Below, one piece after another: positions 1-50,345 of a DNA stretch of 50,345 nucleotides. Position 1 is the first letter of the stretch; every line of letters starts with the position of its first letter. Made by a program: the position numbers and the translations under genes. Source of the DNA: Candidatus Magasanikiibacteriota bacterium (lineage in GTDB: Bacteria > Patescibacteriota > Patescibacteriia > Magasanikbacterales > UBA922); NCBI GenBank assembly GCA_018652595.1, contig JABIBU010000022.1:1-50345 (forward strand). Reading direction: 5' to 3'. The notes beneath the pieces were generated by a model. That model saw only the letters and a list, made by a program, of their open reading frames with translations, was not told where the DNA came from and did not search any database.

Positions 1-180
1 TACTCCATGCCCGTCACCAACCTTAGGCTTGTTTACAGCTTCAGTTGAGACTTATTTGTGAAGTTCCTTCGTTTCAAGCATCAGAAACCCAAAGTCGGTT
101 TACCCAGCTAAATAAAACTATCTTATTAATTCGAAACTTTTGATAGCGCTATTTGGCAGGGTCTATTTGCTTACATATCC

Positions 181-209
181 ATTATCCCACAAAAAAATCA
201 GCGTGTCAA
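181..209 (-). promoter_or_regulatory. Sigma70-type promoter reading toward the left window edge (TTGACA-17-GATAAT)
   Basis: Reverse complement reads TTGACA cgctgatttttttgtgg GATAAT; no ORF follows in the ~170 nt to the window edge. Confidence 0.6.
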
Positions 210-266
210 TGCTGATAATTAACTAATTTTTGGCTAAAGTAAGCCAAAATGTGTATAAACGGTGGA

Positions 267-1623
<1,357 letters not shown>

Positions 1624-1631
<8 letters not shown>

Positions 1632-2562
1632 CTAATCCTATTAATTTATTACACTTTTTCTCCCACACCTCCCTATACTCCACTCTCCTATCCTTCTCAT
1701 GAAACTTGAGCATCTTATCACTCACAACTACTCGAGTATCTTTTTCATCTTGCACACTCATATAATTCATTTTCATCTTATTTAATTGCATTGCCTTGGC
1801 TTGTTTTTCTATTAGATCACCATAATTCCCTACCCAGATCTTTTCCAAAAGTTTTTTTATTCCATTGCCGACCTTACCAGATACTACTTTCCATCTCGGG
1901 ATCAAATCATAAGACTGGAAAGCATTTGGTAGATATTTTCTCACCCAAGTATTTGCTTTTTGTAGGCTCGAAAGTAAATTATCTGGATCATAGACTGGAA
2001 TCAGCTGGGAGATCCAATACATCAAGTATACATCTTGCTCAAAAGCAACAACACTCAAATTCAAACTATCATCAGCCACATAAAAACTAAGACAAATCTT
2101 ATTTTTTATTTTCCGCTTGGTCCGACGCATATTAAACAGCCCTAGATAAAAAGTCGCCATGGCTCGTGCCAAAAATATCCTGCTTTTTTTTACGATTATA
2201 AATACATCAATATCACTGCCCTCTTCCACTCCAACACCGGCGACAGTATTGCAGACAAAAACCGCACGAACAAACGGCACTCGCGCCAGCTTTTTTATAC
2301 CTCGCAAAGCTCGCTTCATTTTTCTTTCCACAAACCAAATATTCCTCTGCCTTTTTTCTACAATCTTCTCTCGCCCTGGCAGGAAATAACAACCTTCTTT
2401 ATGTTGTATATGTCGTAAATACTGTAATTGCCTAAACACTTCCGTGCCCCCCGATACTTCTGTATAAATAAATCTAAAAATCTCCTCTTTTGTCAAAGGA
2501 TAATCGAAGGCATCAAAATATGCCAATGTAGCATGAATAGATTGTTTCACTTTTTCTTCCAT
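1624..2562 (-). CDS. Nucleotidyltransferase-domain protein (probable start MEEKVKQS at 2562)
   Basis: 'VCNTVAGVGVEEGSDIDVFIIVKK' resembles NTase GS..D.D motif; the longer ORF start is inside a palindromic repeat. Confidence 0.6.
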
Positions 2563-2606
2563 ACCCGGGTAGTGTACCGTAAATTTAAAAAAAGGCCAAT
2601 AGCTTA

Positions 2607-2790
2607 TCCCCTCCTTGTGGAGGAGGGGCACCTTGTACCAATCGCAATCGGGGTGGGTGGCCTGCCCGCCAGTACCAGGCATGGCAGGCGGGGGTAGTGT
2701 TCGCATTAATGCGATACTATTAGCGCACAGAAGGGCACCACCCCATCATTCGCTACGCTCATGTATTACCCCTCCTCCACAAGGAGGGGA
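2607..2790. repeat. Nested palindromic element bounded by a 22-bp inverted repeat
   Basis: tcccctccttgtggaggagggg (2607-2628) and its reverse complement cccctcctccacaaggagggga (2769-2790). Confidence 0.75.
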
Positions 2791-2832
2791 CAAAAAAACA
2801 GCCCGAGAGCTGTTTTAAATTTGAACACACAA

Positions 2833-3147
2833 CTAATAACGATAGTCTTCCCACTCCCCCAACTGAATCAAAAATTGTTTAAAATGTTCTGGTTCCCAAT
2901 CGGGGTAAAAATCTAATAGTAAATCCTTTTCTTTTTGAGCCTTTTTAAGCCCAAATTCATTAGAGACTTTCCTTATTTTTTCTATTTCATCATAATACAG
3001 TTTATTGGCAACCTCTGTAGTATACTTACCAGACAAAGCACTCATTTTATGAATTGATAATACACCAATTCTATTATTCCAATCTCTAGGCTCTTTACCC
3101 ATACCTTGATAATCCAATATTGCCGCCCCTTTATTTGTTTCTATCAT
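2833..3147 (-). CDS. Hypothetical protein
   Basis: Intact 104-aa ORF in an operon-like run. Confidence 0.5.
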   Translation of the reverse strand: MIETNKGAAILDYQGMGKEPRDWNNRIGVLSIHKMSALSGKYTTEVANKLYYDEIEKIRKVSNEFGLKKAQKEKDLLLDFYPDWEPEHFKQFLIQLGEWEDYRY

Positions 3148-3148
3148 A

Positions 3149-3439
3149 TTAATTTTCTTCCCTCATCATCGCTGGCTCAGCCTTTGCTCGTGTCTCCATT
3201 TTTTCCTCTCCAACAATTACCTTCTTCACATTGTCCTCAACGACCATTCTTCTATCCTCAAATTTCACAACCTGATCCCGGCTAACGAGATACTGCTTTT
3301 TATTAAAATAATTCCCAACCTCGTATTGCAATACACTCTGCCCCTCTGTGTCGATTATCATATTAAAAACTTTCCCCAATCGCAGACCCGATTCAGTCTC
3401 CACAATCATCTTTTTCAATTGTAGAAAATCAAATCGCAT
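3149..3439 (-). CDS. PRC-barrel-like domain protein
   Basis: 'VETESGLRLGKVFNMIIDTEGQSVLQYEVG...YLVSRDQVV' pattern. Confidence 0.6.
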   Translation of the reverse strand: MRFDFLQLKKMIVETESGLRLGKVFNMIIDTEGQSVLQYEVGNYFNKKQYLVSRDQVVKFEDRRMVVEDNVKKVIVGEEKMETRAKAEPAMMREEN

Positions 3440-3445
3440 AAATCT

Positions 3446-4207
3446 TTATTTCACAATTTTTCCCTCAATCACATTGCCTTCTTTTTTCCCACCTTCCAAC
3501 TTCTTTTTCTTCTTGAACACTACCAACTGTTGCAAAGCCATAAATAGAGTGGACAAGAACCAATATAGAGTAAGACCACCTGGAAGTTTCATACCAATAA
3601 TAACTGTCAAAACTGGCATCATATAAAGCATCTGCTTGTTCATCATTGTAGCCATACCTTCGTCTTTGGCACCAGGACCAGCATTTGCTGGTGGTTTCTT
3701 TCTGGTCATCATCTTGGCCTGCCAAAACTGCGCTCCACCGGCAAGCAATGCCAAAACATAACTAGCCTTTCCAAGCTCAATAAAGCCTAAAGAGATAGTA
3801 TTGATATGACCCGGGTTAGCCACAAAAGAATATAGTGTATCAAAATTATCAGCAGTTAGGACCTGACGCAACACCCAATACAGAGCGATCAAAATAGGAA
3901 GCTGAATTAATAGTGGCAAGCAAGATGCAAACGGATTCACCTTGTTTTCCTTATACATCTTCATGGTCTCCTGAGCCACCTTTTGCTGATCATCCTTATG
4001 TTTCTTTTTCAATTCATCCAACTTTGGCTGAAGATCTGTAAGAGCCTTTTGAGACTTGATAGATGCAGAAGTAAGCGGATACAAAACCAATTTGATAAGA
4101 GCTGTCAAAATCAAAATAACAATACCGACATCTGGTATCAAATTATAAAGCCCAATAAAAAGATTAAATAATGGTTGAAATAATACTGTCTGAAATAACG
4201 CTGCCAT
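3446..4207 (-). CDS. yidC: YidC/Oxa1 family membrane protein insertase
   Basis: 'PLTSASIKSQKALTDLQPKLDELKKKHKDDQQKVAQETMKMYKENKVNPFASCLPLLIQLPILIALYWVLR'. Confidence 0.92.
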   Translation of the reverse strand: MAALFQTVLFQPLFNLFIGLYNLIPDVGIVILILTALIKLVLYPLTSASIKSQKALTDLQPKLDELKKKHKDDQQKVAQETMKMYKENKVNPFASCLPLLIQLPILIALYWVLRQVLTADNFDTLYSFVANPGHINTISLGFIELGKASYVLALLAGGAQFWQAKMMTRKKPPANAGPGAKDEGMATMMNKQMLYMMPVLTVIIGMKLPGGLTLYWFLSTLFMALQQLVVFKKKKKLEGGKKEGNVIEGKIVK

Positions 4208-4378
4208 AGAATAGGTAATTAGGTTTTAGTTAATAGGTTATTATTTATCCGGCGTATCCCACAGGCGAAGACGGAGTAAATAACGATAGGAGTATAACAT
4301 TTAATCCTATTTTTATCAAGTCTAAAGTTCTCCTCTCCTTTACCCTCCAATACGGCGGGCAGGCAAGGAGAGGGGCTA

Positions 4379-4420
4379 GGGCCTGCCCGCCAGTGCCCAG
4401 GCATGGCAGGCGGGGTGAGG
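4379..4420. repeat. REP-like palindrome (cctgcccgcc...ggcaggcggg)
   Basis: Similar GC-rich palindromes at ~2660-2700, 6453-6474 and 42961-42998. Confidence 0.6.
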
Positions 4421-4483
4421 TCTCACACACCTTGATTTCTACCCCCAAATCTGCTAAACTAGGTCTACATAATAAACAAAAAT

Positions 4484-4702
4484 ATGGAAGACTTAAACAT
4501 AATACGATCAATCATTTTCGCAGTAGCTGGTTTGATTGTAATTCTTTTTCCCAAAAAGGTTTACAAATTCCAGAGCTATGTACTTACCAAGCTTCATATC
4601 AAACACAACTTAAGAACTGAAAAAAAATATTATAATTATACCGGTGCTATTCTAATTATTATTGCAATAGTACTATTTGCATATTCGGCTACTAAAAATT
4701 AA
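4484..4702 (+). CDS. Small two-TM hypothetical protein
   Basis: 72-aa ORF with two hydrophobic segments. Confidence 0.5.
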   Translation: MEDLNIIRSIIFAVAGLIVILFPKKVYKFQSYVLTKLHIKHNLRTEKKYYNYTGAILIIIAIVLFAYSATKN

Positions 4703-4718
4703 ATAAAAAATAATCACC

Positions 4719-6377
4719 ATGATCTCCCTCCAACAAATACAACTCCCAATCACCCACTCTGACGAAGAACTGCAAAATAAAATTGCAGAGCTTTTGGGAT
4801 TGGATTTTGAGGAAGTAAAAAACTTTACAATAACAAAACGTGCCATAGACTCTAGGAAAAAACGCCAGATGATATATTTTGTTTATTCTGTAACAATAGA
4901 ATTAGATGACCCCTCCTCCGCTAAAGCTACGGCGGGCAAGGAAAAGAAAATAATGAAAAGCAGTGCGGCCAAAAAGAATATTAAGCATCACAGAATAGAA
5001 ATCAAAGAGCCATATGTTTACGAAGTCCCAAAGGCTGGTGCGAAAAAATATAAGACAAGACCAATCATTATAGGAACCGGACCAGCAGGAATGTTCTCGG
5101 CACTACTACTCGCAAAGTCAGGATTAAGACCTCTGGTAATAGAGCGTGGCGGAGATGTGGATTCACGTATTAGAGATGTGGAAACATTTATGAATACTGG
5201 AAAGCTAAATACCCAATCCAATATCCAATTTGGTGAAGGCGGGGCTGGGACTTTTTCAGATGGAAAGTTGAACACTCTTATTACCAATCCACGAATCAAA
5301 TATATTTTTGATGAACTAGTAAAAGCTGGCGCGCCAGACACAATTCTCTGGGATGCGAAGCCTCATATTGGAACTGATAAAATTAGGGGCGTTGCAAAAA
5401 ATATTAGAAAACAAATTATTAAACTTGGCGGTGAAGTAAGATTTGATACTTTGCTAACTGATATAAAAATAGAAAAAAATAAACTAGTCGGCGTAGTATT
5501 AAATAATAAAGAAGAAATTGAGACCGACACACTCGTACTTGCAATCGGATATTCTGCTCGTGATACTTATGAGATGCTATTTGACAGAAAGCTTGATATT
5601 GAACAAAAGCCATTTTCTATCGGCGTGCGAATAGAACACTCTGCTGAGATGATAAACAAAGCTCAGTATGACAAATTTTATAATAATGAAAAATTAGGCA
5701 GTGCAAAATATAAGCTTGTGAGTCACAGCAATGACAATAGAAGTGTTTATACATTTTGCATGTGCCCAGGTGGCTATGTCATGCCATCTACCACCGAAGA
5801 GGGCTACGTCGTGACAAACGGTATGAGTGAATATGCCCAAGACAGTTACAATTCCAATTCTGCCCTACTTGTAAATGTTAGTGGGCCTGACTTTGGCTCA
5901 GACCATCCTTTGGCAGGAATAGAATTTCAAAGAAAGTGGGAAAAAAGAGCATTTGAGATTGGTGGAAATAATTTCCATGCACCAGTCCAGTTGGTTGGAG
6001 ACTTTTTGAATAATGTTAAATCTGAAAAAATAAAAAGCATACGACCAAGTTATAAGCCAGGTTTTACACCGACATCACTAGATCATTGTCTACCAGATTT
6101 TGTTGCGACTAGCTTGCGAGAATCTCTACCAAAACTAGATCAGAAAATAAATGGCTTTGCTCATCCAGATGCAGTACTAACTGCGGTTGAGACCAGATCA
6201 TCTTCACCCCTTAGAATTACCCGCGACAAAGAAACAAGACAATCCAACATCGCAGGCATATTCCCAGCCGGAGAAGGTGCCGGCTATGCTGGTGGAATTA
6301 TTTCATCAGCTGTTGATGGGATGATGGTTGGTGAAGCAATACTGAGTGTAACAAAGGATCCTTCGGAGAATAAATAG
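4719..6377 (+). CDS. FAD-dependent dehydrogenase (COG2509-like)
   Basis: 'PIIIGTGPAGMFSALLLAKSGLRPLVIERG...GEGGAGTFSDGKLNT'; C-term 'GIFPAGEGAGYAGGIISSAVDG'. Confidence 0.88.
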   Translation: MISLQQIQLPITHSDEELQNKIAELLGLDFEEVKNFTITKRAIDSRKKRQMIYFVYSVTIELDDPSSAKATAGKEKKIMKSSAAKKNIKHHRIEIKEPYVYEVPKAGAKKYKTRPIIIGTGPAGMFSALLLAKSGLRPLVIERGGDVDSRIRDVETFMNTGKLNTQSNIQFGEGGAGTFSDGKLNTLITNPRIKYIFDELVKAGAPDTILWDAKPHIGTDKIRGVAKNIRKQIIKLGGEVRFDTLLTDIKIEKNKLVGVVLNNKEEIETDTLVLAIGYSARDTYEMLFDRKLDIEQKPFSIGVRIEHSAEMINKAQYDKFYNNEKLGSAKYKLVSHSNDNRSVYTFCMCPGGYVMPSTTEEGYVVTNGMSEYAQDSYNSNSALLVNVSGPDFGSDHPLAGIEFQRKWEKRAFEIGGNNFHAPVQLVGDFLNNVKSEKIKSIRPSYKPGFTPTSLDHCLPDFVATSLRESLPKLDQKINGFAHPDAVLTAVETRSSSPLRITRDKETRQSNIAGIFPAGEGAGYAGGIISSAVDGMMVGEAILSVTKDPSENK

Positions 6378-6391
6378 CATAAACTGTCTAA

Positions 6392-6491
6392 TAGATACAC
6401 GAATTGAACTAATCTAATGGATATAAACGAATCCGTTCTAATTAGTTTAATTCCTGCCTGCCGACAGGCAGGCGTTAAATCCGTGTATCTA
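6392..6491. repeat. ~100-nt foldback element
   Basis: tagatacacg...aattgaactaat / attagtttaatt...cgtgtatcta complementary arms. Confidence 0.6.
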
Positions 6492-6508
6492 TAATCATTA
6501 TAAATATT

Positions 6509-6700
6509 ATGACCGGTCAAAAACGAGAAAATATAAAACCAGGAACTCACGTTTCTATAGTCTTAAAAAAAGATCAAAGAACTAAAAAACTAACTGACGG
6601 AATTGTAGAAGACATACTAACAAACTCTCAAACACACCCCCACGGAATAAAAGTTAGACTAGAGACTGGCGAGGTTGGGAGAGTAAAAATTATAAAATAA
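6509..6700 (+). CDS. YwbE family protein
   Basis: 'IKPGTHVSIVLKKDQRTKKLTDGIVEDILTNSQTHPHGIKVRLETGEVGRV'. Confidence 0.85.
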   Translation: MTGQKRENIKPGTHVSIVLKKDQRTKKLTDGIVEDILTNSQTHPHGIKVRLETGEVGRVKIIK

Positions 6701-6713
6701 TATTTATAACAAA

Positions 6714-6748
6714 ACAAAAAACCGCTTCATTCCGAAGCGGTTTTTAAA
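6714..6748. terminator. Intrinsic bidirectional terminator
   Basis: aaaccgcttc attcc gaagcggttt with flanking A/T runs. Confidence 0.85.
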
Positions 6749-6763
6749 TATTTCAATCGCTAA

Positions 6764-8221
6764 TTACTTCTCTTCCTCTTTACTCTCTTCAGCTTCCTTG
6801 TCCTCCGTAGCTTTAGCGGAGGGGGATTCTTCCTTTTTTTCATCATCTTTTTTCGCTTTCTTCTTTGTAGTCTTTTTGGCTACTTTCTTTTTTGGCTTTT
6901 CCTCTTTCTCTTCTTTTACTTCTTCAACTGCTTCCTCTTCCTTATCTTCTTTCTTAGCCTTCTTCTTAGTAGCTTTTTTCTTTGGTTTTTCTTCTTTTAC
7001 TTCTTCAGTAGCTTTATCCGGCGCAGCTTCAGCGGAGACGGATTCTGCATTTTCCTCGTCTTCGCTACTCACTACCGCTTCTCCATCTTTTTGGACTACA
7101 TTTATTTTCCAACCAGTAAGCTCAGCTGCTAGACGAACATTTTGACCACCACGACCGATAGCTAGAGAAAATTGATCTTCAATAACTTTTACAGTAGCTT
7201 CTTTTTCTTCTTCATTCAGTTCTACTGCATCAATCTTGGCAGGAGACAAAGCATTTTTGATATAAGTCACTGGATCATCACTATATTGAATTACATCAAT
7301 CTTTTCGCCACCAAGCTCATCAATAATAGTAGTGATACGAGATCCGCGCTGACCAATACAAGACCCAATTGGATCAATAGTATCTTCATCTGTGTATACT
7401 GCTACTTTTGAACGATAACCTGCATCACGTGCGATACCTTTTATTTCTACAGACTCGGCGTTAATTTCAGGAATTTCTTCTGTGAAAATTGCTTCTACCA
7501 TCTTGGCACTAGAGCGGGATAAAACAATTTCTAGACCTCTATTTCCCATCTCTACCGCTTGGATATAAAAACGCATGCGAGAACTAGGACGATATTGTTC
7601 GCCTCTAATTTGTTCGTTTGCAGGAAGGAGCGCTGTTACCTTTCCTAAGTCAATGATAATAGAACCACTACGATCACGACGCTGGACTACACCGTTGATT
7701 AGCTCTCCTACTTTTTCTTTCAATTCATCATAGACAGTATTGCGCTCAGCCTCACGAAGACGCTGAATTACAACCTGCTTGGCGGTCTGAGCAGCCATAC
7801 GACCAAAGTCGCCAGGAACCTCTAGATTTATTTTCAAAATTTGACCTACTTTTGCTTTTTTGTCATGTTCTTTTGCCTCTGTTAGCATTAGTTGGGTCTT
7901 TGGGTTAAATTTAACTAAACCTTCTGTCTCTTCATCAGTAAGCTCACGACCTTCTTTTATGGCTTCCTCACGAAGACGAGATAGTTCCTCTTGGTCAGCT
8001 TCTAACTTTTCTTCATCAACATCCCCTACGACTTCCTTTTCATCCCAGACTTTCATATCACCAGTTTCTGGATCAAAAACTACTTGGATATTTTGTTGAC
8101 GATTACCGAAATCCTTGCGGTAGGCAGCACCTAGCGCAGACTGGACAGCCTCTAGTACTTCTTCGTACTCCAGACCCTTTTCATCACAGATATACTGGAT
8201 GGCTTTTGTTACTTCTGACAT
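6764..8221 (-). CDS. nusA: Transcription termination/antitermination factor NusA with Lys/Glu-rich C-terminal tail
   Basis: NusA N-domain, S1 and KH motifs ('DPIGSCIGQRGSRITTIIDELGGEKIDVIQY', 'FSLAIGRGGQNVRLAAELTGWKI'). Confidence 0.93.
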   Translation of the reverse strand: MSEVTKAIQYICDEKGLEYEEVLEAVQSALGAAYRKDFGNRQQNIQVVFDPETGDMKVWDEKEVVGDVDEEKLEADQEELSRLREEAIKEGRELTDEETEGLVKFNPKTQLMLTEAKEHDKKAKVGQILKINLEVPGDFGRMAAQTAKQVVIQRLREAERNTVYDELKEKVGELINGVVQRRDRSGSIIIDLGKVTALLPANEQIRGEQYRPSSRMRFYIQAVEMGNRGLEIVLSRSSAKMVEAIFTEEIPEINAESVEIKGIARDAGYRSKVAVYTDEDTIDPIGSCIGQRGSRITTIIDELGGEKIDVIQYSDDPVTYIKNALSPAKIDAVELNEEEKEATVKVIEDQFSLAIGRGGQNVRLAAELTGWKINVVQKDGEAVVSSEDEENAESVSAEAAPDKATEEVKEEKPKKKATKKKAKKEDKEEEAVEEVKEEKEEKPKKKVAKKTTKKKAKKDDEKKEESPSAKATEDKEAEESKEEEK

Positions 8222-8393
8222 ATAGTATTAATTAACACGGAATACATGGAATTGATAGAGTATACTGAAAGTTCCGTATATTCCTTTGGTTCCGTACCCT
8301 CTGTGTGATTAAGTAAAAAAAGAAAGTAGCCTATTAAGCTACTTTCTATATAAATATATTATAACAGATTGTTAGAAGTTTGTCAAGATACCT

Positions 8394-9479
8394 TTATTGC
8401 ACCTGTTTAAAACCTGTCAAGACCTGCAAACCGTCAACAACATTAAATGTGGCATTAAATTCTGTAGGAGGGGGGTCATAAACATATTTATTCATATATT
8501 TATCCATTGCTTGCCCGTCAACATTAATACCATCAAGGTCTCCACCCTCACCACAATCATCTGACAAATCTTGAGTACTTGGAGTACCAATTTGACTGCT
8601 AACTGGCGCATTGGAATCTTTATCATCACAATCTTCATCACAATCCACATCACCCAAGAGTGAAACTCCTGGAGGACAAGGCTTTGCGTTGCCAAGGCCT
8701 CCTTCTAGATCCATTTTATTACCAGCACCAAAAATTTTCTTTAAAGTTTCATTTTTTATAGTGAGATGCAACATAACCCGACCCTCCGTCGCACTTTCTA
8801 CTGTCTTTTTCAGACCAACAGAAACACCTTCCCCAACATCCACATTTGCACCTTTAGAGACCCATTTCATTGCTTCACCAAATTCACCCAACTCCCCAAC
8901 GATACTGTCGACAACATTTGGTCCCTCTACTGATTCTGGTTTGACTGGAAGACCAGATTCTTCTGAAATTCCTCCACCGCCCATTTTAGGATCAAGAGGA
9001 CCAGTATTCTGAGGCACACATCCATTCATTGGATTACCATCGAATGATCCTCCTGGAGTCATATCTGGTTCGCCATAATCACCTGTACTACCCCCTTCAG
9101 TTACTGTTGTTCCAACAGAATTACCACCACCTCCAGCAGTTCCACCACTGGTATTTCCCTGTCCTTCTGCACCACCGCAAGCTAAAGCGTTTAAAGCACC
9201 ACCAGAAATACCGCCGACACCACCAGAAAATGCTCCAGCTGGCATAGCACCGACAGAATTACCTCCAATACCGCCTGCCCCATCCCTTTCATCTCCCGAT
9301 ATTCCTTCAAAAACATGTAAATTATCCCAAAGAGTTGGATTCAATGGTGCGGATGCAAGCTGTGTCGGATCAAAATTATACCCCAAAACCTTGATACCCC
9401 CTCCCACATCAGTATTATCATAAACCGCACTAAACTTAATATTAGCGAGAATTTTCTCCTTCATTGCCCCTTCCAACAA
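8394..9479 (-). CDS. Gly/Ser-rich hypothetical protein with Asp/Cys-rich metal-binding-like motif (possible 3' part of split gene)
   Basis: Open frame continues upstream to a TGA shared with the 9531-9932 ORF; 'GDVDCDEDCDDKDSN'. Confidence 0.5.
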   Translation of the reverse strand: MLEGAMKEKILANIKFSAVYDNTDVGGGIKVLGYNFDPTQLASAPLNPTLWDNLHVFEGISGDERDGAGGIGGNSVGAMPAGAFSGGVGGISGGALNALACGGAEGQGNTSGGTAGGGGNSVGTTVTEGGSTGDYGEPDMTPGGSFDGNPMNGCVPQNTGPLDPKMGGGGISEESGLPVKPESVEGPNVVDSIVGELGEFGEAMKWVSKGANVDVGEGVSVGLKKTVESATEGRVMLHLTIKNETLKKIFGAGNKMDLEGGLGNAKPCPPGVSLLGDVDCDEDCDDKDSNAPVSSQIGTPSTQDLSDDCGEGGDLDGINVDGQAMDKYMNKYVYDPPPTEFNATFNVVDGLQVLTGFKQVQ

Positions 9480-9530
9480 AAGACTCCATATAACTTTTTT
9501 CTCATCAGCCCCTGAATAGACCGTCCCAAA

Positions 9531-9932
9531 TCAAGATTCCAATTCCTTAAAATCTCCTTTTGAAGCCTTTTCCATAGCAGAGACAAAAACTGGCCCTGTT
9601 TTTGGGTTAAATTTTACATGTTTATAAGAATCTTTCAAAAAAACATTACTGGAATAAAGAACCAGTCCAAATTTACTTCTACTCATACTCTTGCCAGCAT
9701 CTTTGGCATGGTCCACCGCTTGGTTATATGCAATATCAGCAGCATTAACACGAGATGCTACAGGAACACGAGATGTGCTTCTAGATGCCCCTCTCATACC
9801 AGCCCCCGCTGCTGCAATAGCAGCAATACCCAAAAAGGCGACAGCAATTGCCATTTTGGTACTAGATGGCACCTTAACTCTGACCTTTGTGTCGGTCAAA
9901 ACTTCTGTTTGATCTATTGGTTGTTCATCCAT
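9531..9932 (-). CDS. Hypothetical protein with N-terminal TM (possible 5' part of split gene)
   Basis: Same reading frame as 8394-9479, separated only by a TGA at 9531-9533. Confidence 0.5.
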   Translation of the reverse strand: MDEQPIDQTEVLTDTKVRVKVPSSTKMAIAVAFLGIAAIAAAGAGMRGASRSTSRVPVASRVNAADIAYNQAVDHAKDAGKSMSRSKFGLVLYSSNVFLKDSYKHVKFNPKTGPVFVSAMEKASKGDFKELES

Positions 9933-9962
9933 ATGAAATAGGTTAAATAAATGAAAATTAAA

Positions 9963-11159
9963 TTAATGTATATTTTTTACATCTTCGTCAACCCAGTCAG
10001 CCACCACTTCTTTTATATGTTTGTCTGTAATCTCTGGCCACACATCATCGCCCTTCATCTTCTTTTCATCTCCCTCTATATCTTTTACTTTATCAACAAT
10101 TTGTTTTCTAATCAGGTCCAATTTTTTCTTACCACTCTCATCTTCTTCTTTTTCACGCAAAGTTTTCAGTTCTACTCGTAATTTTTTTAAATGAGAGTCC
10201 AATTCTTTGTCATCACGACCTGTTTTACCAGCAGCACCGTGCATCAAGGCAGCAGCATGATGAGAAGAACTATTTTCATGAACATTTACCATAGCACCAG
10301 CCTCATCCATAAGGTCAATTGCCTTGTCTGGCAAACGGCGATCCTTGATATATTCATGAGATAGGCGGGCTGCAGCCTCTAGAGCTTTGTCAATAAATTT
10401 TACATGGTGATAAGTTTCATAATTCTTTTTTACACCCTGCAAAATTTCTACTGTCTCTTTTACACTTGGCTCATCTACTGTAACGAGCTGAAACCTACGG
10501 GCCACACTCTCATCTGGCTTTATAAATTCTTCATACTCCTTCATAGTAGTAGCACCAATAAGCTGTAAATCACCACGTGCCAAGGCTGGTTTTAAAATAT
10601 CAGAAAAATTAACAGCTCCTTCTGTTCCTTTTGTTTGCATTACAGTGTGTAACTCATCAATAAATAAAATTATACTACGGCCAGAATTTCTAATTTCTTC
10701 AACTATCTTTTTTACTCTCTGCTCAAACTCACCACGATACTTTGTCCCAGCTAATAATTCTGAAACCCTCAAAGATAAAATTCTTTTATTTTGCAAAACA
10801 TCGGGCACATCTCCTGTCACTATACCCATAGCCAACCCCTCTACAATGGCTGTTTTGCCCACCCCAGGAGGACCTGCCAAAATAACATTGTTCTTGTGCC
10901 GACGTGTCAAAACTTGTGTAGCCCGAGAAATTTCTTCTTCTCTGCCGATTACCGGATCAATTTTACCCTCTCTAGCCAAAGCAGTCAGGTCAAGTGAGAA
11001 CATCTCAAGATTTCTAGTATTAGAAGATCCGCCTGTTTTACCAAGACCAAGCACAGAAAAAACACTACCGCCCTTTTTAAATAAATAAAAAGTGACACCC
11101 GATATAATTAACAATATACCAAACCAACGTAAAACCTCAAAAACGCTCTGGCTATCCAT
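9963..11159 (-). CDS. Membrane-anchored Clp/ClpC-like AAA+ ATPase with only one AAA module
   Basis: N-term TM; Walker A 'AGPPGVGKTAIVEGLA', Walker B 'IILFIDELHTV', 'ARRF' and lid helices; no second AAA domain. Confidence 0.82.
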   Translation of the reverse strand: MDSQSVFEVLRWFGILLIISGVTFYLFKKGGSVFSVLGLGKTGGSSNTRNLEMFSLDLTALAREGKIDPVIGREEEISRATQVLTRRHKNNVILAGPPGVGKTAIVEGLAMGIVTGDVPDVLQNKRILSLRVSELLAGTKYRGEFEQRVKKIVEEIRNSGRSIILFIDELHTVMQTKGTEGAVNFSDILKPALARGDLQLIGATTMKEYEEFIKPDESVARRFQLVTVDEPSVKETVEILQGVKKNYETYHHVKFIDKALEAAARLSHEYIKDRRLPDKAIDLMDEAGAMVNVHENSSSHHAAALMHGAAGKTGRDDKELDSHLKKLRVELKTLREKEEDESGKKKLDLIRKQIVDKVKDIEGDEKKMKGDDVWPEITDKHIKEVVADWVDEDVKNIH

Positions 11160-11221
11160 ATTTTTATAAACAAAAGTTATATGTAAATTATATACCACTT
11201 CTAACTATTATTCAACTGGTT

Positions 11222-11614
11222 TCAATCAAACAACCAACTAGGCACAATATACTTCTTAAGCTCAATCTTTTCGTCCCCAACCTCAAAATACACACTGACA
11301 AGTTCAAACTTAATCCAAATACTACCAGTATCTATATTTTGTTTTTGACAAAAATCTATTGCTGCCTTTTTTACCCGCTTCATCTTCCCTCTACCAATAG
11401 CTCGCTCTGCACTGTCGTGTCCAAAACTTCGCGCCTTCACTTCTACAAAAGACAACACTGGATACTCACCACTTCTATCCCAAGCAATAATATCCACCTC
11501 GCCCTCTCTAATACCGTAATTCCTCTCGATAATTTCATAGCCTTGCTGTATTAAAAAAAGAGAAGCTTTTTCTTCTCCCCACGCACCAGTCTTTTGTTTT
11601 TCTGTCTTACTCAT
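11222..11614 (-). CDS. YraN/UPF0102 family endonuclease-like protein
   Basis: 'GAWGEEKASLFLIQQGYEIIERNYGIREGEVDIIAWD...LSFVEVKAR'. Confidence 0.88.
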   Translation of the reverse strand: MSKTEKQKTGAWGEEKASLFLIQQGYEIIERNYGIREGEVDIIAWDRSGEYPVLSFVEVKARSFGHDSAERAIGRGKMKRVKKAAIDFCQKQNIDTGSIWIKFELVSVYFEVGDEKIELKKYIVPSWLFD

Positions 11615-12161
11615 GTTTATAAAGCACTAGACCCTTATGAAACTGACCCAACTCAAATTCCTCCTGCACTGCCAATCCATTTTTCCCAGCCCAAGACTTT
11701 ACCTCTCCAAAACCAATAAATCTGTCATCACTAGGACCAAACATAAGACCTTTTTTTGCCCAATCAACAACTACGACTCTAGCCTTTTTTTTCAAGAGCG
11801 GCAAAACATTATCCAAAACCTGAACATGATTACCAGTCTGCACAAGAGTATTTACAATAAAGGCGACGTCTAAAACTTTTTTGGGTATTGCCACGCCATT
11901 TTCTCTTTCCAAATCTCCCCAAACTGTCTGAATATTTAATATTGCCGAAGATGCTGCTCGTTTTTTAACTTGCTCCAATACATTCTTCAAAATATCAACT
12001 GCATATACCACACCCATCTCACCTACGATCTTGGAAACCGGGAAAACCATATGGCCAGTACGCCCACAACCAAAATCAGCCACATGCATACCTGACAATA
12101 TTCTGGCTTTTTCGAAGACCACATAAGGGTCTACCATTTGATTTCCACTATGGTGGGTCAT
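11607..12161 (-). CDS. Class I SAM-dependent methyltransferase
   Basis: 'GMHVADFGCGRTGHMVFPVSKIVGEMGVVYAVDI'. Confidence 0.8.
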   Translation of the reverse strand: MTHHSGNQMVDPYVVFEKARILSGMHVADFGCGRTGHMVFPVSKIVGEMGVVYAVDILKNVLEQVKKRAASSAILNIQTVWGDLERENGVAIPKKVLDVAFIVNTLVQTGNHVQVLDNVLPLLKKKARVVVVDWAKKGLMFGPSDDRFIGFGEVKSWAGKNGLAVQEEFELGQFHKGLVLYKHE

Positions 12162-12165
12162 AAAA

Positions 12166-12408
12166 TTAGAATGTAAAAAGTTTTCCAAAAAATCCCAAAA
12201 CCATGTCACCCAAAAGTCCGCTAATCCCCAAAAAGGCGATTAGAATGATAACAATTCCGACCAATTTATAGAATAAACGCGTACCACCCGATGTGCCCAT
12301 ATGTTCTTCTGCCCAAGAGCTGGTACCAAAGTTTTGTATAAACCATTCAGTCTTGATAACGAGTATAGCACCAACCGCAATAGCCAATGAAGCTACTAAA
12401 TATTTCAT
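12166..12408 (-). CDS. Hypothetical two-TM protein
   Basis: 80-aa hydrophobic ORF. Confidence 0.5.
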   Translation of the reverse strand: MKYLVASLAIAVGAILVIKTEWFIQNFGTSSWAEEHMGTSGGTRLFYKLVGIVIILIAFLGISGLLGDMVLGFFGKLFTF

Positions 12409-12468
12409 AATTTTATTTAGACAAATTAATATTGTTATTATACAATAAAATCAAACAAAAAACCATTC

Positions 12469-12579
12469 TGTCATTGCGAGAAGCTCTGATGAAATACAGG
12501 GCGACGCGGCAATCTCATTCTTTAGTACCACTGAAGAATGAGATTGCTTCGTCATTGTTTCACATTCCTCGCAATGACG
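12469..12579. repeat. Foldback (MITE-like) repeat, copy 1
   Basis: tgtcattgcgag ... cctcgcaatgac termini; internal gcaatctcattctt / agaatgagattgc arms. Confidence 0.8.
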
Positions 12580-12589
12580 AGCCCCACAA

Positions 12590-13924
12590 TTAATTTAATA
12601 TTCTCATCTCCCTCCTATACATCCACCAAGTTATAGCCCCAGCCAAACTATCGGCAACTGGAAAAGCAATCCATATGCCAAGTAGACCAAAAAAGTGTGG
12701 CAAAATAATTACCAATGGAATAAGTAAAAGAACCTGGCGAAGTGAGGACAAAAATAAAGACTCTTTGGCACGACCCAGCGCCTGATAAAGCCCCCCACTA
12801 ACCACTTGGAAGCCAATAGTCGCAAAAGCCAGCGCAACTACCCTCATCGCCAACACACCCATCTCTATCGCATCTGGATCACTAGTAAAAATTTGAAGAA
12901 GAGACTTCGGGAAAATTTCCAAAACAAGAAAAGCTCCAATAGCACTATAGGTCGTAAGTTTTATAGACAATTTTATAGCCTCCTTTACTCTATCCATCGC
13001 CCCAGAACCAAAATTATAACCAACGATAGGTTGCATACCCTGCACAATACCAATCAGTGGCAAAAACACAAAAGCAAGCAGACGATTTATTATTCCAAAA
13101 ACACCGATCGCGATATCCCCTCCATAAACAGCCAAAGAATTATTCAAAACCATTGCCATAATACTGCTGGACCCCATACGAACAAAAGAAGATATTCCAA
13201 TAACAGTTATTTCTTTTACAATATAAAATTTTAATCTTAAGTTTTTGAAGTAGAATTTTAACAAACTCTTTCCCGTGGCAAAATAATACAAAATATACAA
13301 GAAAGTTGCGATTTGGGATAAGACAGTAGCCCAAGCTGCACCAGCCATACCCATCCCAAAACCAAAAATAAAAATTGGGTCCAATATAATATTCAAAAGC
13401 GCACCAATCAACATTGTAATCATCGCGACCTTGGCATTTCCCTCAGCGCGAACCAAGTTATTGCCCACCATGCCAAATGAAAAAAATACAATCCCCAACA
13501 TAATAATCCTGGCATACTCAATTGCCAAAGGCAGAATTGTGTCAGTCGCACCAAATGCAATCAAAAGTGGCTTTATAAAAACAAGACCAAGTACAGTCAT
13601 TATAATACTCGAGATAATAACCATAGATACAATATTCCCCAAAGCAAATTCTGTCTCTTCTTTTTTTCGCTCACCCAGCTTACGTGAAATAAATGAAGCA
13701 CCGCCTATTCCAATTGTCTGCTCTATCGCCATTATGAGCATGTGAATAGGGAATACAATTGCAATACCTGCAATCCCCAAAATGCCCACTGCCCTACCTA
13801 TGAAGATAGTATCTACCAAATTATACAGTGCCATCACAAGCATCCCCACCATAGCTGGTGCGGATAGTTTCCATAGTAACTTTTTTATCGGCGCTTCGGC
13901 TAATTGTGTTTCTCGTTCGTGCAT
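12590..13924 (-). CDS. MATE family efflux transporter
   Basis: 12-TM ORF; 'LWKLSAPAMVGMLVMALYNLVDTIFIGRAVG'; 'GMQPIVGYNFGSG'. Confidence 0.9.
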   Translation of the reverse strand: MHERETQLAEAPIKKLLWKLSAPAMVGMLVMALYNLVDTIFIGRAVGILGIAGIAIVFPIHMLIMAIEQTIGIGGASFISRKLGERKKEETEFALGNIVSMVIISSIIMTVLGLVFIKPLLIAFGATDTILPLAIEYARIIMLGIVFFSFGMVGNNLVRAEGNAKVAMITMLIGALLNIILDPIFIFGFGMGMAGAAWATVLSQIATFLYILYYFATGKSLLKFYFKNLRLKFYIVKEITVIGISSFVRMGSSSIMAMVLNNSLAVYGGDIAIGVFGIINRLLAFVFLPLIGIVQGMQPIVGYNFGSGAMDRVKEAIKLSIKLTTYSAIGAFLVLEIFPKSLLQIFTSDPDAIEMGVLAMRVVALAFATIGFQVVSGGLYQALGRAKESLFLSSLRQVLLLIPLVIILPHFFGLLGIWIAFPVADSLAGAITWWMYRREMRILN

Positions 13925-14004
13925 AGGGCACTATTTTAGCACAAATCCAAACAAAAAACCATCTACACTTATAGATGATTTTTTAATAATTTATAGGATA
14001 AATA

Positions 14005-14715
14005 CTAATTAAAATAAATTGGTACTTCTAGTACATCGTCATTTTCAGACAGTCCAGATGGGTTATCTTTTTTCAAAATCAATGTCCCTCTGTCATACAA
14101 TTCTGGTTTTTCAAAATTTAATTCTACTGAAAATTTTACAAATTCTTCCGTCATCCAATCGCCTTCGGCTGTGGCATAGCTCTCGGCAATGATCAAGCCA
14201 TCCCAATCAGTCAAAACTACTGGAAAATCTCCCTCAAAAAACCAAGTTCCTCTGGCCTCTCCTGTAATTGTTAGCGGGCTATTAACTTTTTGATTTGGGC
14301 GAGGAGTATCCATACGAATCAAACCATCTTTTTGCAATTCATTGCCGATATTCTCTGTAAAACCCTTATCTCCGTGGCGACACTGTCTAGGGTAGCTCTC
14401 CATTGCAGGATTCCCTGCCTTTATACAATCCTCAAAACTATTTACCTCATTCAAATTCTGATCTTCGCAAGAACCATCTACAATATCAAAAGCTCCTGCA
14501 TCCTCGGCAGCACAACGATTTGCAAAAGTCTCATCTACAGGATCACACGGAGTTGTAATACAAACTACATTTATTTTTCCGCAAACTTCTACATCCTCTA
14601 TTATAACATCGAGTGCACACAATTTTGATTCCTCAGGTAAATTTTGCAGACCACAACCGCTCATTATAAAAAGAGTGATTACTAGTCCTAAAATAATTTT
14701 ATAATTTTTAAACAT
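14005..14715 (-). CDS. Lipoprotein with Gmad2-like Ig domain
   Basis: Lipobox 'MSGC'; 'PRPNQKVNSPLTITGEARGTWFFEGDFPVVLTDWDG'. Confidence 0.8.
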   Translation of the reverse strand: MFKNYKIILGLVITLFIMSGCGLQNLPEESKLCALDVIIEDVEVCGKINVVCITTPCDPVDETFANRCAAEDAGAFDIVDGSCEDQNLNEVNSFEDCIKAGNPAMESYPRQCRHGDKGFTENIGNELQKDGLIRMDTPRPNQKVNSPLTITGEARGTWFFEGDFPVVLTDWDGLIIAESYATAEGDWMTEEFVKFSVELNFEKPELYDRGTLILKKDNPSGLSENDDVLEVPIYFN

Positions 14716-14719
14716 GATT

Positions 14720-15706
14720 TTAACGAATTCCTACAAGTTTTCTCACTTCTTCCATAGTCTTGCTTGCCACTGGATTTGCCTTGTCAGCTCCGGCAATGAG
14801 AATCTCGGCAAGTTCATCATGATTCATCATAAGTTCATTGCGTTTTTCTCTAAACTCGGCAAAGTACTCAGCAACCGCGTTGCCAACTTCTGATTTTAGA
14901 TCACCGTAACGGATTGTTCCAGCCTTTTCTGCTTTTTCAAAATCTTTGTAACTATCCCCACTAGAAAATTGCTTTAGAAGTAATAATAAATTCTCCACAC
15001 CAGGTGCACCCTCTCCACCACCGCTAGCAGTAACAGCTTTTTTTAGTTTCTTTTCAATTACATTAGGCTCGTCTGCCAGCTCTATTACATGACCCTCTCC
15101 AAGACTCTTACTCATTTTCTTTTCCGGCTCAAGTAAACTCATTACTTTTGGAATCTTAGTTAACAAATGTTTGGTCTCTGGAAAGTATTTAGAATATTTT
15201 TTGTTAAATTTCTTGGCAATATCGCGAGTAAGCTCTACATGCTGTATCTGATCCTGCCCAACCGGCACCATCTGACCACCATAAAGAAGGATATCAGCAG
15301 CCTGTAAAATTGGATAAGTAAAAAGCCCAGTATTAATATTTTTTAACTGTTGCTGTGACTTATCTTTGAACTGGGTCATGCGTTCTAGTTCTGATATAGG
15401 TGTAACAGTATTAAAAATCCAAGCCAGCTCAGTATGTTCGGCCACATGAGACTGCACAAACAGAGTTGTCTTGTCTGGATCAATACCAGAAGCAATTAAT
15501 TCTGCCGAAGTACGAATTATTTGTTCATGACGCTCTTTTGCGGTCATATTACCAGCCAGAGAGTGCAAATCTGCAATGAAAATATACATTTCATACTTGT
15601 CAGAATTTTGTAGCTCTACCCAGTTTTTTACTGCACCCAAATAATTACCAACATGCAAATTGCCAGTTGGCTGAATTCCAGAGACTATGATTGGTTTTGA
15701 AGACAT
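14720..15706 (-). CDS. trpS: Tryptophan--tRNA ligase
   Basis: 'MSSKPIIVSGIQPTGNLHVGNYLGAVKNW', 'KMSKS'; start at 15706, not at the longer ORF start. Confidence 0.93.
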   Translation of the reverse strand: MSSKPIIVSGIQPTGNLHVGNYLGAVKNWVELQNSDKYEMYIFIADLHSLAGNMTAKERHEQIIRTSAELIASGIDPDKTTLFVQSHVAEHTELAWIFNTVTPISELERMTQFKDKSQQQLKNINTGLFTYPILQAADILLYGGQMVPVGQDQIQHVELTRDIAKKFNKKYSKYFPETKHLLTKIPKVMSLLEPEKKMSKSLGEGHVIELADEPNVIEKKLKKAVTASGGGEGAPGVENLLLLLKQFSSGDSYKDFEKAEKAGTIRYGDLKSEVGNAVAEYFAEFREKRNELMMNHDELAEILIAGADKANPVASKTMEEVRKLVGIR

Positions 15707-15753
15707 ATTTATTATGGTTATATCAATATATCCTATTTTACTCAATTTCAGAC

Positions 15754-15809
15754 AAAAAAACAAGAGGGTGACGGGAACATGAAAGCTTTTGCTCTCGTCC
15801 CCGTCACCC
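15754..15809 (-). terminator. Intrinsic terminator/attenuator upstream of trpS
   Basis: Minus strand: GGGTGACGGG ... CCCGTCACCC followed by tcttgttttttt. Confidence 0.85.
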
Positions 15810-15813
15810 CACA

Positions 15814-15837
15814 TCACCAGTCTGAATCCCAGCCCAT
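15814..15837 (-). CDS. Putative 7-aa leader peptide MGWDSDW upstream of trpS
   Basis: AAGGAGG-agggcct-ATG GGC TGG GAT TCA GAC TGG TGA, a few nt before the terminator stem. Confidence 0.5.
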   Translation of the reverse strand: MGWDSDW

Positions 15838-15852
15838 AGGCCCTCCTCCTTT

Positions 15853-15996
15853 TTACTTAGTAACAGGATAACCGGCAGAATCAATCTCCTCATGATATTC
15901 TTTGCCACAGCATCGGCAACGATATCTGCTATAAGAACACCAGTACACGAGTGTCTTGGAAATAAATTCCCAAACATGATTACAGGAATCACTCAT
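15853..15996 (-). CDS. Small Cys-rich (zinc-ribbon-like) protein MSDSCNHVWEFISKTLVYWCSYSRYRCRCCGKEYHEEIDSAGYPVTK
   Basis: 47-aa ORF, SD AAGGAGG 7 nt before ATG; not in the supplied track. Confidence 0.6.
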   Translation of the reverse strand: MSDSCNHVWEFISKTLVYWCSYSRYRCRCCGKEYHEEIDSAGYPVTK

Positions 15997-16018
15997 TACA
16001 ACGCCTCCTTGCGTTTAG

Positions 16019-16165
16019 TCAGCAGCAGGCACCGCTGATCTTGATTAACCCCTTACTGCCACTTGGCAACTTGGGAAACTTAACCCCTCCAGTCTCACCG
16101 TCAGCCGAGAGCTGACGAAGTGTCTCTGCAATGTCTGCCTCAGTGGGCTTTGTATCCTGACTCAT
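16019..16165 (-). CDS. Small peptide MSQDTKPTEADIAETLRQLSADGETGGVKFPKLPSGSKGLIKISGACC
   Basis: 48-aa ORF directly upstream of the small Cys-rich ORF; contains GG and terminal CC; not in the supplied track. Confidence 0.55.
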   Translation of the reverse strand: MSQDTKPTEADIAETLRQLSADGETGGVKFPKLPSGSKGLIKISGACC

Positions 16166-16233
16166 GATACCCCCATAAAAGAACGCTTTTGTTTCTCAGT
16201 CTAGCGGCAAAATTACCAACAGATCCAAAAAAC

Positions 16234-16256
16234 AAAAAACTGCCCATCTGGACAGT
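16234..16256 (-). terminator. Intrinsic terminator (minus strand)
   Basis: Minus strand: aactgtcc agat gggcagttttttg. Confidence 0.65.
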
Positions 16257-16351
16257 TAGTTTAAAAAATAAAAACCAAAACTACTGTCCAGATCTCCAGA
16301 CAGCATGCCAACTATTTAATTTTGCATTATTTTTATACATATTTTTTACCG

Positions 16352-16461
16352 TGTCATTGCGAGTCCCGATTCGCATCGGGACGAAGCAATCCCAGTGGAC
16401 CAGCAACGTTGCTAATTCAATGGGATTGCCACGTTATTGTTTCACATTCCTCGCAATGACA
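16352..16461. repeat. Foldback (MITE-like) repeat, copy 2
   Basis: tgtcattgcgag ... cctcgcaatgaca termini. Confidence 0.8.
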
Positions 16462-16463
16462 GG

Positions 16464-16733
16464 TTAAAGTTGTATCATTCTTTTAACTTTATCTTTTTTT
16501 CTTCTTAGTTCGGCTGCCCCCCTGATGACAGTGCCGATTGCCACATCCAATTCCTCAGAAATATCACGTTGACTCTTGCCAGCGAGCAATCCTTTAAAAA
16601 TTTGTAGACGATGTGACAAATCTTCTACCTCAGAATCGGTCAAAAGAACATCCAAAAAATTCTTCATGTTTTTATCATTTTGAATTTGTACCAAATTATG
16701 AACCAGGTCTTTTTCAAATTTAGGTTTAGCCAT
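16464..16733 (-). CDS. TrpR/YerC-YecD family DNA-binding protein
   Basis: 'FLDVLLTDSEVEDLSHRLQIFKGLLAGKSQRDISEELDVAIGTVIRGAAELRR'. Confidence 0.9.
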   Translation of the reverse strand: MAKPKFEKDLVHNLVQIQNDKNMKNFLDVLLTDSEVEDLSHRLQIFKGLLAGKSQRDISEELDVAIGTVIRGAAELRRKKDKVKRMIQL

Positions 16734-16748
16734 ATTTATAAAATATTA

Positions 16749-16797
16749 TGTACTATTGTACTAGTACAATAGTACAGTATAATTAAGATGTTGTCAA
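16749..16797 (-). promoter_or_regulatory. TTGACA-17-TACTAT promoter overlapped by a 28-bp perfect palindrome (putative TrpR-like operator)
   Basis: tgtactattgtactagtacaatagtaca is self-complementary; -10 lies inside it. Confidence 0.8.
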
Positions 16798-16810
16798 ATA
16801 AAATCTGTGG

Positions 16811-16842
16811 ATAAAAAATCCGACCTCTCGGTCGGATTTTTG
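16811..16842. terminator. Intrinsic terminator
   Basis: aaaaatccgacc tct cggtcggattttt. Confidence 0.85.
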
Positions 16843-16874
16843 CTTATAACTTATCGCTTATAACTTACGGCTGT

Positions 16875-18764
16875 TTACACCTCAATCACTACCGGCAAAA
16901 TCATTGGACGTTTTTCTGTTTTAGTAAACAAGAACTGCCCTACTTTGTCGCGGATATCATTTCTAATCTGATTGGTATCTGCCCAAGTCTTTGGATCAGA
17001 CTCTGTTACCATCTTTTTTACTTTGTGTCTCATGTCTTCGATGAGCTTCTTATTTTCCTTTAGGAATACAAAACCACGAGAGATAATATCTGGATTTTGG
17101 ATTAGCTTGCCAGTCTTGGTATCCACTGTAGCAATCACTACCACCATACCGTCTTCGGCGAGAACTTGGCGATCACGAAGTACTATATTTTGAGTATCAG
17201 TCACACCAAGCCCATCTACAAACACATAATCACTTGGTACTTTTTTGTCCAACATCTTTGCAGTCTTTGTATTTACTTCTATTATAGAGCCATTATCTGG
17301 TACAAATATTTTATTCTTATCAAAACCATTTGAAATTGCCAAATTCTTTGCTTCTTTCAAGAAATAATGATTGGCGTAGACTGGTATGAAATAAGTTGGC
17401 TTGACCTGATCTATCACTTCCCAAATATCTTCGCGAGTAGCATGACCAGAAACGTGCACGTCCATAATCTCACCATGAATCACATGATCAGACTGGCGAT
17501 AAATATTATCCTTTAGACGCTGAATAGTTCTTTCATTACCTGGAATAACTGACGAAGAAAATATGACTGTGTCGGCTTTCTTCAGTTGAACATGGCGATG
17601 TTGCTTGGCCACGATTCTAGACAAGACTGCCTTTTCTTCACCCTGAGCACCAGTACATATTACTATTACACTTTTATCTGGCAGGCTTTTTATTTTTTTT
17701 ATATCAATCAAGAGCCCCTTTTTAAGTTTTACATATCCAAGCTCTTGGGCCATCTCAATATTCATCTTCATGCTGTAGCCATCAAGGGCTACCTTTTTGC
17801 CAAGCTGTTGGGCGGCATCAATTACCCACTTTATTCTCTCTACTTGAGAAGAAAAAGTACCAATGATCACACGACCTTCGGCATCTTTCAAAATATTAAA
17901 AAGATTATTGTACATTTCCTTATAGCTTCCAGAACGCTTGGTGTGCAAAGACCCGAGACTCTCGAGCATCAAGACTGTTGGTTTTTTTAATTTTTGTAGA
18001 TCGCTATAGTCTACTGTTGGCTTACCACTCTCATCACGCTCTAGTGTCCAATCACCAGGATGAATAACGGTTCCATTTGGAGTCTCGATTATTACACCGA
18101 CTGCATCCATTATAGAGTGCTCCACCTGAAAAAATTTGATAGTAAATTTGCCAAGCCTAACAACATCTTTGATACTCTTTATCTGCATTGTCTTCAGATT
18201 TTTTGAAGTGCCTTTTTTGTAATCTTCTTGCTTATGCTTTATAAGGGCAAGAGTCAGATCGCGGCCAAGAATTTTTGGGTTGCCAAGTTTTTCTAGTAGA
18301 ATTGGCGCAGCACCAATATGATCTAGATGACCATGACTAAATATTACACCACGAATATTTTTTTCTTTACCTATCAAATATCTAGTATTAGGAACAATAT
18401 AGTCAATTCCCGGCATGTCTTCTTCGGGAAACTGAATTCCCATATCGAGAATTATAATATCGTCTTTAAATTCAAAGACTGTCATATTACGACCAACCTC
18501 TTCACATCCACCAATAGGAATGATGCGTAAATTTGGACTCCTATTTATAGGAGAAGATTTACCTGTCTTGTTGGCATGAGAAAACTTTTTATAGTGTTTT
18601 CCGCCTTGTTTTCCAGGCTGTTTCCCGGATTGTTGTTTTGGTTTTTGGGTCGTCTTCACAGAAGAATGATTACCAAAAGACCGTTTATTTTGCCCGCTAG
18701 TTGCAGGCTTTCCGCCCCCTCCCGTTTGACGGGCAGGCAAGGCGGACTTGTTTTTTGTATTCAT
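16875..18764 (-). CDS. rnj: Ribonuclease J
   Basis: 'IPIGGCEEVGRNMTVFEFKDDIIILDMGIQFPEEDMPGIDYIVPN...FSHGHLDHIGA...HVSGHATREDI'. Confidence 0.93.
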   Translation of the reverse strand: MNTKNKSALPARQTGGGGKPATSGQNKRSFGNHSSVKTTQKPKQQSGKQPGKQGGKHYKKFSHANKTGKSSPINRSPNLRIIPIGGCEEVGRNMTVFEFKDDIIILDMGIQFPEEDMPGIDYIVPNTRYLIGKEKNIRGVIFSHGHLDHIGAAPILLEKLGNPKILGRDLTLALIKHKQEDYKKGTSKNLKTMQIKSIKDVVRLGKFTIKFFQVEHSIMDAVGVIIETPNGTVIHPGDWTLERDESGKPTVDYSDLQKLKKPTVLMLESLGSLHTKRSGSYKEMYNNLFNILKDAEGRVIIGTFSSQVERIKWVIDAAQQLGKKVALDGYSMKMNIEMAQELGYVKLKKGLLIDIKKIKSLPDKSVIVICTGAQGEEKAVLSRIVAKQHRHVQLKKADTVIFSSSVIPGNERTIQRLKDNIYRQSDHVIHGEIMDVHVSGHATREDIWEVIDQVKPTYFIPVYANHYFLKEAKNLAISNGFDKNKIFVPDNGSIIEVNTKTAKMLDKKVPSDYVFVDGLGVTDTQNIVLRDRQVLAEDGMVVVIATVDTKTGKLIQNPDIISRGFVFLKENKKLIEDMRHKVKKMVTESDPKTWADTNQIRNDIRDKVGQFLFTKTEKRPMILPVVIEV

Positions 18765-18836
18765 ATTTTTTCAATGTCATCCCGAGCAAAACCCTGAGAA
18801 TACAGGGTGTAGCCGAGGGATCCCTTTAAGTATTAA

Positions 18837-19166
18837 TTAAAACTTTTTAATTTTTCTTTTGTTAGTAGGAAACCAATCGTGTGACAGGTCAACCCATTTT
18901 GGATTGTTGAGTTTTATTAAATTCTGTTTCTTTATCCTACTCCAATTTTTAAGTTGCTTTTCTCTAGCTATTGCTTGATTTATATCATTATATTCTTCGT
19001 ATCTTACCAATCGATAGCAATCATATTTTTTTGTAAATCCATCTACTAATTGAAACTTATGTTCCCAGGCTCTTCTTAGGATATTATTTGTTACTCCAAT
19101 GTATAGTGTGCCTGTGATACTAGACATTATATATACAAAATATACTCTTTCCCTCCTATTGTACAT
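18837..19166 (-). CDS. GIY-YIG nuclease superfamily protein
   Basis: 'VYFVYIMSSITGTLYIGVTNNILRRAWEHK...RYEEYNDINQAIAREKQLKNWSRIKKQNLI'. Confidence 0.92.
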   Translation of the reverse strand: MYNRRERVYFVYIMSSITGTLYIGVTNNILRRAWEHKFQLVDGFTKKYDCYRLVRYEEYNDINQAIAREKQLKNWSRIKKQNLIKLNNPKWVDLSHDWFPTNKRKIKKF

Positions 19167-19235
19167 AAAAAGGTATTATAGTGATTCTAAAAGAGATCCC
19201 TCGACTACGCTCGGGATGACAGCATGAGAAAAAGC

Positions 19236-21284
19236 TTAAAAGTTCCACTTCCCCCTAGTCTTCATATACCAAGTAACAACATCAGCAAATCTGTCTGATG
19301 GATGAGAGATGCGCACCACATCAATCCCAAAGACTTCATCTGTGGTAGCATAGGTATATGTTGGCATGTATAGAAATACTGCTGGAACTTCTGCAATTAA
19401 GATTTCTTGAAATTTTTTGTAAGACTCTATCACCTCTGCATCATCTGTGCTCTCTCTAGCTTTTTCTATGAGTGCATCAACATTGCGATTTATATATCCA
19501 CCAAGATTTAAGCCCGGATAGTCCACCTGGCTAGAATGCCAATAAGGAAAAGGATCTGGATCATTTCCAACTATTTCTCCGTAAAGCAATATATCATAGT
19601 CTCTATCCTTCAAAACCTTGCGGGAAAAATCTCTTGGTTCCACAAATTCCAAAACTGTCTTTATGCCAATATTCTGCCAAAGACCAGCTATTAGCTCTGC
19701 AGCCTTTTTGTATTCTTCATTTTCAACAGTCGTGATTGTAAGCTCCAATATATTACCATCATCGTCTTCGCGATAAAATAGTTGAGCCTCTTGCAATTCG
19801 CCATCAAGAAGTTCATCGATTTCTTTTTCTGCTAATTCTCGTGGAGTGCTAGTCGCCTCTTCTGCTATTTCTTCTGCGATAACCTCGCCGATCTCTTCAG
19901 CGCCTACTTCTACTACACCATCCGTTGAAGCAGCTTGTTCTTCCAATATTTTTGCTTGATTTTCGTCCCATTCTTTCAATAACTTTTCTTTTCTGGCGCT
20001 TCTATACTCTTCTGCTCCCACTCGCTCCCAATCTTTATCAAGCAGTTCGTTTGCTTTTTCAAAAGAATAATTTACCTTTCCTAATTCTGGATCATACCCA
20101 GGAAAACCAGGTAATATTGGACTATTTATTATATAACCTTCGGATCTCAAAACTTCTTTTAGCACTCTCTGTTTATCTGTGGCATATGACAAGGCCTCGC
20201 GGATATCCTTATCTTCCAAAAGATCCTGCTTACTCTCATTAAAAAATAATGCAGTATATTGAGGTAGTTCCATTATATGTAGCTGGGTATACTTTCGCTC
20301 CACTCTGTCACGCAAAGCACTTGGCACAAAGTTTAGACTTGTAACTTTCTTTTCTCTAAATGCATCAATTGCTCCACCATGTCCTTCGTACTCAGAAAAG
20401 AATTGAAAAACAAACTCTTTTAAAAATGGAACCTGCCTATAATACTCCTCAAAAATTTCTAATTCATAATCATAAATATAACCAGTTTCGTTTTTTGTTA
20501 ATTTTTTGAATTTAAAAGGCCCAGAACCAATAGGCTGAAGATTAAAAGAATTTAGACGCATTTGCTCTGGTGGCACATTGAACCAAAGGTGTTCTGGAAT
20601 AATACCAACAGTTAGACTAGACAAAAACGGAGAGAATGGTTCTGGCAAAACAAATTGAACCGTATAATCATCCAATGCTGAAACGTCTATCCCCTGAAAG
20701 CTAACTTGCAAGGGACTTCCAACAAGCTGATTTTGTATAGCCTCAAAAGTAAATAAAATATCTCGAGCAGTAAATGGCTCGCCATCATGCCAGAACACAT
20801 CTTGGCGCAATTCAAAAGTATAAACTTTTTTGTCCTCACTCACATCGTACTTGGCCGAAAGATCTGAGACCAAACGATGCTTTTCATCATAGCGCATAAG
20901 TCCAGAAAAGACCAAACGAGAAATATCACTGTCCACATCATTGGTCGAAGAGAATATAGGATTGATAAATTGTGGTGTACCAACCACTGCCTCTACATAA
21001 CGACCGCCGGACACTGGCATTTGAACCCTGTGTTGGACGACAAACTCCGATCCTATCCATATCAAACCGACAAAAAACACCAAAAGACTAACCAAAATCA
21101 ACTTTCTTTCTTTTTCATCCAAAAACTTACCGACCTGCAAAATCTGCTTTGGCTTTGGCAGAGACCTGCCATGAGCACGACGCAAAAGAGCAACATCATG
21201 ATGATGTGTTCTAATAGGTCTTATCTGGGAACGTTTTATTTTTTCCCAATACTTTTTGAATTGGTCTTTTAGAGATGAAAACAT
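19236..21284 (-). CDS. ABC transporter substrate-binding protein, SBP family 5 (peptide-type), N-term anchored
   Basis: 'GRYVEAVVGTPQFINPIFSSTNDVDSDISRLVFSGLMRYDE...YTFELRQDVFWHDGEPFTARDILFTFEAIQ'. Confidence 0.9.
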   Translation of the reverse strand: MFSSLKDQFKKYWEKIKRSQIRPIRTHHHDVALLRRAHGRSLPKPKQILQVGKFLDEKERKLILVSLLVFFVGLIWIGSEFVVQHRVQMPVSGGRYVEAVVGTPQFINPIFSSTNDVDSDISRLVFSGLMRYDEKHRLVSDLSAKYDVSEDKKVYTFELRQDVFWHDGEPFTARDILFTFEAIQNQLVGSPLQVSFQGIDVSALDDYTVQFVLPEPFSPFLSSLTVGIIPEHLWFNVPPEQMRLNSFNLQPIGSGPFKFKKLTKNETGYIYDYELEIFEEYYRQVPFLKEFVFQFFSEYEGHGGAIDAFREKKVTSLNFVPSALRDRVERKYTQLHIMELPQYTALFFNESKQDLLEDKDIREALSYATDKQRVLKEVLRSEGYIINSPILPGFPGYDPELGKVNYSFEKANELLDKDWERVGAEEYRSARKEKLLKEWDENQAKILEEQAASTDGVVEVGAEEIGEVIAEEIAEEATSTPRELAEKEIDELLDGELQEAQLFYREDDDGNILELTITTVENEEYKKAAELIAGLWQNIGIKTVLEFVEPRDFSRKVLKDRDYDILLYGEIVGNDPDPFPYWHSSQVDYPGLNLGGYINRNVDALIEKARESTDDAEVIESYKKFQEILIAEVPAVFLYMPTYTYATTDEVFGIDVVRISHPSDRFADVVTWYMKTRGKWNF

Positions 21285-21385
21285 ATAATAAGCCCTTCTA
21301 TTTTTATAGAGGAAAGGCACTTTTCATTCCTTGGGTTAAGAAGAATTTATCCGGCGTAGTCAGTCAATCGACTGACAAAGACGGA

Positions 21386-21607
21386 TTATACAATTAGACT
21401 AAGTATAGCTACCCCAAAAAATATTATAGATACCACAATAGTGGCTTGAAAGAGAAATTTGTCTGCTCCACGCTTGGTGCTAGCAATACCACCAGAAGAA
21501 CCACCGAAGGCAGCGCCCAAACCTGAGCCCTTTTGCTGAAGCAAAACAACCACAACCAAGATAATAGCTGTGATTATTTGGATTATTGTAAGTATATCTG
21601 AAGCCAT
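21386..21607 (-). CDS. secG: Preprotein translocase subunit SecG
   Basis: 'ILVVVVLLQQKGSGLGAAFGGSSGGIASTKRGADKFL'. Confidence 0.92.
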   Translation of the reverse strand: MASDILTIIQIITAIILVVVVLLQQKGSGLGAAFGGSSGGIASTKRGADKFLFQATIVVSIIFFGVAILSLIV

Positions 21608-21751
21608 AGTATTCTATAGTTATTATAAAGCAAAGGCATTATAATGTAAAGGGTGGAAAATGTCAATACCCTCTTCACTGAATCACTTTATCACCTTAAC
21701 ACTTGATAACTAATATTTTGTTGGTGTATATTATGCTGACTCTCCAATCCA

Positions 21752-22789
21752 TTATCCAAACAAAGACCATACCCACTCTTTCATCCACTCATTTTTGCAG
21801 TGTTTAAACAGCCCCAAATAAGATTGTAGTGTCTGGTCAAAACTCTCGCGAGTAATCACGCCAACTCGTAGTAGGGATTGTTTTTGTCTTAGTTTTCTTA
21901 TCATTCTCTGTTTCGTCTTTGTCCTCAACACAATATGGTGTGGTAAAATAACATAACCAAGAAAGTCTATACCTTGATTGGTTTTACGGACTGAAATTTT
22001 ATTAGGGTGAAGTGCGAGCGAAAGCTTGGTTTGAAGAAAATTATTTAACCGGATGACAATATTTTGCAAGTGTCGCTTATCTTTATGAAGAACGATAAAA
22101 TCATCACAATATCTAATATAATATTTTTCTTTCAAAACATGTTTAACAAATTGATCTAGTTCATTTAGATAGATATTAGCAAATAACTGACTGGTAACAT
22201 TGCCGAGAGGTAAGCCCTTATTAGTGGCCGTATGAAAGCTGTTGATAATTTTACTAACTAAATCTAGAGTATCTTTATCTTTTATTTCTTTTTTAATTAA
22301 ATTTAACAAAATATCGTGATCAATATTATAAAAAAACTTTTTAATATCGCATTTTAATGCGTAAATTGTTTGATGATTATTTTTACTAGCAGAACGAGTA
22401 AATTTGGCCAAACGTTTTACCCCAATATGAGTACCCTTATTAAATCTGCAAGAATATGAATCAAAGATAAACTTTTTATCAAAAACATGATAAAGCACTC
22501 TAAAGACAGCTTGAAACACTACTCTATCCTTAACGCTTGCCTTATGAATTGGCCTCAACTTTGGATCTTTAACATAAAAAAATTCATATTTGTTTGGTAA
22601 ATAAGTTTTTTCTGCCAATCGTTGGTGCAAATCAAACAAATTATTTTCCAAACAAAAAGAAAAATCACAGACATCGCTTTTATTCATCTTACCCCGCTTG
22701 AATTCAGACCAAGCGGAAAGTAAATTCTCAACAGAAATAATATCATCAAAAATTTTATGACTTTTACGCCCCCCCCCCGACAATATCAA
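21752..22789 (-). CDS. DGR-type reverse transcriptase
   Basis: RT core; 'GLPLGNVTSQLFANIYLNELD' (LGxxxSQ signature of DGR RTs), catalytic 'YIRYCDDFIVLH'; only in-frame start near 5' end is TTG. Confidence 0.95.
   Translation of the reverse strand: MILSGGGRKSHKIFDDIISVENLLSAWSEFKRGKMNKSDVCDFSFCLENNLFDLHQRLAEKTYLPNKYEFFYVKDPKLRPIHKASVKDRVVFQAVFRVLYHVFDKKFIFDSYSCRFNKGTHIGVKRLAKFTRSASKNNHQTIYALKCDIKKFFYNIDHDILLNLIKKEIKDKDTLDLVSKIINSFHTATNKGLPLGNVTSQLFANIYLNELDQFVKHVLKEKYYIRYCDDFIVLHKDKRHLQNIVIRLNNFLQTKLSLALHPNKISVRKTNQGIDFLGYVILPHHIVLRTKTKQRMIRKLRQKQSLLRVGVITRESFDQTLQSYLGLFKHCKNEWMKEWVWSLFG
22769..22778. repeat. Homopolymer C10 (G10 in RT coding strand) at the RT 5' end
   Basis: ttttacgcccccccccc... 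run of ten C at 22769-22778. Confidence 0.9.
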
Positions 22790-22817
22790 AGCTTCTATTG
22801 TGCATAAGATAGAAAAG

Positions 22818-23135
22818 ATGTATAAAATTATTTATTTAAACAGCCAAAAACTAAATAAAAGCGACAAGCTTGGTATGCGTGCCAAGACTGAAAATATTTG
22901 TCTGAGGTGCCTGCACTTGGCAATTGAGGCGGCTCTAATTAATAAAGAAAATAAAACACCAATTGTCAAAAAACTAAAACTAGAGATTGAAATATTGAAA
23001 CAATTTGTACGACTGGAAATGGAATTAGAGATAATCAATGAAAAAACATATCTAATTTGGCAAAACCACTTACAAGAGATGTCTAAAATGACAAATGGTT
23101 GGTTGGAGTATTTACAGAAAAAGAACCTTACATAG
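22818..23135 (+). CDS. avd: Avd-like accessory variability determinant (S23/four-helix-bundle type)
   Basis: Helical ORF 'KLGMRAKTENICLRCLHLAIEAAL...LEIEILKQFVRLEMELEIINEKTYLIWQNHLQEMSKMTNGWLEYLQKK' adjacent to DGR RT; alternative GTG start at 22800. Confidence 0.85.
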   Translation: MYKIIYLNSQKLNKSDKLGMRAKTENICLRCLHLAIEAALINKENKTPIVKKLKLEIEILKQFVRLEMELEIINEKTYLIWQNHLQEMSKMTNGWLEYLQKKNLT

Positions 23136-23148
23136 GTTCCTTTCTTGT

Positions 23149-23267
23149 ACTTCGGAGCGAGGGCGGATGTTGCCGTTGGCATTGTCAGGATGGACATTGT
23201 TGACCTGGAACTTGTTGTCGTTCCAGTTGACACACGGAACGTTGCTGTCATGATAGCGCGAACCCGC
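23149..23267 (-). repeat. DGR template repeat (TR)
   Basis: 119-nt ungapped alignment to 23566-23684 at offset 417; 25 of 26 mismatches at T (+ strand) = A (coding strand) of this copy. Confidence 0.96.
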
Positions 23268-23416
23268 TTTTTGATCAGCCCCGTCAAAAATCACCGGTAA
23301 TCTTTTGCAAAATTACCTGAGTTATCCCATGGCGTGGGCATTGTATAGAGTTGACCAAGCAGTCCCAATCTTAATGACAAATCGCTATCTAAACTTACGT
23401 CAAGACCGATTTAGCA

Positions 23417-23457
23417 GTCAAACAAATTTTGTCTAAAATAAACAAAATTTGTTTGAC
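23417..23457. other. Hairpin with perfect 16-bp stem between VR and TR
   Basis: gtcaaacaaattttgt - ctaaaataa - acaaaatttgtttgac. Confidence 0.85.
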
Positions 23458-23561
23458 CCCGATTTGCGTGTCGAGGTGGCACGCTCCGAAACTAATCGGA
23501 GAGAAAAAGATCAGATTGTAGGGGGTATGGAAGGAAGGGTAAAAGGAACGAGTGAAAAGGG

Positions 23562-24290
23562 TTAGACTGCGGAGCGAGGGCGGACGAAGCCGCGAGCAAA
23601 GTCAGGACGGACATAGCGGACCCGGAACTCGCCGCCGCGCCAGTAGACACACGGAACGTCGCCGACACGACAGCGCGAACCCGCACACATGGTCCAGTTC
23701 AGCAGGTCGAGATGGCCTCCACCAGTCTTCCAGTGATACCAGAGCTCGAGCAAGAGACGCTCGAGCAGGGTGATGTTGTCACCCGCCTGCTTGGTGAGCT
23801 GGTTGGCCGAAGTATTCTTGTTCTCTTCATCGGCCTCCACTCGGTTACGGAAACGACGAGCGTAATCGTCCTGAGACACACGGTCGTTCTTCGGTACCTT
23901 GTTATCCAGATTATCGCCATAGTACGACGAACACGGAAACAAGTCACGACACTTGGCATACACTCGGTTGAGCGTAAGCCCCTTGGTGACCATCACGACC
24001 CAGCCGAATCCGCCGGAGTCATCCGGAATCTTGACACCGGACAAATCCACAGTCATACCAAGGACTTCCTGGTAAAACCTCGTCAGCTCGACGACCCAGC
24101 CATCAGCTGGATTGTTGGTGTCGACCGAGGCCTGTGACGGACGATCCAGAATAGTCTCTGGATTCGGACGCTCGATGATGAGCTGGAGAAGCTTGTTCAC
24201 TCCCCCCACCGAACGCTTCTCACCCACCAAAAGACCAAGGACAGACCACAGCAATTTCACAAACTTCTTCCACACATTGCCACTTTCCAT
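23562..24290 (-). CDS. DGR target protein, C-type-lectin-like/formylglycine-generating-like C-terminal variable domain (242 aa)
   Basis: C-term 'CAGSRCRVGDVPCVYWRGGEFRVRYVRPDFARGFVRPRSAV' encoded by VR; SD GGAGG before ATG at 24290. Confidence 0.92.
   Translation of the reverse strand: MESGNVWKKFVKLLWSVLGLLVGEKRSVGGVNKLLQLIIERPNPETILDRPSQASVDTNNPADGWVVELTRFYQEVLGMTVDLSGVKIPDDSGGFGWVVMVTKGLTLNRVYAKCRDLFPCSSYYGDNLDNKVPKNDRVSQDDYARRFRNRVEADEENKNTSANQLTKQAGDNITLLERLLLELWYHWKTGGGHLDLLNWTMCAGSRCRVGDVPCVYWRGGEFRVRYVRPDFARGFVRPRSAV
23566..23684 (-). repeat. DGR variable repeat (VR) at 3' end of target gene
   Basis: See TR; ends within 2 nt of the target stop codon TAA (23562-23564). Confidence 0.96.
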
Positions 24291-24493
24291 AGCACACCTC
24301 CAAAAAAAGAAATTTATACCCACTATGCATAGGCATACCCTTTTCACCATGAGAAGAGATGTTATTCTTATACCATATTTTAAGTGTTTTGTCAAGTTTT
24401 TCTGACTGATCAACCATCTTCTACTTTCCCAACTACTGCTCTTGACAATTTTCTAGCCCTATGATATAATCATGCCACTATTAAATTTGAAAT

Positions 24494-24826
24494 ATGAAAG
24501 CAAAAATTCACCCAAAATACCACGATGAAGCAGTAGTAACTTGCGCTTGTGGTAATAACTTCAAAGTTGGCTCTACTGAAAAGGAAATCAGAGTTGAGCT
24601 TTGTAATATGTGTCATCCTTTTTATACAGGCAAACAAAAGTTTGTTGACACAGCTCGTCGTGTAGAAAAATTCCAAGAAAAGATGGGCAAGGTAAAAGCT
24701 GCAGCCGCTGCCAGAAAAGGCAAAAAGGCTAAAAAAGCTGCTACCCAAGCCAAAAAAGACAAGGTGAATGGCGGAGCCAAAGAGAGTGGCCTGGGCCACG
24801 ACGACAAGAAAAAAGAATCTAAATAG
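24494..24826 (+). CDS. rpmE: 50S ribosomal protein L31 with Lys-rich C-terminal extension
   Basis: '[60 protein letters not shown]'. Confidence 0.92.
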
Positions 24827-24923
24827 CTACTTCAAATAAAAGGCAGATTCACACTTGTTGAGTCTGTTTTTATTTTAGCCATATATTACAAAACTACCAA
24901 AATCTGTTATAATTACAAATAAT

Positions 24924-25982
24924 ATGTTACCCAAATATCAGGAACTAAAAACTAAGTACGAAAGCCTAGAACAGGATCTACAAAATCCTGCTGTTATTGC
25001 TGACCAAAATAAATTGAAAAAAACTGCCCAAGCCTATGACGAATTGAAGTTGGTCGTAGAAAAAATCAATGAACTAGAAAACATTGAAAGCAATCTGGGC
25101 GAGACTGAGGCTATCATTACCAGCGAGCCAGACGAAGAACTAAAAGTAATGGCCGAGGCCGAATTGCCCGAACTAAAAGTTATAAAAGATAAACTAGAAG
25201 AAGAACTTGCTTTTTTGACCATGCCAAAAGACCCGATGGACAGTAAAGATGTAATTGTAGAAATCCGTGCTGGAGCTGGTGGTGACGAGGCAGCCCTATT
25301 TGCTGGTAGCCTAATGCGTATGTATATGAAATATGCCGAGGGCAGTAAATGGAAAACCAATCTATTGAGCGAAAACCAAATTGGAATTGGTGGTTACAAA
25401 GAAGTAATATTTAATATCACAGGAACAAATGTCTATAAAGACATGAAATATGAAATGGGAGTGCATCGAGTGCAGCGAATTCCTGAGACAGAAAAACAAG
25501 GACGCATTCATACTTCTACTGCCAGTGTGGCGATACTTCCTGTAATTGAGGAAGAGGAAATTGAAATCAGCCCAAGTGATGTGCGTGTGGATACTTATTG
25601 TGCCAGCGGAAATGGTGGACAGAGCGTAAACACTACATACTCTGCTGTGCGCGTAACCCATGTCCCAACCGGGATAGTAGCCCAATGCCAAGATGAAAAG
25701 TCTCAAATAAAAAACAAAGACAAAGCAATGAAAGTACTTCGTGCCAGAATCTATGAGGCAGAGCAGGCAAAAAAAGATGCCGAGCTTTCTGAAAAAAGAA
25801 AAAATCAAATTGGCTCAGGCGACCGAAGTGAAAAAATTCGCACTTACAACTTCCCACAAGACAGGATCACTGACCACAGAATAAAGCACAACTGGAGTAA
25901 TGTAGAAGGAATATTAGATGGCGACTTGGGAAATGTAATTGAAGAATTGCGAAAAGCAGACTATGAAAAGAAGAGTGAATAA
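24924..25982 (+). CDS. prfA: Peptide chain release factor 1
   Basis: '[23 protein letters not shown]...[48 protein letters not shown]'. Confidence 0.94.
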
Positions 25983-25987
25983 ATAAC

Positions 25988-26103
25988 TGTCATTGCGAGG
26001 AGTTCTGATGAAATTCAGGGCGACGAAGCAATCCCAGTGCACCAGCAACGTAGCCGTCTCGCTAAGATTGCTTCCTCATTTATTCTCATTCCTCGCAATG
26101 ACA
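25988..26103. repeat. Foldback (MITE-like) repeat, copy 3
   Basis: tgtcattgcgagg ... cctcgcaatgaca termini. Confidence 0.8.
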
Positions 26104-26117
26104 AATTCTACTATCTC

Positions 26118-27611
26118 ATGTTTCAAAAAATAAAAAATAATTATCTACTAATATCAATTATAACAATCGGCTTTATAGTCCGATTTTTATTTTTACTAAA
26201 GTATGGTGACTTCTGGGATGACGAGATGTTTAGTTTTATTTATAGTCAAAAAGCCTGGCCAGAAGGATTGATTTATTGGCTGTGGGAAACCAATCCCCCA
26301 CTACACATGTTGATTCTAAAACTCTGGTTCTTCGTATTTCCTGCGAGTGAATTTTGGGCACGAATACCTAGTCTAATTTTTGGGACCACCACTATTGCGT
26401 CTGTCTACTATTTGGCAAAATTGATTTGGGACAAAAACGTAGCGCTTGTTAGTGCTTTTTTTATTAGCATACACTCTTATAATATATTTTGGTCAGCCAC
26501 TGCTCGAGTCTATTCGCTACTGATGTTACTATCATCTTTATCTGTTTATTATTTTTATAAAATATTTTTTACAAGCACCCACAAAAACAAGGATAAAATA
26601 TTTTTGGGATTGACCAACCTCTTACTATTATTATCACACTTATCTTCCGTGCTACTGATCTTTAGTCAAGCTCTAGTAATCTTTGTAATCAGCCGCAAAA
26701 AGTTTGTGGAATGGTTCAAAATAAATTCAGTTCCATTTATTATAGCTGCGACCTGGCTCATCCCGTCTTTTTTGATAAAGCAAAACAACCAACTAGAAAA
26801 AACTTGGCTACTGAATCTACAACACGACTTCACATCAGCCACTGGTCCGTTGATTAATATTATTGCTGGTATACAACACACAAACTTGGGATTTTTTATT
26901 ATAAGTATTTTGCTTACTCTAGTCCTAGTAATTAGTATTTTGCGTATCAAAAAAACAGACATAAAATATGCTGGTATTCTTGCACTTGCTGTCATACCAA
27001 TACTAATCACTATCCTATTTGGTGTCTGGCATGTAAAGCTTCTAATCTATACGATACCTTTTTGGGTGATAATTATATCCTATTGTTTACTTCAACTAAC
27101 CAACAGAAAAATTATAGCCATCTGGATTATTGCCAGCTTTTGCCTGATCAGTATTTGTAATGCTTTTGAGTACATTCCACTTACTTCTTGGTCAAAGGTT
27201 GAAAACTATATTGAAAAACAGTATAACGAAGAAGAAAATACAGCTCTTGTTTACAACAACTTTATCCTTCGCACCCAAATTGATAGATATCTTGATTTAC
27301 CTTTTGATTCCCATGCATTTGACCTGGCGCGTGAGGACAACATGAACTGGGATGAACTAGTAACACAAAAAAATTATCTGTACTTAGAATTTTCCGAGGA
27401 TGAAATTGATAGTTGGTTTGCAGAAAATAAACTAAGTGAGTATGATAAAATTATTTTACTGCAAGGAGAATACAACTATATGATTTTGTTAAATAAAGTA
27501 TTAGAAAAAAATGATTTTACAATTAAACAAGATAAAATAAAAGCACCAATCGCCGGAAACTACTTTTTGTATACCTATGTCAAAAACGATTCAACAACTA
27601 CTGAAATCTAG
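26118..27611 (+). CDS. Glycosyltransferase family 39/ArnT-like multi-TM protein
   Basis: 'FGDFWDDEMFSFIYSQ...WETNPPLHMLILKLWF...RIPSLIFGTTTIASVYYLAKLI' pattern; upstream ORF extension lies in repeat copy 3. Confidence 0.8.
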   Translation: MFQKIKNNYLLISIITIGFIVRFLFLLKYGDFWDDEMFSFIYSQKAWPEGLIYWLWETNPPLHMLILKLWFFVFPASEFWARIPSLIFGTTTIASVYYLAKLIWDKNVALVSAFFISIHSYNIFWSATARVYSLLMLLSSLSVYYFYKIFFTSTHKNKDKIFLGLTNLLLLLSHLSSVLLIFSQALVIFVISRKKFVEWFKINSVPFIIAATWLIPSFLIKQNNQLEKTWLLNLQHDFTSATGPLINIIAGIQHTNLGFFIISILLTLVLVISILRIKKTDIKYAGILALAVIPILITILFGVWHVKLLIYTIPFWVIIISYCLLQLTNRKIIAIWIIASFCLISICNAFEYIPLTSWSKVENYIEKQYNEEENTALVYNNFILRTQIDRYLDLPFDSHAFDLAREDNMNWDELVTQKNYLYLEFSEDEIDSWFAENKLSEYDKIILLQGEYNYMILLNKVLEKNDFTIKQDKIKAPIAGNYFLYTYVKNDSTTTEI

Positions 27612-28455
27612 CAATAAAATTGATCCTCTTGATGCTGAATTATTGCTAGCTCATACTCTCGGAAAGCCTCGAGAGTTTGTTTTGGCACACTTAGATGAAA
27701 CAATATACAATATACACATAATAAAATACAAAATATTAATAAAAAAAAGAGTGAAAGGTATTCCACTCGCTTATCTTACAGGACACAAAGAATTTTTTGG
27801 GCTTGATTTTTTTGTTAATAAAAATGTTTTGATTCCTCGTCCTGACACCGAAGTGTTGGTGGAAGAAGCTGTTCATGAGATTAAAAGATTGTCCGCCCAA
27901 GACGGATCCGCCTCGGGTGTAAAAGATTATGAGATTACTCTTGTTGATATAGGAACAGGTTCTGGATGTATCCCAATTTCTATACTAAAAACATCAAAAC
28001 ATCAAAACATCAAAACATTTGCAATCGATATTTCTAAACAAGCACTCCGTGTAGCAAAAAAGAACGCAAAAAAACATGGTGTAGAAATAAAATTTCTCCA
28101 CGGCAATTTACTCTCTCCATTTATTAACCTAATACCTAAACCACCTAAAACCTATAACCTAGTAATCACCGCCAACCTCCCATACCTTACTAACAAACAA
28201 TTCGCAGATGAGCCCTCAATTCACCACGAGCCTAAACTCGCATTAATTGCTAAAGACCAAGGCCTCGCACTTTATGAAGAACTTTTAGAACAACTTGCAA
28301 ACTTGAGCACTTACAAACTTGCCTGCTTTTTCGAAATCGATCCCGACCAATCAAAGCCGGTCACCAAACTAATAAAAAAACACCTTCCCGAAGCCAAAGT
28401 GGAAATAAAAAAAGATTTGGCTGGATTGGATAGAGTCGTTATTATAAAAAATTAA
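27577..28455 (+). CDS. prmC: Peptide chain release factor N5-glutamine methyltransferase
   Basis: 'LIPRPDTEVLVEEAV...LVDIGTGSGCIPISI...NLVITANLPYL'. Confidence 0.9.
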   Translation: MSKTIQQLLKSSNKIDPLDAELLLAHTLGKPREFVLAHLDETIYNIHIIKYKILIKKRVKGIPLAYLTGHKEFFGLDFFVNKNVLIPRPDTEVLVEEAVHEIKRLSAQDGSASGVKDYEITLVDIGTGSGCIPISILKTSKHQNIKTFAIDISKQALRVAKKNAKKHGVEIKFLHGNLLSPFINLIPKPPKTYNLVITANLPYLTNKQFADEPSIHHEPKLALIAKDQGLALYEELLEQLANLSTYKLACFFEIDPDQSKPVTKLIKKHLPEAKVEIKKDLAGLDRVVIIKN

Positions 28456-28460
28456 ATATC

Positions 28461-28498
28461 AAAAAAACCATCCTGAATAAATCGAGATGGTTTTTTAT
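28461..28498. terminator. Intrinsic terminator
   Basis: aaaaaaaccatc ... gatggtttttt. Confidence 0.75.
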
Positions 28499-28509
28499 TT
28501 ATAAAATTT

Positions 28510-29796
28510 TTACACCAAACCCAAAACGATAAACTCTATCATCAAAACAATTGTCACAACCGCTACAAACGGAATTGAGACTAACAAACCATACCTGCTA
28601 AATTCCAACAATCCAACCTTATATTCTTTTTCTCTGATCAAATGATACCACATAATACCTGCAAGTGACCCAAGTACTGTGACATTGGCAGCGACATTTG
28701 ACCCAATAATAAGTGCGTAGGATGCGATCAAATCTGATCCACTTTGAATTGAGATTGATAGTGAAGTAAGTAATGTTGTCACTGGAATATTATTAAATAA
28801 TCCTGCCAAAACAGAAGTAATGGCAGTTAGACCCAAAAATTCGAAGTATCCACCTGACAAATTTATACCCGATAAAATACTAACAAACCAATCATAAATT
28901 CCTGTATGAATAAAACCGGAAATAATTATAAACAGTGTTGTAACTAAAAAAATGACATTCCAAGGAAGTCTTCTAAATAAATCTTTCAAATTTATTCTAG
29001 AAACTATCAGTGCTATAGCAGTACCTATTAAAGCTATTACCCAAAGATCCAGCTTGAAAAGTGGAGCTAGGACAAAGAAAAACATTTCCAAAATCAAAAC
29101 ATAATAAAATACTCTACATTGAAATTTATTGGTAACTATTTTGTCTAATTCAACTTTTTTCTCTTTGAATTTTATATTAAAATCCGAATAAAACACTTTT
29201 TTAAAAATAAAATACATTGCTAGTAGTCCCAAAATTGTTGGTAATAACATTAGTAATAAATTTTGTAAAAAAGGAATATCATATGCCCCGGCCACAATAA
29301 AATTGGTAGGATTAGATGTAATCTGACCTATTGATGCAGTATTCGCCACGACAAACATGGTAATGAAATATGCCTTTGGGTTTATCTTGCTGTATTTTGC
29401 AAAGTACAACACAAAGGGGGTAAGTGTTAAAATTACAATATCATTGGCAGCTATGTAAGATGTAAGTGCTGATAAGATAAATAAATACTTATACAATTTC
29501 AAACCATCATGATTGGCTAGATGTACTGCCTTTATTGATAAGTATTCAAAAAAGCCAAGCTTATCCAATCCAACTGACAAAACTGCAAAAGAAGAAAAGA
29601 AAATCAAAATTGCATACGGTTTTATTGCTCCAAAATTTGACAGAGTATAAAAAATATCTGGAAACTTAATAACACCAAAAACCAAAAGTAAGACCACCCC
29701 ACTCAAACCATACCAACTTTCTTTCAACTTAAATGGCTGGAAAAATATTGCCAAATAAGTGAGGATAAAAATTGTTAGAAAAATTATTATTGTCAT
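28510..29796 (-). CDS. SLC13/ArsB-NhaD-type permease
   Basis: Multi-TM ORF; 'SNPTNFIVAGAYDIPF', 'FNNIPVTTLLTSLSI', 'GSNVAANVTVLGSLAGIMW'. Confidence 0.85.
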   Translation of the reverse strand: MTIIIFLTIFILTYLAIFFQPFKLKESWYGLSGVVLLLVFGVIKFPDIFYTLSNFGAIKPYAILIFFSSFAVLSVGLDKLGFFEYLSIKAVHLANHDGLKLYKYLFILSALTSYIAANDIVILTLTPFVLYFAKYSKINPKAYFITMFVVANTASIGQITSNPTNFIVAGAYDIPFLQNLLLMLLPTILGLLAMYFIFKKVFYSDFNIKFKEKKVELDKIVTNKFQCRVFYYVLILEMFFFVLAPLFKLDLWVIALIGTAIALIVSRINLKDLFRRLPWNVIFLVTTLFIIISGFIHTGIYDWFVSILSGINLSGGYFEFLGLTAITSVLAGLFNNIPVTTLLTSLSISIQSGSDLIASYALIIGSNVAANVTVLGSLAGIMWYHLIREKEYKVGLLEFSRYGLLVSIPFVAVVTIVLMIEFIVLGLV

Positions 29797-29893
29797 AATG
29801 ATATAATTATATCATATTTTATACTGCACTAAAAAACCATTCTAAAATTATTATAATGGTTTTTTTGTTTAATCAATATAATAACTTTTTAAA

Positions 29894-30649
29894 TTACAAA
29901 CTATCCCAAACAAGATTAAAAATATTTTTTTGTAAATTATAAATATTTTTATCCTGCAATATCACACCAATAATATTACCTTGTTCCAAAGTAGTATAAG
30001 CCACTTTACCATCATAAATATCAACCATTGTATTTTTTAGATTCATCTTATCTGTATCTATAAATTTTATTTCCTCCAAATTATTTTTTTCATTTTCTTT
30101 ATATTTAATATTGAAATCAGATGGATTAGTAATAATTTTTTCCAACATACCTTTTTTCTTTCTTGCTTGTAGCCACTCGGCATTAATTCCTTCAAAGTTT
30201 TTTATTATCCCCTCCAAATCACCCATTGCCCAAAGCTCTTTACTCTTAGATCGCAAAGAATCCCACCACACTTCCTTCAACCCCTCTTCTCCAGAAAAAA
30301 ATCTCACCCCTGGTTTGTTTTGCAACATATTATAAGAACCAGTCAGATTACTTATTACGTTATTTAATTCATCCGCAAAAAGATTCGATTCTCTCTTTTT
30401 ATCTTCTGCTAGATCCTTTAATTTTAAAGGATGTTTTATTGAATAATAAGCGCTTCTGCCATCTTTGTGATAATCCAAAAAATCCTTGACTAGTAGCTCT
30501 GACAAACAATCATAGATAACTGCTCGCGATAAGCCAACATTTTTCACTATTTCTGGTACGGTTGACTCGCCTTTTTTAGCTAAATACAGGTAAATTTCAG
30601 CTGAATTAGCACCTAGCGCTTTGGAAAGTATGTTTTTTTCTTCAGACAT
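29894..30649 (-). CDS. TrmB family transcriptional regulator
   Basis: N-term wHTH 'LGANSAEIYLYLAKKGESTVPEIVKNVGLSRAVIYDCLSELL'. Confidence 0.85.
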   Translation of the reverse strand: MSEEKNILSKALGANSAEIYLYLAKKGESTVPEIVKNVGLSRAVIYDCLSELLVKDFLDYHKDGRSAYYSIKHPLKLKDLAEDKKRESNLFADELNNVISNLTGSYNMLQNKPGVRFFSGEEGLKEVWWDSLRSKSKELWAMGDLEGIIKNFEGINAEWLQARKKKGMLEKIITNPSDFNIKYKENEKNNLEEIKFIDTDKMNLKNTMVDIYDGKVAYTTLEQGNIIGVILQDKNIYNLQKNIFNLVWDSL

Positions 30650-30672
30650 ATTATTTTGCTTAATATAAGCAT

Positions 30673-30701
30673 ATTATATCACACATAAAGCTATTTGTCA
30701 A
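30673..30701 (-). promoter_or_regulatory. Consensus promoter TTGACA-17-TATAAT for the TrmB gene
   Basis: Minus strand TTGACA aatagctttatgtgtga TATAAT. Confidence 0.85.
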
Positions 30702-30784
30702 GCTTTTTTAAGACACTTTTTATCTTTATTATTTGGCTTATCTAAGCTATTTTTTATATAAAAAATATAAGTGTCTGTAAAAAT

Positions 30785-30813
30785 ATTGACAAGAAGGTAA
30801 AAATATGATACAA
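30785..30813 (+). promoter_or_regulatory. Promoter TTGACA-17-TACAAT
   Basis: ttgaca agaaggtaaaaatatga tacaat upstream of the 30877 ORF. Confidence 0.75.
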
Positions 30814-30876
30814 TATTTAGTCAATCTAAGGAAGTTTCCTGAATATGACACTCGTTCTTTTATAAGGAGGTACCCA

Positions 30877-31152
30877 ATGTTTATGCTTTTTTTTAAAGGT
30901 GTCGTGACGCTGGGAATTCATCTGGGTATTGCCTGGATGATCGCCCGTGGAGGAAGATCTGTAAAGAGTCGGGGAAGTCTCCTCGCTATATGCACCGCTT
31001 TCCTCTTTCCAGCAATAATGGTGGCTGGCGAACGTCTGGTAACAGGCGTCCCAAACCACGATGTTCCCTTCATCTTGGGGGCAGTTCTGGGAACTTGCTC
31101 TATACCATTAGGTATAGACTGGTGTCACAAAAAACATGGTTTGCGATGGTAA
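30877..31152 (+). CDS. Small hypothetical membrane protein
   Basis: 91-aa hydrophobic ORF; strong SD ataaggaggtacccaATG. Confidence 0.7.
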   Translation: MFMLFFKGVVTLGIHLGIAWMIARGGRSVKSRGSLLAICTAFLFPAIMVAGERLVTGVPNHDVPFILGAVLGTCSIPLGIDWCHKKHGLRW

Positions 31153-31232
31153 ATGATGCGCTACCCCCGTCGGCGCTATATAAAAAGACGGGGAAATAAT
31201 TCTGTGGTTTTGATTAATTCAAAATTAGAGAT

Positions 31233-31266
31233 CAAAAAACAACCTTATTAAAGGTTGTTTTTGTTT
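31233..31266. terminator. Intrinsic terminator
   Basis: aaaaaacaacctt att aaaggttgttttt. Confidence 0.8.
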
Positions 31267-31282
31267 GCTTAAGACTTTATTT

Positions 31283-31960
31283 TTAAACGAATTCTCCTGC
31301 TATTTTTACAACTTTTTTTTCTATCTCTTGCGTCTCATTCTTTAATTCATCGACATCAACACCCATTTGTTCTAGCATGGTAAGTTTTATTTCCACTCTA
31401 TCTAGTGCATCACCAATAAGAGTTTTTTCGACATTCAAAAAATATTTATCTCCTTTTTCCTGTGCTCTCTTAAGATTAACCAAATCCTTTTTTATTTCCT
31501 CTAACTGTGCTTGGGCCATTTCAACACCTTCTTTTTTATCTAGCTCAGATCCCAACTGAGTATGGTATTCAAGAGAATTCAAGACGCCTTCAGATCCTCG
31601 ATGGATCAATTGCAAAGCCCTACCCCTCAATCTTTCATCGTCATCACCATAACCCTTTCCTGTTAAAACAATTGTCTCACTAGTACCAAACTTTCCTCCT
31701 AAAGCAGAAGGACGACCTTTTAAGGTGTCAATTCTGGTTTCTTTAAAATCTACACCTGGTAAAAAATCATGCTCATCCAGACCTTTGAACCCTTTTTCTT
31801 TTAATAAAGGGACTATTACACCTATAACCTCTTCTGTTGGTAAAAAATCACCCACAGGTAATTCTCCACTCTCCTTAGTATTACGATTTTGAAGACAGGC
31901 TTGCTCATCTCCAGGGTGATGTAACCCTCCACACTTAGAACATGGTGTTGGTTCTGACAT
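31283..31960 (-). CDS. Hypothetical protein with N-terminal CxxC...H...C zinc-knuckle-like motif
   Basis: 'PCSKCGGLHHPGDEQAC'. Confidence 0.6.
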   Translation of the reverse strand: MSEPTPCSKCGGLHHPGDEQACLQNRNTKESGELPVGDFLPTEEVIGVIVPLLKEKGFKGLDEHDFLPGVDFKETRIDTLKGRPSALGGKFGTSETIVLTGKGYGDDDERLRGRALQLIHRGSEGVLNSLEYHTQLGSELDKKEGVEMAQAQLEEIKKDLVNLKRAQEKGDKYFLNVEKTLIGDALDRVEIKLTMLEQMGVDVDELKNETQEIEKKVVKIAGEFV

Positions 31961-32095
31961 ATGTTTTAATTTAGAAAATTAATTATATAATATTTAAATT
32001 ATAACAAAGTTATAGCTGATTTGTCCAGTAAAATATTTTATGCAAAGATATCACTGATCTGGTATGGTTTTTAGAACTTAGTAAACTTAGGCAAC

Positions 32096-33223
32096 TTAAC
32101 TACTTATCCAACTCACATCCCCTCTCCCATTCACCACCTCAATCCAAATCTTTCCTGGCTTGAGTTTTATCTCTTCGCCATTTTCATTATAAAATTTTGT
32201 GCGCGAAGTTCTGTCTTCTTTTTTCCATGTGCCAATAAATACTAACCCATCATAAAAAACTTCTACATCACCCTCGCCTATTGTATCAATTGCTATTCTG
32301 CCAATATTATCTAAAATTTCTGATTCAACATGTTGAACAATAATTGTATCGGCTTTTATTTTCCTACCATCAAGATCGCGATGAGTTCCTTCCATTTGAA
32401 AACGTGTGTACTTATCAGTAGAAGAACTAAATTCCCATCTAGCTTCGTAGACTGGCGGAAGAAAACTTATAGTTACCTCATCCGCATACGTTGTAGTACT
32501 CACATACTCAGGTGCCGAAGTGACAAAACTAAAACCCTCATACTCTTGTATTAAATAATTATCTTCGTAATTTTCCAAAGCCTTGTTCCACAATTCTGAT
32601 GAAGTATAAACATTGTGTGGAGCATATCTGTCAGCACTTCGCCAAAAATACCAACCGCGTGTCATTTCATTTATATCAAAAATATCATACTGCTTTATTA
32701 ATCTCAGTGCATCTGGTGAACCACCAACATGCATATACATTGGATCGCCATATTCAAATACCCAATCCAAAAAGTAAGGGCGCGCAGATCTCACTGGCCC
32801 AGCTTTTTCTATTTCAATTCCTTCTGGATATATTGCAAGAAATCTAGTATAATTGGCTTCTACTGGAACCTCATAAACAATACTAGCATCAACAAGACCT
32901 GACTGTGGTCTGGCCTCAGTATGATTTTCTATCATTACTGCGATTAATTTTGGATTTATATCATCCACAGATTCAACACATACACCATCTAGCAATCTCC
33001 TAAATTCACAATCCTGATATTTCTCCCCATCACCCAGTACGGAATAGGCATGCCTATTCCCCGCCCCACCAAAATATTTATTTTTCAAATATCCCCCACT
33101 CCACCAAACCAACAACCCAATCGCCACAACAAACACAATACCTGCTAGAATATAAATAAAACTGATTTCATCTGGCAAATATTTAGCAAATAATTTTTTT
33201 AAATTGTTTTTATTTTTTTTCAT
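32096..33223 (-). CDS. DUF3048 (YerB-like) protein
   Basis: 'LIAVMIENHTEARPQSGLVDASIVYEVPVEANYTRFLAIYPE...IGPVRSARPYFLDW'-type motifs. Confidence 0.88.
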   Translation of the reverse strand: MKKNKNNLKKLFAKYLPDEISFIYILAGIVFVVAIGLLVWWSGGYLKNKYFGGAGNRHAYSVLGDGEKYQDCEFRRLLDGVCVESVDDINPKLIAVMIENHTEARPQSGLVDASIVYEVPVEANYTRFLAIYPEGIEIEKAGPVRSARPYFLDWVFEYGDPMYMHVGGSPDALRLIKQYDIFDINEMTRGWYFWRSADRYAPHNVYTSSELWNKALENYEDNYLIQEYEGFSFVTSAPEYVSTTTYADEVTISFLPPVYEARWEFSSSTDKYTRFQMEGTHRDLDGRKIKADTIIVQHVESEILDNIGRIAIDTIGEGDVEVFYDGLVFIGTWKKEDRTSRTKFYNENGEEIKLKPGKIWIEVVNGRGDVSWISS

Positions 33224-33299
33224 AAACTATATTTTACACTAATATCTTATAAAACAAAAGAGACGCGAATAAATCGCGTCTCTACAATCAATACAATAA

Positions 33300-33989
33300 T
33301 TAGTCTTTCTTCTCTTCGGCTGGTTTTTCTTCTTTCTTTTCTTCTTCTCCAGCTTCGCCTTCTTCTTTCTTTTCGCCCTCTACCTCTACATCTTCTACAC
33401 TTGGAGCCTCGGCTTCATCCATAGCCTTCAACTGTTCCTCAGTAAGAGGAGCAGCCACCTTGGCTACTAGACCATTTTCATCATCAGTTACCACAATTCC
33501 TTCTGGGAATTTGATATCTTTTACATGAATTGCGTCATCAAATGTTTCCAAAGCAGTAAGATCAACTTCTATTTCACTAATCAAATCCTTTGGCAAACAC
33601 TTTACATTCAAACTAGACATAGCAGCGTTGAGTGTACCACCTTCTTTCATTGCTTGAGATTCACCGATAAAATTGATAGCAATAGTAGCAGCCATTTCTA
33701 CACCCATCTTGATCTGACGTAGATCAAAATGAACAGGAATTTGCTTTATAGAATCATATACCACTTCTTGTACCAATACTTTGGTAGGCTCATCTTTACT
33801 ACCTTCGATAGTAAAATCTATCAAACTAGATTCACCAGCTTCTGCATACATCTTTTCAAAAGCCACTCTATCGACCTCCAAAGAAACAGGTTCTATTTCT
33901 GGTCCATAAAGTACGCCTGGCAAATTACCCTCAGCACGTAGTACGTCAGGCTTCCCCTCTCTTTTTTTTGCTGTAAAACTAAGTGTCAT
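33300..33989 (-). CDS. rplY: 50S ribosomal protein L25/Ctc
   Basis: 'GNLPGVLYGPEIEPVSLEVDRVAFEKMYAEAGESSLIDFTI...VLVQEVVYDSIKQIPVHFDLRQI'. Confidence 0.92.
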   Translation of the reverse strand: MTLSFTAKKREGKPDVLRAEGNLPGVLYGPEIEPVSLEVDRVAFEKMYAEAGESSLIDFTIEGSKDEPTKVLVQEVVYDSIKQIPVHFDLRQIKMGVEMAATIAINFIGESQAMKEGGTLNAAMSSLNVKCLPKDLISEIEVDLTALETFDDAIHVKDIKFPEGIVVTDDENGLVAKVAAPLTEEQLKAMDEAEAPSVEDVEVEGEKKEEGEAGEEEKKEEKPAEEKKD

Positions 33990-34085
33990 ATTTTTTTAAT
34001 TAATCCTGAAGGAGCTCGAGCGACTGAAGGATCTTTCGAAGCTAATGTCGCCTGAAATACAATATTATTTGCACTCCAACAAACT

Positions 34086-34418
34086 CTAATTCAGATATAT
34101 TTTATTTGTTTTTAGTAATTCATGAAAATTTAGAAGTTCGTCTTCGGTAATAGTCTCTCGACCATACAATCTCAATACGTCATCTGCTTTTAAATCTGTC
34201 ATCATACCCACAGAACTAAGCCCAGCAGAAGTGGCTAACACAACTGCCAATATAGAATTGTGGCAGTGTGGACAAGTGATATGTACCAAGTGTGCCGAGC
34301 CATTTTCCTTGAGGATATTACTCTCATTTGGCTCATAATTACCCTTGCATACAGGGCACTGATTCATTAGGTGTAAGCCCTCTTGAATCGGATTAGTTTT
34401 TGATTCTTTATTTCGCAT
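34086..34418 (-). CDS. Hypothetical zinc-binding protein
   Basis: 'NQCPVCKGNYEPNES...HITCPHCHNSILAVV'. Confidence 0.6.
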   Translation of the reverse strand: MRNKESKTNPIQEGLHLMNQCPVCKGNYEPNESNILKENGSAHLVHITCPHCHNSILAVVLATSAGLSSVGMMTDLKADDVLRLYGRETITEDELLNFHELLKTNKIYLN

Positions 34419-34550
34419 ACTAATATGGCTGAAAGTTTAACATATAAGAATAAGGTTGTCAAGTATATTTTCAACAATAATCCAGGTATCGTAACACAAA
34501 AAACCAGCTTGCCCACCATAGCCCAAAGCTCAGCGAAGGGCGAAGGTGGG

Positions 34551-35648
34551 TCAAGTGCTACGAGCTACACTTTCGGCAACACCTAACAGTAGAAAATTGA
34601 TCAACAAAGATGAACCACCATAGCTCAAAAATGGTAAAGTCACCCCAGTGACTGGCAAAAACCCAGTCGCACCACCAATATTGATCAATATTTGGATAAA
34701 AAATAACAACATTACCCCCAAAACCAAATAAGCCGAGAAATCATCATTGCACTTTTTGCCGATGGAAAAAAGACGCCACAACAGTAAAAAATAAAACAAC
34801 AAAACAACAAAAGCCCCTATAAAACCAAGCTCCTCTGCTATAACAGAAAAAATAAAATCTGTCTGAGCCTCTGGCAAAAAGTGTAGCTGACTTTGTGAAC
34901 CAAAACCGAGACCACGGCCAAAAAACTGACCAGAGCCAATAGCAATTATAGACTGGGTAACATTGTATCCCGCGCCCAGAGGATCGCGAGCTGGATCTGC
35001 AAATGTCAGCAAGCGCTCTTTTTGGTAAGGCTTGAAAAGAAAAAACCACCCAACCAAAGAAGTTATAAAAAATATTCCAATAAGAAAAACTATAAATCTC
35101 TTTTTTGTGCCTGTCAAAAATAACAGACCAAACCAAATACCAAATAACACCAAGGCCGAACCCAAATCTGGCTGAAGAATTATAAGACCTGCCAACAAAA
35201 GAGTAAAGAATCCAGATGTCAAAATAAATTGCCAACGATCAAACCTGCGAGCCTGCTTTGAAATCCACCAAGCAGAAAATATCACCAAGCCCAATTTGGC
35301 AAACTCTGCCGGCTGAAAAGAAAAACCAGCGACTCGAAACCAGCCGGTAGTCCCCTTCACGGTAGAGCCAAAAAATAAAACAGCCACCAGAAGAATTAAT
35401 GAAAGCAAATAAACTAACTTGGCAGATGATCGAAAAAACGCAACATGTAAAAGTCCTGCTACAAAAAACAAACACAACCCCAAGACTGTAGCCAAAAACT
35501 GTGTAGAAAAAAATCCAGAACCCTCTCCACGAGACAAATCTATACTATAAATTGAAGATAGTCCTATGGATACCAAAACCAACACTAATACCAAAATCAA
35601 CCAATCAAAATTGCGCAATGAGGAAAATAAATTGGATAATATTTTCAT
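34551..35648 (-). CDS. FtsW/RodA/SpoVE family glycosyltransferase
   Basis: 'FQPAEFAKLGLVIFSAWW', 'LQPDLGSALVLFGIW', 'LPEAQTDFIFSVIAEELGFIGA', 'GVTLPFLSYGGSSLL'. Confidence 0.93.
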   Translation of the reverse strand: MKILSNLFSSLRNFDWLILVLVLVLVSIGLSSIYSIDLSRGEGSGFFSTQFLATVLGLCLFFVAGLLHVAFFRSSAKLVYLLSLILLVAVLFFGSTVKGTTGWFRVAGFSFQPAEFAKLGLVIFSAWWISKQARRFDRWQFILTSGFFTLLLAGLIILQPDLGSALVLFGIWFGLLFLTGTKKRFIVFLIGIFFITSLVGWFFLFKPYQKERLLTFADPARDPLGAGYNVTQSIIAIGSGQFFGRGLGFGSQSQLHFLPEAQTDFIFSVIAEELGFIGAFVVLLFYFLLLWRLFSIGKKCNDDFSAYLVLGVMLLFFIQILINIGGATGFLPVTGVTLPFLSYGGSSLLINFLLLGVAESVARST

Positions 35649-35745
35649 AAAAAATAGGACAAGACGACTTAAGAAAATTGAAGATTAGAAAGAAAAAGCC
35701 CTCTCTACTCCTCAAACCTTCTCAATCCATCTTATCCCATATTTA

Positions 35746-36651
35746 TTATAGTCCAACAGACATATATTGGCTGTTGTCAAAAACATTTACTACTGGCCAA
35801 ACTTTTATATTTGAAACTTCTAGATTTTTTATATAAGATCGCAAATCCACATGGCGTTCTTCTTGGGATTTGAATTCACTAGATACAAAATAAATGATAC
35901 CGGCTGTTCTACTACCCTTTATAAGCTCTATATAAAATGTTGGCTCCCAGTAATTGTAGGCAGTATTATTCAAAATATCAAATTCTATCATATGATTTAA
36001 TACCCCCTGCGACCTGCTAGCACGAGTAAATTCAAAGTTTTCTACCAAAAAATCAGACCTATCAGCAATAAAACCAGACACATCCTTTATTGCATGGGCA
36101 CTGACACTTTTCCACTTCACATCTTCTATCACTAGAGTAGGATTTGCTGGATATCCGCCCACATCAAAACCGAAGTGTACCAAAGGTCTTTGGGCACCAG
36201 GCAAAAGGACTGTCTGCGCCAAATCGGTCTCACCACCAGAAAAACTAAATTTGTAACTAACTATTGCAATCCATCTATCATTGGGATTGGAAGCACGTGC
36301 CACAAAGTCATACAATTCCTCACTAACGCTATTATAAACTTCTACACTACCAATCTGCAAATCTTCCGCTTGAAATAATTCACGGGTATTTTTTAAATTG
36401 CTCAATTCTAAAAGTTGCTGAGTGGCCATGTTTTGATCTTGAAAATATCCATAGGAAAAATAGTAAGTAAAATAACCCAGACCATAGCCGAGTGTTATTG
36501 TAGACCAAGCTAGTAAAACGCCAATCACAATTTTGCGCAACAAAATCTTGTGACGCACATACCACTCACCCCACTTGAGTTCACTGCTGGTAAACTCACC
36601 AGTCACATCCTCATAACGCTCTAATTTTGTTTTTTTACCTCTTTTAAACAT
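35746..36651 (-). CDS. Hypothetical single-TM protein
   Basis: 301-aa ORF with one N-terminal TM. Confidence 0.6.
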   Translation of the reverse strand: MFKRGKKTKLERYEDVTGEFTSSELKWGEWYVRHKILLRKIVIGVLLAWSTITLGYGLGYFTYYFSYGYFQDQNMATQQLLELSNLKNTRELFQAEDLQIGSVEVYNSVSEELYDFVARASNPNDRWIAIVSYKFSFSGGETDLAQTVLLPGAQRPLVHFGFDVGGYPANPTLVIEDVKWKSVSAHAIKDVSGFIADRSDFLVENFEFTRASRSQGVLNHMIEFDILNNTAYNYWEPTFYIELIKGSRTAGIIYFVSSEFKSQEERHVDLRSYIKNLEVSNIKVWPVVNVFDNSQYMSVGL

Positions 36652-36731
36652 AGTGTATATATTATACTACAAAATTAGATTTTTCTCCACCCACCCTCTT
36701 GCCTACTACCGTCCAATATGCTACAATATAG

Positions 36732-38927
<2,196 letters not shown>

Positions 38928-38938
38928 ACCACAAGATA

Positions 38939-38970
38939 CAAAAAAACCCCGAATAAGTCGGGATTTTTTT
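38939..38970. terminator. Intrinsic terminator
   Basis: aaaaaaccccgaataagtcgggattttttt. Confidence 0.75.
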
Positions 38971-38985
38971 ATCCACCATCCCCTC

Positions 38986-39014
38986 TTGACAAAAATCCTA
39001 ATATATACTATAAT
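38986..39014 (+). promoter_or_regulatory. Consensus promoter TTGACA-17-TATAAT for secE-nusG-rplK
   Basis: ttgaca aaaatcctaatatatac tataat. Confidence 0.9.
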
Positions 39015-39070
39015 GTATGCATAAATAAATATGCGGCTCAAGAGCCGTTTTTAGATACAAAATTTAGTAT

Positions 39071-39259
39071 ATGAATTTACTAGAAAAAATCCGCGACTAT
39101 TTCAAAGGAGCTTTTAGCGAAATGAAAAAAGTCGTCTGGCCAACCAAAAAACAAACTATCACCTACACCATAATCGTAATTGCTATGAGTATTGGTGTGG
39201 CAATCTTCTTTGGTATATTAGACTATGCCTTCAATATTGTTCTAGGTTGGATTATTTAA
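39071..39259 (+). CDS. secE: Preprotein translocase subunit SecE
   Basis: 'YFKGAFSEMKKVVWPTKKQTITYTIIVIAMSIGVAIFFGILDYAF'. Confidence 0.92.
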   Translation: MNLLEKIRDYFKGAFSEMKKVVWPTKKQTITYTIIVIAMSIGVAIFFGILDYAFNIVLGWII

Positions 39260-39273
39260 AAAAATAAACACGT

Positions 39274-39819
39274 ATGGCTAAACAAACCCTGGACCTCGGA
39301 AAACGCTGGTATGTGCTACACACTTACAGTGGCTACGAGGAAAATGTAAAACGCAACCTGGAACAAAGAATCGAATCCTTCGACATGCAGGATAAGATTT
39401 TTGGTGTAATGGTACCAAAAGAAAAAAAGATCAAAATAAAAAATGGCAAACGCCAAACTATAGAAGAAAAAATCTTTCCCGGTTATGTACTAGTCGAGAT
39501 GATGGTGACAGATGATTCTTGGTACGTAGTTAGAAACACCCCAAATGTAAGCGGTTTTATTGGATCCGGTACTACTCCTACCCCAATTGACGTAAAAGAA
39601 ATGCTAAGCTTACAAGGCAGAATGAAAGTAGAAGAACCAACTCACAAAATTGACTTGTCAATAAATGAATCAGTTATAATTACTGATGGACCATTTAAGA
39701 ACTTTGAAGGCAAGGTCAGCAATGTGGATGATGATCGTGGTAAAGTAAAAGTACTTGTGTCTATGTTTGGACGTGAAACTCCAGTAGAACTAGACGCTTT
39801 ACAAGTAAAGAAAAACTAA
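39274..39819 (+). CDS. nusG: Transcription termination/antitermination protein NusG
   Basis: 'RWYVLHTYSGYEENVKRNLEQRI...FPGYVLVEMMVTDDSWYVVRNTPNVSGFIG...GPFKNFEGKV'. Confidence 0.94.
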   Translation: MAKQTLDLGKRWYVLHTYSGYEENVKRNLEQRIESFDMQDKIFGVMVPKEKKIKIKNGKRQTIEEKIFPGYVLVEMMVTDDSWYVVRNTPNVSGFIGSGTTPTPIDVKEMLSLQGRMKVEEPTHKIDLSINESVIITDGPFKNFEGKVSNVDDDRGKVKVLVSMFGRETPVELDALQVKKN

Positions 39820-39934
39820 AAAAAGGCCTGAGAGGCCTAAAATGCCAAAAAAGCTCGAAAGGCTTTGTCCTTTCTATCGCTTCTAGCTTTTCAAGCATTT
39901 CAAGCCTTTTAAGCATCTTAAGCATTTAAAAAAT

Positions 39935-40357
39935 ATGGCAAAAAAATTAACAACACAAATTAAACTACAAATTAAGGGTGGTGCTGCCAATCCAGCTCCT
40001 CCAGTCGGACCAGCTCTTGGTCAGCACGGACTAGACATTCAAGCATTTTGCACTCAATTCAACGCAGCCACCAAAGATAAGGCTGGTGAAATTGTACCTG
40101 TTATTATCAGCGTTTATGAAGATCGAACTTTTGACTTCATTACAAAAGTAGCTCCAGCTAGTGCTCTTATCATGAAGGCGGCTGGAATCAAAAAAGGTGC
40201 TGGCAATCCACTGAAGGATAAAGCCGGCAAACTTACAAAAGCTCAAGTAAAAGAAATTGCTGAGAAAAAAATGCCGGACTTGAACGCCAATGACATCGAA
40301 GCAGCTATGAAGATTATAGAAGGTACTGCTCGTCAAATGGGTGTGAAAGTAGAGTAA
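39935..40357 (+). CDS. rplK: 50S ribosomal protein L11
   Basis: '[38 protein letters not shown]'. Confidence 0.95.
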
Positions 40358-40505
40358 CACGAATCATAAAGCACAAAACACATAATATAAAACAATCTCA
40401 CGAAAATGGGGTTGTTTTTTTAATTTAAAATGATATACTTAAGATATATAACTAAAGCTTTTCTGGCATTTTAAGCCTTTCAAGCATTTTAAGCCTTCAG
40501 ATCCT

Positions 40506-40928
40506 ATGTCCAAAACCAAAACTCTCATCCGCAGTATTTATCTCTATCTAGCAGTCTTCGTCGGCTTGATGATGTTCGCTATTCCAGCCGGTCAATTACT
40601 AAAGCTGGGGATGCAAACATGGTTCTTCCCTCTTGCCCTGGAACAGGAATACAGATATGATGAAGCCTACCCAACCAAACCATATATAAATAGAATAACT
40701 GAAGACGCTGATCTGGCAACAATCAAACTAACAGAGGAAGAAGTAGAAATCTTGGCCAACTGGCAGACAGACTACAAAAAATGGCAGGAAGACCAGGACT
40801 CAATTGACTGGAGAAAAGCCAGAGTACAAAATAAAGTAGCTGATAATCTGTCTATATTGATAATTGGTCTGATAGTATTCTTATCACATGGATACGTACT
40901 GAGACGTGACAAGAAAAAAGACAACTAA
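40506..40928 (+). CDS. Hypothetical two-TM protein
   Basis: 140-aa ORF. Confidence 0.6.
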   Translation: MSKTKTLIRSIYLYLAVFVGLMMFAIPAGQLLKLGMQTWFFPLALEQEYRYDEAYPTKPYINRITEDADLATIKLTEEEVEILANWQTDYKKWQEDQDSIDWRKARVQNKVADNLSILIIGLIVFLSHGYVLRRDKKKDN

Positions 40929-41031
40929 TCTTAAAACTAATCGACACAAACAGAAAAGCTCCGAAAGGGGCTTTTTTTATATAGACATTCTTGGTATAAT
41001 ACGATTACTTTATATTTTATACTTATATACT

Positions 41032-42048
41032 ATGAAAAAACTAAACTGTGCCTTTTATACAGTACCACCAACCATGAAAAGATATCTGCGTGGTAAGATG
41101 CGAGATCACAAACTAACAATATATGATGGACAGCTAGATTCTGAAAATCTTGACCCGAACACGGAGGTGCTAGGCGTCTTTGTTGATTCCAAGGTGGACA
41201 AAAAAATATTCAAATCCCTGAAGAAACTAAAACTCGTAGTGACAACATCGACAGGCTATGATCATGTTGATTTGAAGGAAGCCAAAAAAAGAAAAATCCC
41301 AGTTTGCAACGTACCAGCTTATGGAGAAAATACAGTAGCACAGTACGCTCTGACTTTTGTCCTTAGCCTGACACGCAAATTTTACCGATCAATAAAAAGA
41401 GTAAAAAATGGTTTTTACAACTACGACGGACTAGAGGGAATTGATCTAAAAGACAAAACCATAGGAATAATTGGCACTGGACATATTGGTATGCATCTAG
41501 TAGATATGCTAGAAGGCTTTGATTCCAATATTATTGGTTATGACAAATTCCCAAATAGACAATTGGAGAAGGAACACAACTTTTCCTATACCTCGCTAGA
41601 TAAATTATTAAAAACTTCAGATATAATTTCACTTCATGTTCCACTTTTTCCTGAGACTTACCACATGATATCCAAAAAGGAAATCAAAAAAATGAAAAAA
41701 GGTGTATACATAATAAATACTGCTCGCGGTGGTCTAATTGATCCTGAAGCGCTCCTTTGGGGGCTAAATAACGGACATGTTGCTGGAGCAGGTCTAGATG
41801 TATTGGAAGAAGAAGATCTAATCGCACACCAAGAAAAACTTCTTGAAAAAAATATCACTTCTGAGCAACTAAAGATGACACAGGTAAATGAAATGATTGT
41901 AGAACATGAAAATACAATCGTCACTCCACACAATGCTTTCAATAGTGCAGGAGCACTAAAAAGAATAATTAGCACGACAGCTGATAATATAAAATCTTAT
42001 ACAGCAGGCGAAGCACAAAATGATGTTACTAAGCCGAGAAAAAAATAA
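41032..42048 (+). CDS. D-isomer-specific 2-hydroxyacid dehydrogenase
   Basis: 'TVAQYALTFVLSLTRKFYRSIKRV...KTIGIIGTGHIGMHLVDMLEGF...VYIINTARGGLIDPEALLWGL'. Confidence 0.9.
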   Translation: MKKLNCAFYTVPPTMKRYLRGKMRDHKLTIYDGQLDSENLDPNTEVLGVFVDSKVDKKIFKSLKKLKLVVTTSTGYDHVDLKEAKKRKIPVCNVPAYGENTVAQYALTFVLSLTRKFYRSIKRVKNGFYNYDGLEGIDLKDKTIGIIGTGHIGMHLVDMLEGFDSNIIGYDKFPNRQLEKEHNFSYTSLDKLLKTSDIISLHVPLFPETYHMISKKEIKKMKKGVYIINTARGGLIDPEALLWGLNNGHVAGAGLDVLEEEDLIAHQEKLLEKNITSEQLKMTQVNEMIVEHENTIVTPHNAFNSAGALKRIISTTADNIKSYTAGEAQNDVTKPRKK

Positions 42049-42049
42049 T

Positions 42050-42895
42050 ATGATTAGAATAAATAGTAAAATTCTAGTATTTGGCTTATTGTTTACAGCT
42101 CTACTTCTGATGGGAGCTGGCTGTGACCAAGAAGAAACTGCAAAAGAAACAGTAACCTTGACTACAACCACCCCAACAGTAAAAAAACAACCGATAAAAC
42201 CAGATGATCCAGCTGAAAAGTTTTGTAAAGACGGCGGACATGAACTTATCATCCGATTTGACCAAGAAACACAGAGCTCCAAATCTTTTTGTCGTTTTTC
42301 TGATTTGACAGAATGTGATGCAAATGATTTTTATACAGGGGGATGTTCTACAGGAGAAGGCTCGCTACTACCAGAGACAAAACCAAAAGAAGATATCAAC
42401 ATATTTACTGCCTGCGGAACTGAGTACGAACCAATCTGTGGTCAAGATGGGCTAACTTACACTAATAATTGTTTAGCACAAATACAGGGAATAATAATAT
42501 CACACTCAGGCGCATGCGTTAGTGGAAAAACAACTACAGCACCAGACTACAAACCAAACCAAAAGACCCCAAGCACAAAATCAGGAAAATCTGAATCTTT
42601 TTCTGACCTGCCACCCACAGTAGATACCTCTATGCCCAATTGGATAGGGGTAGTAAAGGATTTTATTTTATCTTCATCAGCCAAAAGCCCACGAGCCTTC
42701 ATAGAAAAATGTAATTATGCTGGTGATACATACTATTTTCAATCCGATGGCTGTGCAGACTGTTTTAGCGTATTGTATGATAGCGATGGTAGCTCTATTT
42801 GTTATCCTGGCAACAATCTCGCTAGTGAATGCCCAGGATCAATCAGCAACAAATACCGGCCCGGCTGTACCCGCATATGGACAGATGATAGATAA
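42050..42895 (+). CDS. Lipoprotein with Kazal-type domain
   Basis: Lipobox 'LLMGAGC'; 'CGTEYEPICGQDGLTYTNNCLAQIQGIIISHSGAC'. Confidence 0.85.
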   Translation: MIRINSKILVFGLLFTALLLMGAGCDQEETAKETVTLTTTTPTVKKQPIKPDDPAEKFCKDGGHELIIRFDQETQSSKSFCRFSDLTECDANDFYTGGCSTGEGSLLPETKPKEDINIFTACGTEYEPICGQDGLTYTNNCLAQIQGIIISHSGACVSGKTTTAPDYKPNQKTPSTKSGKSESFSDLPPTVDTSMPNWIGVVKDFILSSSAKSPRAFIEKCNYAGDTYYFQSDGCADCFSVLYDSDGSSICYPGNNLASECPGSISNKYRPGCTRIWTDDR

Positions 42896-43013
42896 ATATA
42901 ATCCCGACCAAGTCGGGGTTTATTTTTATTTCAATATTATAAAATTCGTGTTTTATTAGTGCCCGCCTGCCATGCTTGGCAAGGCCTGGCGGGCAGGTTA
43001 AAATTAGTGGTTC

Positions 43014-43042
43014 TTGACAAATATTTACAAATGGTGTATAAA
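43014..43042 (+). promoter_or_regulatory. Promoter TTGACA-17-TATAAA upstream of rplA
   Basis: ttgaca aatatttacaaatggtg tataaa. Confidence 0.8.
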
Positions 43043-43204
43043 TAGTATACTAATTTATGTGGGACCTCTGCCATCCAGGGGGCTAGAACCACTAACAACA
43101 AGACACAAAATACACATAATGAAATACATAGTTTTTTAATAAAACTTTATTTAAAAAGACTATATTGTATCTTATTCCATGTATCTTGTATCTTGTAAAA
43201 AACT

Positions 43205-43882
43205 ATGTCAAAAAGAATGTCCGACCTCGAGACTATGGTCGAAAAAGATAAAGTCTACACTCTAGATGAAGCCATTGAGCTCGTCAAAAAAACAAGCAAT
43301 GTAAAATTCGACGCCTCTGTTGAAGTACATGCTCGATTAGGAACTGATCCAAAAAAGTCTGACCAACAAATCAGATCCACTGTTATTTTACCTCATGGTA
43401 CTGGTAAGACAAAAAAAGTAGCTGCTTTTGTTGGTGAAAAAGATGAAAAAATAGCAAAAGAAGCTGGTGCTGATCTAGTGTGTGGAGAAGAAGAAATCAA
43501 AAAAATAAAAGATACTGGTAAGGTAGACTTTGATATTGCTGTAGCCACTCCAGAGATGATGCCAAAGCTAGCTGTCGCAGCCAAAGTATTAGGACCAAAA
43601 GGAATCATGCCAAACCCAAAAACTGGCACAGTTGATGCCGATGTAAAGAAAATGGTTGAAGAAATCAAAAAAGGTAAAGCTGCTTTCAAAAATGATGATA
43701 CCAGTAATATCCACCAAGCAATTGGTAAAGTTAGTTTTGATAATTCAAAACTAAAAGAAAACTTTGAGGCTTTCATCGATGCTCTGAAAAAAAATAAGCC
43801 AACCACAATGAAAGGAATTTACATAAAAGCCCTATACCTAACTTCTAGCATGGGACCTAGTGTGAAAGTAGAGATTAGTTAA
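43205..43882 (+). CDS. rplA: 50S ribosomal protein L1
   Basis: 'YTLDEAIELVKKTSNVKFDASVEVHARLGTDPKKSDQQIRSTVILPHGTGK'. Confidence 0.95.
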   Translation: MSKRMSDLETMVEKDKVYTLDEAIELVKKTSNVKFDASVEVHARLGTDPKKSDQQIRSTVILPHGTGKTKKVAAFVGEKDEKIAKEAGADLVCGEEEIKKIKDTGKVDFDIAVATPEMMPKLAVAAKVLGPKGIMPNPKTGTVDADVKKMVEEIKKGKAAFKNDDTSNIHQAIGKVSFDNSKLKENFEAFIDALKKNKPTTMKGIYIKALYLTSSMGPSVKVEIS

Positions 43883-43923
43883 TAATAACACCGCTATCTT
43901 AGCGGTGTTTTTTGTATATCTTA

Positions 43924-44969
43924 TGTTTATAATAGCAGGAATAGGACTAAACTCCTTTTCTGAAGACAAAATAAGAAAAATAATATTAGCCGGTGCTGAC
44001 GTACTCCGCTATAATTTTTCTTATAGATCAATAGAGGCAAACGCAAAACACATACAAGTGGCCAAGGAAATAATAGACGAACTTAACACATCAGCAAAAA
44101 TATTAATAGACTTTCCAATTGGAAAGGTTCGTCTGGGTGATTTTGATACCAAAATACTCGGGGTCAGAGAAGGTGAAGATTTTATATTACGTTCTGGAAA
44201 TTACAGTCCCGACTGCACACAATTCATCCCAGTACAGCTAGATAAACTTGGAGAAAAGGTACGATTACACCAAACTATAACTATAGGCGATGGTGAGATA
44301 GCAATGCAAGTTACGCAAATAATTGACCACAGCTCTATAAAAGTCAAAGTGTTAAATAATGGAGCTATACGCTTCATGAAAAGTTTTAATGCTGAACAAT
44401 TCTTTACTGAAGAAGAAATGTTGGAAAAATATAAAAAAATTATTAACAAAATTAACATAATCAAACCCCACTTAATTGCCTTCTCTTTCATCAATACGGA
44501 AACAAATGAAGAAATAAAAAAATTCTTAGCTCAGAAAATACCAAATAGTAACAGTGGGCCAAAAAAGATAATAAAAATAGAAAATCGTGAAGGCTTGTCT
44601 AGAATAAAAGAAATATGTCAGGATAATTTTTATGATATGATTATGATAGACAGAGGTGAGCTGGGTGTAAACCTACCTTTCGAAGACTTGGGAATAATCC
44701 AAAAAGAAATAACCAGAATAGCTAAAAAGTTTAAAAAGCCAATAATCGTGTCCACACAAATTCTTGAAAGTACTATAAATAACTATACACCCTACAGATC
44801 AGATATTTATGGTTTAACAAATATGGTACTAGACGGAGTAGACGGTATAATGTTGTGCCAGGAAACAGCCGTAGGACTACGTCCCGCTTATTCGATATCT
44901 GTAGCCAAGAAAATAATTGAAAAATCAAAAATATACAAAAACAGACTGATAAAAAAAGATTATGAATAG
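43924..44969 (+). CDS. Divergent pyruvate kinase-like protein
   Basis: 'IIAGIGLNSFSEDKIRKIILAGADVLRYNFS', 'KIENREGLSRIKEI...DMIMIDRGELGVNLPFEDLGIIQKEI', 'KPIIVSTQILES'. Confidence 0.8.
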
Positions 44970-46071
44970 AAAAAAAATAATGGAGGAAAAAATGCCGTCT
45001 TTGACTGAATGGCTTGAAAAAATAAAATTTGAGGATTTACATAAAATAACAGAAGAAGATGAGACAAAATGGAAAAGACTGGGCGACCTACACAGCCTCT
45101 TTGGTCTTAAAACGCCCAATTTGGCAAGGCTTTCATTAGATGATATCCTAGATAAAAGTAAAAATTTTAGAAGACTACTTAAAAACAAAAAATATAAAAA
45201 TTGCACCTGGAGAATAATACCAAAAAATTCTGATTCAAAAAAAATGAGAATTAGAGGAAAAACTTTCAAAGGTAACGTAAGGTGGTTTAACAAACAAAAT
45301 TTTGATTGTAGCAAATACAACCACGTAGAACTCATACCTCATCACAAAAACACCTTGTATTCTGGCATCTTTGTAGTTACAGGTAATTCTGTTTGGGGGG
45401 AGATCATAAAAGGAGAGCTATGGCAACTAGCTTATGGACTACACAAAAAAATTCCTTTTGTCTTTCCCTACAATTTTTTTAAAAAAACAAAGGGAGAAAT
45501 ATACAACAACAAAAAAATTTACAAGATAGTGCTTGAAGCCATGAGACAACTAGAAGTAGAAGATGAAAACACAAAAGAAAAATTGAGAAAAAAATATAAT
45601 GCCAAATTTACCGAAATGAATCACCTTAAAGGTTATTTTGAGTTTGTAGTTTGGCCAAAAAATGAAGTGGTCTTTATGGAGTATAGCCCCTTACTTTATG
45701 AAAGGTTAAAAAAAATAGATTTTACCCCGCCCACCGAAGGAAAGAATTTACTTACTGGCATGTGTGGTTGTCCAGGAGAGGTAGTAGGCAATGTACAGAT
45801 AGTTAGAGATCCAAATAAAGACGACTTTGAAGAGGATGACATAATGGTTTCCAAAGTAATAACGAAAGATTTCTTGCCATTACTTAAAAAAGCAAAGGCA
45901 ATCATAACGGAACAAGGAAATATACTATCACATTTTTCCATAGTATCCAGAGAATTAAATATCCCCCACCTAGTATTGGTAAAAGGGGCGCTCAGAAAAC
46001 TAAAAAATGGTGATCGGATAAAGATGGATGCTAAAAATGGAATAATAAAAATATTAAAAAATGAGGCATAG
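44962..46071 (+). CDS. PEP-utilising (phosphohistidine swivel) domain protein with novel N-terminal region
   Basis: C-term 'GCPGEVVGNVQIVRDPNKDDFEEDDIMVSKVITKDFLPLLKKAKAIITEQGNILSHFSIVSRELNIPHLVLVKGAL'. Confidence 0.8.
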   Translation: MNRKKIMEEKMPSLTEWLEKIKFEDLHKITEEDETKWKRLGDLHSLFGLKTPNLARLSLDDILDKSKNFRRLLKNKKYKNCTWRIIPKNSDSKKMRIRGKTFKGNVRWFNKQNFDCSKYNHVELIPHHKNTLYSGIFVVTGNSVWGEIIKGELWQLAYGLHKKIPFVFPYNFFKKTKGEIYNNKKIYKIVLEAMRQLEVEDENTKEKLRKKYNAKFTEMNHLKGYFEFVVWPKNEVVFMEYSPLLYERLKKIDFTPPTEGKNLLTGMCGCPGEVVGNVQIVRDPNKDDFEEDDIMVSKVITKDFLPLLKKAKAIITEQGNILSHFSIVSRELNIPHLVLVKGALRKLKNGDRIKMDAKNGIIKILKNEA

Positions 46072-46143
46072 ACCTCATTTTTTAATACTTGCCCAGATCC
46101 CCAATTTCTGCTAAAATACACACAGAATTTAACTATAAAAATA

Positions 46144-46610
46144 TGGAAAAAAGCCGTGAAAACTATATATCTTGGGATGAGTGCTTTATGCGTATGAGCT
46201 ATGTAATTGCCGAAAGATCAAAGGACCCAAGCACCCAAGTTGGAGCTGTTATTGTAAACGAACAAAATGTAGTAGTTGGCTTGGGATACAATGGCTTCCC
46301 GAGAGGAATAGAAAATAAAGACTTGCCCTGGGATAGAACTGGTGACCTACTTGATACAAAATACCCATACGTTGTTCATGCCGAAGCTAACGCGATCTTC
46401 AACTCAAATTCCAAAACCAAAGATTGCCGAATCTATGTAAAATTATTTCCATGCAACGAGTGTGCCAAAGCCATTATCCAAAATAGTATCAAAGAAGTAA
46501 TCTTTGAAAGTGACAAATACCATGATGAAGATATTTTCATTGCCTCTAGAAAACTATTAGATCGGGCTGGAGTAAAATATAGACAATATCTTTCAGATGG
46601 AGGCACCTAA
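46144..46610 (+). CDS. dCMP deaminase family protein
   Basis: 'RSKDPSTQVGAVIVNEQNVVVGLGYNGFPRGI...HAEANAIFNS...LFPCNECAKAII'. Confidence 0.92.
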
Positions 46611-46623
46611 TACAGATAATAAT

Positions 46624-47178
46624 ATGAAAATAATAATCGGCCTAGTAGGAGAGATCTCTGCTGGCAAAACCACTGTTACAGACTATTTAAAGAAAAATAA
46701 CAATGCAATATCTTTTCGTTTTTCAGATATGCTAAGAGATGTACTAGACAGAATGTACATAGAAACAAACCGAAAAAACCTTCAAGGGATTTCTACTATA
46801 TTGAGGCAAGAGTTTGGGGACGACACCATGTCTAGAGTAATTGCCGAAGATGTAAAAAACTCTACAGAGGATTTTATTATTGTGGAGGGCATACGCAGGC
46901 CCACTGATATTACTTACCTAAAAGAATTACCAGAATTCAAATTCATAGCGGTAAACACAAATGAAAAACTTAGATACGAGCGTCTAATAGAGCGATCTGA
47001 AAATGCCGATGACAAAACCAAAACCTGGGAACAATTTCAAGAAGATGGAAAACAAGAAGCAGAAGGTAAAGTAAAAGAAATCGCAGATCAAGCTGATTTT
47101 ACCCTAGACAATAACGGGACTTTGGAAGAAACATATAAGCAAGTAGACATTATTATTGAAAAAATAAAGTCGGTGTAA
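46624..47178 (+). CDS. AAA/P-loop nucleotide kinase-like protein
   Basis: 'IIIGLVGEISAGKTTVTDYLKK', 'IIVEGIRRPTDITYLKEL'. Confidence 0.8.
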   Translation: MKIIIGLVGEISAGKTTVTDYLKKNNNAISFRFSDMLRDVLDRMYIETNRKNLQGISTILRQEFGDDTMSRVIAEDVKNSTEDFIIVEGIRRPTDITYLKELPEFKFIAVNTNEKLRYERLIERSENADDKTKTWEQFQEDGKQEAEGKVKEIADQADFTLDNNGTLEETYKQVDIIIEKIKSV

Positions 47179-47186
47179 TTCATATT

Positions 47187-47612
47187 ATGAAAATAAAAAT
47201 AAAAAAATTAAAGCCTGAGGCGATTTTACCTGATTATGCCCACCCAGGTGATGTCGGCATGGATATGTATAGCTTAGAAGACGCTGAATTGAAACCAGGA
47301 GAAAGAAAGATATTTTTTACTGGCTGGTCATTAGAATTTGAAAATGGGTATGCCGCAATTGTAAAAGACAAAGGCGGACCTCCAGTAAAATACGGGTTCC
47401 ATACTATGGGCGGTGTATTTGATGCCGGTTATCGTGGAGAATATAATGTAAATATTATAAACTTGAGTAAGGAAGTCGTACACATAAAAAAGGGCCAGAA
47501 AATAGCTCAGCTAATAATCTATCCCGTGGTTATAGCAGACCTAGAAGAGGTGGGGGAACTATCTGATTCCTCTCGCGGCGAAGGGCGCATGGGAAGTACT
47601 GGAGAATTTTAA
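47187..47612 (+). CDS. dut: dUTP diphosphatase
   Basis: 'DYAHPGDVGMDMYSLEDAELKPGERKIFFTGW...GGVFDAGYRGEYNVNIIN...IKKGQKIAQLIIYPV...EGRMGSTGEF'. Confidence 0.9.
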   Translation: MKIKIKKLKPEAILPDYAHPGDVGMDMYSLEDAELKPGERKIFFTGWSLEFENGYAAIVKDKGGPPVKYGFHTMGGVFDAGYRGEYNVNIINLSKEVVHIKKGQKIAQLIIYPVVIADLEEVGELSDSSRGEGRMGSTGEF

Positions 47613-47618
47613 AATACT

Positions 47619-48491
47619 ATGCAATCATACTTAAATATTGTAAAAAACATTTTAGAAAACGGCACAGAAAAAGCCGACCGTACTGGCACAGGTGTAAAAA
47701 GCGTGGCTGGTGTTATGTTTGAGCACGACATGAGCACAGGTTTTCCTTTGCTAACAACCAAAAAAATGCCTTTCAAAGTAATGGCAGCTGAATTAGAATT
47801 TTTTATAAAAGGCCTGACTGATAAACAATGGCTTAAAGATAGAAACTGCCACATTTGGGATGATTGGTGTAGCCCAGACAAAGTTCCTTATGCTCATGAT
47901 GAAGAGACCAAAAAGAAAATGGCAGAAGAACGTGATCTTGGCCCTATTTACGGTTTTCAATGGCGCCACTTCAATGCTGATTATAAAAATTATGACACAG
48001 ACTATACTAGGCAGGGTGTAGATCAATTTAAAAAACTGATAAATACAATAAAAAACAACCCAACTGATCGTCGTATGATGGTAATGGCCTGGAATCCGGC
48101 AATGTTGGAACATATGGCTCTACCACCGTGTCATTACAATTTTCAAATTACAATAACAGGAGATAAATTGAATCTAATGTGGAATCAGAGATCAGTTGAT
48201 GTGGCCCTCGGCCTACCTTTCAATATTTCTAGCTATGCCCTACTCCTACACCTACTTGCAAAAGAAACTGGATACAAAGAAGGTCGCCTGGTAGGATTCC
48301 TCGGTGATACACATATTTATTCCAATCACTCTGAAGGAATGAAAGAACAACTTGAACGAGATCCAAATAAATATTCACTACCACACGTTGAAACCGAAAA
48401 CTTTACTAGTATTTTTGATTGGGAATATACTGATAGCAAAATTGTGGGTTATGAAAGTTATGATAGAATCAAATTTCCTATAGCAATATAA
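47619..48491 (+). CDS. thyA: Thymidylate synthase
   Basis: 'RTGTGVKSVAGVMFEHDMSTGFPLLTTKKM...DRRMMVMAWNP...LPPCHYNFQ...LMWNQRSVDVALGLPFNI'. Confidence 0.96.
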   Translation: MQSYLNIVKNILENGTEKADRTGTGVKSVAGVMFEHDMSTGFPLLTTKKMPFKVMAAELEFFIKGLTDKQWLKDRNCHIWDDWCSPDKVPYAHDEETKKKMAEERDLGPIYGFQWRHFNADYKNYDTDYTRQGVDQFKKLINTIKNNPTDRRMMVMAWNPAMLEHMALPPCHYNFQITITGDKLNLMWNQRSVDVALGLPFNISSYALLLHLLAKETGYKEGRLVGFLGDTHIYSNHSEGMKEQLERDPNKYSLPHVETENFTSIFDWEYTDSKIVGYESYDRIKFPIAI

Positions 48492-48496
48492 ATTTT

Positions 48497-48973
48497 ATGA
48501 GTATAACACTCGTCGCAGCAATATCAAAAAATCTCTGCATTGGCAAGGACAATGACCTACCTTGGGATATCCCAGAAGATATGGAGCATATGAGAGCCGC
48601 AACTCTTGGAAAAGTTTTGATAATGGGAAGAAAAACCTGGGAATCAATTCCAGAACATCGCCGCCCCCTACCAAAACGAACTAATGTAGTTATTACTCGC
48701 AATAAAAATTACGAATTACCAAAAGGAGCAGAGAGATTTGATTCGATTGACGAAGCTGTCGAAGCTCACAAAGACGAAGAAATCGTAGGCTTTGGCGGTC
48801 AGCGTATTTTTGAAGAGATGATAAAAATTGCCGATGAACTAGATTTAACTTTAGTTGATCAAGAAATTGAAGAATGCCATGCTTTCTTCCCGGCGATTGA
48901 TCCAGCTATCTGGCGAGAAAGTGACAGAGATGATCGTGACGGTTTTAGTTTTGTAAAATATACTCGTAAATAA
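48497..48973 (+). CDS. folA: Dihydrofolate reductase
   Basis: 'ISITLVAAISKNLCIGKDNDLPWDIPEDMEHMRAATLGKVLIMGRKTWESIP'. Confidence 0.94.
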   Translation: MSITLVAAISKNLCIGKDNDLPWDIPEDMEHMRAATLGKVLIMGRKTWESIPEHRRPLPKRTNVVITRNKNYELPKGAERFDSIDEAVEAHKDEEIVGFGGQRIFEEMIKIADELDLTLVDQEIEECHAFFPAIDPAIWRESDRDDRDGFSFVKYTRK

Positions 48974-48980
48974 ACATTCT

Positions 48981-49658
48981 ATGCAAAGAGGATTATTCAT
49001 AATGATAGAAGGGACCGATGGTTCGGGAAAAGGAACACAAACTGATATTTTGGTTGATCGCCTTAGAAAAGAAAAAGTAGAAGTAGAGCAAATTAGCTTT
49101 CCTCAGTATGGCGAGCCAAGTGCTTTTTTGGTAGAAGAATATTTAAATGGTAAGTATGGCAGTGCCGAAGAAGTCGGACCATACAAAGCATCAATTTTAT
49201 ATGCAACCGATAGGTTTGCCGCCGCGCCAAAGATTAAACAATGGCTAAAAGAAGGAAAAATAGTTATTGCCAACAGATATGTTGCGTCCAATATGGGACA
49301 TCAGGGAGGAAAGATAAAAGATATTGATGAACGTAAAAAATACTTTGATTGGAATTACAATCTCGAATATGAAATCTTAGAAATACCAAGACCAACTGTA
49401 AATTTGATACTACATGTCACTCCTGAGATATCCCAGCAGTTAGTTGATAAAAAAGAAGAACGGGAATATTTGAAAGGCAAAAAACGTGATATTCACGAGG
49501 ACGACCTAAACCATCTAGCTGATGCAGAGCAAGCTTACGTTGAGATTGCAAAGACCTATCCTGAATTTAAGCTGATTGAATGCGTAGAAGATGATAGTAT
49601 CTTACCTCCAGAGCAAATTCATGCTATAATATGGGAAGAAATTAAAAAATACTTATAA
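48981..49658 (+). CDS. tmk: Thymidylate kinase
   Basis: 'LFIMIEGTDGSGKGTQTDILVDRLRKE...YATDRFAAAPKIKQWLKEGKIVIANRYVASNMGHQGGK'. Confidence 0.9.
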   Translation: MQRGLFIMIEGTDGSGKGTQTDILVDRLRKEKVEVEQISFPQYGEPSAFLVEEYLNGKYGSAEEVGPYKASILYATDRFAAAPKIKQWLKEGKIVIANRYVASNMGHQGGKIKDIDERKKYFDWNYNLEYEILEIPRPTVNLILHVTPEISQQLVDKKEEREYLKGKKRDIHEDDLNHLADAEQAYVEIAKTYPEFKLIECVEDDSILPPEQIHAIIWEEIKKYL

Positions 49659-49674
49659 CACTTAACAAAAACAT

Positions 49675-50345
49675 ATGTTAATTAGTGCAAAAGAAATAAT
49701 TTTGCAGAGCATCGAGCTTTACAAAAAAAACACCCACCTGTTTATAAAGTACATGCTTGTGCTTTTTATTCCAACTGGAATTATCGCTATTCTTGGGGCT
49801 GTCTTGGGTACTACCGGACAAATGGTATACTTTTATGGTTTTGGCACGACCTTATTACTGTATATTCTACTAATTATTTTGGGTTCAATTGTAGGTCTTT
49901 GGATATCAATGGCTTTTATAAAAACAATCTACGCCAGTTATGAAAATAAGGCCACTCCAGACATGAAGCCAAACTTCTTATCTATAAAACAATTAATTAT
50001 TCCAGCAATACTAGTATCTATTTTAAATGCCTTAATCGTTCTCGGTGGCTTTATTTTATTAATTGTACCTGGAATTATTTTTGCAGTTTGGTTTGCTTTT
50101 GCCGTATATGATATAGCCATAGATAATACAAAAGAACCAATTCAAGCTTTAAAAAATAGTAAAAAGCTAGTCGATGGACGCTGGTGGGAAGTGTTTTGGC
50201 GCTTGGCCGCCCCTGGTCTAGTTTTTACAATTGGTGCAATGATACTACAAAAACTTATTAGCTGGCCACTAAACTTTGCAGTAAAGACAGCAATAGACAG
50301 CTCATTTTCATTTTTCTTTCTAATAGCACTAGGAGCAGTATTAAA
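49675..50345 (+). CDS. Multi-TM hypothetical membrane protein (runs off window)
   Basis: ATG at 49675, frame open to window end; several hydrophobic segments ('LLIVPGIIFAVWFAFAVYDIAIDNTKEPIQALKNSKKLVDGRWW'). Confidence 0.7.
   Translation, partial: MLISAKEIILQSIELYKKNTHLFIKYMLVLFIPTGIIAILGAVLGTTGQMVYFYGFGTTLLLYILLIILGSIVGLWISMAFIKTIYASYENKATPDMKPNFLSIKQLIIPAILVSILNALIVLGGFILLIVPGIIFAVWFAFAVYDIAIDNTKEPIQALKNSKKLVDGRWWEVFWRLAAPGLVFTIGAMILQKLISWPLNFAVKTAIDSSFSFFFLIALGAVL

Follow-up and report, generated by a model that had tools for sequence, protein, structure and literature searches.

The 50,345-nucleotide stretch of Candidatus Magasanikiibacteriota DNA analyzed here (the window) carries a complete diversity-generating retroelement (DGR) of the Patescibacteria clade, with a reverse transcriptase (RT), Avd, a template repeat (TR) and a target gene ending in a variable repeat (VR), and the expression of its machinery is probably phase-variable through a slipping repeat at the overlap of the avd and RT genes. 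As a DGR, the cassette is a further case of a known element type. RT together with Avd would copy TR RNA into cDNA mutated at adenines, and the mutated cDNA would replace the VR at the 3′ end of the target gene, as the TR/VR comparison and homology suggest. The divergent avd and RT genes are predicted to overlap at their 5′ coding ends, with a hypermutable simple repeat within the overlap, where replication slippage would alter the repeat length and thereby shift the reading frame. In loci of the window type, Avd and RT would be in frame at the same length modulo 3 and one slip could open or close both; in a second large group, the RT start appears to lie beyond the repeat and Avd alone would be switched. 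Reading frames in the window and its relatives provide strong, if sequence-based, evidence that slipped-strand phase variation acts on the DGR machinery. Across Patescibacteria, one slipping repeat probably gates both frames, or that of Avd alone, with a minority of cells diversifying the target while most keep a working VR.

Table 1. Positions of the DGR cassette features within the window.
Feature	Positions	Strand	Remarks
DGR reverse transcriptase	21752..22789	-	345 aa from in-frame TTG 22789; LGNVTSQ and YCDD; RVT_1, E 2.7e-24
ATG, proposed upstream avd start	22757..22759	+	in frame at C9, out of frame at C10
Overlap of both 5′ coding regions	22757..22805		49 nt including the G10 run
Homopolymer run, C10 on + and G10 on -	22769..22778		within the head-to-head avd/RT overlap
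avd (bAvd family)	22800..23135	+	antisense to RT and TR; PF22296, 41.8 bits, cut-off 40
ATG, conserved upstream RT start	22803..22805	-	27 nt upstream of the G run; in frame at G9, out of frame at G10
Stem-loop directly 3′ of TR	23118..23149	-	includes the avd stop codon
TR	23149..23267	-	alignment, repeat search, genome search
Inverted repeat TCAAACAAATTTTG/CAAAATTTGTTTGA	23418..23455		110 nt downstream of VR; seen in the sequence
Target gene	23562..24413	-	up to 283 aa, C-terminus is the VR; homologous targets in close relatives
VR	23566..23684	-	alignment; stop codon of the target gene directly after

On the minus strand the order is target gene (with the VR at its end), TR and RT, and avd lies on the plus strand between TR and RT (Table 1). 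The RT motifs LGxxxSQ and YxDD are the signature of DGR-type RTs. The NCBIfam Avd model NF033474 scores 53.7 bits against avd, below its cut-off of 80. The stem-loop that follows TR is terminator-like on the plus strand for avd (stem 23123-23139) and may serve the TR RNA, avd termination, or both, and the inverted repeat beyond VR is possibly a terminator of the target gene or a hairpin element of DGR targets. The target gave no match in Pfam, NCBIfam or PADLOC and no significant match in the PDB by sequence or by fold. Its AlphaFold model has a mean pLDDT of 78.7, and the best PDB fold matches of the model, to a C-type lectin, are weak (E 1.7-2.2, TM 0.21-0.35). The genome of the window (0.96 Mb, 95% complete) contains one TR, one VR and one target of this family; a search of it for further VRs or targets found none.

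The sequence-only reading had described an ungapped TR/VR alignment of 119 nt at an offset of 417 with 26 mismatches, and every number in it was reproduced on recomputation. Template adenines (T on the plus strand) account for 25 of the 26 mismatches, 25 of the 31 such sites are changed, the sole non-adenine mismatch is a G>A at 23178/23595, which that reading calls silent, and the two translations it quoted differ at 19 of 39 residues. The mismatches are not spread over the four template bases, and chance is excluded (binomial test of mismatches at A against non-A, p 4.8e-14; Fisher p 5.4e-19). An independent repeat search returns the pair as the longest repeat of the region, its similarity ends sharply at both borders of the reported segments, and TR matches in the window's own genome are itself and the one VR, followed by a third match of 19 nt (E 1.2). 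In the coding sense the substitutions are A>G (14), A>T (7) and A>C (4). These statistics, the RT motifs, the avd gene, the intact target ending in VR and a like arrangement in tens of relatives uphold adenine-specific hypermutation by a DGR. The proposal that came with it, that about 80% changed adenines point to many or very efficient rounds of retrohoming, does not follow and is not secure. In the established DGR mechanism VR is rewritten from TR in every round, so changes need not accumulate, and full randomization alone gives 75%, so the fraction of 0.81 in the window does not show many rounds; selection, partial tracts and the per-adenine error rate are inseparable from one sequence. This fraction is the highest among 71 TR/VR pairs from the window and its relatives (median 0.56). 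Pooled over the TR/VR pairs, mismatches lie almost exclusively on adenine, with A>G 719, A>T 312 and A>C 236. As a separate observation on the 71 pairs (L007-L085 and the window), the outcome depends on the base that follows: an A followed by A is changed in 73% of cases, to all three bases, and an A followed by C in 51%, with A>C almost absent (about 1.5%). The BPP-1 enzyme, by contrast, favors A>C where A precedes C (NAC). Selection can contribute to the near absence of A>C in this context.

The shared architecture of these cassettes is evident from related loci. A first set of 80 RT loci, with 44-60% identity in the best segment, was scanned for adenine-specific repeat pairs, which are present in about 65 of them, usually in the order target-TR-RT; later sets comprise 136 loci (earlier) and 174 distinct related loci (final). 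The nearest named relatives are Patescibacteria; among them L006, a Candidatus Magasanikbacteria MAG, is identical over this stretch to L212, a locus from a genome of the window's order. An antisense avd between TR and RT is found in 167 of the 174 loci, its stop lies close to the TR end (median 23 nt), and in most loci a stem-loop comes directly after TR (median z over 66 loci -3.45, 50 of 66 below -2; control segment -0.06). The cassette fits DGR clade 2 of Roux et al. 2021 (PMC8144416), sharing with the Patescibacteria/CPR DGRs of that clade the RT type, the adenine-specific TR/VR pair and a VR at the C-terminus of a target without known domains. Targets of clade 2 are reported there to be without recognisable domains, and Patescibacteria to be among the groups richest in DGRs (PMC8144416). 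The DGR of Bordetella phage BPP-1 likewise combines RT, Avd, TR and VR with a structured element 3′ of TR. Its TR RNA is bordered at the 5′ end by the avd coding sequence, and TR is separated from RT by a spacer (PMC12875486); in the window, by contrast, avd sits in antisense orientation between TR and RT, in head-to-head overlap with the RT gene. No novelty is claimed for the antisense avd arrangement.

Several loci depart from this plan. TR and VR are inverted in L022, L072, L073 and L082, with the VR on the opposite strand downstream of the RT start, and one TR serves two VRs in L022, L023, L039, L053 and L054. Three Staskawiczbacteria loci (L027, L031 and L043, the first two being two cassettes of one contig) are without an antisense avd, with TR about 85 nt from RT, and keep a G run at the RT start. 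The RT matches of L110, L126, L145, L146, L209 and L213 have one or two internal stops and possibly represent decayed RTs in some Patescibacteria genomes.

A simple repeat occurs at the avd/RT overlap in 114 of the 174 distinct loci. It is a run of G8-G13 in 100 loci and another unit in 14, namely GA (7), CCTGT (3), TG (2), and CT or ATTG, and among the 174 loci no unit length is a multiple of three (no 3- or 6-mer). The repeat is not essential to the DGR, because 57 of the 174 loci are without it. The RTs of IMG/VR contigs carry no repeat. The G runs are concentrated at this position: in the 136-locus set, runs of at least 8 are found at the overlap in 66 loci in 20 kb, against 11 G/C runs of at least 8 in the remaining 795 kb of these loci. 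In the window's genome, where a search for G8 found eight G/C runs of at least 8, the G10 of the window is the longest. Repeat type has changed at least 24 times on the RT tree, with a few loci (e.g., L031 and L043) scored as repeat-less despite carrying one, and the well-supported branches alone force 8 changes for poly-G. Copy number also differs between close relatives, at the species level and with one genome per species. L190 and L193, with RTs 91% identical, have G11 and G9; L156 and L189 (85% identical) have G8 and G9 next to an identical 45-nt left flank; L191 and L197, two cassettes in one genome, have G11 and G9; and the GA repeats of L132 and L155 (81% identical) measure 40 and 37 nt, the TTG start being open in just one of the two loci and closed in its partner. 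A search for length variants within a species returned 15 near-identical pairs that are identical over this stretch and are probably the same records.

These properties resemble those of the contingency loci of Neisseria, Haemophilus and Campylobacter, in which the copy number of a 1, 2, 4 or 5-nt repeat at the 5′ end of an ORF sets the frame. The repeat described here lies in the 5′ coding region with a unit that is not a multiple of three, its copy number opens and closes the frame in silico, and copy number varies between close species. Unlike contingency loci, which act on surface antigen or modification genes, the repeat belongs to a hypermutation machine, and a single repeat is shared by two coding regions that run antiparallel. 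The literature searched, which did not include Paul 2017 (a CPR survey) or Wu 2018 (a DGR classification), yielded no account of such a repeat switch between avd and RT or of phase-variable DGRs.

At the assembled G10, the window's ATG frames for avd and RT are both closed, as each meets a stop shortly past the run; at G9, both are open. The computed reading at G9 is MHNRSFDIVGGGRKSHKIFDDIISVENL for RT and MTFTPPPDNIKASIVHKIEKMYK for Avd, which is frame bookkeeping and not a claim of G9 cells; any such cells would make the full-length proteins, and at G10 the long frames of both genes would be closed. At G10, fallback starts are in frame for RT (TTG 22789) and avd (GTG 22800), and therefore "off" may mean a shorter or weaker product. 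The repeat-less relatives L106, L085, L019 and L022 have overlaps of 36-51 nt and read both genes in frame from far-side ATGs with matching N-termini; in L106, which belongs to a small RT clade shared with the window, RT begins MNNRSVNDIGG... and Avd begins MTNKFIASDVIHASIVHKI.... An in-frame Avd ATG is present in 52 of 53 loci without a repeat versus 32 of 111 with one (29%, about one third; Fisher 3e-19), a proportion on which PPP in Avd as a plain protein motif was rejected.

Far-side starts are retained beyond the repeat. All 111 loci keep the Avd frame open between the Avd core and the repeat, compared with 121 of 222 for the other antisense frames, and an avd ATG beyond the repeat and open to the run exists in 86 of 98 poly-G loci (33.5 in shuffled sequences, sd 4.7; all shuffles being first-order Markov resamplings). 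A far-side RT ATG is present in 40 of 48 loci of the window-type group (shuffled 18.0, sd 2.9) and in 12 of 52 of the second group, in which RT has its own ATG past the repeat, at chance (13.3 expected). These counts bear on whether the DGR might instead be constitutive, with a harmless G/C run of irrelevant length and with RT and Avd made from the nearer in-frame codons TTG 22789 and GTG 22800. The window does offer these fallback starts, non-ATG in-frame starts are present in many loci, and random frames would be in frame about one third of the time, as observed. Such an explanation is nevertheless unlikely, given an enrichment of repeats far over background, the replacement of G runs by other units but never by 3- or 6-mers, the use of far-side ATGs with both N-termini conserved in repeat-less relatives, and the open Avd frame and excess of far-side ATGs over shuffles in repeat loci. 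The RT TTG at 22789 is itself upstream of the run and thus length-dependent too.

The location of the repeat between two divergent genes also allows for a transcriptional switch, in which it would act as the spacer of divergent overlapping promoters and the frames would be incidental. Haemophilus influenzae hifA/hifB, two divergent genes under one repeat, provide a precedent, with a variable combined promoter region (reference 120 listed in PMC11868660). At hifA/hifB it is transcription that is controlled, whereas in the window the repeat lies inside both coding regions. A transcriptional role is quite improbable here: no sigma-70-like promoter turned up around the run in a consensus scan, conservation on both sides of the repeat is related to frame, and units of 4 and 5 would strongly alter promoter spacing. 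In the three Staskawiczbacteria loci, where antisense avd is missing, the G run is still present in the region of the RT start, which also weakens the narrower idea that the repeat merely tunes an avd promoter.

Under phase variation by DNA slippage, the frames of RT and Avd would be coupled in window-type loci. Of the 30 loci with both starts unambiguous, 23 require one and the same repeat length modulo 3 for RT and Avd (23 of 25 in an earlier set). This shared ON length is inherited rather than a record of 30 separate events, because an indel within the overlap shifts the two genes at once. Frame states are 6 open, 15 at +1 and 2 at +2 in the window-type group (n=23), and 8 open, 18 at +1 and 16 at +2 for Avd in the second group (n=42). 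The +1 skew in window-type loci exceeds what free slippage predicts, and shared ancestry may explain it. The same skew could point to programmed RNA or ribosome slippage at the G/C run, with a fixed frameshift share setting a constant low level of RT and Avd. This is very improbable in view of the Avd states in the second group and of the differences in run length between close relatives; in addition, none of the GA, TG, ATTG and CCTGT repeats that occupy this position is known as a slippery site. An erroneous G10 call, or pseudogene status of the cassettes, can hardly be credited: the window is a single assembly and homopolymers are error-prone, but repeats, non-homopolymer units included, sit at this position in loci that come from many separate sequencing projects, RT cores are intact, and most loci show adenine-specific TR/VR changes.

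DGRs need to be restrained within the cell, because constant rewriting would destroy good variants. For Patescibacteria, a heritable and reversible on/off switch at the avd/RT overlap would explain how this is done, joining slippage and mutagenic retrohoming in one circuit of unusual design, with one repeat framing two antiparallel genes. We infer that the repeat slips within populations, affects expression and thereby controls VR mutagenesis; if so, metagenome reads should show mixed repeat lengths, with VR diversity tracking the open fraction. The starts of RT and Avd in such genomes are possibly misannotated.

Two further features of the window lie outside the cassette. A small ORF of 109 aa at 18800-19217, GIY-YIG-like by eye, is flanked by 34-nt inverted repeats that are 76% complementary. 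On the plus strand, 24442-24470 is a perfect TTGACA-17-TATAAT promoter match with a TG extension, just upstream of an ORF at 24494 that is ribosomal protein L31-like by eye.
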